From an uncultured Lentisphaeria bacterium (GTDB lineage: Bacteria > Verrucomicrobiota > Lentisphaeria > Victivallales > Victivallaceae), in NCBI GenBank assembly GCA_949282965.1, contig CASDQW010000051.1, positions 1 through 38,164 on the forward strand: DNA of 38,164 bases, given 5' to 3'. Position 1 is the stretch's first letter. The number at the start of each line of letters is the position of its first letter. The position numbers were made by a program, and so were the translations under genes. Below, piece by piece: positions 1 through 38,164 of this stretch. The notes beneath the pieces are model-generated. The model had not been told where the DNA came from. It did not search any database and saw nothing but the letters and a program-made list of their open reading frames with translations.

Positions 1-711
1 AATCGAATCAATAACTGTGCGGTCATAGTCTCACGATAAAACATAAAACGCATCAATCCGCGATTCGTGACGGTGCTGATCATATTCAATTTTTCGGGAG
101 CAGCTTTCACATATTGCACCGGAGTTTTTCCTTTCGGCGCATAGCTTCTCCCCTTTACATCGTCGCTGCGCAATCCAGTTTCATCTCCCCAGTGAATTTC
201 CGCTTTTTCCTGTCGGGCGCGAGCTGCAATAGCCGGATACTCTTTTTCCAACCAGATGCGAACTTGCTGATCATTGCGTTCATACGCCCGTCGAGTCGGC
301 TTTTGCGGGGAAAAGCCCCGCATATTCAAGTAATTGCTGACCGCCTGCAAGCTCAAATCCACAGAATATTTCTGTTTGATCAGAGTTTGCACCGCTTGTC
401 GAGTCCAGCGTGCAAATGGCTATTTCAGCTGATCTGGACAACAATCCGTGATTGCACGCGCGAATTTCCCGTTCTTCATGTGGAAGCAATTTTCGGTAAA
501 GCCCCCGCGGTCGCCCTTTATTGCCGACCTTCAATGCGGCTTGGCCTCCTTTTTTCCAAGCCTTAATCCATTGGCTGACTGTATAGGCGCTCACTCCGAC
601 AAGCGGAACGATCTCATAGCGCTTCAGCCCTTTTTCGAACAGCAAAACCGCCAGCTTTCGACGATCATACAATTCTTTTGAATTGATTTTTCTTGCATCT
701 CGAAGTTCCAT
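1..711 (-). pseudogene. IS630-family transposase, frameshifted and truncated by the window edge
   Basis: The first ~75 codons (from ATG at 711) encode an IS630-type helix-turn-helix/winged-helix region, including the stretch YTVSQWIKAWKKGG. Near A456 the reading frame breaks: one extra base moves the open frame off the family sequence. In the neighbouring frame the typical transposase continues (ITDCCPDQLK, then WTRQAVQTLIKQKYSVDLSL), interrupted by an in-frame TAG at 422-420. It then reads into the DDE core with HWGDETG, the first catalytic aspartate, around position 150, and on to the window start. The frameshift plus stop make it very likely non-functional, though programmed frameshifting is known in some IS families and cannot be excluded for the shift alone. 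The stretch is richer in A+T than the genes to its right. The far terminal inverted repeat lies outside the window, so the element's ends are not defined. Confidence 0.85.
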
Positions 712-1334
712 ATTTGGTAATATAGTACGTTTGAATAGGTTCTACAAGTATTTTGGTTTCTTATCTATATTACAGGTTCGTCGCAGGAAACCCCATTCCC
801 CGATTGATGAAAACAACAAGTCCATTCTGAAATTGACTTGAATCTGGGTTTTCTCTATATCGGCTCCAAGCGAGCTCAAAATAGTAGACAGGTGCACCTT
901 TGTCAAACGCCCCATTTTCAGGCTTGTCATGTGCGGGAATAAATGATTCTGTTTTCAGAAAAAAACAGGTGACACTTTTCTCCATGTGAATAAGTGTAAG
1001 ATAGCATGGAAAACTCTGATTGCAAATCAGAATTTCTGAATCATAAATCAAATTGACCGACGCTTCCGGAGGGTGGAGTGAACGCGGGAATAAGCCTCCG
1101 ATTCATGCAATTCGCTGCCGTCACGGAAAGGCCTGATGTATTCTTTGCTTTCCAGATAACGCTGTATGGCGATTCTCCATTCCTCCAAAAAATGCTCTCC
1201 AGACCAAAAGACCGGTCTTTTACTCCCCCGGAGAATTTACCGGGAGAAGGTCTGAAACACACCGTCATAAGAGAAAAGTGGAGATTCTCCGCTTTCGGGC
1301 AAAACGCGAGTTGAGCTCAAATTTACCCCCAAAA
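712..1334. other. Gene-poor stretch next to the IS remnant
   Basis: No convincing gene is seen here. Several open frames of 60-93 codons exist on both strands but overlap each other, lack good ribosome binding sites and match nothing I recognise. The left half (712-1060) is visibly A+T-rich compared with the rest of the window, which fits transferred or decayed DNA around the IS remnant. The right half holds a nested palindrome at 1201-1253, listed separately. Confidence 0.5.
1201..1253. repeat. Nested palindromes
   Basis: Positions 1206-1221 are a perfect 16-bp palindrome (AAAAGACCGGTCTTTT). To its right CCCGG (1227-1231) pairs with CCGGG (1240-1244), and the outer AGACC (1201-1205) pairs with GGTCT (1249-1253). 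The core GACCGGTC recurs at 1353-1360 inside the tRNA-Val terminator. It could be a protein binding site, a transcription terminator or a remnant of an element end; nothing decides between these. Confidence 0.4.
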
Positions 1335-1363
1335 CGAAAAAACCGACCAGAAGACCGGTCGGT
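1335..1363 (-). terminator. Intrinsic terminator of tRNA-Val
   Basis: Read on the minus strand, the stem ACCGACC / GGTCGGT (1363-1357 with 1348-1342) encloses an 8-nt loop and is followed directly by a run of Ts (1341-1335). It starts 15 nt after the encoded CCA of the tRNA gene, which is the expected place. Confidence 0.8.
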
Positions 1364-1378
1364 GGAGAATTTTGAAAA

Positions 1379-1455
1379 TGGTGGGCGGTAGGGGACTCGA
1401 ACCCATGACCTCTGCCGTGTGAAAGCAGCGCTCTAGCCGGCTGAGCTAACCGCCC
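1379..1455 (-). tRNA. tRNA-Val (anticodon CAC), CCA encoded
   Basis: The minus strand folds as a complete cloverleaf: acceptor GGGCGGT/ACCGCCC, D-arm GCTC...GAGC, anticodon stem CTGCT/GGCAG with loop TTCACAC, T-loop TTCGAGT. Anticodon positions 34-36 are CAC, reading the valine codon GUG. The 3' CCA is encoded at 1381-1379. One T-stem pair (T50/C64) is a mismatch, which is unusual but does not disrupt the rest. A first glance suggests TTC (Glu), but counting the loop places CAC at the anticodon. Confidence 0.93.
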
Positions 1456-1467
1456 GCAATGCCTTTT

Positions 1468-1495
1468 AAAATAGCACACCGGAAAACAAAGTCAA
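1468..1495 (-). promoter_or_regulatory. Promoter of tRNA-Val
   Basis: On the minus strand TTGACT (1495-1490) and TATTTT (1473-1468) are 16 nt apart and end 13 nt upstream of the tRNA 5' end. This is a good sigma-70-type match placed as expected for a stable RNA gene. Confidence 0.65.
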
Positions 1496-1552
1496 GTCGC
1501 ATTTTTCAGAAAACGCCTGCCCCATCCCACATTTTCCGAAATTCTTCAAGAA

Positions 1553-1588
1553 AATGCCGGATCTTTTCCATGGGAAATACCCGGCATT
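1553..1588. promoter_or_regulatory. Nested hairpin abutting the bamA promoter
   Basis: AATGCCGG (1553-1560) and CCGGCATT (1581-1588) form perfect 8-bp arms. Between them TTTCC/GGAAA form an inner dyad around ATG. The right arm overlaps the first bases of the putative bamA -35 (TTGGAT, 1587-1592), so a protein bound to the dyad would compete with RNA polymerase. Alternatively it may be a terminator, since a run of Ts follows two bases later. Confidence 0.4.
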
Positions 1589-1616
1589 GGATTTTTGCCG
1601 AAAGACACGCTATATT
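1587..1616 (+). promoter_or_regulatory. Putative bamA promoter
   Basis: TTGGAT (1587-1592), an 18-nt spacer and TATATT (1611-1616) lie about 48 nt upstream of the bamA start. The spacing is good and the -10 is near-consensus. Confidence 0.5.
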
Positions 1617-1663
1617 AGAACGATTGCATGATTTTCAACCCATAACAATTCCGGAGTCCCGAC

Positions 1664-3982
1664 GTGAAATCCCCGGTCAAATGGACCTTGACAATGCTGG
1701 CGGTATGGAGCGCCTGCACCCTCTCAGCTGCGAAAATCACCGACATCCGCTTCGAACAGCAGGGCGCCGCCCCCCTGTCCGAAGAGCAGATTTACTACAA
1801 CATCCGTCTCCGTCCCGGCAGTGAATATCAAAGCGACCTGGTCGACGAAGACATCAAGCGCCTTTACGCCACCGGCAATTTTTCCGATATCGTCTCCCAG
1901 ACCGCCCCACAACCAGACGGCAATGTAAAGCTGACTTTCCGTTTGCGTTTGAAACCGCAGGTCCGGAAAATTACCCTCGACGGCAATGCCAAATTTCCCG
2001 CAAGCGACCTGGAACCGCTGATCACACTCGCCGCCGACGCGCCGCTTCATGATGCGAAACTGCGTGAGAGCCTCACCGCGATCCGGGACTTTTATAAGGA
2101 AAAAGGCTACAACGAGGCCACCGTTACCCCGGTTATCGAACCGGCCGGCCCCGACCAGGTCAATGTCGTTTTCCGCATTCATGAAAACCTCCGCTTGAAA
2201 GTCGACCACGTCAAGTTCGAAGGCGCCACCGCCTATTCGCAATCCGATCTGAAGGGCGCCATCGCCAACCGTTATTCCTTCTGGAATGCCCTTCCATGGG
2301 TAGGAAGCTACTTCAACACCGGTCTGCTCGACCGCTCTGAACTGGAAACTGATGCGGCCCGGGTCCGCAGCCTCTACCTCGACAAAGGGTATCTGGATTT
2401 CAAAGTCGACAAAATTGACGTCACCCCCACTCCGGACGATCCGGAATACGTGGACTTGACCTTTCATGTCACCGAGGGCGAACCTTATCAGGTGGCGAAC
2501 ATTTCCATCGCCGGAAACACCGTCGTTCCCACGCCGGAGCTGGAGTCCCTGATCCGCCTGAAAGTGGGAGAAACGTTCAACGGTTCTCTGGAAAACGAGG
2601 CGGCCAAGGCGATTTCCGATTATTATGAATCTCTGGGATATGTCGATGTCAACGTCCGGCCGGTACGCCTCGCCGACTTCCGCAACCACACCGTAGACAT
2701 CCGCTTCGAAATCACCGAGGGCCGCCGGTACACCATCCGGGACGTTGTCATCTCCGGCAACACCTACACCAAAGACAAGGTCATCCGTCGGGAACTTGCC
2801 ATCCAGCCCGGCGACCCGGTGGACCGCAACCGCATCGAAGTGAGCAAATCCCGGCTGATGGGCATGGGGTATTTCCACAAGGTGGAAGCCACCACGACCA
2901 ATGCCGACGCCGTCAACGAAAAGGATGTCAACATCCGCGTGGAGGAAAAGGAAAATCGCTTCCAGTTCAAAGTCGGCGCCGGATTCTCCGACGTCAACAG
3001 CCTGGTCGGCATGGCGGAAATTTCCAGCAACAACTTCGATCTCTTCAGTCCCGGCAACTGGTTCTACGGCGGCGGGCAGCGGCTCCGGCTGCAGGCACTG
3101 GTCGGGATTGAACGTATGGGGTTCAACTTCGACTTCACGGAACCGTGGCTGTTCGATCTGCCCATGCGTTTTGATTTTTCTCTCTACGGCAATCAGATGG
3201 ATTTCGAACACTGGGATGAACGCCGTTACGGCGGGCGAGTATCCCTGAGTCGCAAGATCTTTGACGATTTCACCACCATCACGGGGGCGTATAAGTTCGA
3301 ACAGGTCAACATCCTTGACATGTCCCACCATCTCGGCCCAGAACTGCGGGAGGAACGCGGCCGCCAGTGGGTCAGCCAGACCTCGTTGATGCTGGACCGC
3401 GACACGCGGGACAGCCTGGTCTTCCCGACCTCCGGGTACAACCTGAACCTGCTGGCGGCGATATCGCCGAAAATTATGGGGTCAAGCAACAACTTCTATC
3501 GGGTGGAAGCCAAGGGTAGTTACTACTACTCCTTCTTTGAAAAGGCCATTGTCGTCATGGGCGGCTTCCGGATCGGCACAGTCTCCGCGTTCAACCGCAA
3601 CGACAGCGTCCCGCTGTTCGAGCGCTATTTCCTCGGCGGCGGCGACTCTCTCCGCGGCTTCCCCTTCCGCGAAGTTTCTCCGCTCAACCATGACGGCGAC
3701 GCCATGGGCGGTCAGACGATGTTCCTGGGCACGTTTGAAATCAGCCATCCGATCTGGAGCTTCATTCGCGGTGCCGCCTTTGTGGACGTCGGCAACACCT
3801 GGGCGAACGCCTGCAGTTTCGGTCCCGGCGGGGTCAACGTCGGTGCCGGTTACGGACTGCGCATCCAGCTGCCGATGATCAATGCGCCGCTCAAGCTGGA
3901 CCTGGCCTATCCGGTGGTCAACAATCAGGACGATGTGTCCAGCAAACTGCGTTTCCACTTCAACATGGGGTTCACCTGGTAA
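1664..3982 (+). CDS. bamA: Outer membrane protein assembly factor BamA
   Basis: Core subunit of the BAM complex, which folds beta-barrel proteins into the outer membrane. The 772-residue product has a signal peptide (about 1-22, cut near SAA/K), five POTRA repeats (about 23-435; repeats start near KITDIRFEQQ, VRKITLDGNA, KVDHVKFEGA, QVANISIAGN and TIRDVVISGN) and a 16-strand barrel with the L6 motif SLRGF. It ends in an aromatic residue (GFTW), the usual barrel sorting signal. Length and domain order are typical for full BamA rather than TamA. The start is GTG at 1664, preceded at 7 nt by GGAG (1653-1656). mazG follows immediately (2-nt gap), so the two are probably co-transcribed. In many diderms bamA sits with ompH/lpxD; here it does not. 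Confidence 0.96.
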   Translation: MKSPVKWTLTMLAVWSACTLSAAKITDIRFEQQGAAPLSEEQIYYNIRLRPGSEYQSDLVDEDIKRLYATGNFSDIVSQTAPQPDGNVKLTFRLRLKPQVRKITLDGNAKFPASDLEPLITLAADAPLHDAKLRESLTAIRDFYKEKGYNEATVTPVIEPAGPDQVNVVFRIHENLRLKVDHVKFEGATAYSQSDLKGAIANRYSFWNALPWVGSYFNTGLLDRSELETDAARVRSLYLDKGYLDFKVDKIDVTPTPDDPEYVDLTFHVTEGEPYQVANISIAGNTVVPTPELESLIRLKVGETFNGSLENEAAKAISDYYESLGYVDVNVRPVRLADFRNHTVDIRFEITEGRRYTIRDVVISGNTYTKDKVIRRELAIQPGDPVDRNRIEVSKSRLMGMGYFHKVEATTTNADAVNEKDVNIRVEEKENRFQFKVGAGFSDVNSLVGMAEISSNNFDLFSPGNWFYGGGQRLRLQALVGIERMGFNFDFTEPWLFDLPMRFDFSLYGNQMDFEHWDERRYGGRVSLSRKIFDDFTTITGAYKFEQVNILDMSHHLGPELREERGRQWVSQTSLMLDRDTRDSLVFPTSGYNLNLLAAISPKIMGSSNNFYRVEAKGSYYYSFFEKAIVVMGGFRIGTVSAFNRNDSVPLFERYFLGGGDSLRGFPFREVSPLNHDGDAMGGQTMFLGTFEISHPIWSFIRGAAFVDVGNTWANACSFGPGGVNVGAGYGLRIQLPMINAPLKLDLAYPVVNNQDDVSSKLRFHFNMGFTW

Positions 3983-3984
3983 AA

Positions 3985-4830
3985 ATGGCTGCTGACTCAC
4001 CTGATTTCCATCATCTGCCGCCGACCATCGACTCGCTGCGCCTGATTCTGGAGAAACTGCGTGCCCCCGGCGGCTGTCCATGGGACCGCGAACAAACCCG
4101 GGAGACGCTGGCCCGTTGCCTGTCTGAGGAATGTGCGGAATTTCTGGATGCGGTAGACCGCCGGGATCCCGCTGAAATCTGCGACGAGCTGGGCGACGTG
4201 ATGATGAACGTCGTGTTTCAGGCGGTGATCGCTGCGGAACGCGGCGAATTCACCCTGGAGGACGTCTTCCGGAACGTCAATGCGAAAATGGTTCGTCGTC
4301 ATGCGCATGTTTTCGGCGATGCCACCGCCGAATCCGCCACCGATGTGCTGGCCATCTGGGAAAAAATCAAGGCGGCCGAAAACCACCCGCCCCGGGAATC
4401 GGTGCTCGACGGCGTTCCCCGCCATCTGAGTGCGCTCGATCGGGCGGAAAAGATTCAGAAAAAAGTGGCGAAAGTGGGCTTCGACTGGACCCGGGAAACG
4501 GAGATTCTGGACAAGGTTGCGGAGGAACTCGCGGAACTGCGCGAAGCAATCGCCGCCGGAAACGCCGAACATGCCGATGAGGAGCTCGGCGATCTGCTGT
4601 TCGCCGTGACCAATCTGGCGCGCTTCCGGAAACGCCGCACCTCCGAAGAACTGCTGCGACAGGCCAATGAAAAATTCATCCGTCGTTTTCAGATGGTGGA
4701 AAAAGAGTTGAAACGGCGCGGCATAGCACCGGCCGATGCCGGTATCGAACTGCTGGAAACGCTCTGGAACGAAGCCAAGCGACAACCCGGTGCCACGGCT
4801 TGCCGGGAAGAACCGCATTCGATATCATGA
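3985..4830 (+). CDS. mazG: Nucleoside triphosphate pyrophosphohydrolase MazG
   Basis: Cytoplasmic house-cleaning enzyme that hydrolyses (d)NTPs to NMP and pyrophosphate. The 281-residue protein has two tandem MazG domains. The first has the CPWD signature (31-34), the EExxE metal-binding motif (48-52) and ELGDV (68-72); the second repeats EELAELREAI and EELGDLLFAV around 175-210. The length matches the two-domain E. coli type. ATG lies 2 nt after the bamA stop with no clear Shine-Dalgarno sequence of its own, so translation is probably coupled. Its stop overlaps the ATG of the following glycosyltransferase. Confidence 0.95.
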   Translation: MAADSPDFHHLPPTIDSLRLILEKLRAPGGCPWDREQTRETLARCLSEECAEFLDAVDRRDPAEICDELGDVMMNVVFQAVIAAERGEFTLEDVFRNVNAKMVRRHAHVFGDATAESATDVLAIWEKIKAAENHPPRESVLDGVPRHLSALDRAEKIQKKVAKVGFDWTRETEILDKVAEELAELREAIAAGNAEHADEELGDLLFAVTNLARFRKRRTSEELLRQANEKFIRRFQMVEKELKRRGIAPADAGIELLETLWNEAKRQPGATACREEPHSIS

Positions 4831-5939
4831 CGAATTATCCGGAAAAATTACTGCATACGCTGGACATCCGCCGCGAATTTGGTGCGCCGGCATTTCCGGT
4901 CCACCCGATCCCGCCGGAAACCATGCGCAACGGTGTGGTGGTACGGATGCCCAACTGGCTCGGTGACGCCGTCATGGCGCTGCCGGCCTTGCGGCAGTTG
5001 AAGGACATGCTGCCGGAACACTGTGCGCTGGCAGTGATCGCACCTCGCGGCATGCGGCCGTTTTACCATTCGCTGCCGTGGGTGGACCTGATTCTGCCGC
5101 TGCGCGACACCCATCGCCGGTGGCGTCTGGAGGAGCTGCTGATGGTGCGGCGTTTCTCTCCGGGCTTTGGCGTATTGTTCAACAACTCATTCCGGGACGC
5201 GCTGATGCTGCGTCTGGCGGGGGCGGGACCGCTTTATGGTGCCTCGGCCCGGTGTCGTTCATGGCTGTTGCGACGCAGTTTTTCCTTTCCCGGGCGGCAC
5301 GACCATGAGTTGAACCGGATGCACCACGCCAATAAATACCTGGCCATCGTCCGGGCGCTGGGGGCGCCGGAATGGGACGGGACGCTGCCGGAAATCCGGA
5401 TTGCCCGGCCGTTTTTCCAGTTGGCTCCGGAAGTCCGCGCACTGTGCGATCATCCGAAGCTGCTGATTCTGGCAGCGGGGGCCGCTTACGGTGCCGCCAA
5501 ACGGTGGCGCAGTGAAAATTTCAACCGCACGGCGGCGGTCTGGATTGCCCGCGGCGGCATCGCGGCCACCGTGGGCACCGCGAAGGAAGCGCCGATCGGC
5601 GCGGAAATCGCCGCTGGACTCCCCCCGAATAAATTCTTCAATATGATGGGGAAAACCGATATGACCGCCCTGATGTACCTGGTACGTTCCGCGCGCGCAG
5701 TCGTGGCCAACGACAGCGGCGTCATGCATCTGGCGGCGGCCATGGGCCGGCCGGGCGTGGCGGTGTTCGGCTCGACGGATTATTCCGCTACCGGGCCGAT
5801 CGGAACCAACTGGAAAATTCTCTATTCCGACCGTTCCTGTTCCCCCTGCTTCGCCCGGACCTGCCCCCGGAACAACCCGGAATGCATGACCGACATTCCC
5901 GCCGAAGCCGCTATCGCGGCGCTGGAAGACATGTTCTGA
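4827..5939 (+). CDS. Glycosyltransferase family 9 (lipopolysaccharide heptosyltransferase II-like)
   Basis: Likely transfers an ADP-activated heptose to the LPS inner core at the cytoplasmic face of the inner membrane. GT-B fold: N-terminal RMPNWLGDAVMALPAL (about 40-55), typical of WaaF/WaaC/WaaQ proteins, and the C-terminal donor-site motif NDSGVMHLAAAMGRP (about 295-310) followed by VFGSTDYSATGP. A cysteine-bearing tail (CSPCFARTCP) is common in WaaF-like proteins. I chose the ATG at 4827, which makes an ATGA overlap with mazG. A TTG at 4800 in frame would add nine residues. rfaE2 at 8685 supplies the activated heptose step, which supports the heptosyltransferase reading. The exact acceptor cannot be told from sequence. 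Confidence 0.87.
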   Translation: MTNYPEKLLHTLDIRREFGAPAFPVHPIPPETMRNGVVVRMPNWLGDAVMALPALRQLKDMLPEHCALAVIAPRGMRPFYHSLPWVDLILPLRDTHRRWRLEELLMVRRFSPGFGVLFNNSFRDALMLRLAGAGPLYGASARCRSWLLRRSFSFPGRHDHELNRMHHANKYLAIVRALGAPEWDGTLPEIRIARPFFQLAPEVRALCDHPKLLILAAGAAYGAAKRWRSENFNRTAAVWIARGGIAATVGTAKEAPIGAEIAAGLPPNKFFNMMGKTDMTALMYLVRSARAVVANDSGVMHLAAAMGRPGVAVFGSTDYSATGPIGTNWKILYSDRSCSPCFARTCPRNNPECMTDIPAEAAIAALEDMF

Positions 5940-6006
5940 ACCTGACGCCATTGAATGGCGGGCGGTGGCTTCTTCGACACCGGAAAAACGCTTCCGAACG
6001 AAGTCG

Positions 6007-6786
6007 TTATTTCGCCGTCACTTTCCCGTCATTTCCGTCGTCCGTCCCGGGGGGAGTCCCTTTTCGGAATCTTCCTGTTTTTAGAAACTCAGCAACTTGC
6101 AGCCACACTGCGTGCCGCTGCATCAGAAACGCATGACCCCCAATCGCCGCCCAATGATCCGTCATTCCCGGCATCGGCCATTCGTCCGGGCGCACTTCCC
6201 AATCACGGCTGCCGGAAATGATGCCGATTTCCATTTTCTCCGGCCAGGGCAACTGGTTGGCCGTGGAGTCCGACTCGCGCCGCAAGTCCGTCAGCGGTGG
6301 CGAGAGATGCCCCAGCACGGGCAACAGCCGCAACGCCCGACTTGCCGCGCGCGATCCCCGGTTCGGCGGCGCCAGCATCACCACGCGCCCGAAACGGGCC
6401 CGCAACTCCGGCGAGGCCTGCGCCCACGCGGCCCGAAGCAGCAGACCGCCCATGCTGTGGGTTACCAGGTCCAGCGGCGCATCCACCGGCTGCCGACGCA
6501 CCAGGTTCTCAAGCCGGTTCCGCAGGTTCGAACTGTGGCCCATCAGGGATTTCCGATTGTAGGTGGAATAATCGTAAAGCCACACCCGATAACCACGAGT
6601 TCGGAGAAAATTGCCAAGATTTTTCAAGACCACTCCACGATGGGTCAGACCGTGTACCAGCACCACCAGGCGCCCGTTCCAGTGTTCCGGCGGCCCCAGT
6701 GCCAGCAACCGATCGCTCTTCCGGCAGGAGTGAAGCCCCAATGCCGGCAACATCCCCGCCATCCGCCACGCATCGGAAAATTTCAT
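6007..6786 (-). CDS. Alpha/beta hydrolase, lipase-like
   Basis: A 259-residue alpha/beta-fold hydrolase with an oxyanion-hole motif VLVHGLTHRG (42-51), nucleophile elbow THSMGG (Ser111), a candidate acid in GSRDWEV (Asp195) and a candidate catalytic His218 in IGGHAFL. The pattern fits triacylglycerol lipases/PGAP1-like esterases; substrate unknown. An upstream start at 6867 exists, but ATG at 6786 has a strong Shine-Dalgarno sequence (GGGGGAGG, 5 nt spacing) and gives a natural N-terminus. A short hydrophobic stretch (about 8-18) follows but is weak as a signal peptide. It lies 126 nt downstream of the alcohol dehydrogenase gene on the same strand and may share its transcript. Confidence 0.85.
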   Translation of the reverse strand: MKFSDAWRMAGMLPALGLHSCRKSDRLLALGPPEHWNGRLVVLVHGLTHRGVVLKNLGNFLRTRGYRVWLYDYSTYNRKSLMGHSSNLRNRLENLVRRQPVDAPLDLVTHSMGGLLLRAAWAQASPELRARFGRVVMLAPPNRGSRAASRALRLLPVLGHLSPPLTDLRRESDSTANQLPWPEKMEIGIISGSRDWEVRPDEWPMPGMTDHWAAIGGHAFLMQRHAVWLQVAEFLKTGRFRKGTPPGTDDGNDGKVTAK

Positions 6787-6912
6787 ACGTGCCTCCCCCA
6801 TCAGAAGAAAACCGAAAATCCGCGACCCACAAAATTGCTGATGCGCCGCAACCGCCATTCTCTCCATTCGAAGCAGACAACGATTTGCTGACGCAGTCCC
6901 GTTTCAAATGTT

Positions 6913-8097
6913 TCAACTTTTTCTTAATATTTCGGAAATGATCCGGCAGGAATCCTCCAGCGGCACCGGACGCGGCGCCAGCTGCAGCTTCATCGGATTT
7001 TCCGCAGCACTCCGGGCGGTACGCTCCAGCAGTTCCGGTGTAATCTCCGGAAACGCCGCCAGCGACTCCGGCACGCCACAGCGGGAAAGAAACTTCCGGA
7101 AAGAAGCCACCACCTCTTCCGGCGAATCGCCGGGAAATATGGACCGCAGCTGCATCGTCCGCTCCGCCACCTCCGGCCGCCCCAGATAAAACTCCCAGGC
7201 CGCCGGCAGCAGCATGACCACCGCCAGCCCATGGGCAATCCGGCCGAACCAGGAAAAACTGCACAGGTGCGGCAATCCGGTTGATTTGTAGCGGATCACC
7301 ATCCCTCCCAGACAGGACGCCGCGGCCATCGCCGCGCGGGAATCCGGGCCCGGTGCCTCCAGCGCCTCCGGAAAATGCCGGGCAATCAGCCGGATGCCGG
7401 TCAACGCCCAGTCGTTGGCCGCCGCGTGCCGTCCGTCCTGCCCGATATTGAGAAACCCTTCGATCAGATGCGCCAGCGCATCGCAACCGGTGGCCAGCGT
7501 TACGGAGCGCGGCATGGAGGCGGCAAATTCCGGTACCACAAACGCATAGGCGGGAATGATCGCGGGGTCGCTGATCAGCTTCTTCACCCCGATCCCGCGG
7601 TCCACGATGTTGCTGTAAAGCGTCACCTCCGACCCGGTCCCGGATGTGGTCGGAAAGCAGATCACCCGGTCCGGGTTTCTTCCAGGAAAGGCCTGCGTAT
7701 AGCGATCCGACCCGAAATAGTCCGCCACCGTCCCCCCCGTTTGATAGACGAGATAAGCCGCCTTGGCCGCATCCATGACGCTGCCGCCCCCCAGAGCAAT
7801 GACCGTATCCGGATTTTCCGCCCGGAGAAACGCCGTCATCCGTTCTATCGTCTCCACATCCGGTTCCGGCGCAATCTCCCGAAAACGGACGGTCGTGATC
7901 GGCACTTCCGCCGTCAGGCGTGCGAACCGGGAGAAGATGCCGGTCTCATCCACACTGTGCCGCCCGGTAAACAGAACGATTCTGCGGGAACGTCTTTCCA
8001 GCAGCAGCCGGACCAGCGACGGCCCCGGATCATTGCCGAAAACGACGGCGGTATCCGGATAGTTTTCCCATAAACTCTGATATTCCGGCGGATTCAT
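6913..8097 (-). CDS. Iron-containing alcohol dehydrogenase
   Basis: Group III (Fe-dependent) dehydrogenase, interconverting an alcohol and aldehyde with NAD(P)(H) in the cytoplasm. Of 394 residues, GGGSVMDAAK (103-112) binds the dinucleotide and PTTSGTGSEVT (149-159) is the family signature. Metal ligands are Asp206 and His210 (GCDALAHLIE) and two later histidines in LPHLCSFSW and RIAHGLAV. The open frame extends 167 codons further upstream, but ATG at 8097 follows a strong AAGGAGGAAGAGG and starts where family members start; the extension is antisense to the dCMP deaminase gene. Substrate cannot be assigned: butanol, propanediol and lactaldehyde enzymes share these motifs. Confidence 0.92.
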   Translation of the reverse strand: MNPPEYQSLWENYPDTAVVFGNDPGPSLVRLLLERRSRRIVLFTGRHSVDETGIFSRFARLTAEVPITTVRFREIAPEPDVETIERMTAFLRAENPDTVIALGGGSVMDAAKAAYLVYQTGGTVADYFGSDRYTQAFPGRNPDRVICFPTTSGTGSEVTLYSNIVDRGIGVKKLISDPAIIPAYAFVVPEFAASMPRSVTLATGCDALAHLIEGFLNIGQDGRHAAANDWALTGIRLIARHFPEALEAPGPDSRAAMAAASCLGGMVIRYKSTGLPHLCSFSWFGRIAHGLAVVMLLPAAWEFYLGRPEVAERTMQLRSIFPGDSPEEVVASFRKFLSRCGVPESLAAFPEITPELLERTARSAAENPMKLQLAPRPVPLEDSCRIISEILRKS

Positions 8098-8109
8098 GCC
8101 TCTTCCTCC

Positions 8110-8138
8110 TTGCTTCCACTTCCAAACGTCGTTATAGT
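8110..8138 (+). promoter_or_regulatory. Putative promoter of the dCMP deaminase-rfaE2 operon
   Basis: TTGCTT (8110-8115), 17-nt spacer, TATAGT (8133-8138). It lies in the divergent gap between the alcohol dehydrogenase (start 8097) and the deaminase (start 8209), leaving a leader of about 65 nt. Confidence 0.5.
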
Positions 8139-8208
8139 AAAATACAGTATCATGTTCGCGGCCGATTGCAAGCCGGCCGGGAACGCCTTTCCCGAAAGGT
8201 TTGAACGC

Positions 8209-8688
8209 ATGGTTACAAAAGAAAAAAGAATCCGTCCCGACTGGGACACCTATTTCATGAGCATCGCCGGTGTGGCCGCCACCCGGAGCAACTGTTCGCG
8301 GCGGCAGGTCGCCGCCGTCATTGTCCGGGACTGCCGAATCATCTCCACCGGCTACAACGGCACGCCGCGCGGCGTGCGCAACTGCTGCGACGGCGGCTGT
8401 CCCCGCTGCAACTCCGACGTTCCCAGCGGCACCGGCTTGACCGAATGCCTGTGCAGCCACGCCGAGGAAAATGCCATCGTGCAGGCGGCCTACCACGGCA
8501 TCGCGGTCAAGGACGCCACACTCTACACCACCTTCAGTCCCTGCCTGCAATGCGCGAAAATGATCATCAACGCCGGTATCCGCGAAGTGATTTACCACCG
8601 GCGCTACTCCATCGACCAGACCTCTCTGGCGCTGCTGCGCGAAGCCGGAGTCAAAGTCCGCCCGCTGGAACCGGAGGCGCAGTCATGA
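8209..8688 (+). CDS. dCMP/deoxycytidylate deaminase
   Basis: Zinc-dependent deaminase supplying dUMP for thymidylate synthesis. The 159-residue protein has the catalytic motif HAEENA (His84, zinc ligand; Glu86, proton shuttle) and SPCLQC (Cys112 and Cys115, zinc ligands), with the family's GYNGTPRG at 48-55. A block of additional cysteines (59, 60, 64, 67, 80, 82) between these motifs may bind a second, structural zinc, as some dCMP deaminases do; I recall similar GGCPRCN sequence in the yeast enzyme. ATG at 8209 has AAAGG 9 nt upstream; the frame is open to 8110 but those codons overlap the promoter. The stop overlaps the rfaE2 start (ATGA), an uncommon pairing of nucleotide and LPS metabolism. 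Confidence 0.92.
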   Translation: MVTKEKRIRPDWDTYFMSIAGVAATRSNCSRRQVAAVIVRDCRIISTGYNGTPRGVRNCCDGGCPRCNSDVPSGTGLTECLCSHAEENAIVQAAYHGIAVKDATLYTTFSPCLQCAKMIINAGIREVIYHRRYSIDQTSLALLREAGVKVRPLEPEAQS

Positions 8689-9179
8689 CTTTCACATCGG
8701 ATCCGGCGAGCCGCATCCTGAAACTGGCCGACGCCGTTTCCTGGCGGAACCAGCTGCGCCGGGAAGGGAAACAACTGGTCATCACCAACGGCTGTTTCGA
8801 CCTGCTCCACCGTGGACACGCCGCATACCTGCGGGAAAGCCGGGACCTCGGCGACGCCCTGCTGGTGCTGGTCAACTCCGACGCTTCGGTCCGCGCCTTG
8901 AAAGGACCGTCGCGGCCGGTGGTGGACGAATACAGCCGCGCTTATCTGTTGTGCAGTCTGCGCTGTGTGGATGCGGCGGTGATTTTCGACGGGGCCCGCT
9001 GCGCCGCGGAACTGGCGGCGCTGGCACCGGATCTTTACGTCAAGGGCGGCGACTATACGGTCGAAAAACTCGACCCGGAAGAACGCGGCGCCCTGCTGGA
9101 AGCCGGGACGCGGATCGTTTTCAAACCCTTCGTTCCCGGCTTCTCCACCACCCGGATGATTGAAAAAATTCAAGCCTGA
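8685..9179 (+). CDS. rfaE2: D-glycero-beta-D-manno-heptose 1-phosphate adenylyltransferase
   Basis: Makes ADP-heptose from heptose 1-phosphate and ATP for LPS core synthesis. The 164-residue protein is the stand-alone C-terminal half of the HldE type: cytidylyltransferase fold with TNGCFDLLHRGH (34-45, HxGH nucleotide site), NSDASVRALKGPSRPV (about 63-78) and a C-terminal GFSTTRMIEKI. The kinase half (RfaE1) is not fused and not in the window. ATG at 8685 overlaps the preceding stop and has GGAGG 7 nt upstream. It supports assigning the GT9 protein at 4827 to heptose transfer. Confidence 0.94.
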   Translation: MTFTSDPASRILKLADAVSWRNQLRREGKQLVITNGCFDLLHRGHAAYLRESRDLGDALLVLVNSDASVRALKGPSRPVVDEYSRAYLLCSLRCVDAAVIFDGARCAAELAALAPDLYVKGGDYTVEKLDPEERGALLEAGTRIVFKPFVPGFSTTRMIEKIQA

Positions 9180-9205
9180 CGCGGATTTTTCCCGTAACCG
9201 CCGCG

Positions 9206-10885
9206 TTATTTTCCCTGCATTTTCGCCCAGGAATCCTTGAGCGTGACCGTGCGGTTGAACACCGGTTGCCCCGGCTTGGAGTCCCGGTCTAGCGCGAAAT
9301 ATCCCTGGCGTTCGAACTGCACCGTCTCCCCGACCGCCACGGACGCCAGCGCCGGCTCCAGCAAGCATTCCGTCGTCTTGAGCGAATCAGGATTGAGCTG
9401 CGTCAGAAAATCCGCACCGTCCGCCCCGGGCTGTTCCACGGCAAACAGCCGATCGTACAACCGGACCGTGCCCGGCAGCGCCCGGGATTTTTCCACCCAG
9501 TGAATGGTGCCCTTGACCTTGCGGCCGTCCGGTGCGGAACCACCGCGGGTTTCGGGATCGTAAGTGCAGATCAGTTCCACCACCCGGCCGTCCGCGTCGG
9601 TGATCACCTCCTCGCAGCGGATGAAATAACCGTAGCGGAGCCGGACTTCCCGTCCCGGAGCCAGCCGGAAATATCCCTTGGGCGGCTCCAGCATGAAGTC
9701 GGACCGTTCGATGTACAATTCCCGTCCGAAGGGGATCTCCCGGGTGCCGGCGGCGGGATCCTCCGGATTGTTGATCCCCTGAACCATTTCGATCCGTCCT
9801 TCCGGGTAATTCTTCAACGTCACCTTCAACGGATCCAGCACCGCCATGAACCGGGACGCCGTCCGATTCAATTCCTCGCGAATGCAGCGCTCCAGCACCG
9901 AAAGATCGGTTACGCTGTTGATCTTAGTGACTCCCAGCCCGGCGCTGAAATTGCGGATGGCGGCGGGCGGCACGCCCCGGCGGCGCAGGCCGCACAGCGT
10001 CGGCATCCGGGGATCGTCCCAGCCTTCGACGTAGTGTTCCTTGACCAGCTGCAGGAGCTTGCGCTTGCTCATCACGGTATAGGAAAGCTGGAGCCGGGAA
10101 AATTCGTACTGGTGCGGGCGGTGCGGAAAATCGATCGCCTCCAGCACCCAGTCGTACAGCGGCCGGTGAATCTCAAACTCCAGCGTGCAGAACGAATGCG
10201 TCACCCCTTCGAACGCGTCCTCCAGACAGTGGGCAAAGTCGTACATCGGGTAAATGCACCATTCATTCCCCTGCCGGAAGTGTTCGGCGCGCCGGATCCG
10301 GTACAAAACGGGGTCGCGCATATGGATATTGGGCGACTGCATGTCGATTGCGGCCCGCAGCACCATGGAACCGTCCGGAAATTCCCCTGCCCGCATCCGC
10401 CGGAAAAGATCCAGATTTTCTTCAACCGAACGGGAACGTCCCGGTGGATTGGTCCCGGGCACCGCGGAGTTGCCGCGATACTTTTCCCACTCCTCGGCGG
10501 AAAGATCGCAGACGTAGGCCTTGCCGCGCCGGATCAGCTCCAGCGCACATTCGTACATTTTTTCGAAGTAATCCGAAGCGTAATAGATGGTGTCCCCGAA
10601 GTCATACCCGAGCCACCGGATATCTTCGGCAATGGAGTCCACATATTCCGTGTCCTCCTTGGTCGGATTGGTGTCGTCCATGCGCAGATGGCAGCAGCCG
10701 CCGTTTTCGCGGGCGACTCCGAAGTCCAGACAGATGGCCTTGGCGTGTCCGATATGCAGATAACCGTTCGGCTCCGGCGGAAAGCGGGTCACCACTTTTC
10801 CATCGTACCGGCCGGCCGCCAGGTCGGCGGCGACGATTTCGCGGATGAAATCCAGAGAGGGTGTGGAAATATTTTCCTCAGACAT
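9206..10885 (-). CDS. glnS: Glutamine--tRNA ligase
   Basis: Class I aminoacyl-tRNA synthetase charging tRNA-Gln. The 559-residue protein has the extended HIGH motif [14 protein letters not shown] (36-49), a KMSKS variant (VMSKRK, about 270) and the two C-terminal anticodon-binding beta-barrel domains, at the typical length of the E. coli enzyme. ATG at 10885 fits the family N-terminus with an AAGGA about 10 nt upstream; the frame is open for another 61 codons without family similarity. Its presence means the organism charges tRNA-Gln directly, at least in part. It converges on rfaE2 with a 26-nt gap and diverges from the GT2 gene. Confidence 0.97.
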
Positions 10886-10976
10886 TTTGCAAAAATCCTT
10901 ATCAAGCCTTATTGTAAGTTCATTCAAGTCCGGCGCCCCGACGCACGAATCCGCTGCCGGGCCCCGTGCCATCCGG

Positions 10977-11004
10977 TGCCGGTGAAGTACCGGCATCACC
11001 GGCA
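10977..11004. promoter_or_regulatory. Hairpin in the glnS/GT2 divergent region
   Basis: TGCCGGTGA (10977-10985) and TCACCGGCA (10996-11004) are perfect 9-bp arms around a 10-nt loop. It lies about 40 nt upstream of the putative GT2 promoter and about 90 nt upstream of glnS. There is no T-run, so an operator or leader structure is more likely than a terminator. Confidence 0.35.
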
Positions 11005-11040
11005 TTGTCGGCGGTGAGCCGGAAACGGGAAGAGCGGTTG

Positions 11041-11069
11041 TTGCTGTTTCTGTGTCATATTTATACATT
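11041..11069 (+). promoter_or_regulatory. Putative promoter of the GT2-like gene
   Basis: TTGCTG (11041-11046), 17-nt spacer, TACATT (11064-11069). The same -10 hexamer occurs before the lipoprotein gene. It leaves a short leader of about 18 nt containing the Shine-Dalgarno sequence. Confidence 0.5.
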
Positions 11070-11093
11070 ACCTTGACCGGAGAGAACTTTCAA

Positions 11094-12356
11094 GTGAAAA
11101 TCACGCCGCACGAGTGGAATAAATATCGGAAAAAGGCGCTGCTCCGTCCCCTGGAGCCGCAGACGCCGCCACCCGTCTTCGGCCGTTTCATCGTTCTTCC
11201 CGTCATGGATGAACTGGAGGAACTGCCGGGCACCCTGAAAAGTCTGACCATTGCGCTGGACCGCCACAATGGCCCCCGGACCGGCGTTCTGCTGGTCATC
11301 AACCATTCCCCGGACGCTCCGGAACCACGGCGCACGGCCAATGAAACGCTGTTGCGGCTGCTGCGCACGGCCTCCCCGGAACTGCTGCACGGGCTCGTCC
11401 CGGGCGAAACGCTTTTCTGGATCGACGCCGCCTCCGCCGGAAACGAACTGCGCCACGGCGTGGGGGAAGCACGACGGATCGGCCTGGACTGCGCCCTGAT
11501 GCTGCTGGCGCCGGAACAACGGGCGGAAGCCTTTCTCTGCTGTCTTGACGCCGACTCTCCGGTGGCGCCGGATTATCTGCTGGGTTTAGAGGAGTGGTTT
11601 CGGGTCAACCCTGAAGCCGGTGCGGTCAGCATCGCCGTCCGGCACCGGCCCGGCAGAACGGCGGCAGAGGAAACCGCCATTCGCGCCTATGAGCGGTATA
11701 TGGCGGATTACGTCGCACACCTGAAAGCGGCGGGATCGCCCTACGCCTTCCATACCATCGGCTCGGCCATAGCGGTCCGGGTCCCGGCTTACATCGCCGC
11801 CGGCGGCATGCGGGTACGGCGGGGCGCGGAGGATTTTTATTTTCTCCAGGCCGTCCGGAAAGTCGCTCCGGTCGGGGAATACCCGACGCCACTGGTGTTT
11901 CCGGCGGCGCGGCCGTCCGACCGGGTCCCCTTCGGCACCGGTCCGGCGGTCCGCTCCCAGCTGGCGGGCCATCCCCTGCCCGAATATGCGGCAGCAGGGT
12001 TCTCCGCCTTGAAATTTCTGCTGGAAACCGCTGATGACGAAACATTGCGGAATCCGGAAAAATTTGACGAAAAAATGACGGAACCCATCCGTCATTTTCT
12101 GCGGCAGCACGGTTTCGATACGGTCTGGCCTTCGGTCCTGCGAAATCTTCCCGCCCGGGAGGGGGCCGCCCGGCAGGCCTTCGACCGCTGGTTTGACGGA
12201 CTGAAGACATTGCAATTTCTGAAATCGTTCCATCCCGCGGCACCGGATTTTCCGCCGGAACCGGAACGGGAGGCGCCCTGCGCCGGAACTTCCGTGGAAA
12301 AACATCAGGATTTTTCCGGAAACCATTGTCATCCGGACAATATCGTGCTACATTAG
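11094..12356 (+). CDS. Glycosyltransferase family 2-like protein
   Basis: Predicted GT-A glycosyltransferase of about 420 residues. RFIVLPVMDE (31-40) resembles the opening strand of GT2 enzymes, and CLDADSPV (about 150-157) is a good match to the DxD metal/nucleotide-sugar motif. GAEDFYFL (about 250) resembles the ED acid/base motif seen in GT2 proteins. No membrane segments are evident. The start is GTG at 11094, supported by GGAGAG 9 nt upstream; a further in-frame GTG at 11052 would sit on the -10 region. Donor and acceptor are unknown. A perfect inverted repeat of the AAAATGACGGA motif lies inside the coding sequence at 12072-12098. The following lipoprotein gene is 52 nt downstream and has its own promoter. 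Confidence 0.75.
   Translation: MKITPHEWNKYRKKALLRPLEPQTPPPVFGRFIVLPVMDELEELPGTLKSLTIALDRHNGPRTGVLLVINHSPDAPEPRRTANETLLRLLRTASPELLHGLVPGETLFWIDAASAGNELRHGVGEARRIGLDCALMLLAPEQRAEAFLCCLDADSPVAPDYLLGLEEWFRVNPEAGAVSIAVRHRPGRTAAEETAIRAYERYMADYVAHLKAAGSPYAFHTIGSAIAVRVPAYIAAGGMRVRRGAEDFYFLQAVRKVAPVGEYPTPLVFPAARPSDRVPFGTGPAVRSQLAGHPLPEYAAAGFSALKFLLETADDETLRNPEKFDEKMTEPIRHFLRQHGFDTVWPSVLRNLPAREGAARQAFDRWFDGLKTLQFLKSFHPAAPDFPPEPEREAPCAGTSVEKHQDFSGNHCHPDNIVLH
12072..12098. repeat. Inverted repeat AAAATGACGGA / TCCGTCATTTT inside the GT2 gene
   Basis: Perfect 11-bp arms with a 5-nt loop (ACCCA). The same arms recur as an inverted pair at 28777-28802 and as single direct copies at 21092 and 21126. Here it is within coding sequence (codons for EKMTEPIRHFL). 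Confidence 0.7.
12326..12354 (+). promoter_or_regulatory. Putative promoter of the lipoprotein gene
   Basis: TTGTCA (12326-12331), 17-nt spacer, TACATT (12349-12354), overlapping the end of the GT2 coding region. The distance to the chosen start is 54 nt. Confidence 0.5.
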
Positions 12357-12408
12357 GACGAAATAATTCTGTATCATCATGAAAACCACGACAGGGGAGT
12401 GGATCAGA

Positions 12409-14115
12409 ATGAAAAACATCCAACCGATCGTACTTGGCGCAATGGCAGCGGCGCTGGGCTTTCTGTGCGGCTGCCACACCACGGAACCGGCGGCGACGGC
12501 ACCGAAACCGCCAACACTGCGTGAACAGGTGATCTCCCACCTGAATCCCGGCGGCAGTTATTATCAATATACCGACCTGACCGCCACCCTGTCCGCGTTT
12601 TACGCCTACGGCGACCGCGTAAGCCAGGCCATCCTCCAGTCCAATCTGCCCCCCGCCGACCGGGAAAAAATCGCCGGCATTCTGAACACCGGCATGCTTG
12701 CCATTTCCCTGGCCGGAATGGACGGGGAACTGGCCGGGGGCGCCAGTTCCGTCCCGTTGAATCTGCCGCCGGACAGCCCGGTCCGTTACCGCAACGTCTC
12801 CTATGTCGGTTACGGCCCCGGAACGGAAAAGGGGTTGCTCTGGCAGCTCTTCGGCACGAAAAACCGGGATCTGCGCGACCACCTGAAGGCAATTCCGGCC
12901 AATGCGCTCTTCGTCGCGGATTTTGAATTTTACCCGGAACGCTTCCTTGAGTTTTTCGAACGCATCGCCGCAAATTTCGCCAAGGAAGGCCGTCCCGCGC
13001 TGACCATTCCCGACAGTGTGAGAGAGCTTTTCCCAGCGCTGGGAGGCGAGTGGTTCGTGCTGGTTCTCCCCGTCCCCCCCGAAAAACAGAACGGAGGACT
13101 GCCGATCTCGTTCCTGGTGGGCATGCCGGACCATGACAACAAAATTTTCCGGAAACTCACCCATTTTGAAGAAACACCAGAGGCCGGAACCACGCACAAA
13201 CTGTCCCAGCTGGGCGCCGCGCTGCCGTTTACGCCGGTTTTGATGGCAGGCGAAAACAGCCTTTGTCTCTACTCCGATGAGCAGGCCATTCCAGCGTTCA
13301 AAGAAGGGATCCCCGTGCTCGCCGATACGAAGAAACTCGCCGCGCTGACCACCGGACTGAAAACGGAAGGGACGGGATTTTTCTACTCCAGCGCAGGTCT
13401 GGGAAACTTGTTGACCACCCTCACGCCCGGAATTTTCAACGGGATCGCCATCCCCGTGGAACTGCCTGACCAGCTGTACATCATGCGTAAAGAACCCAAC
13501 GGAATCCTGGTGGAGGGAAATTCCGGCTGGGATCTCAATACCACCCAGTTCAGCCTGAGCATGGCACCGATTCTCTTGCCGCTTTCCGCAGGGACGTTCA
13601 ACCGCATCGAAAACCTGCGGGGAAACGCTCAGAAAGCAGCGGATTTTCAGAAATGCGGCAAACACATGGAACAATTCCGACAGGCCTTTGCCGCTTACGC
13701 CGACGCCCATGACGGTCGCTACCCCGCAGGGGATGACCTTGAGGGGCTCCGGGAATTGATCGCCGCCGGCAACATTTCGCCCGCCGCCGCCGTCTGTCCC
13801 GCCGCCCGAGGCGATCAGCCGGCAAAGGATGCCAAGAGCTTCGATTACGATAATTGTTCCTATGTCTATTTCGGCGGCGCCACGCGCCAGTCCTCGCCGT
13901 ATCTGCCGCTGCTGGTGGACTGGCCGTTCAATCATCGGAACCGGTTCCACGTGCTCTTCGTCAATGGCGAAATCCGGTCCTATCCGCTGGAGAACCTCAC
14001 CAGCAGCCGACGGTTGGTCAGTTTCCTGCACAGTGAGTTCAGATATACCGAAGCGGAACTCCGGCGGCTCCTCAAAACCGCGGACAAACTGGATGCCAGG
14101 TTCATTATCCAATAA
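12409..14115 (+). CDS. Predicted lipoprotein with pseudopilin-like C-terminal region
   Basis: A 568-residue exported protein of unknown function. The N-terminus (MKNIQPIVLGAMAAALGF) followed by LCGC is a type II signal peptide with lipid attachment at Cys22. The large middle part shows no motif I know. Residues about 415-530 (YADAHDGRYPAGDDLEGLRE, a Cys-Pro, then FHVLFVNGEIRSYP) resemble the globular end of pseudopilin/type II secretion-like proteins common in Lentisphaerota and Planctomycetota, but without the hydrophobic prepilin N-terminus. ATG at 12409 has AGGGGAG 9 nt upstream and places the signal peptide at the very start; the upstream ATG at 12379 lacks a binding site. It lies immediately upstream of the HlyD/M50 module and may serve it, though a separate promoter sits between them. 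Confidence 0.78.
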   Translation: MKNIQPIVLGAMAAALGFLCGCHTTEPAATAPKPPTLREQVISHLNPGGSYYQYTDLTATLSAFYAYGDRVSQAILQSNLPPADREKIAGILNTGMLAISLAGMDGELAGGASSVPLNLPPDSPVRYRNVSYVGYGPGTEKGLLWQLFGTKNRDLRDHLKAIPANALFVADFEFYPERFLEFFERIAANFAKEGRPALTIPDSVRELFPALGGEWFVLVLPVPPEKQNGGLPISFLVGMPDHDNKIFRKLTHFEETPEAGTTHKLSQLGAALPFTPVLMAGENSLCLYSDEQAIPAFKEGIPVLADTKKLAALTTGLKTEGTGFFYSSAGLGNLLTTLTPGIFNGIAIPVELPDQLYIMRKEPNGILVEGNSGWDLNTTQFSLSMAPILLPLSAGTFNRIENLRGNAQKAADFQKCGKHMEQFRQAFAAYADAHDGRYPAGDDLEGLRELIAAGNISPAAAVCPAARGDQPAKDAKSFDYDNCSYVYFGGATRQSSPYLPLLVDWPFNHRNRFHVLFVNGEIRSYPLENLTSSRRLVSFLHSEFRYTEAELRRLLKTADKLDARFIIQ

Positions 14116-14121
14116 GAACGG

Positions 14122-14151
14122 TTGCATCCCAAACCCATGATCCGCTATAGC
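14122..14151 (+). promoter_or_regulatory. Putative promoter of the HlyD/M50 module
   Basis: TTGCAT (14122-14127), 18-nt spacer, TATAGC (14146-14151). The -10 ends only 11 nt before the ATG at 14163, so transcription would start about 4-5 nt upstream of the start codon, giving a nearly leaderless transcript. Confidence 0.4.
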
Positions 14152-14162
14152 ATAGAACAGAT

Positions 14163-14969
14163 ATGAATTTTCGGAATGTTTTCATTGCCGCCGTCTGTTT
14201 CGGTGGTGTGTTGACGGCCCCGGCCGCGAGCCTGGAGGAAGACGGCCCCCGCACGGTGCTTTTCCCACTGCGTCATGCGGTGCTGTCCAGTCAGGTGGAA
14301 AGCAGCATCAACCGACACCAGCATCAGGAAGGCGAGGCCTTTCAGGAAGGCGACGTACTGATCCAGTTCGACGACTCCGCCATCCGCCAGCACCTGCTGC
14401 GCAGTCAGGCCTCTACCCGGGAAGCCGAGGCCGGCTTGGAATATGCCCGGAAAAATCGCGAAACCGTCGCCGACCTCTTCAAAAAAGGCATCCAGGGCCA
14501 GCAGGAACTGGATCGGGCCAATCTGGAAGTCGAGGTTGCCGAAGCCCGGCTGCTCGGTATGCAGGCAGCGCAGAAACTCAACGAAAAGGAACTGGCCGAC
14601 TGTACCATCCGTGCGCCGTTTTCCGGTCGCGTGGTCCGGAAGCTGGCCCAGGAGCATGAATTCGTCCGGGTCGGCCAGCAGGTCCTGCAGATTCTGGACG
14701 ACAAAACGCTTCTGGCCGCGCTGCATGTGGACTCCGCGCTGCGCAACCAGGTGAAACTCGGGGAAACCCGTCGCATCCGGATCGATGAAACCGGCACCGT
14801 CCATACCGGCAAAATCACCCAGATCTCCGCGGAAGTGGATTCCGGCAGCCGGACGTTTGAAATCAAAATCAGCATCGACAACACCGACGGCCGGCTGGCC
14901 GCCGGTATGTCCGGCGTCCTGCTCTCCGAAACGCCGAGTCCCGCCGCGAAACCGGAGACGCAGCCATGA
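14163..14969 (+). CDS. HlyD-family periplasmic adaptor protein (membrane fusion type)
   Basis: A 268-residue periplasmic adaptor. A signal peptide (MNFRNVFIAAVCFGGVLTAP, cut near APAA/S) is followed by a lipoyl/biotinyl half-motif (QEGEAFQEGDVLIQFDDSAI), a coiled-coil hairpin (about 65-135), the second lipoyl half (CTIRAPFSGRVVRKLAQEHE) and a beta-barrel domain ending in LAAGMSGVLL. It resembles the adaptor of RND or ABC efflux pumps but is short and no pump gene is adjacent. No Shine-Dalgarno sequence is visible before ATG 14163. The stop overlaps the next start (ATGA at 14966), so the module is translationally coupled. Confidence 0.87.
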   Translation: MNFRNVFIAAVCFGGVLTAPAASLEEDGPRTVLFPLRHAVLSSQVESSINRHQHQEGEAFQEGDVLIQFDDSAIRQHLLRSQASTREAEAGLEYARKNRETVADLFKKGIQGQQELDRANLEVEVAEARLLGMQAAQKLNEKELADCTIRAPFSGRVVRKLAQEHEFVRVGQQVLQILDDKTLLAALHVDSALRNQVKLGETRRIRIDETGTVHTGKITQISAEVDSGSRTFEIKISIDNTDGRLAAGMSGVLLSETPSPAAKPETQP

Positions 14970-16378
14970 GCCAGGGCGTGCCGTCTTCCGAACTTCAGGT
15001 TCTGCGCGGCAAACTCAACGCGCTCTCCGCCGTCATCCGCCTCGGACACGAAGCGTACGACAAAGAGGAGTTGGCCGACTGGGCCGGGCACGTCGTCAAC
15101 AACAGCGTGCTGCTGCTTCCCTATTATCGTTCCGCCTTGATTGATCTGCGTGGCGGCGCCCTGCGGCTGACGGCGGTTACCGGCCAGGCCGCGGTCAACG
15201 CCAATACCGAATATGCCCGCGATGTTCTCGCCCTGACTCGAAAATTCCGCCGGCTGGAAAAGGTTACGGAACTGACCGAGGAAATTCTGGACGAAAACGG
15301 TGCTTCGGCAGAAGCCGAAGAAGCACTCGCCTCTCTGCGAAAGACCTCCGCACTGCTCTATCTGGTACCATTTCGCCAGGCGGGAAGAAAAACCGCGGAC
15401 GAGGCCGACTTTCTCTGGCTGGTCGAATTTGACAAACCGGAATCCCGGGCGGTGGCGCCGGCCCTGCTGGCTCTGCTCAAGGAACACTATTCCGAATCGC
15501 TGTTTTATGTGACCAGCCACAAAAGGAAACCCCTGTACCAGCGCCTGCTGGAGCGCCGCGGCTGGCTGCGCCCGTCCCGTCTGATTCTGGTGCTGCTGCT
15601 GCTTTTCGCGCTGTCCACGGTTCTGGTACGGGTACGACAGACGGTTTCGGCGGAATTTGAACTGATCCCGGCGCGGGAATCCATCGCCTATTCCCCCTTT
15701 GAAGGCGTAATCAGCCGCTGTCTTTTCAAAAGCGGCGATCCGGTCCGGAAAGGGGATCCGGTGATTCTGTTTGACACCGACGAACGTCAGTTCAACCTGG
15801 AAACCGCCCGCAACGAATACAACCGGATCAATGCTCAGCTGGACCTGACCCGCCGGCAATCCTTCCTGGATCCGGCCAAGCGCGCTCAGATCAAACTGCT
15901 GGAGCTGCAGAAGGAAAAAGCCGCCATCGACATCGAACGCAATGAATGGTACCTTGCCCGCAGCCGGGTCACAGCCGAAGTCGACGGCATTCTCGACGCC
16001 GGCGACGCCGATAAACTTGCCGGCAAGGCAGTCCGCCCCGGAGAACGGCTCTTTGAAGTGCTGGGCACCGGCGATATGGTGGCGGAAATCGCGCTGGACG
16101 AGCGCAACGCCTCGGTGCTGAACGAGCAGACGGCGGTCACCCTGTACCTTCATGCACGTCCGGAGGTGGCGATTCCCGCCCAAATCCTGAGTGTGACCGG
16201 ACGACCGCTGCTGACGCCGCGCCGGACTTATTGCTATTTGATCCGCGCTGATTTTTCCGCTCCGGCGCACCTGGAGCTGATCTGCGGCATGCGCGGGATT
16301 GCCCGGATCGCGGGGCCGCGGGTGACGCTGGGGTATTACCTTTTCCGGCATCTGGTGCTCTGGTACCGGCAACTCTGA
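14966..16378 (+). CDS. GAF-like / transmembrane / HlyD-type adaptor protein
   Basis: A 470-residue inner-membrane protein. Residues 1-200 are cytoplasmic and resemble a GAF-type sensor domain (regular alpha/beta pattern, no cysteines or histidines in a clear cofactor site); this call is tentative. A single membrane segment (about 205-221, ILVLLLLFALSTVL) leads to a periplasmic HlyD-like part: lipoyl half AYSPFEGVISRCLFKSGDPV (241-260), a coiled coil (about 270-320), the second half and a beta-barrel. The protein would pass a cytoplasmic signal to, or anchor, a periplasmic adaptor. It overlaps the preceding adaptor gene by 4 nt and precedes the M50 fusion by 13 nt. Confidence 0.78.
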   Translation: MSQGVPSSELQVLRGKLNALSAVIRLGHEAYDKEELADWAGHVVNNSVLLLPYYRSALIDLRGGALRLTAVTGQAAVNANTEYARDVLALTRKFRRLEKVTELTEEILDENGASAEAEEALASLRKTSALLYLVPFRQAGRKTADEADFLWLVEFDKPESRAVAPALLALLKEHYSESLFYVTSHKRKPLYQRLLERRGWLRPSRLILVLLLLFALSTVLVRVRQTVSAEFELIPARESIAYSPFEGVISRCLFKSGDPVRKGDPVILFDTDERQFNLETARNEYNRINAQLDLTRRQSFLDPAKRAQIKLLELQKEKAAIDIERNEWYLARSRVTAEVDGILDAGDADKLAGKAVRPGERLFEVLGTGDMVAEIALDERNASVLNEQTAVTLYLHARPEVAIPAQILSVTGRPLLTPRRTYCYLIRADFSAPAHLELICGMRGIARIAGPRVTLGYYLFRHLVLWYRQL

Positions 16379-16391
16379 CGCGGCGCCGCCC

Positions 16392-18581
16392 ATGATCATC
16401 CGAGAAGACAATGTCGCCGTACCGAGCCTGCCGGAAAGACTGCCGACACCGGGAGCAACGCCGACACCGGGGGCCGGACCGGGCCCCAAACCCCAGCCAC
16501 AGCAGCGATTAGGGGAACTGCGCCCGGATCTGGAACTTTTCCGGGGCGACCGGAATGAATTCGGAGAAGCGACCTGGGTCATTTTCGATCCGGTCGCCGA
16601 CACCTATTTCCGCATTACCGACGAGGATTACCGGATCATCCGTCTCTGGACCGGCAATCCGGAACTGCATGCCTTCGTCACCAAGCTGGCCAATGCCGGA
16701 CTCCGGGTACCGCCGGAACGGCTGCTCCTGCTGGCCGCTTTCATGCAACAGAACGGCCTGCTCCGTCCCAGCTACCGGACATCCGAGGAACGGGGCATCA
16801 AAATGCGCGATTTCCGGAAAAAAATGTTCTGGCACATGCTGCTGAACTATTATTTGTTTTTCCGGATTCCGCTCTGGTCGCCGGATCGATTCATCTGCCG
16901 CACCCGGGAAGTGGTGGAAGCCATCTTCAACCGCTGGGTGCTGGCGGCACTGCGGGTGCTGGCCGGAATCGGCTACCTGTGTTTGATCGTCAACTGGTAC
17001 CGCTTCACCGACGCGTTTCTGAATTCGATCTCCATTCAGGGCATGATCCGCTACTCCATTGCGGTCATGGCGATCAAAGTCATCCATGAATTTTCCCATG
17101 CCTATACCGCCCGGCATTTCGGCTGCCGGGTCCGCCGGATGGGGGTGGCGTTCATCGTCTTCTTCCCCCGGCTTTACACGGACCTGACCGACTCCTGGCG
17201 GGTGCGGGACCGGTACCGCCGCTTTCTCATCGACGGCGCGGGTATTTTCAGCGAACTCATCATCGGCGGCATTGCGGCGCTGGTGTGGGCCAACACCGGT
17301 CCAGGACTGACGCATTCGGTCGCCTATTACATCTTCGCGGTCAGCATCATCAACACGGTGCTGATCAACGGCAATCCTTTCATCCGTTACGACGGATACT
17401 ACATGCTCATGGACTTGGTCAACATCGACAATCTCCAGAAACGCGGTACCGTGGTAGTCCGCAATCTATGGCGCCATTACCTTTTCGGACTGCCGGCGGA
17501 ACCGGATCCGTCGCGCGGCTGGAAGCGGGCGTTTCTGATCGGATACGGGATCGGAATGTTTTTCTACCGGATTTTCCTGTATCTTTCGATCATTCTGCTG
17601 GTTTATTTCAATTTTGCCAAAGCGGTGGGGATCGTTTTGCTGATTCTGGAAGTTTATCTGATGATTTTAAAACCGATTATGGGGGAAGGAAAGACATTGT
17701 TTATGAACAGAAAACGAATGAACCGCCGCAAGGCGCTGTTGTCACTTTCCGGAGCGGCGTTGATTGTGGCGCTCCTGGCCGTACCGCTGCCCTGGCGAAT
17801 CGCCGCGCCCTGTGAAGTCGCCGCCCCCGGGGCCGTCATGGTCTACGCGCCGGAAGACGGTGCCGCGGTAAAACTGCCGCCCCGGGACGGGACCCGGATT
17901 GCCGCCGGCGATCTGCTGCTGCAACAGGAAAATCCGCAGCTGGAATGGCGCATTCGGGAAGCCGACGTCGGCATTGCACTGGATTCCGAACAGCTCGACC
18001 AGGCGGAACGCTCCGACCAGCTGCTCGGACAGATTGCCGTCATCCGCGAATCCCTGGAGAGCAGCCGTGCCACCCGCGAAGAAATGCTGCGGCGCCGGGA
18101 ACTGCTTACCACCACCGCACCGATCGACGGCATTTTCACCCGCCGGGATCGCCATCTGACGCCGGGCAAGCAGTTGAACCGGGGCGACCTGATCGGAGAA
18201 ATTCATCCCTTCCAATCTTTGCAGGTTACCGCCTACGTATCGGAGGAAGACGTCAAGTTTCTGCGCAACGGAGACGCCGTCAGCGTGGAGCTGAACGATG
18301 CGCTGCCCGTCCATTCCGGCAAAATCACGGCGATCCGGGAAGTCACCACACTGCTGCCGCCTTCGCCGCTGCTGGACGCGTTCGGCGGTCCGATTCTGAC
18401 CACGCCGGTAGAAGAAAACGCCTATCTGCCGCAAACGGCCTGTTACCAGGTCGACGTATTGCTGACGGACCCCCTTCCGACCGGTCGTTCGGGAACGGCG
18501 CGCATCCGACGTTACGCCTCCATCGGCGGCAATCTCCTGCGCAGCACACTCCGGGTACTCCGGCGGGAACTGAGTTTCTGA
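16392..18581 (+). CDS. PqqD-like / site-2-protease-like (M50) / HlyD fusion protein
   Basis: A 729-residue polytopic membrane protein. In order: a proline/glycine-rich leader (about 15-40); a PqqD-like domain (about 42-125; VIFDPVADTYFRI, then EDYRIIRLWTG); an M50 site-2-protease-like core with the zinc motif HEFSH (232-236) and the second motif NPFIRYDG (328-335), embedded in several membrane helices (about 183-430); one more helix (about 448-465); and a periplasmic HlyD part with two lipoyl halves (VYAPEDGAAVKLPPRDG; TTTAPIDGIFTRRD) around a coiled coil. Both catalytic motifs look intact. No Shine-Dalgarno sequence is obvious before the ATG. As I recall, similar M50-HlyD proteins occur next to HlyD and GAF-HlyD genes in other diderms, but I know of no established function. 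A sporulation or sigma-factor role seems unlikely given the fusion. Confidence 0.84.
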   Translation: MIIREDNVAVPSLPERLPTPGATPTPGAGPGPKPQPQQRLGELRPDLELFRGDRNEFGEATWVIFDPVADTYFRITDEDYRIIRLWTGNPELHAFVTKLANAGLRVPPERLLLLAAFMQQNGLLRPSYRTSEERGIKMRDFRKKMFWHMLLNYYLFFRIPLWSPDRFICRTREVVEAIFNRWVLAALRVLAGIGYLCLIVNWYRFTDAFLNSISIQGMIRYSIAVMAIKVIHEFSHAYTARHFGCRVRRMGVAFIVFFPRLYTDLTDSWRVRDRYRRFLIDGAGIFSELIIGGIAALVWANTGPGLTHSVAYYIFAVSIINTVLINGNPFIRYDGYYMLMDLVNIDNLQKRGTVVVRNLWRHYLFGLPAEPDPSRGWKRAFLIGYGIGMFFYRIFLYLSIILLVYFNFAKAVGIVLLILEVYLMILKPIMGEGKTLFMNRKRMNRRKALLSLSGAALIVALLAVPLPWRIAAPCEVAAPGAVMVYAPEDGAAVKLPPRDGTRIAAGDLLLQQENPQLEWRIREADVGIALDSEQLDQAERSDQLLGQIAVIRESLESSRATREEMLRRRELLTTTAPIDGIFTRRDRHLTPGKQLNRGDLIGEIHPFQSLQVTAYVSEEDVKFLRNGDAVSVELNDALPVHSGKITAIREVTTLLPPSPLLDAFGGPILTTPVEENAYLPQTACYQVDVLLTDPLPTGRSGTARIRRYASIGGNLLRSTLRVLRRELSF

Positions 18582-18603
18582 TGACGGTTTCGCGCAGTGT
18601 CGT

Positions 18604-18984
18604 TCAGACCTTCTCCAGCACCACGTTGGCGACGGCATAATGCGCCTCGTGTGTCAAGGAAAGATGCACCGTACCTCCTCCCAGTTTTCGGAAGGTCTCC
18701 GCCGCCGCGCCCCGCAATTTCACATAAGGACGACCGTTGTCGCCGTTGCGACATTCGACGTCCAGCAGAGCACAGCCGGCGCCGATCCCGCAGCCCAGTG
18801 CCTTGGACACCGCCTCCTTGACCGCCCAGCGGCCAGCATAGTAAATCGAAGGATCATTGCGTTCCGCCGCCTCCTGCCGCTCGGCCAGCGTAAAGGTCTT
18901 CTCCACAAAAGCACCGTCAAAACGCTCCAGCAGTTTCCGAATCCGTTCGATTTCCACCAGGTCAACGCCGATGCCGACAATCAT
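18604..18984 (-). CDS. acpS: Holo-[acyl-carrier-protein] synthase
   Basis: Transfers 4'-phosphopantetheine from CoA to apo-ACP, enabling fatty acid synthesis. The 126-residue protein has GVDLVEIERI (6-15, with the metal-binding Asp8) and RWAVKEAVSKALG (52-64, with the conserved Glu and Lys), and ends at the usual length. ATG overlaps the stop of the MerR-like gene by 4 nt, so it is the last gene of the ribF operon. CoA, its substrate, is made through coaD, transcribed divergently from the same control region. Confidence 0.96.
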   Translation of the reverse strand: MIVGIGVDLVEIERIRKLLERFDGAFVEKTFTLAERQEAAERNDPSIYYAGRWAVKEAVSKALGCGIGAGCALLDVECRNGDNGRPYVKLRGAAAETFRKLGGGTVHLSLTHEAHYAVANVVLEKV

Positions 18985-20048
18985 TTTTGCTCCTTTCCCG
19001 CGGCCGTCTCGACCGGTTCGGCTGTCTTTGCCGGAATCGTCGCATTCAACGCCGGCTGCATCCGGACAGCTGCCGTCTCCGCGCGGCTTTCCGCAGCCTT
19101 GCGCGCGGCGATTTCCTTTTCCAGTTTTTCCAGCAACTCGCGCTGCCGGGCGGCAAAATCCTCCTTCAGCCGCACCAGTTCCGCCTCATGCCGTCTGCCG
19201 GTTTCCTGTTCCCAGCGCTGTCGCACGGCCTCCGCCTCCTGGCGCTGCTGCTCCAGCTCCTTCTGCAGTGATTGGAGGTTCCGCTGATAATCCTCGCGGC
19301 TGCGATCCAGAGAAATCGTCATTTTCTCCAATTTCGCCTGTTGCTCCTGACGCATCCGGGCCGCTTCCGTTTCCGCGCGACGCGACGCTGCGGCATTCCG
19401 GCTCTGCTCCTCCTGCAAAGCGGAAATCAACTGTTGCGTCGCCTCCACTTTGCCGCTCAACGTACCGGACTGTTCCTGCAGCGACGTCCATTGACGAATA
19501 TCCGCCGCCCGCTCTTCCCGCAACCGCTCCAGCAGCCGCCCCGTGAACAGCAGCAGCGGCAGCCCCACCGCCAGCAACAGGAGCAGAATCACCAGACACA
19601 ACATCCACCAGAATCTTCGAACGGCGGTTTGACGCCGCTTCTCCTGATCCTCCAGCACGGAAAACAGACGGGACAGATCCTGCTGTGCCAGCGCCACCGC
19701 ATCCGCGCCGTTCTCCCGCATCGCCAATGCCGTCGCCGCTTCCGGCACCGCCGCCCCCTCTTCCGGTGCAACACTGCCCGGCGCGACTTCCGGCGCGACT
19801 TCCGGACGCAATCCATGTCGGCGGGCCAGTTCCGCCTCGATATCGAAGGCCGACTTTCCGGCGTCCCGCAGGGCGGCGACTTCCCGCAACACGGCGAGCG
19901 CACCAGCGGAATAAGCCTTGCGTTTGCCGCGGTATTCGAATTCCAGATAGGCGCCGTAGCGGTTCAACCAGTCGTTGACCGTGGTGCGCGGCACCCCCAG
20001 CTCCTGCGCCAGATCCGAGGTTAAATACGTTTTTTTCCCGTCCGTCAT
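18981..20048 (-). CDS. MerR-like HTH protein with transmembrane segment and long coiled coil
   Basis: A 355-residue protein of unknown role. Residues about 6-75 form a MerR-type winged helix (YLTSDLAQELGVPRTTVNDW) with a second part like the MerR wing (KRKAYSAGALAVLREVAAL). A Pro/Ala/Glu-rich linker (82-105, containing the repeat PEVAPEVAP) leads to a strong membrane segment (147-168) and then about 160 residues of heptad-rich coiled coil (170-330, Glu/Gln/Arg-rich). The usual MerR effector domain is absent. The order DNA-binding, membrane, coiled coil suggests tethering DNA to the membrane, loosely like RacA-type anchor proteins, rather than ordinary repression. It is embedded between ribF and acpS by 4-nt overlaps at both ends. 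Confidence 0.72.
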   Translation of the reverse strand: MTDGKKTYLTSDLAQELGVPRTTVNDWLNRYGAYLEFEYRGKRKAYSAGALAVLREVAALRDAGKSAFDIEAELARRHGLRPEVAPEVAPGSVAPEEGAAVPEAATALAMRENGADAVALAQQDLSRLFSVLEDQEKRRQTAVRRFWWMLCLVILLLLLAVGLPLLLFTGRLLERLREERAADIRQWTSLQEQSGTLSGKVEATQQLISALQEEQSRNAAASRRAETEAARMRQEQQAKLEKMTISLDRSREDYQRNLQSLQKELEQQRQEAEAVRQRWEQETGRRHEAELVRLKEDFAARQRELLEKLEKEIAARKAAESRAETAAVRMQPALNATIPAKTAEPVETAAGKEQK

Positions 20049-21013
20049 GGTTCCTCCCGCCTCCGCAAAAATTCTTCCCGAATCATCACAATGTCCTGTT
20101 CTATCTGCCGCCGCAGTTCCTCCACCCCGGAAAATGCCCGTTCCGGACGCAGATGGCGGATCAGCTCCACCCCGATTTCCATGCCGTAAAGATTACCGGA
20201 AAAATCCAGGACATGCACCTCCAGCCGCCGTTTTCCTTCCGGCCAGCCGAACGTCGGCGCCACCCCCAGATTGACCGCCGCCGGATGCGCAATGCCCGCC
20301 ACCAGCGCCCGCGCCGCATACACTCCGTCCGGCGGCAGAATTCCGGTATCCACCGCCAGATTGGCGGTCGGCCGCTTCAACTCCCGTCCGGCGGCATGAT
20401 AGCCGGGTTCGACAATTCCCGTCAGCCGATAGGGGCGCCCCAGCAGCATTTCCGCGCGAGCCAGCAGCCCCGAGGCCACCGCACGACGAATGGCGGTACT
20501 GCTGACCACCTCGCCGTCCACCCGCAATTCCGGCACCGCGCGGAACGCCAGCGCATGTTCCCGGCAATAATCAGCCAGCAAAGCGGCATCCCCCGCCGCC
20601 TTCGCTCCGAAACGCCAGTCGGAACCGACACAAATCCCCGTTACTATGCAGGGAATCCGCAACAGCCGATGCAGAAACTCCTCCGGCGCCAGTCCGGCGA
20701 ATTCCCGTGAGAACCGGATCACCACCGCTTCCGCCGCGCCGTAATGCCGCAGCAGCCGCAGCCGCTCCTTCGGCGGCATCAGCAATCGCGGCGGATCCTG
20801 TGGACAGAGCACCTCCCGGGGATGCGGCACGAAGGTCATCGCCACCGGTACCGCCTCTGTTTCCCGCGCCATTTCCGCCAGCTCGGCAAGGAGCAGCTGA
20901 TGCCCCCGGTGCACTCCGTCAAACACGCCGATGCCGACCGCCACCCGCCGGCCGGCCAGACCGGTGTCCTCAAACAATCCCGTCATTTTCGAAACATCCC
21001 GTTTCCCTCCCAT
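20045..21013 (-). CDS. ribF: Bifunctional riboflavin kinase/FAD synthetase
   Basis: Converts riboflavin to FMN and then FAD. The 322-residue protein has the N-terminal FAD synthetase with GVFDGVHRGH (29-38), VGSDWRFGAKAAGD (about 138-151) and SSTAIRRAV (about 178), and the C-terminal riboflavin kinase with RPTANLAVDTG (about 218) and DGVYAARA. The frame opens at 21013 (ATG, GGATAGGG just upstream); ATG at 20986 is an alternative start with GGGA 10 nt upstream. First gene of a three-gene operon with the MerR-like gene and acpS, driven by a promoter that overlaps the coaD promoter. Confidence 0.95.
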   Translation of the reverse strand: MGGKRDVSKMTGLFEDTGLAGRRVAVGIGVFDGVHRGHQLLLAELAEMARETEAVPVAMTFVPHPREVLCPQDPPRLLMPPKERLRLLRHYGAAEAVVIRFSREFAGLAPEEFLHRLLRIPCIVTGICVGSDWRFGAKAAGDAALLADYCREHALAFRAVPELRVDGEVVSSTAIRRAVASGLLARAEMLLGRPYRLTGIVEPGYHAAGRELKRPTANLAVDTGILPPDGVYAARALVAGIAHPAAVNLGVAPTFGWPEGKRRLEVHVLDFSGNLYGMEIGVELIRHLRPERAFSGVEELRRQIEQDIVMIREEFLRRREEP

Positions 21014-21029
21014 ACCCTATCCGGCATGG

Positions 21030-21058
21030 TTGCATTCTTTCGGAAGATACAGTATATT
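21030..21058 (+). promoter_or_regulatory. Putative coaD promoter
   Basis: TTGCAT (21030-21035), 17-nt spacer, TATATT (21053-21058). It predicts a start near 21065 and a leader of about 125 nt to coaD. The -10 overlaps the -10 of the divergent ribF promoter. Confidence 0.55.
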
Positions 21059-21077
21059 ATCATATTATGAAAGTCAA
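21049..21077 (-). promoter_or_regulatory. Putative ribF promoter
   Basis: On the minus strand TTGACT (21077-21072), 17-nt spacer and TACTGT (21054-21049). It shares two bases with the coaD -10, so RNA polymerase probably cannot occupy both promoters at once. Confidence 0.5.
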
Positions 21078-21091
21078 ATCCGCTTTTCCTG

Positions 21092-21140
21092 AAAATGACG
21101 GATTCTTTTTGAGCTTATTCGTCCTAAATGACGGATATTT
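21092..21140. repeat. Two direct copies of AAATGACGGAT in the coaD leader
   Basis: AAATGACGGAT occurs at 21093-21103 and 21126-21136, exactly 33 nt apart (about three helical turns). The second copy continues as AAATGACGGATATTT, a 15-nt match to 28793-28807. They lie downstream of the predicted coaD start, so they could be operators or RNA elements. Confidence 0.6.
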
Positions 21141-21190
21141 GACGAAAATTCGACGACTCCGGCGCACGGCCGGAAAACCATGAGGAAACC

Positions 21191-21691
21191 ATGAAACGCG
21201 TTCTTTATCCGGGGAGTTTCGATCCTTTCACCAATGGCCACATGGACCTGGTGGAACGGGCCGCGCAGCTTTTCGACCAGGTGATCGTCGCGGTGGCGAT
21301 CAATCTGGAAAAGCATCCGATGTTCGACCTGCTGGAGCGGGAGAAGATCATCGAAGAGTGCTGCCGGCATCTGCACAACGTGCAGGTGGTTTCCTTTCAG
21401 GGCCTGCTGGTGGACGCCATGGTACGGCTCAATGCTCAGGCGGTACTGCGCGGGCTGCGGGCCTTCTCCGACTTCGAATACGAGTTGCAGATGGCGTTGA
21501 TGAACCGGAGTCTGCGCGCCGAATGCGAAACCATTTTCATGATGCCGACCGCGAACAACTCTTTCGTCAGTTCCCGCATGGTCAAGGAAGTCGCCTGCCT
21601 CGGCGGAGATTTCGCGCAGTACGTCCCCGCTCCGGTGGTCAAGGCGGTCCAGCAGAAGCTGGCGGCAAACAACCGGGGAAATGAAGAATGA
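21191..21691 (+). CDS. coaD: Phosphopantetheine adenylyltransferase
   Basis: Fourth step of CoA synthesis: 4'-phosphopantetheine plus ATP gives dephospho-CoA. The 166-residue hexameric-type enzyme has PGSFDPFTNGHMDL (7-20, with the TxGH nucleotide motif), RGLRAFSDFEYE (about 90-101) and the C-terminal SSRMVKEVA. ATG at 21191 follows GAGGAAACC. Its stop overlaps the yceD start (ATGA at 21688). Confidence 0.97.
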   Translation: MKRVLYPGSFDPFTNGHMDLVERAAQLFDQVIVAVAINLEKHPMFDLLEREKIIEECCRHLHNVQVVSFQGLLVDAMVRLNAQAVLRGLRAFSDFEYELQMALMNRSLRAECETIFMMPTANNSFVSSRMVKEVACLGGDFAQYVPAPVVKAVQQKLAANNRGNEE

Positions 21692-22152
21692 TCAAAATTC
21701 ATCTCGGGTTGCTGGCCAAACAGCCGATCGAACTGGAAGGAACCGAACCGGCGGAACTGCTCGGCGTTCAGCCGAGTTCGGCCCTGACGATTCTCTCGCC
21801 ACTCTCTTACCGCCTGACGGCCTGGAGCGTTTCCAACGGCGCACTGGTGGAAGGAGAAATTTCCTACCGCATCGGCGGCAGCTGTGGTCGCTGCCTCGAT
21901 GAGGTGGAGCAGACGCTGCGAAATACACATCTATGCTTATTCTATGATCATCTTCCGGAAGAGGAACTGGACATCACCGACGATGTCCGGGAAGAGGCGC
22001 TGCTGCTGCTGCCGATGAATCTGCTATGTTCTCCGGACTGTCGGGGGCTGTGCCCGCAGTGCGGCGCCAATCTGAACCGGGAAACCTGCTCCTGTACGGC
22101 GGAGCCGGACCAGGATTCGCCGTGGTCGGCGTTGGATCAGCTGCACCTCTGA
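21688..22152 (+). CDS. yceD: YceD/DUF177 family protein
   Basis: A 154-residue protein of the DUF177 (YceD) family, linked to 23S rRNA accumulation in E. coli and plants. The family core CGRCLDEVEQTL is at about 65-76, and a C-terminal block of cysteines (CSPDCRGLCPQCGANLN) follows the usual acidic stretch and may bind zinc. In most bacteria yceD is directly followed by rpmF (ribosomal protein L32). Here the next 50 bases hold no rpmF and the next gene, dprA, is on the other strand. It is coupled to coaD by a 4-nt overlap. Confidence 0.88.
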   Translation: MIKIHLGLLAKQPIELEGTEPAELLGVQPSSALTILSPLSYRLTAWSVSNGALVEGEISYRIGGSCGRCLDEVEQTLRNTHLCLFYDHLPEEELDITDDVREEALLLLPMNLLCSPDCRGLCPQCGANLNRETCSCTAEPDQDSPWSALDQLHL

Positions 22153-22201
22153 GGCCGGAACAAAGATGCCGGACAGGTCGTCCAGGCGTCGCATTTTGAT
22201 T

Positions 22202-23320
22202 TCATCCGCGCAGCGAATACACCTGATCGGCGCTGTGGCGAACCAGCATCTGCATTTCCAGACGCAGTAGAATCCCGCCGAGATTTCCTGAATCCAGCCC
22301 GGTTTGAACGGCCAGTTCATCGAACGTGCATTCACCGGTGCGCAAAATTTCCAGCACCCGCGCCGCCTCTTCCGGCAGGTCGGAAACACTGCGGGGCGCA
22401 TAGGCGATCTCCGGTTCACCAAGCTGCCGGGAAAACGGCAGAAGACCGCTGCCCATGGCCTCCAGAATATCCCCGATCTGCTCTACCAGCACCGCCCCGT
22501 CCCGGATCAGTTTGTGGCACCCCCGGGACTGGGGATTGTCAATCCTTCCCGGCACCGCCAGCACCTGCACGCCCGCCTCCAAAGCCAGATTGGCGGTGAT
22601 CATCGCTCCGGAATCAAGCCCGGCCTCCGTCACCAGCACCGCATCCGCCAGGCGCGCCACAATCCGGTTCCGCCGGGGAAATGAAGTCCGGTTCACCGGG
22701 AAACGCATGGGGAATTCACTGACGAGCGCGCCGCCCGTTTCCACAATTCGTCTGGCCAGCGGCAGATTTTCCTGCGGATGGAGCCGCGCCAGACCACCGC
22801 CCAGCACAGCCACCGTTACGCCGCCGCGCTCCACTGTCGTGGAGTGCGCCACGCTATCCACTCCAAACGCCAACCCCGAGATGATCACCATTCCCGCCGC
22901 CACCGCGTCAGCCGTCAGCATCGCGGTCGTCTCAGCGCCGTAACGCGACATGCGCCGCGAACCAACCACCGCCAGCGCCCGGCCGACACCGAACTCAGGC
23001 AGCACGCCCCGCACGTACAGCACCAGCGGCGGATCATACAACTCCCGGAGAATGCCCGGATACGCCTCGTCGGCCAGCGTCAGAATCCGCACCCCGCCGC
23101 GTTCGGCAAATTCCATCTCCTCCTGCCAGTCGACCTCTTTGCGAAATCCCGCGACTCTGCCCGCCAGCTGCGGTCCGATTCCGGGCACCTCGCGCAACGC
23201 CTCTTCCGGCTGCTCCAGCGCCGTCGCACCGGAGCCGAAATACTCGCACAACGCCCGGTATTTGGCATGACCGATGCCGGAAATCATATTGAAAATAATG
23301 CAGGCTTCACGCTCAGTCAT
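22202..23320 (-). CDS. dprA: DNA processing protein DprA
   Basis: Loads RecA onto incoming single-stranded DNA during natural transformation. The 372-residue protein has an N-terminal helix-hairpin-helix-like part (GIGHAKYRAL; VPGIGPQLA, 45-53), the Rossmann core with AVVGSRRMSRYG (117-128), ISGLAFGVDSVAHS (147-160), VLGGGL and the family hallmark FPRRNRIVA (214-222), then a C-terminal winged helix (about 305-370). All DprA hallmarks look intact. Its start overlaps the end of aroB by 8 nt. Presence of dprA alone does not prove competence. Confidence 0.95.
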   Translation of the reverse strand: MTEREACIIFNMISGIGHAKYRALCEYFGSGATALEQPEEALREVPGIGPQLAGRVAGFRKEVDWQEEMEFAERGGVRILTLADEAYPGILRELYDPPLVLYVRGVLPEFGVGRALAVVGSRRMSRYGAETTAMLTADAVAAGMVIISGLAFGVDSVAHSTTVERGGVTVAVLGGGLARLHPQENLPLARRIVETGGALVSEFPMRFPVNRTSFPRRNRIVARLADAVLVTEAGLDSGAMITANLALEAGVQVLAVPGRIDNPQSRGCHKLIRDGAVLVEQIGDILEAMGSGLLPFSRQLGEPEIAYAPRSVSDLPEEAARVLEILRTGECTFDELAVQTGLDSGNLGGILLRLEMQMLVRHSADQVYSLRG

Positions 23321-24395
23321 AACACTGTTCCATCGCCTTCAGCAGTCGTTCCGGTTCGAGATCCGGGACCACCTGCGCCCGTCCGATACCGCACGGCAGC
23401 ACAACCACCACCCGTCCGTTCCGACATTTTTTGTCGCGCCGCATAACCTCCAGCATGGCGGCGGCTTCGTACCGCCGCGGCAGCCGCACCGGCAACCCCG
23501 CGGCACACAGCAGAGCGTTTTGCCGCAATTCGTCCTCCCGACGCCAGAAACCGGCGACAGTGGCCAGCCGTCCCGCAATCGCCATGCCGATGGCCACGGA
23601 CTCTCCGTGACTCAGCGAAAAATCAGAGAGCAATTCCACCGCGTGGCCGAAAGTATGCCCGTAATTGAGCAGAGCGCGCCGCCCGTGCTCCTGTTCATCC
23701 TCCACGACAATGGCGGCCTTCAGTTCGCAGCAGCGCCGAATAATCCGGCCGAACAACTCCGGATCCGCCGTCTCCGCCGTCAGTTCGGCAGCATGCCGCT
23801 CCAGAAACGAGAAAAACGCGCCGTCCAGAATGACGCCGTATTTGACCACCTCCGCCAGGGCACCAATTCGTTCCCGCATCGGCAGTGTCCGGAGAAACAC
23901 CGGATCGATCAGCACCAGGTGCGGCTGATGAAAGGCGCCCGCCAGATTCTTCCCCTCCGGGAGATCCACACCGGTTTTGCCGCCGACCGAGGAATCCACC
24001 ATGGCCAGCAGGGAAGTCGGCACCTGAACGAAATCCACTCCGCGCATGTAAATTGCCGCCGCAAACCCGGTCAGATCTCCGACCACGCCCCCCCCGAGGG
24101 CCACGAAGAGCGAACGCCGGTCGCATCCCTCCCGGGCGGCCGCGGCACAAATGGCGGCCGCAGTGGCAAATGTTTTCGACGCCTCGCCGGCCGGAAAGAC
24201 CAGTTCCCCGCCATTCCCGGCAGCAAAAAACGACGCAGTCCCCTCCGGCAGCAGACGAACGGTATGAGTATCGGCCACCACCAGCACCCGTCTGCCTGCC
24301 GCCAGCGTCTGAAACGGCATCAAGGCTTCAGACAGCGGGCCGATCAGAATGTCATAGCCGTTCTCCGGCAGCGCGACCGATACGGTTTCCAGCAT
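23313..24395 (-). CDS. aroB: 3-dehydroquinate synthase
   Basis: Second step of the shikimate pathway, cyclising DAHP to 3-dehydroquinate with NAD and a divalent metal. The 360-residue protein has GGGVVGDLTGFAAA (about 101-114), PTSLLAMVDSSVGGKTG (about 126-142) and the metal ligands in EVVKYG, NYGHTFGHA and SHGESVAIGM. Typical length. It starts 20 nt after the thrC stop, suggesting a thrC-aroB-dprA operon. Confidence 0.96.
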   Translation of the reverse strand: MLETVSVALPENGYDILIGPLSEALMPFQTLAAGRRVLVVADTHTVRLLPEGTASFFAAGNGGELVFPAGEASKTFATAAAICAAAAREGCDRRSLFVALGGGVVGDLTGFAAAIYMRGVDFVQVPTSLLAMVDSSVGGKTGVDLPEGKNLAGAFHQPHLVLIDPVFLRTLPMRERIGALAEVVKYGVILDGAFFSFLERHAAELTAETADPELFGRIIRRCCELKAAIVVEDEQEHGRRALLNYGHTFGHAVELLSDFSLSHGESVAIGMAIAGRLATVAGFWRREDELRQNALLCAAGLPVRLPRRYEAAAMLEVMRRDKKCRNGRVVVVLPCGIGRAQVVPDLEPERLLKAMEQCYD

Positions 24396-24415
24396 GCTCC
24401 GCCGTCCTTTCCACG

Positions 24416-25705
24416 CTACAGATTCAGGGCGGCGCGAACGGCATCCAGCGTCGGATCAATCACCTGCGGCCGGTTAGCATACGTGCCCCGGATACCGAGG
24501 TGCCGCAATTCGTCCTTGTGATAACCGATCACGGCGTCAGGATCTTTCAGAACGTTGCCGGTCAGAATGCCCACGACCTTGGCATCGGGATCGATCACGC
24601 CGGATTCCACCAGCTTTTTCGCTCCGGCCACCGAGCAGCAGGAGGCGGGTTCCGCACCGATGCCGGCGGCATCCACCATGGCCTTGGCGTCCATGATTTC
24701 CTGTTCGGAGACGCTTTCGACCACGCCGTTCGACCATTTCAGCCCGCGCAGGGATTTTTCCCAGGAAACCGGATTGCCGATCTTGATTGCGGTCGCGATG
24801 GTCTCGGGGTTGCGGACCGGTTCAAACGGCGTATGCTGTTTCCACATGTGCGCCAGCGGTGCCGCGCCTTCCGCCTGAATGACCGCAATCCGCGGAATCC
24901 GGTCGATGATTCCGAGCTGATACAATTCCTCCATGCCCTTGCTCAACGCGCTGTTGTTACCGAGATTGCCGCCGGGAATGACGAACCAGTCCGGCACCTG
25001 CCAGTCGAGCTGCTGCAGAATTTCAAACCCGATCGCCTTCTGGCCTTCGATCCGGAAGGGGTTGATCGAATTGAGCAGATAAATGTGCAACTCCCGGCAC
25101 ACCTCCTGCACCAGCGTCATCGCATCATCGAAATTGCCGCGAATCTGCAGCGTCCGTCCGCCGAAGGCCAGCGCCTGCGCCAGCTTGCCGTACGCGATCT
25201 TCCCCTCGGGAATGAAAATCACCGAATTCATGCCGCAGACCGCCGCGTAGGAAGCCATGCTGGCGCTGGTATTGCCGGTGCTGGCGCAGGCGACGTTCCG
25301 GGCATGATAGAATTTCGCCGCGGTCACACCGCAGGTCATCCCGCGGTCCTTGAAGCTGCCGGTCGGGTTTTCGCCCTCATGTTTCAGCAGAAAGTGTTTC
25401 AATCCGGCGTATTCGCCGGCCTTCCCGGCCGGATAGAGCCGGGTATTGCCCTCCTGCCGGGTCACGATCGCTTCCGGCGGCAGGTCGAAAATCAGCTCCC
25501 GGTAGCGCCACACCCCGGAAGCGTCCACGCCCCGCTTCGCGCCCCAGCGGGATTCCCAGAGCGCCTTCAGCTCCGCGCCGTCCACGCCGGAGAGATCCCG
25601 GTGCAGATCCAAAGTCCCCCCGCAGTCGCAAAGGTAACGGGGACGGTCGAGTTCATAGTCACGTCCGCAACGGACACATTTCAGACATGCATTCATCCTG
25701 CGCAT
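24416..25705 (-). CDS. thrC: Threonine synthase
   Basis: PLP enzyme converting O-phospho-L-homoserine to threonine. The 429-residue protein has an N-terminal cysteine cluster (Cys7, 10, 13, 26, 28: CLKCVRC, then CDCGG), a zinc-ribbon-like start found in one threonine synthase class. The PLP lysine is Lys119 in NPTGSFKDRGM; STGNTSASMASYAA and IPGGNLGN contact phosphate and cofactor. The start is uncertain: ATG at 25714, 25705 or 25696. I chose 25705 because AGGATGG lies about 8 nt before it. The open frame continues far upstream (to 27475), but that part is antisense to uvrB and the PhnP-like gene. Confidence 0.94.
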   Translation of the reverse strand: MRRMNACLKCVRCGRDYELDRPRYLCDCGGTLDLHRDLSGVDGAELKALWESRWGAKRGVDASGVWRYRELIFDLPPEAIVTRQEGNTRLYPAGKAGEYAGLKHFLLKHEGENPTGSFKDRGMTCGVTAAKFYHARNVACASTGNTSASMASYAAVCGMNSVIFIPEGKIAYGKLAQALAFGGRTLQIRGNFDDAMTLVQEVCRELHIYLLNSINPFRIEGQKAIGFEILQQLDWQVPDWFVIPGGNLGNNSALSKGMEELYQLGIIDRIPRIAVIQAEGAAPLAHMWKQHTPFEPVRNPETIATAIKIGNPVSWEKSLRGLKWSNGVVESVSEQEIMDAKAMVDAAGIGAEPASCCSVAGAKKLVESGVIDPDAKVVGILTGNVLKDPDAVIGYHKDELRHLGIRGTYANRPQVIDPTLDAVRAALNL

Positions 25706-25724
25706 AAGTTCCATCCTGTGAGTC

Positions 25725-25753
25725 TTGCATTTATTGAAACCACCATGTAATTT
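25725..25753 (+). promoter_or_regulatory. Putative promoter of the MBL-fold gene
   Basis: TTGCAT (25725-25730), 17-nt spacer, TAATTT (25748-25753), in the divergent gap with thrC. The start codon is 37 nt further on. Confidence 0.4.
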
Positions 25754-25789
25754 ATCACCAAAATGCGTTTTTTTAAAGGGTACGATATC

Positions 25790-26620
25790 ATGAAACTGAC
25801 AATTCTCGGCTCCGCCGCGGCGGAAGCGGTCCCCGCCCTGTGGTGCGAATGTGAAGTCTGCGCTTACGCCCGGCGCCACGGCGGCAAAGACGTCCGCCGC
25901 CGGACCGCCTACTGGATCGACGCGGATACGCTGGTGGATTTTGGTCCGGACGCCTTCTGGCAAACCGTCGCCTTCGGCGTGGATCTGACCCGGATCGACC
26001 GGGTCATTTTCACGCACGCCCATTCCGACCACTGCAATCCGGTGGATCTTTCCTGGCGGCAACCGGGATTCAGCCGGGTCACCCGCAATCTCACGCTCTT
26101 CGGCTCCCGACCGACCTGCGACCTGCTGGAACGCTTTCTGGCGGCAAAAAGCCACTCCTCCCTGGCGGAGCTGCATTGCGATTTCCAACTGCTTTCCCCG
26201 GGAGACCGGATCACCGACGGTGATCTGGAAATCACGGCCATCCCGGCCACCCACGCCATAGAATTGGATCCGCTGAATTTCCTCTTCCGGCGCGGCGGCC
26301 GCACGCTGCTGATCGCCAACGACACCGGCTTCTGGAAACCGGAAGCTTTCGACCTGCTCCGGGATCGGAAAATTGATGCCGCAGTAATCGACACGACCAT
26401 GGCGCTGAAATTTGCCGAACATGATCAAGGTCATATGGGGGTGGCGGCCATGGTGCGCTTCCGTGATGAACTGCGGCGGCGCAACCTGCTGGCTCCGAAT
26501 GCGCGAGTGATTGCCAACCATTTCAGCCACAACGGGAATACCATCCATGAGCAGCTGGCAGATTATTTTGCCCCGCACGACATCGAGGTGGGATTCGACG
26601 GTATGGAGCTGGAGATCTGA
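25790..26620 (+). CDS. Metallo-beta-lactamase-fold hydrolase, PhnP-like
   Basis: A 276-residue cytoplasmic hydrolase. The N-terminus MKLTILGSAAAEAVP with three cysteines (Cys19, 21, 24: CECEVC) closely resembles PhnP, where such cysteines bind a structural zinc. The catalytic motif HAHSDH (76-81), a later ATHAIEL, an aspartate in IANDTGFW and the final NHFSHNG complete the metal site of the fold. PhnP hydrolyses ribosyl cyclic phosphate in C-P lyase pathways, but no phn genes are seen here, so the substrate is open. ATG at 25790 has AAAGGG 9 nt upstream; an in-frame start at 25763 is less likely. uvrB starts 9 nt after its stop. Confidence 0.82.
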   Translation: MKLTILGSAAAEAVPALWCECEVCAYARRHGGKDVRRRTAYWIDADTLVDFGPDAFWQTVAFGVDLTRIDRVIFTHAHSDHCNPVDLSWRQPGFSRVTRNLTLFGSRPTCDLLERFLAAKSHSSLAELHCDFQLLSPGDRITDGDLEITAIPATHAIELDPLNFLFRRGGRTLLIANDTGFWKPEAFDLLRDRKIDAAVIDTTMALKFAEHDQGHMGVAAMVRFRDELRRRNLLAPNARVIANHFSHNGNTIHEQLADYFAPHDIEVGFDGMELEI

Positions 26621-26629
26621 GTCGATTCG

Positions 26630-28675
26630 ATGGGACTGTTTCAGCTGCATTCCAACTATCAACCGGCCGGGGATCAGCCGGAGGCCATCAAAACGCTGCT
26701 GCGCCAGCTGCGCGCCGGCCGGAAAGAACAGATTCTGCTCGGTGTAACCGGTTCCGGCAAAACCTTCACGCTGGCCAACGTCATCGCACAGTTGGACCGT
26801 CCGGTACTGGTGCTGTCGCACAATAAAACGCTGGCCGCCCAGCTCTTCAGTGAATTTAAAGGTTTTTTCCCTGATAACGCGGTGGAGTATTTCATCAGCT
26901 ACTACGACTATTATCTGCCGGAGTCCTATATCCCGCAGACGGACACCTATATTGCCAAGGACGCCTCCATCAACGAAAACATCGAAAAACTCCGCCTCTC
27001 CGCCACCGCCAGTCTCGTGGAACGCCGCGATGTGATCATCGTCGCCAGCGTCTCCTGCATCTACGGCCTGGGCTCTCCGGACGACTACGCCGACATGTGC
27101 GTGACGCTGGAGATCGGTGACACCATCGGGCGGGATGAAGTGCTGCGCCGTCTGGTGGACATCCAGTATGAACGCAACGACACCGCCCCCGAAAAAGGCC
27201 AGTTCCGGGTGCGCGGCGACTCCGTGGACGTGTACGAACCGCAGCGGGACGATTTCATCCGCATCACCTTCTGGGGCGACGAAATCGAATCTTTGGAGCG
27301 CCGAAACGCCGTCAACGGCGCGATCAAAACCCGTCCGCGCAAAGTGACGCTTTTCCCGTGCCGTCATTTCGTGCTGCCGCAGGAGCGCATCGAAGCCGCC
27401 GCCGCCGGCATCACCGCGGAAATGCGCGCGCGCGTCGCCGAATTCGAACAGGCGGGCCGGCTGGTGGAGGCGCAACGACTCTACCAGCGCGTGACCTATG
27501 ACCTGGAAATGATGCGGGAAATCGGCTATTGCAGCGGCATTGAAAATTATTCGATGTACCTCTCCAACCGCCTGCCGGGCAGCCGACCGTATTGCCTCCT
27601 GGACTTTTTCCCGGACGATTTTCTGACCGTTGTTGATGAATCACACGTCACACTGCCCCAGCTTCAAGCCATGTACAAGGCCGACCGGAACCGGAAACAG
27701 ACCTTGATCGAACACGGCTTCCGGCTGCCGTCCGCCCTGGACAACCGCCCGTTGAAATTCGACGAATTCGAGGCACTCAAAGGCGACACCATTTACGTCT
27801 CGGCCACCCCCGGTCCTTACGAACTGGCGCGGGGCGGCCAACCGGTCGAACAGGTTGTGCGCCCCACCGGCTTGCTGGATCCACTCATCGAAGTCCGCCC
27901 GCTGGAGGGCCAGATCGACGACGTCATGGCGGAAATCCGCGCCGTCGCCGCCCGGGGCCAGCGGACACTGGTCACCACCATGACCAAGAAAAGCGCCGAA
28001 CGCCTGGCCGACTACCTGACTGAGCTGGGAATCAACACCAGTTACCTGCATTCCGAAATGGACGCGCTGGAACGGGTCCGGGTGCTTTCCCGCCTGCGCG
28101 CGGGTGACTTCGACTGCCTGATCGGCATCAACCTTCTGCGGGAAGGAATCGACCTGCCGGAGGTGGCGCTGGTAGCGATCCTGGACGCGGACAAGGAAGG
28201 GTTTCTACGCTCGGAGCGATCGCTGGTGCAGGTCGCGGGCCGCGCCGCGCGCAATGCCGACGGCCGGGTCATCCTCTACGGGGACACCGTCACCCCGAGT
28301 ATGAAGGCACTGATCGAAGGCAGCGCCGCGCGCCGCGCCCGGCAGGAGGAATACAACCGACGGAACGGCATCGTACCGAAAAACATCGTACGTAATGTCA
28401 CCCCGACCATCAATGAAGTCGTAACCGCGGGGGCGCCGGCCAAAAAACGGCCTGTTCCCGTTCGTCTGGCCGGTACCGTTCTGGATGCGGCCGGCACTGC
28501 CGACGGCGCGGTGGATTTCGACCGTCTGGGACTGAATGCGCAGGAACTGGAACAGTTGACCGCCGAACTGGAAAAGGAAATGCTCGAAGCCGCCGAAGCG
28601 CTGGAATTCGAACGCGCCGCCGATCTCCGGGACCGCCTCAAAGCCCTGGGCAAACTGACCACGGCCCGGAAGTAA
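26630..28675 (+). CDS. uvrB: UvrABC system protein B
   Basis: Damage-verifying helicase-like subunit of nucleotide excision repair. The 681-residue protein has Walker A GVTGSGKT (38-45), the beta-hairpin region YYDYYLPESYIPQTDTYI (about 92-109), Walker B VVDESHVT (about 335), motif GRAARN (about 540) and a C-terminal UVR domain (about 635-675; LEKEMLEAAEALEFERAADL) that contacts UvrC. All motifs look intact. It lies 9 nt behind the MBL-fold gene and has only a distant GGAG as ribosome binding site. Confidence 0.97.
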   Translation: MGLFQLHSNYQPAGDQPEAIKTLLRQLRAGRKEQILLGVTGSGKTFTLANVIAQLDRPVLVLSHNKTLAAQLFSEFKGFFPDNAVEYFISYYDYYLPESYIPQTDTYIAKDASINENIEKLRLSATASLVERRDVIIVASVSCIYGLGSPDDYADMCVTLEIGDTIGRDEVLRRLVDIQYERNDTAPEKGQFRVRGDSVDVYEPQRDDFIRITFWGDEIESLERRNAVNGAIKTRPRKVTLFPCRHFVLPQERIEAAAAGITAEMRARVAEFEQAGRLVEAQRLYQRVTYDLEMMREIGYCSGIENYSMYLSNRLPGSRPYCLLDFFPDDFLTVVDESHVTLPQLQAMYKADRNRKQTLIEHGFRLPSALDNRPLKFDEFEALKGDTIYVSATPGPYELARGGQPVEQVVRPTGLLDPLIEVRPLEGQIDDVMAEIRAVAARGQRTLVTTMTKKSAERLADYLTELGINTSYLHSEMDALERVRVLSRLRAGDFDCLIGINLLREGIDLPEVALVAILDADKEGFLRSERSLVQVAGRAARNADGRVILYGDTVTPSMKALIEGSAARRARQEEYNRRNGIVPKNIVRNVTPTINEVVTAGAPAKKRPVPVRLAGTVLDAAGTADGAVDFDRLGLNAQELEQLTAELEKEMLEAAEALEFERAADLRDRLKALGKLTTARK

Positions 28676-28776
28676 TCCCCCCCTGCCGCCTTCTGTTCTT
28701 TCCGAAATGCGGCTGCCGGTTTCCGCCTCCCGCCATATCTTGTCCCATGACAATCGGCATGAAAACGACGGATGGT

Positions 28777-28807
28777 TCCGTCATTTTTTACAAAATGACG
28801 GATATTT
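28777..28807. repeat. Inverted repeat TCCGTCATTTT / AAAATGACGGA after uvrB
   Basis: Perfect 11-bp arms (28777-28787 and 28792-28802) with a 4-nt loop, in the convergent gap between uvrB and the Fe-S operon. A further GACGGA just upstream (28768-28773) can also pair with the left arm. The right arm extends into the 15-nt sequence shared with the coaD leader. A role as uvrB terminator is possible, but only a weak T-run follows. Confidence 0.7.
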
Positions 28808-28870
28808 TGCAACCTGTTGACATATAGAAAAAACAGTTTCCCCCCGTCTTCCCGGTCGGTCATGTTGACG

Positions 28871-28911
28871 CAATAAAAACGTGCGAAATCCCGATGGGCT
28901 TCCGCACGTTT
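28871..28911 (-). terminator. Intrinsic terminator of the Fe-S oxidoreductase operon
   Basis: On the minus strand, AAACGTGCG (28911-28903) pairs with CGCACGTTT (28885-28877), with further pairing inside (CCC/GGG). The stem runs straight into TTTTTATTG (28879-28871). It lies 34 nt after the stop of the last operon gene. Confidence 0.8.
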
Positions 28912-28944
28912 CCGACAGACCACGACTCCGCGGAGTCCGATCCG

Positions 28945-30975
28945 TTATTTTTTCAACCGCCAGTCCAGCGCGCCCACCGGACAGGCGTTGATGCATTCGC
29001 CGCACTCTGCGCAGCTTTCCGGGAAACCCCGGTCGAAAGCGGTTCCCACGTAGGTGAAGAATCCACGCCGCTTCGGCGACAGCAACGACAGATTCACCAC
29101 CTCCGAACACACCTTTACACAAATGCCGCATTTGATGCACTTGCCGCGATCCTGAATAATCACCGGGTGCCGCGTATCGTAGACGACCGGCAGCTTTTCT
29201 CCGGGAATGGCGTCCGGCGAAGCACCGCAGCGCTCCGCATGCTGACGCAGTTTGCAATCGCCCTTGGCCGTGCAGCTGCATTCAATACAGCGCGTCCCCT
29301 CCCGCCGAATCTGCTCCGGCGTCATGGTATGACAGACTTCGTGGAAGGTGGTCCGGCGTTCCTCCAACGGGATGAACTCCTGTTTTTCCCGGTCGGCTTC
29401 GGAAACGTCCGTGCGCAAAAACACCAGATTTTCCTTCTTCAGGCTCTGCCAATGTCCACGCGACACGTTCACCTGCGGCTCCGGCCGATACTCTTCGCCA
29501 TTGAAACCGCTGATGATTTCCAGCGTCATCACCCGGGCGGCCGCCACCGCCTCCACCACTGTCGCCGCTCCGGAAACACAGTCCCCGGCCGCGTAAACCC
29601 CGTCGGCCACCCGCGACGCACCGGCGGCAATCCGCAGATTGCCGCGCCGGTCCGTCTCCAGACCGGCCGGCGCCAGCGTCGTCTGCCCGATCGCAGCGAT
29701 CACCGTATCCGCCACCACTTCAAAATCACTGCCGGGGACCGGCACCGGCTTACGCCGTCCGGAGGCATCCGGTTCCCCCAGCTCCATCCGCCGGCAGCTC
29801 AGGACCAGATGATCGCCATCCCGGCGTAACGACACCGGCGCCACCAGAAAATGGAACTGCACGCCTTCTTCGCGCGCTTCGTGAATTTCGATCTTTTCCG
29901 CCGGCATTTCCGCCTCGGTGCGCCGGTAGAAACAGTTGACGTCGGGACTGCCCAGACGCACCGCGGTACGCACACAGTCCATCGCGGTATTGCCGCCACC
30001 GATGACCACCACCTTGCCGGGATTCGCCCCCTTGTTGCCGGCAAGTGCCACCGCGCGGAGAAAATCGATTCCCTGCGTCGCCAGTTCTTCGCCTTCACAG
30101 CGCATCCCGGAGGCCTGCCAGCAGCCCACGGTGATCGCCACCGCGTCAAAATCCCGTTTCAATTCGTCCAGTGACAGGTTTTCTCCCAGTCGGCGGTTAT
30201 ATTCGAACCGCACGCCGAGCCGGTCGAAATGCGCCAGCTCGCGGTCCAGAATCGCTTTCGGCAGCCGGTAGGCGGGAATGCCGTAACGCAGCATGCCCCC
30301 CGCCTGCGGCATCGCTTCGAAAATCGTCGCCGCCACCCCGTTGCGTCGCAGAAAATACGCCGTGGCCAGCCCCGCCGGACCACCGCCGACAATCGCCACG
30401 CGCCGCCCCGTTTCCGGCGGCAGCGTTTCCAGATACTCATCGTAATAAAGATCCGCGGCCAGACGCTTGAAATCGTTGATCGCCACCGGCTTCCCGTAAA
30501 CGTTCCGGCGGCAGTCCTTTTCACAGAAACGCGGACAGACCCGCCCGATGCTCATCGGCAGCGGAATGCGTTCCTTGATGATCTTCAAACTTTCCAGGAA
30601 ATCGCCGTTCTTGCCGGCCCGGACGTATTCCTCCACCGACGCATGGGCCGGACAGGCCATCGTGCAGGGCGCTTCGCAATCCCCGGTATGTTCGCTCAGC
30701 AGCAGGTTCAGCGCCGTGCGGCGCATGTCCTGCACTTCTTCAGAACTTGCGTCCACATCCTGCCCGGGAGCCGGACAGCTGGAACAGGACGGCAGAAACC
30801 GGCCGGTCTTCCGGTCCCGAACCACGCAGACAAAACAACTGGTCGACTTGGAAATCCGCTGCTCCCGGCACAGGGTCGGGATGAAAATGCCGTTCGCCGC
30901 GGCCACCTCCAGAATGGTCTGGCCGGGAGCGGCGCTGACCGGTTTGCCGTCCAGAGTGAATTCAATCTTGTTCAT
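28945..30975 (-). CDS. [2Fe-2S]/GltD-type FAD/[4Fe-4S] oxidoreductase subunit (Stn/Nfn-like)
   Basis: A 676-residue multi-cofactor flavoprotein. Domain order: [2Fe-2S] ferredoxin domain with Cys36, 47, 50 and 64 (spacing as in NuoG/HydA); GltD/NfnB-like region with cysteines for [4Fe-4S] (GDCEAPCTMACP, CPRFCEKDC); FAD site GGGPAGLATAYFLRR (about 197-211); NAD(P) site VIGGGNTAMDC (about 330); and a C-terminal pair of [4Fe-4S] motifs (CIKCGICVKVC; CAECGECINACPVG). In this setting, with NuoE- and NuoF-type partners, it matches the architecture described for the Sporomusa-type (Stn) electron-bifurcating transhydrogenase, which couples NADH, NADP and ferredoxin. It is not complex I: no membrane subunits are present. 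The ATG overlaps the NuoF-type stop. Confidence 0.85.
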   Translation of the reverse strand: MNKIEFTLDGKPVSAAPGQTILEVAAANGIFIPTLCREQRISKSTSCFVCVVRDRKTGRFLPSCSSCPAPGQDVDASSEEVQDMRRTALNLLLSEHTGDCEAPCTMACPAHASVEEYVRAGKNGDFLESLKIIKERIPLPMSIGRVCPRFCEKDCRRNVYGKPVAINDFKRLAADLYYDEYLETLPPETGRRVAIVGGGPAGLATAYFLRRNGVAATIFEAMPQAGGMLRYGIPAYRLPKAILDRELAHFDRLGVRFEYNRRLGENLSLDELKRDFDAVAITVGCWQASGMRCEGEELATQGIDFLRAVALAGNKGANPGKVVVIGGGNTAMDCVRTAVRLGSPDVNCFYRRTEAEMPAEKIEIHEAREEGVQFHFLVAPVSLRRDGDHLVLSCRRMELGEPDASGRRKPVPVPGSDFEVVADTVIAAIGQTTLAPAGLETDRRGNLRIAAGASRVADGVYAAGDCVSGAATVVEAVAAARVMTLEIISGFNGEEYRPEPQVNVSRGHWQSLKKENLVFLRTDVSEADREKQEFIPLEERRTTFHEVCHTMTPEQIRREGTRCIECSCTAKGDCKLRQHAERCGASPDAIPGEKLPVVYDTRHPVIIQDRGKCIKCGICVKVCSEVVNLSLLSPKRRGFFTYVGTAFDRGFPESCAECGECINACPVGALDWRLKK

Positions 30976-32699
30976 CGGGTACTTCCCTCTCCTTTTTCGA
31001 CTCGGCCGATCGCTTTCTTCGGGCAGACTTCGATGCAGCTGTTGCAGCGCGTACAAAGGCTGTTGTCCACCACAAAATCATCGGAAATCGCGCCGACCGG
31101 GCATCCCTTGATGCACAGTTTGCATTTGATGCACCGGCTCTGATCCAATTTCACATCCACCAGCGCCGAACAGCTCAATGCCCGGCAACGATGCTGCTCG
31201 ACGTGCTCCAGGTATTCGTTGCGGAAATAACGCAGCGTGGCCAGCACCGGATTCGGCGCCGTCTGCCCCAGGCCGCAGAGAGAGCCCGCCCGGACTTTTT
31301 TGCCGAGGTCCTCCAGAAAATCCAGATCGGAAAGCTGCCCCTTCCCTTCGGTAATCCGGCACAGCGTCTCGAACATCCGTTTGGTCCCGACGCGACAGAA
31401 CGTACACTTGCCGCAGCTTTCCCGATGGGTGAAATCCAGAAAATAACGCGCGGTCTCCACCATGCAGCGTTTCCGCCCGATCACGATCATCCCGCCGGAG
31501 CCCATGATCGCCCCCAGGCTCCGCAGCGAATCGTAGTCCACCGGCGTATCGAATTTCTCCACCGGAATGCAGCCGCCGGACGGCCCGCCGGTCTGTACCG
31601 CCTTGACCTCGTTCGGATCGGCCCCGCCGATATCGAAAACGATCTCCGCCAGCGTGATCCCCATCGGCACTTCCACCAACCCCGGATACTTCAAATCGCC
31701 CGCCAGCGCAAACAATTTGGTCCCCTTGCTTCCGGCGGTGCCGACGGAGGCGAATTTTTCACCGCCCTCCCGCAGAATCAGCGGGATGTTGCCGAAGGTT
31801 TCCACGTTGTTGATCATCGTCGGATATCCCTTCCAGCCGCTGTCGGTCGGGAAGGGCGGCCGGAAACGCGGCATCCCCCGCTTGCCTTCAAGCGAATGAA
31901 TCAGCGCGGTTTCCTCGCCGCAGACAAAAGCCCCCGCGCCTTCCTTGATGATGATCTCCAGCTCACGCCCGTCGATCACGTTGAGCTTGTGTTCGTAAAT
32001 CTGCTCAATGGCAATCCGCAGATGCCGGATGGCCATCGGATATTCCGCCCGGCAATAGATGAACAGTCGCGTGGCGCCGGTGGCATGCGCCGCAATCAGC
32101 ATCCCTTCCAGCATCTGGTGCGGGACGCTTTCCATCAGCGACCGGTCCATGAACGCCCCCGGGTCCCCTTCGTCGGCGTTGCAGATCAAAATCTTCTGAT
32201 CCGCCTGCTTCGCCGCCAGAAATCCCCACTTGTTCCCGGTGGGAAAACCGCCGCCGCCGCGCCCGCGCAGTCCGGAAAGTTTCACCTCCGCCACCACTTC
32301 TTCCGGCCGCATCGACAGCGCCCGCCGCAGCGCGACGTAACCGTCATGCGCCACATAGTCCTCATACGAAACCGGGTTGATCCGTCCCGCCAGCGCCATG
32401 ACCTTGACCAGTTCCTTGGCTTTGCGCCCCGCCGGAACTTCAAAACGGCCGACTTCGCTCAAATTGAGAATCGCCTCCGCGGATTGTTCGTCCCCGCGCA
32501 CCTGAGAATAAAAGATCGAACGTCCGTCCGTCGTGATCACTTCCACCAGCGGTTCGGCATAACAGTGCCCGATGCAGCCGGTCTCCTCCATCGGAATACC
32601 GCGGGCGACCGTCCGCAGCGACTCCAATACGGCCCCTGCCCCGGCAGCGATGCCGCAGGACGCGGTCCCTACCCGGATTTTCTGAATTCCCACATTCAT
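30972..32699 (-). CDS. NuoF/HydB-type NADH-binding flavoprotein subunit
   Basis: A 575-residue subunit that binds NADH, FMN and Fe-S clusters. The N-terminal thioredoxin-like domain has Cys15, Cys42 and Cys46 (TASCGIAAG; ETGCIGHC). The core shows FMN/NADH motifs GLRGRGGGGFPTGNKWG (about 160-176) and GAGAFVCGEETALIHSLEG, then the [4Fe-4S] site ESCGKCTFCRVG with a later Cys. A C-terminal 2x[4Fe-4S] ferredoxin domain (CIKCKLCIKGCP; CTRCNSCIEVCP) is typical of HydB-like subunits of bifurcating enzymes and longer than NuoF of complex I. Overlaps of 4 nt with both neighbours imply coupled translation and fixed stoichiometry. A bifurcating role is inferred. Confidence 0.9.
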   Translation of the reverse strand: MNVGIQKIRVGTASCGIAAGAGAVLESLRTVARGIPMEETGCIGHCYAEPLVEVITTDGRSIFYSQVRGDEQSAEAILNLSEVGRFEVPAGRKAKELVKVMALAGRINPVSYEDYVAHDGYVALRRALSMRPEEVVAEVKLSGLRGRGGGGFPTGNKWGFLAAKQADQKILICNADEGDPGAFMDRSLMESVPHQMLEGMLIAAHATGATRLFIYCRAEYPMAIRHLRIAIEQIYEHKLNVIDGRELEIIIKEGAGAFVCGEETALIHSLEGKRGMPRFRPPFPTDSGWKGYPTMINNVETFGNIPLILREGGEKFASVGTAGSKGTKLFALAGDLKYPGLVEVPMGITLAEIVFDIGGADPNEVKAVQTGGPSGGCIPVEKFDTPVDYDSLRSLGAIMGSGGMIVIGRKRCMVETARYFLDFTHRESCGKCTFCRVGTKRMFETLCRITEGKGQLSDLDFLEDLGKKVRAGSLCGLGQTAPNPVLATLRYFRNEYLEHVEQHRCRALSCSALVDVKLDQSRCIKCKLCIKGCPVGAISDDFVVDNSLCTRCNSCIEVCPKKAIGRVEKGEGSTR

Positions 32700-33148
32700 T
32701 TGGCAGCATACTCCTTGAGAATTTTCACCGTCCCCTTGCGGTCGAGTTTGCCGAACACGCGACCGTTGATGCTCATGACCGGAGCCAGACTGCAACACCC
32801 CAGACAGGCTACCGTTTCCAGCGAAAAATGTCCCCGTTCATCCGTCTCACCCGGTTTGATCTTCAGTTCGGCGCTGATCCATTCCGAAATCAGCGGCGAC
32901 CCCTTGATGTGGCAGGCCGTGCCGTCGCAAACGGCAATCTTGAACCGCCCCGGTTTCACCCGTTTGAACTGAGCATAAAAACTCAACACCCCTTCCACCT
33001 CCACCGCCGGAATCCCGAAATATTCGGACACCGCGCAGATGGCCTCGTCCGATACATACCCGGCCTGGGCCTGCACCGCCTGCAGCGCCTTGATCAGATT
33101 GCTCGGATCCCGCTCAATCTTTTCAAGAAACTCATAGTTGCTGTCCAT
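32696..33148 (-). CDS. NuoE/HydC-type [2Fe-2S] subunit
   Basis: A 150-residue thioredoxin-like ferredoxin subunit. Ligands are Cys74, Cys79 (CDGTAC) and Cys115, Cys119 (CLGCC), with the C-x4-C...C-x3-C spacing of NuoE. Promoter-proximal gene of the three-subunit operon. ATG at 33148 is preceded by AAGGAG 11 nt upstream; the open frame extends to a GTG at 33160, which lies inside that Shine-Dalgarno sequence and is unlikely. No strong promoter is visible in the 72-nt gap to arnD, so read-through from arnAD is possible. Confidence 0.9.
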   Translation of the reverse strand: MDSNYEFLEKIERDPSNLIKALQAVQAQAGYVSDEAICAVSEYFGIPAVEVEGVLSFYAQFKRVKPGRFKIAVCDGTACHIKGSPLISEWISAELKIKPGETDERGHFSLETVACLGCCSLAPVMSINGRVFGKLDRKGTVKILKEYAAK

Positions 33149-33220
33149 GGAAAGATTCACTCCTTATCAACCAATGACGTTTGTCGTTTTTTCTCTTCCC
33201 GGGCTCCGCACGCCCCCGTC

Positions 33221-34108
33221 TCACCGGATCTGCACCGCCAGCCACCCTTCCCGCCCGGGGAACGGCCGCGGCGCCATGCATCCCTCCGGCGCGTCCTGAA
33301 AACGCCGGGCCACCTCGCCCAGCGGCACCACGGCAAATCCCAGATCCTTCACCCGCCGCAAATAATCCTCAAACATGCCGCGGCAGCGTCCCCCCTCGGC
33401 TTCCGCGTGAATCGTCAGCACATTCGGCCCATCCTCCCGCAACAGGGCGATCTGGCGGTCATTGTAATTTTCATCCGTCACGCCGTCACGCCCGAGCATT
33501 TCATCATAGGTCGGCAGCGTCACCGGAATCTGCAGCCGATTCAACTTCCGCCCTTCCACCACCGGATAAAACGGCGCATGCCCCCGGCAATCCGAGTCAA
33601 AAGCGAACGGGAACTCCGTTTTGACCAGCAGCAACCGGTCATTGGTCCGCCAACCGGGAGTGGCGCTGGAAACCGGCATGGCTCCAGTGATCCGCCGGAG
33701 TTCCTCCACCCCGCGCGTGAGCTCCTCCCGCATCTGTTCCGAACTCATCCGGTCAATCTTCGCCTGCGATCGGTGGTGATCCCAGGCGTGGAACCCCACC
33801 TCGTGCCCCGCTTCCGCCGCCTGTCGGATCTGCGGCGCCAGCCGGCGTCCGATCCGCGGCCCCGGCCAGGCGGTCCCCATCAACACAATCTCCGGCCCGT
33901 ACAGCCCGGCGGCGTCGGTGCGCAGCATCTTCCACAGAAAAGCCGGCTTCAGCAGCCGCCACAGATGCCGCCCCATATTGTCCGGACCCACCGAAAAATA
34001 GAATGTCCCCTGTACTTTGTGTCGCGCCAGAACCTCGCACAGTGCGGGCACTCCGCGCGCCGTTCCCCGGTAGGTGTCGACGTCGATTCGCAAACCGATG
34101 ATTTTCAC
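33221..34108 (-). CDS. arnD: 4-deoxy-4-formamido-L-arabinose-phosphoundecaprenol deformylase ArnD
   Basis: Removes the formyl group from undecaprenyl-phosphate-L-Ara4FN, a step in adding L-Ara4N to lipid A. The 295-residue NodB-type polysaccharide deacetylase has the metal-binding start LRIDVDTYRGT (6-16), the ArnD-typical TFYFSVGPDNMGRHLWRLL (about 35-53), the histidine motif HAWDHHRSQ (about 107-115) and a late HAEAEGG. It starts 28 nt after the arnA stop. The order arnA-arnD is as in enterobacteria, but arnB, arnC and arnT are not in the window. Confidence 0.9.
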   Translation of the reverse strand: MKIIGLRIDVDTYRGTARGVPALCEVLARHKVQGTFYFSVGPDNMGRHLWRLLKPAFLWKMLRTDAAGLYGPEIVLMGTAWPGPRIGRRLAPQIRQAAEAGHEVGFHAWDHHRSQAKIDRMSSEQMREELTRGVEELRRITGAMPVSSATPGWRTNDRLLLVKTEFPFAFDSDCRGHAPFYPVVEGRKLNRLQIPVTLPTYDEMLGRDGVTDENYNDRQIALLREDGPNVLTIHAEAEGGRCRGMFEDYLRRVKDLGFAVVPLGEVARRFQDAPEGCMAPRPFPGREGWLAVQIR

Positions 34109-34136
34109 GATGCCTCCGCCGCCTCCTGTTTCGGCG

Positions 34137-36128
34137 TTACCGGGTGAACTCTCCGGAACGCATGGCCTCTTCGAGGAAAAAATTCAGCGTGGTTTCAATC
34201 GACTGGTCCAACGTGATCCGAGGCGTCCAGTCCAGCAGCTTCCGGGCGTTGCGGATGCTCGGCACGCGATGCTGCACATCCTGATACCCTTTGCCGTAGA
34301 ACGCGCCGCTCTCCACCACCAGATAGCCGGCGAAAGGCGGAAAATGTTTGCGCAACGGATGTTTTTCGAATTTTTCCACCAGCATTTCCGCCATGACCTT
34401 GATACTGGCCTCGTTCGCGGGATTGCCGATGTTGATGATCTGGCCGTCGCATTTGCCGCCCTTGTTTTCGATGATGCGGAACAGCGCCTCCACCCCTTCG
34501 GAAATATCCACAAAGCAGCGCTTCTGCTCGCCGCCGTCGATCAATTGAATCGGCGACCCCTGCACCAGATTGAGAATCAGCTGGGTAATGGCCCGGGAGG
34601 AACCGATCCGCGCCGAATTCAGCGAATCCAGCCGCGGTCCGATCCAGTTGAAGTGCCGGAACAGCGTGAACGACAGCTGCCCCTTGGCGCCGTATGCCCA
34701 GATCACCCGGTCCAGCAGCTGTTTGCTGGTCGAATAAATCCAGCGCTGCATCCGGATCGGCCCGGTCACCAGACAGGAGTTGTCCTCGTCGAAGCTCGGA
34801 TCCTGGCACATGCCGTACACTTCGCTCGTGGACGGGAAAATAATACGCTTGTTATACTTGACGCAATACCGGACAATCCGCAAATTTTCCTCAAAATCCA
34901 GCTCGAACACCCGCAGCGGATTGCGCGTATATTCGATCGGTGTGGCAATCGCCACCAGCGGCAGCACGATATCGCATTTGCGGATGTGGTATTCGATCCA
35001 TTCCCGGTGGATGGAGATGTCGCCTTCGCGGAAATGAAATCCCGGACGGTCCAGCAGATGATCGATGTAGTTCGACCGCAGATCAAGACCGTACACCTCA
35101 TATTTGCCGCTGGCCAGCAGCCGTTCGCTCAAATGGCTGCCGATGAAACCGTTGACGCCGAGAATCAGGACGCTTTTTTTGCGTCCCGCCTCCCGCATCC
35201 GGCGGGGATCATTGCCGAAGACCATGTTCTTCACCACCCGCCCGTCCACGGCAAACTGTTCGCCGGTGGTACAGACCGAACCGTCGAACTGCGCCTGCCG
35301 CACCCGGATCGCCCCTTCGCCGCAGGCGATCGTCAGCGGCGCGGACTGCAGCACCGTCCCCGGAGCGGCATCCCCTTCCCGGCTCACGGCATCCACCGCC
35401 CAGAAAAAGCATTTGCGTTCCCCGAGGAAGGAAAACGCGCCCGGATAGGGCCGGGTCACCGCCCGCACCAGATTGCGAACCGCCGTATTGGACTGCTTCC
35501 AGTCGATCTGTCCGTCAGCAGGCGTACGGCCGCCGAAGCGGGTGGCCTGCGCTTCATCCTGCGCCCGCCGCGGCGCTTTGCCCGCAAGCACCAGCGGCAG
35601 GGTGCGTTTCAGCAGCACCGCCGTCGCGGCACAGGCTTTGTCGAAAAGGGTTCGGGCGGTGTCGTCGTCGCCAATGGCGAAACGCTCCTGGTCGACGATA
35701 TCGCCGGCGTCCGCCCGGGCCGTCATATAATGCAAAGTAACCCCGGTCTCCTTTTCGCCGTTGATGATGGCCCAGTTAAGCGGCACCCGACCACGGTATT
35801 TCGGCAACAGCGACCCGTGCAGATTCAAGGCGCCGTATTTCGGAATCTCCAGAATCTCCGGCTTGACGAGCGTCCGGTAATAAAAGCTGAAAATCACCTC
35901 CGGCGCCATTGCCCGGATGCGTTCCACCCAGACGGGATGGTTGATATCTTCAGGAGCAAAAACCTGGATTCCCTTCTCGGCGGCCAATTCCGCCACGGAA
36001 CCGAACCAGATATTTTCATTCGGATTGTCCCGGTGGGTAAATACGGCGGCGATTTCAAATCCCGCCTCCAGCAGTGCTTCGATCCCGACCCGGCCGATAT
36101 TATGATATCCCAGTACGACACACTTCAT
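34137..36128 (-). CDS. arnA: Bifunctional UDP-4-amino-4-deoxy-L-arabinose formyltransferase/UDP-glucuronate decarboxylase ArnA
   Basis: Oxidatively decarboxylates UDP-glucuronate and N-formylates UDP-L-Ara4N for lipid A modification (cationic peptide resistance). The 663-residue protein keeps both domains. The N-terminal formyltransferase has Asn102, His104 ([12 protein letters not shown]) and Asp140 ([10 protein letters not shown]), at the same numbers as the E. coli catalytic residues. The C-terminal SDR decarboxylase has [10 protein letters not shown] (about 317) and Tyr/Lys in YSTSKQ. ATG at 36128 has GGAGGAGACC upstream; earlier in-frame starts lie in the promoter region. Confidence 0.95.
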
Positions 36129-36195
36129 GGACGGTCTCCTCCAGTAAAAATAATTGATCCAAATGGATCCGATTGAAACGTGATAAATCCGGTAT

Positions 36196-36225
36196 AATAT
36201 AGTACGGAAACGGGCCATTTGCCAG
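36196..36225 (-). promoter_or_regulatory. Putative arnA promoter
   Basis: On the minus strand CTGGCA (36225-36220), 18-nt spacer, TATATT (36201-36196). The leader contains GATCCAAATGGATC (36156-36169), a small inverted repeat that could be an operator. The plus strand carries TATAAT over the same bases, but its nearest -35-like TTGAAA is only 14 nt away. Confidence 0.4.
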
Positions 36226-36267
36226 ATACGGCACGTAAAAAACACCGCTTCTTTCCGGAAAAGCCGC

Positions 36268-36296
36268 TTGCGTTCCGTTTTTTCCGGCGTTATACT
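36268..36296 (+). promoter_or_regulatory. Putative hdeD-like gene promoter
   Basis: TTGCGT (36268-36273), 17-nt spacer, TATACT (36291-36296). It lies about 50 nt upstream of the start, with GGGAG in the leader. Confidence 0.5.
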
Positions 36297-36345
36297 TTAG
36301 AAGAAACCGGATGATTCTCTAAATTTTTCAGGGAGACCTTTGGCC

Positions 36346-36930
36346 ATGAATCAGGAACCTGGTTTGCAACCCTCCGTCGGTGCCGCTTTTTTCCCGGCGA
36401 AATTTTCCCGCAATTCGCTTCTTTTCCGGGCAGTGTTGTTGCTGCTGACCGGGGTATTACTGGGATTTCGCCCATGGCTGACCTTGACGCTTTTTACTGC
36501 GGCGGCGGGCGTGTTTCTGATCTTTGAAGCGATGTGGCTGTTCGCCGCCGCGCTGCCGCAACGGGAAGGGCGCACCGGCGGCATTCTGCAAGCGCTCCTG
36601 ACGCTGATTCTGGGCTTTCTCTGCATTGTCAGCCCGCTGATGATGGATCTGGCCTGGATGTTCGTACTCGGCCTCTGGCAGCTGATCAGCGGCTGCAACT
36701 GGTTCATGCTGGCCTCCGCGGTCAAACCGCGCACCTGGCCGCTCGTAAGCGGCATCCTTGCCACCATCACCGGATTGCTGTTTATCATCTGGCCGATGGC
36801 AGGCTTGATGGCGATGGTCTGGGTGCTGGCGGCGCTGCTGATTCTTTTCGGGGTAGTATTGCTTCTGGCGGCCCTGTCTCTGCCGAAAACGGCAAAGGGC
36901 CCGGGACCGAATGATCCCCCGGACGCGTGA
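36346..36930 (+). CDS. HdeD family membrane protein (DUF308)
   Basis: A 194-residue integral membrane protein with six predicted hydrophobic helices in three pairs, each pair joined by a short loop (for instance FRAVLLLLTGVLLGFRPW; LVSGILATITGLLFIIWP). This repeated pattern is the hallmark of HdeD/DUF308 proteins, linked to acid resistance in E. coli; the molecular function is unknown. ATG at 36346 has GGAG 10 nt upstream; a TTG at 36340 in frame is an alternative start. It converges on the epimerase gene with an 11-nt gap. Confidence 0.82.
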   Translation: MNQEPGLQPSVGAAFFPAKFSRNSLLFRAVLLLLTGVLLGFRPWLTLTLFTAAAGVFLIFEAMWLFAAALPQREGRTGGILQALLTLILGFLCIVSPLMMDLAWMFVLGLWQLISGCNWFMLASAVKPRTWPLVSGILATITGLLFIIWPMAGLMAMVWVLAALLILFGVVLLLAALSLPKTAKGPGPNDPPDA

Positions 36931-36941
36931 CCGATGCCATC

Positions 36942-37943
36942 TCAGGAGGTGCGGCGTTCGCACCTCAATTCCCGCAAAGTCCGCGCCAGTGCTTCTTCCA
37001 GGGAAATTCGTGGCATCAATCCCAGTTGCGCCGCCCGGTTCAGATCGGGCAGATAATATTCCGGTCTGGCCCCGGGTACCGGTTTCTGTAAAATACGAAT
37101 GGGGACATGCGATCCGACGGCAGCGCGTACCACTTCGGCCAACTCCGCAATGGTGACGGCGCGCGCCGCCCCCACATTGCAAATGGTTCCGGCCGGAGCA
37201 CACGACAGCAACCGCCACAGCCACTCGGCCAGCTCTCCGGCATACAGGTAGCTGCGCCGTGGCGTCCCGTCTCCGCGGATAACGATCGGGCGCCCAGCCA
37301 GGCAGTCGCCGATGAAATTCCCGACGGCGAAGTGCGTTTCCAACGGCAGTCCGGCGCCGACAAAAGCAAAGCAGCGGGCGATAACCGCGGCCAGTCCGGA
37401 ATCAAGGACCAGTTGTTCCGCCAGCCGTTTTCCTTTGCCGTACGCGGTAACGGGGTAACAGGGTCGGTCCTCCCGAAACCGCTCCTCCCCGGCTTCCGAC
37501 GGCCCGTATACAGCGCCGGAACTCACCAGAAGCATCCGGGAAACGCCGGTTGCCCGGGCACACGCCAGCACATGACGTGTCCCGTCCACAATGATCGAAT
37601 ACATCTCATCCGGATTTTCGCGTTCCAGCCTGGCGCTGGCAGGTGTTGCCGCGTGAATCACAGCATCCAATCTGCCCTCCGGAAATGAAAAAGACCGGAC
37701 GTCCCCTTCCACCACTCGAATCCGCCGTTCCCCCGCCAGATGAGGCCAGCGGCCGGCGAAACCGGCGGCGGACCGGGTCAGCAGCACGATTTCCGCGTCT
37801 TCCGGAGCCGTTGCCAGAAAACATTCCAGCAGCCATTTTCCGAAAAAACCGGTTCCACCGGTGAGAAACAGTCGTTTCCCGTGCCATTGCGCCATGGGAG
37901 CGACAAGGCGCGCTTGCCATTCCTCAAAATCTTCCCGGGTCAT
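36942..37943 (-). CDS. NAD-dependent epimerase/dehydratase (extended SDR)
   Basis: A 333-residue nucleotide-sugar type SDR. GGTGFFG (29-35) binds NAD(P); GDVRSFSF and ATPASARLE follow; Ser and the catalytic Tyr/Lys are in SSGAVYG and TAYGKGK (about 170). The C-terminal part matches sugar epimerases/dehydratases. Probably acts on a UDP-, GDP- or CDP-sugar for surface glycans, but the substrate cannot be read from sequence. The start at 37943 is uncertain (AAAGG 12 nt upstream); ATG at 37895, just before the Rossmann strand, is an alternative. Confidence 0.82.
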   Translation of the reverse strand: MTREDFEEWQARLVAPMAQWHGKRLFLTGGTGFFGKWLLECFLATAPEDAEIVLLTRSAAGFAGRWPHLAGERRIRVVEGDVRSFSFPEGRLDAVIHAATPASARLERENPDEMYSIIVDGTRHVLACARATGVSRMLLVSSGAVYGPSEAGEERFREDRPCYPVTAYGKGKRLAEQLVLDSGLAAVIARCFAFVGAGLPLETHFAVGNFIGDCLAGRPIVIRGDGTPRRSYLYAGELAEWLWRLLSCAPAGTICNVGAARAVTIAELAEVVRAAVGSHVPIRILQKPVPGARPEYYLPDLNRAAQLGLMPRISLEEALARTLRELRCERRTS

Positions 37944-38043
37944 CCGCGCAGCCGCCTTTCGCCCCGGGGCAGGGCCCGGAAACTTTTATTTCGGACTTTT
38001 ATCATGAAATACTCCTTTTTTCCAGTTTTTTTAACATTGTAAC

Positions 38044-38071
38044 TTGATTTTCTCCAAAAAACAGATACTGT
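38044..38071 (+). promoter_or_regulatory. Putative promoter of tRNA-Ala
   Basis: TTGATT (38044-38049), 16-nt spacer, TACTGT (38066-38071), ending 14 nt before the tRNA. The -10 is the same hexamer as in the putative ribF promoter. Confidence 0.5.
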
Positions 38072-38085
38072 AATAGCACTTTCGT

Positions 38086-38162
38086 GGGGCATTAGCTCAG
38101 TTGGCTAGAGCATCACACTGGCAGTGTGAGGGTCAGCGGTTCAAGTCCGCTATGCTCCACCA
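38086..38162 (+). tRNA. tRNA-Ala (anticodon GGC), CCA encoded
   Basis: Cloverleaf: acceptor GGGGCAT/ATGCTCC (one G-T pair), D-arm GCTC...GAGC, anticodon stem TCACA/TGTGA with loop CTGGCAG, T-arm AGCGG-TTCAAGT-CCGCT. Anticodon GGC reads GCC/GCU (Ala). CCA is encoded at 38160-38162. The window ends two bases later, so no terminator can be seen. Confidence 0.93.
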
Positions 38163-38164
38163 TT

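Follow-up and report, generated by a model that had tools for sequence, protein, structure and literature searches.

Three genes of a Lentisphaeria bacterium probably encode a membrane machine that reads, and may cut, the leader of giant surface proteins and threads them out

The three-gene locus

The window (the whole stretch of DNA that was analysed, 38,164 nucleotides of contig C51) comes from a Lentisphaeria assembly of 2.81 Mb that is 87% complete. From 14163 to 18581 it carries three ORFs on the same strand, referred to here as the trio, that form an operon: genes 1 and 2 overlap by 4 bp (ATGA), and a gap of 13 bp separates genes 2 and 3. The features of the locus are the following.

12379 to 14115, + strand: lipoprotein-like ORF, 578 aa, 47 bp upstream of the trio
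14163 to 14969, + strand: HlyD/RND-type adaptor, periplasmic, 268 aa (Pfam HlyD_3 5.6e-19, HlyD_D23 2e-15; TIGR01730 5e-41)
14966 to 16378, + strand: GAF-like domain, one TM and HlyD adaptor, 470 aa (HlyD Pfam matches; AF2)
16392 to 18581, + strand: PqqD-M50-HlyD fusion, 729 aa (Pfam Peptidase_M50, HlyD_3, weak HlyD_D23)
16506 to 16757, + strand: PqqD-like (RRE-type) domain of the fusion, residues 39-122 (best PDB matches of the profile, TfuB1 RRE and PqqD)
17085 to 17099, + strand: HEFSH zinc motif, residues 232-236 (H232, E233 and H236 invariant)
17373 to 17396, + strand: NPFIRYDG, second S2P active-site motif, residues 328-335 (Asp invariant in 75 long homologues)
17781 to 18578, + strand: C-terminal HlyD adaptor of the fusion, beyond the last TM (AF2; best Foldseek matches MexA, MacA, AcrA)

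ORFs and Pfam thus agree with the preliminary description of the locus, which had placed three consecutive adaptor genes (HlyD, GAF-HlyD and PqqD-M50-HlyD) at these positions. HlyD_3 and HlyD_D23 were found in all trio proteins, the D23 match of the 729-aa fusion falling slightly below the Pfam cut-off. The N-terminus of the 268-aa protein (about residues 1-22) is hydrophobic and by hydropathy resembles a Sec signal peptide. In the AF2 model of the 470-aa protein (pLDDT 84.9) a globular domain (about residues 8-184) is followed by the TM helix (203-220) and the adaptor (222-454), with MacA/MexA/AcrA as the best Foldseek matches. The window's own GAF-HlyD gives no Pfam GAF match; the GAF-like assignment is borne out by three planctomycete members that do match Pfam GAF (2.6e-12) and are alignable to its globular domain.

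The N-terminus of the fusion had been described as PqqD-like, and its homologues bear this out. Of the 38 N-termini of homologues, 18 match PF05402 (best 3.3e-6); the window's own N-terminus gives no match and was assigned by alignment to them. The top PDB entries of the profile are the RiPP leader-binding TfuB1 (6jx3, E 0.022) and PqqD (3g2b, E 0.024), and the strand-helix order in the AF2 model (pLDDT 79.4) fits the PqqD fold. Positive-inside charge over the modelled helix positions would make the PqqD domain cytoplasmic and the HlyD part periplasmic. Peptidase_M50 scores 29.4 bits against a cut-off of 27.2. HExxH is retained in all 75 long homologues and NxNP....DG in 72; in the remaining three the Asp is kept but DA stands for DG. 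Both HExxH and NPxxxxDG lie in TM helices of the fusion, as in site-2 proteases (M50). The core, taken from the outset to be intact, has kept its catalytic motifs across the family, and the window fusion may carry out intramembrane proteolysis.

The ORF just upstream of the trio, a possible member of the operon, has no Pfam or NCBIfam match. Homologues occur in L004 and L006/L104 and are absent from the other relatives compared; as a conserved cargo it was rejected because close relatives alone have it. Housekeeping genes in the same window encode a BamA-like Omp85 protein (1664-3982), holo-ACP synthase (18604-18984) and RibF (20045-21013).

Among the window genes scanned with Pfam and NCBIfam there are no ABC, RND or TolC genes, and neither a cargo gene nor TolC lies in cis. 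Among these genes the HlyD adaptors are accordingly accompanied neither by the ABC transporter and TolC of type I secretion nor by the pump and channel of RND tripartite efflux. The earlier remark that no pump, ABC ATPase or outer-membrane channel is adjacent is right for this copy; as to the channel it fails for many relatives and for a second copy in the same genome, which have TolC. No secondary SecA_DEAD was found near the trio, and the only SecA matches of the genome look canonical, so that a secondary SecA is provisionally absent from an assembly that is 87% complete. Two non-identical SecA genes are each truncated by the end of their contig (G000:C53, L023, and G000:C100, L024); they represent either a second paralogue or a strain or contaminant contig.

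Relatives, the LExR leader and the second copy

Similar gene sets in other diderms had been mentioned, with no established function known for them. Kamneva 2015 (PMC4452313) already reported GAF-HlyD, HlyD and M50-HlyD in other phyla, with a secondary SecA and sometimes an OEP; the paper suggests that the GAF protein may be regulatory and names neither a substrate nor a PqqD domain for the locus. The window encodes the same three families together. In many relatives the trio has TolC, SecA2 and/or a giant protein with the leader as neighbours. The layout TolC, giant, HlyD, GAF-HlyD, M50 recurs throughout Victivallales, where neither SecA2 nor another motor was found near the trio, whereas SecA2 comes after M50 in five Lentisphaeria loci of other lineages (in a sixth, L092, by a custom SecA2 model) and in most of the Verrucomicrobiota loci fetched outside Lentisphaeria, where the giant neighbour starts LExRxLLSA. 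LEPR-leader proteins lie inside the gene cluster in the gammaproteobacterial set: L256 reads HlyD, a 3177-aa LEPR protein, GAF-HlyD, M50, SecA2, while L255 and L247 have the SecA2-less layout with TolC and, just upstream on the same contig, a gene with the leader LEPRLLFDGAA. The loci examined showed no ABC transporter, and the neighbourhoods are not, as they might have been, built in every case around a known ABC or RND transporter. An orphan efflux adaptor set was rejected as a reading of the trio on account of the missing pump, the conserved M50 fusion and the leader-bearing neighbours. The window thus contains a SecA2-less instance of a locus that is known (Kamneva 2015) but has no function assigned to it; what is new here is a substrate, for which the LExR leader class is a strong candidate.

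The giant ORFs beside relatives of the trio, of up to about 20,000 codons, begin with LExR-x-L(L/F)-x-(A/G), within a consensus of about [LIF][EFY]x-LE-x-R-x-L-[LF]-[SDEA]-[AG]. The proteins that carry it are mostly giant, repetitive and adhesin-like, and the motif takes in NCBIfam LEPR-XLL as well as the leader with which many DUF4347 proteins start. A pattern search of the loci returned 41 matching ORF N-termini, one of them a chance match in a SecA2 ORF, and none among 4149 internal 110-aa windows or among reversed N-termini. The invariant L, E and R of the listed leaders are built into the search pattern; the residues preceding LExR, and S/D/E and A/G behind the two hydrophobic positions, recur though they lie outside it. 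A first, narrower pattern had missed L192 and the short precursors described below, whose match to the motif is no independent prediction because the wider pattern was chosen after seeing them. The leaders have no obvious hydrophobic signal-peptide core, their top 15-residue hydropathy being below 2.0 against 2.1-2.3 for the signal peptides of the trio. The idea that DUF4347 itself is recognised was rejected: it is absent from L085 and from several gammaproteobacterial substrates that carry the leader, and G006 and G014 have DUF4347 proteins without the leader and no core was found there.

The leader occurs in dialects that go with the M50 clades: MYxLE[DE]RILFD[GA]AA with that of the window, LE[DE]RVLF[ED]AAAA with that of the second copy and LExRxLLS[AG] with the SecA2 clade. 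Leader and M50 distances are correlated (Mantel r 0.83, p 1e-4; within Victivallales-type loci r 0.74, p 1e-4; neither corrected for shared ancestry). In the multi-copy genomes G009 and G012 each dialect stays with its own M50; since paralogous loci keep their own dialect, species relatedness alone is insufficient as an explanation.

The second, diverged copy of the trio in the window genome (L020) is ordered TolC, DUF4347 protein, HlyD, GAF-HlyD, M50, and its 1267-aa DUF4347 protein bears the leader MRRHELEFFRLEDRVLFEAAA. That L020 is a contaminant was rejected, as its GC and tetranucleotide profile match and a sister genome carries both copies. The protein paired with L020 is the one leader-bearing cargo that a search of the 87%-complete window genome returned. 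The sister genome G027 holds an orphan TolC and a 4654-aa ORF (L102) with the window-type dialect, each nearest to window-type loci, and the synteny matching this orphan locus breaks at base 1 of contig C66 in the window genome; for this reason the cargo gene of the window trio may sit in an assembly gap. The giant protein handled by the window copy would then be encoded at another place in the genome.

Co-occurrence of leader and core across genomes

The PqqD-M50 core was found in 18 of 19 LEPR-XLL genomes among 289 genomes of Verrucomicrobiota (about 4 expected; Fisher 2e-12), in 16 of 18 among 274 genomes drawn around one gammaproteobacterium, the gammaproteobacterial set (about 3 expected; 2e-12), and in 22 of 27 DUF4347 genomes among 119 Lentisphaeria (about 8 expected; 5e-11), all three tests being uncorrected for ancestry. 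By hand count, DUF4347 gene and core share a contig in 17 of those 22 Lentisphaeria genomes. The core was scored as present at E 1e-10 with a Lentisphaeria-weighted profile, so that absences elsewhere may be missed detections. The exceptions are of several kinds: in the gammaproteobacterial set, LEPR leaders occur in G405 and G542 with no detected core; in G055 the leader gene reaches the contig end, with TolC adjacent; G006 and G014, as stated above, have DUF4347 proteins that lack the leader; and G197, also counted, has its LEPR-XLL match at about residue 573 of a 635-aa ORF, hence not N-terminal. Conversely, 28 of the 44 core-bearing genomes of the gammaproteobacterial set have no LEPR-XLL match, so either there is further cargo or some dialects escape the motif model.

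The leader belongs to a motif class known since 2004. As cited in PMC8567305, the planctomycete cell-surface signal RRLxxExLExRxLLA (Studholme 2004, PF07595) was thought to be a novel export signal of Rhodopirellula baltica, and LEALEQRQLLAGG in L192 fits it. PF07595 itself gave a match below threshold. One fetched leader passed the NF012209 (LEPR-XLL) cut-off in a direct scan, as did many leaders when the genomes were searched. LEPR-XLL has also been reported in a giant protein of Vibrio (PMC10868602). Among open-licence PMC papers we found none that names a machinery for the LExR motif or links the leader to the trio locus, and the literature on YydH together with HlyD, or on SecA together with giant proteins, yielded nothing useful.

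Leader-guided export and its alternatives

Taking into account the domains of the trio, its linkage to leader-bearing genes and the match of dialects, we consider it likely that the trio supplies the components in the inner membrane and periplasm of a leader-guided exporter for LExR-leader, mostly giant, proteins. In the model, the PqqD domain of the M50 protein would capture the LExR leader in the cytoplasm and the M50 core would cleave it in the membrane, perhaps close to the A/G that is conserved. Of the HlyD adaptors two are membrane-anchored and one is free; together with a TolC-family protein all three would form the conduit across the envelope, and SecA2 would be the likely motor in the lineages that bear it. 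The outward direction of the cargo, like its binding, cleavage and passage, is an inference. That the locus recognises, cleaves and exports had been suggested before; the PqqD-type fold, the intact S2P active site, the three HlyD domains and the shared leader of the relatives fit that suggestion, and the substrate proposed with it, a peptide or lipoprotein, gives way for the most part to giant LExR-leader proteins. The likeness to type I secretion and to C39 double-glycine-leader exporters lies in the HlyD and TolC conduit. C39 exporters, too, handle cargo whose N-terminal leader ends at small residues; in contrast to them, the trio has no ABC transporter adjacent, and M50 and PqqD replace the C39-ABC protein.

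Giant proteins might instead cross the inner membrane by ordinary Sec, the trio only maturing or anchoring them in the periplasm. A canonical SecA is present in the genome, HlyD-type proteins could serve as assembly factors and the ATPase beside the trio in one clade is a SecA relative, a natural link to Sec. However, the leaders lack an obvious hydrophobic core of the signal-peptide kind, the recognition domain is cytoplasmic by predicted topology and TolC co-occurs with the trio, and we regard this route as unlikely.

Leader binding by PqqD domains is a feature of RiPP pathways, and the locus has further ties to these. The named families nearest to the fusion are both below cut-off: the daptide metalloprotease NF041824 (4e-46, 157.8 bits where 300 are required) and YydH/LiaK NF058609 (4e-9, 36.5 of 225). 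A search of neighbourhoods for short precursors or TolC-like partners, as first proposed, turned up TolC in many and short precursors in one verrucomicrobial genus. In four of its genomes, of 2.2-2.5 Mb, the leader heads tandem short proteins of 110-176 aa (FEMETLESRELFAAAAVPHH and similar), which a motif search brought up and which were then aligned. At the two loci listed, L193 and L203, these precursor-like proteins have the trio, a standalone PqqD protein and a radical-SAM enzyme as neighbours, and the radical-SAM enzyme of L193 is nearest to YydG epimerases, below the YydG family cut-off. With the YydFGHIJ epipeptide and daptide systems the locus thus has in common an M50 protease of the kind used in RiPP maturation and, in one clade, a YydG-like radical-SAM enzyme, whereas the protease of this locus forms one protein with PqqD and HlyD, the hosts are diderm and ABC transporters are missing from the loci examined. 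The leader shared by short RiPP-like precursors and giants may point to a common origin. A module for RiPP maturation and export, to which the giants became associated later or by accident, would account for these observations; it is very unlikely, as linkage to giant proteins is far commoner here, in both sampled groups, and the dialect tracks the M50 clade.

M50 proteases often act in signalling. The least probable reading, a sensory or regulatory complex in which GAF senses, M50 cleaves a regulator and the HlyD domains are scaffolds, could call on this, on the GAF-like domain and on the regulatory role proposed by Kamneva 2015, but the presence of three adaptors, of TolC and SecA as partners and of cargo that bears the leader favours transport.

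For leader-guided export as a distinct secretion route, we incline, by a narrower measure than for the exporter itself, to the view that a PqqD-S2P-HlyD fusion in place of the T1SS ABC transporter reads the LExR leader of proteins of up to about 20,000 aa in Verrucomicrobiota (with Lentisphaeria) and Gammaproteobacteria, probably also in Planctomycetota, and that short RiPP-like precursors of one lineage share this leader. The signal of 2004 and the substrate-less, T1SS-like locus of 2015 would thereby be joined in a testable secretion pathway; if true, it would offer an explanation for the exit of some of the largest predicted bacterial proteins from the cell and tie the export of giant adhesins to RiPP biology.

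Some loci show peculiarities of their own. At L096 (G059:C2:59660-60873) M50-HlyD is split into two ORFs, by a frameshift or an assembly error. A small conserved protein (84-122 aa, IYADGIGQ) adjoins TolC at L005, L009 and L013 and is also called in other Victivallales loci. The leader-bearing open frames of G242, G130, G128 and G222 run to about 17,000-20,500 codons.
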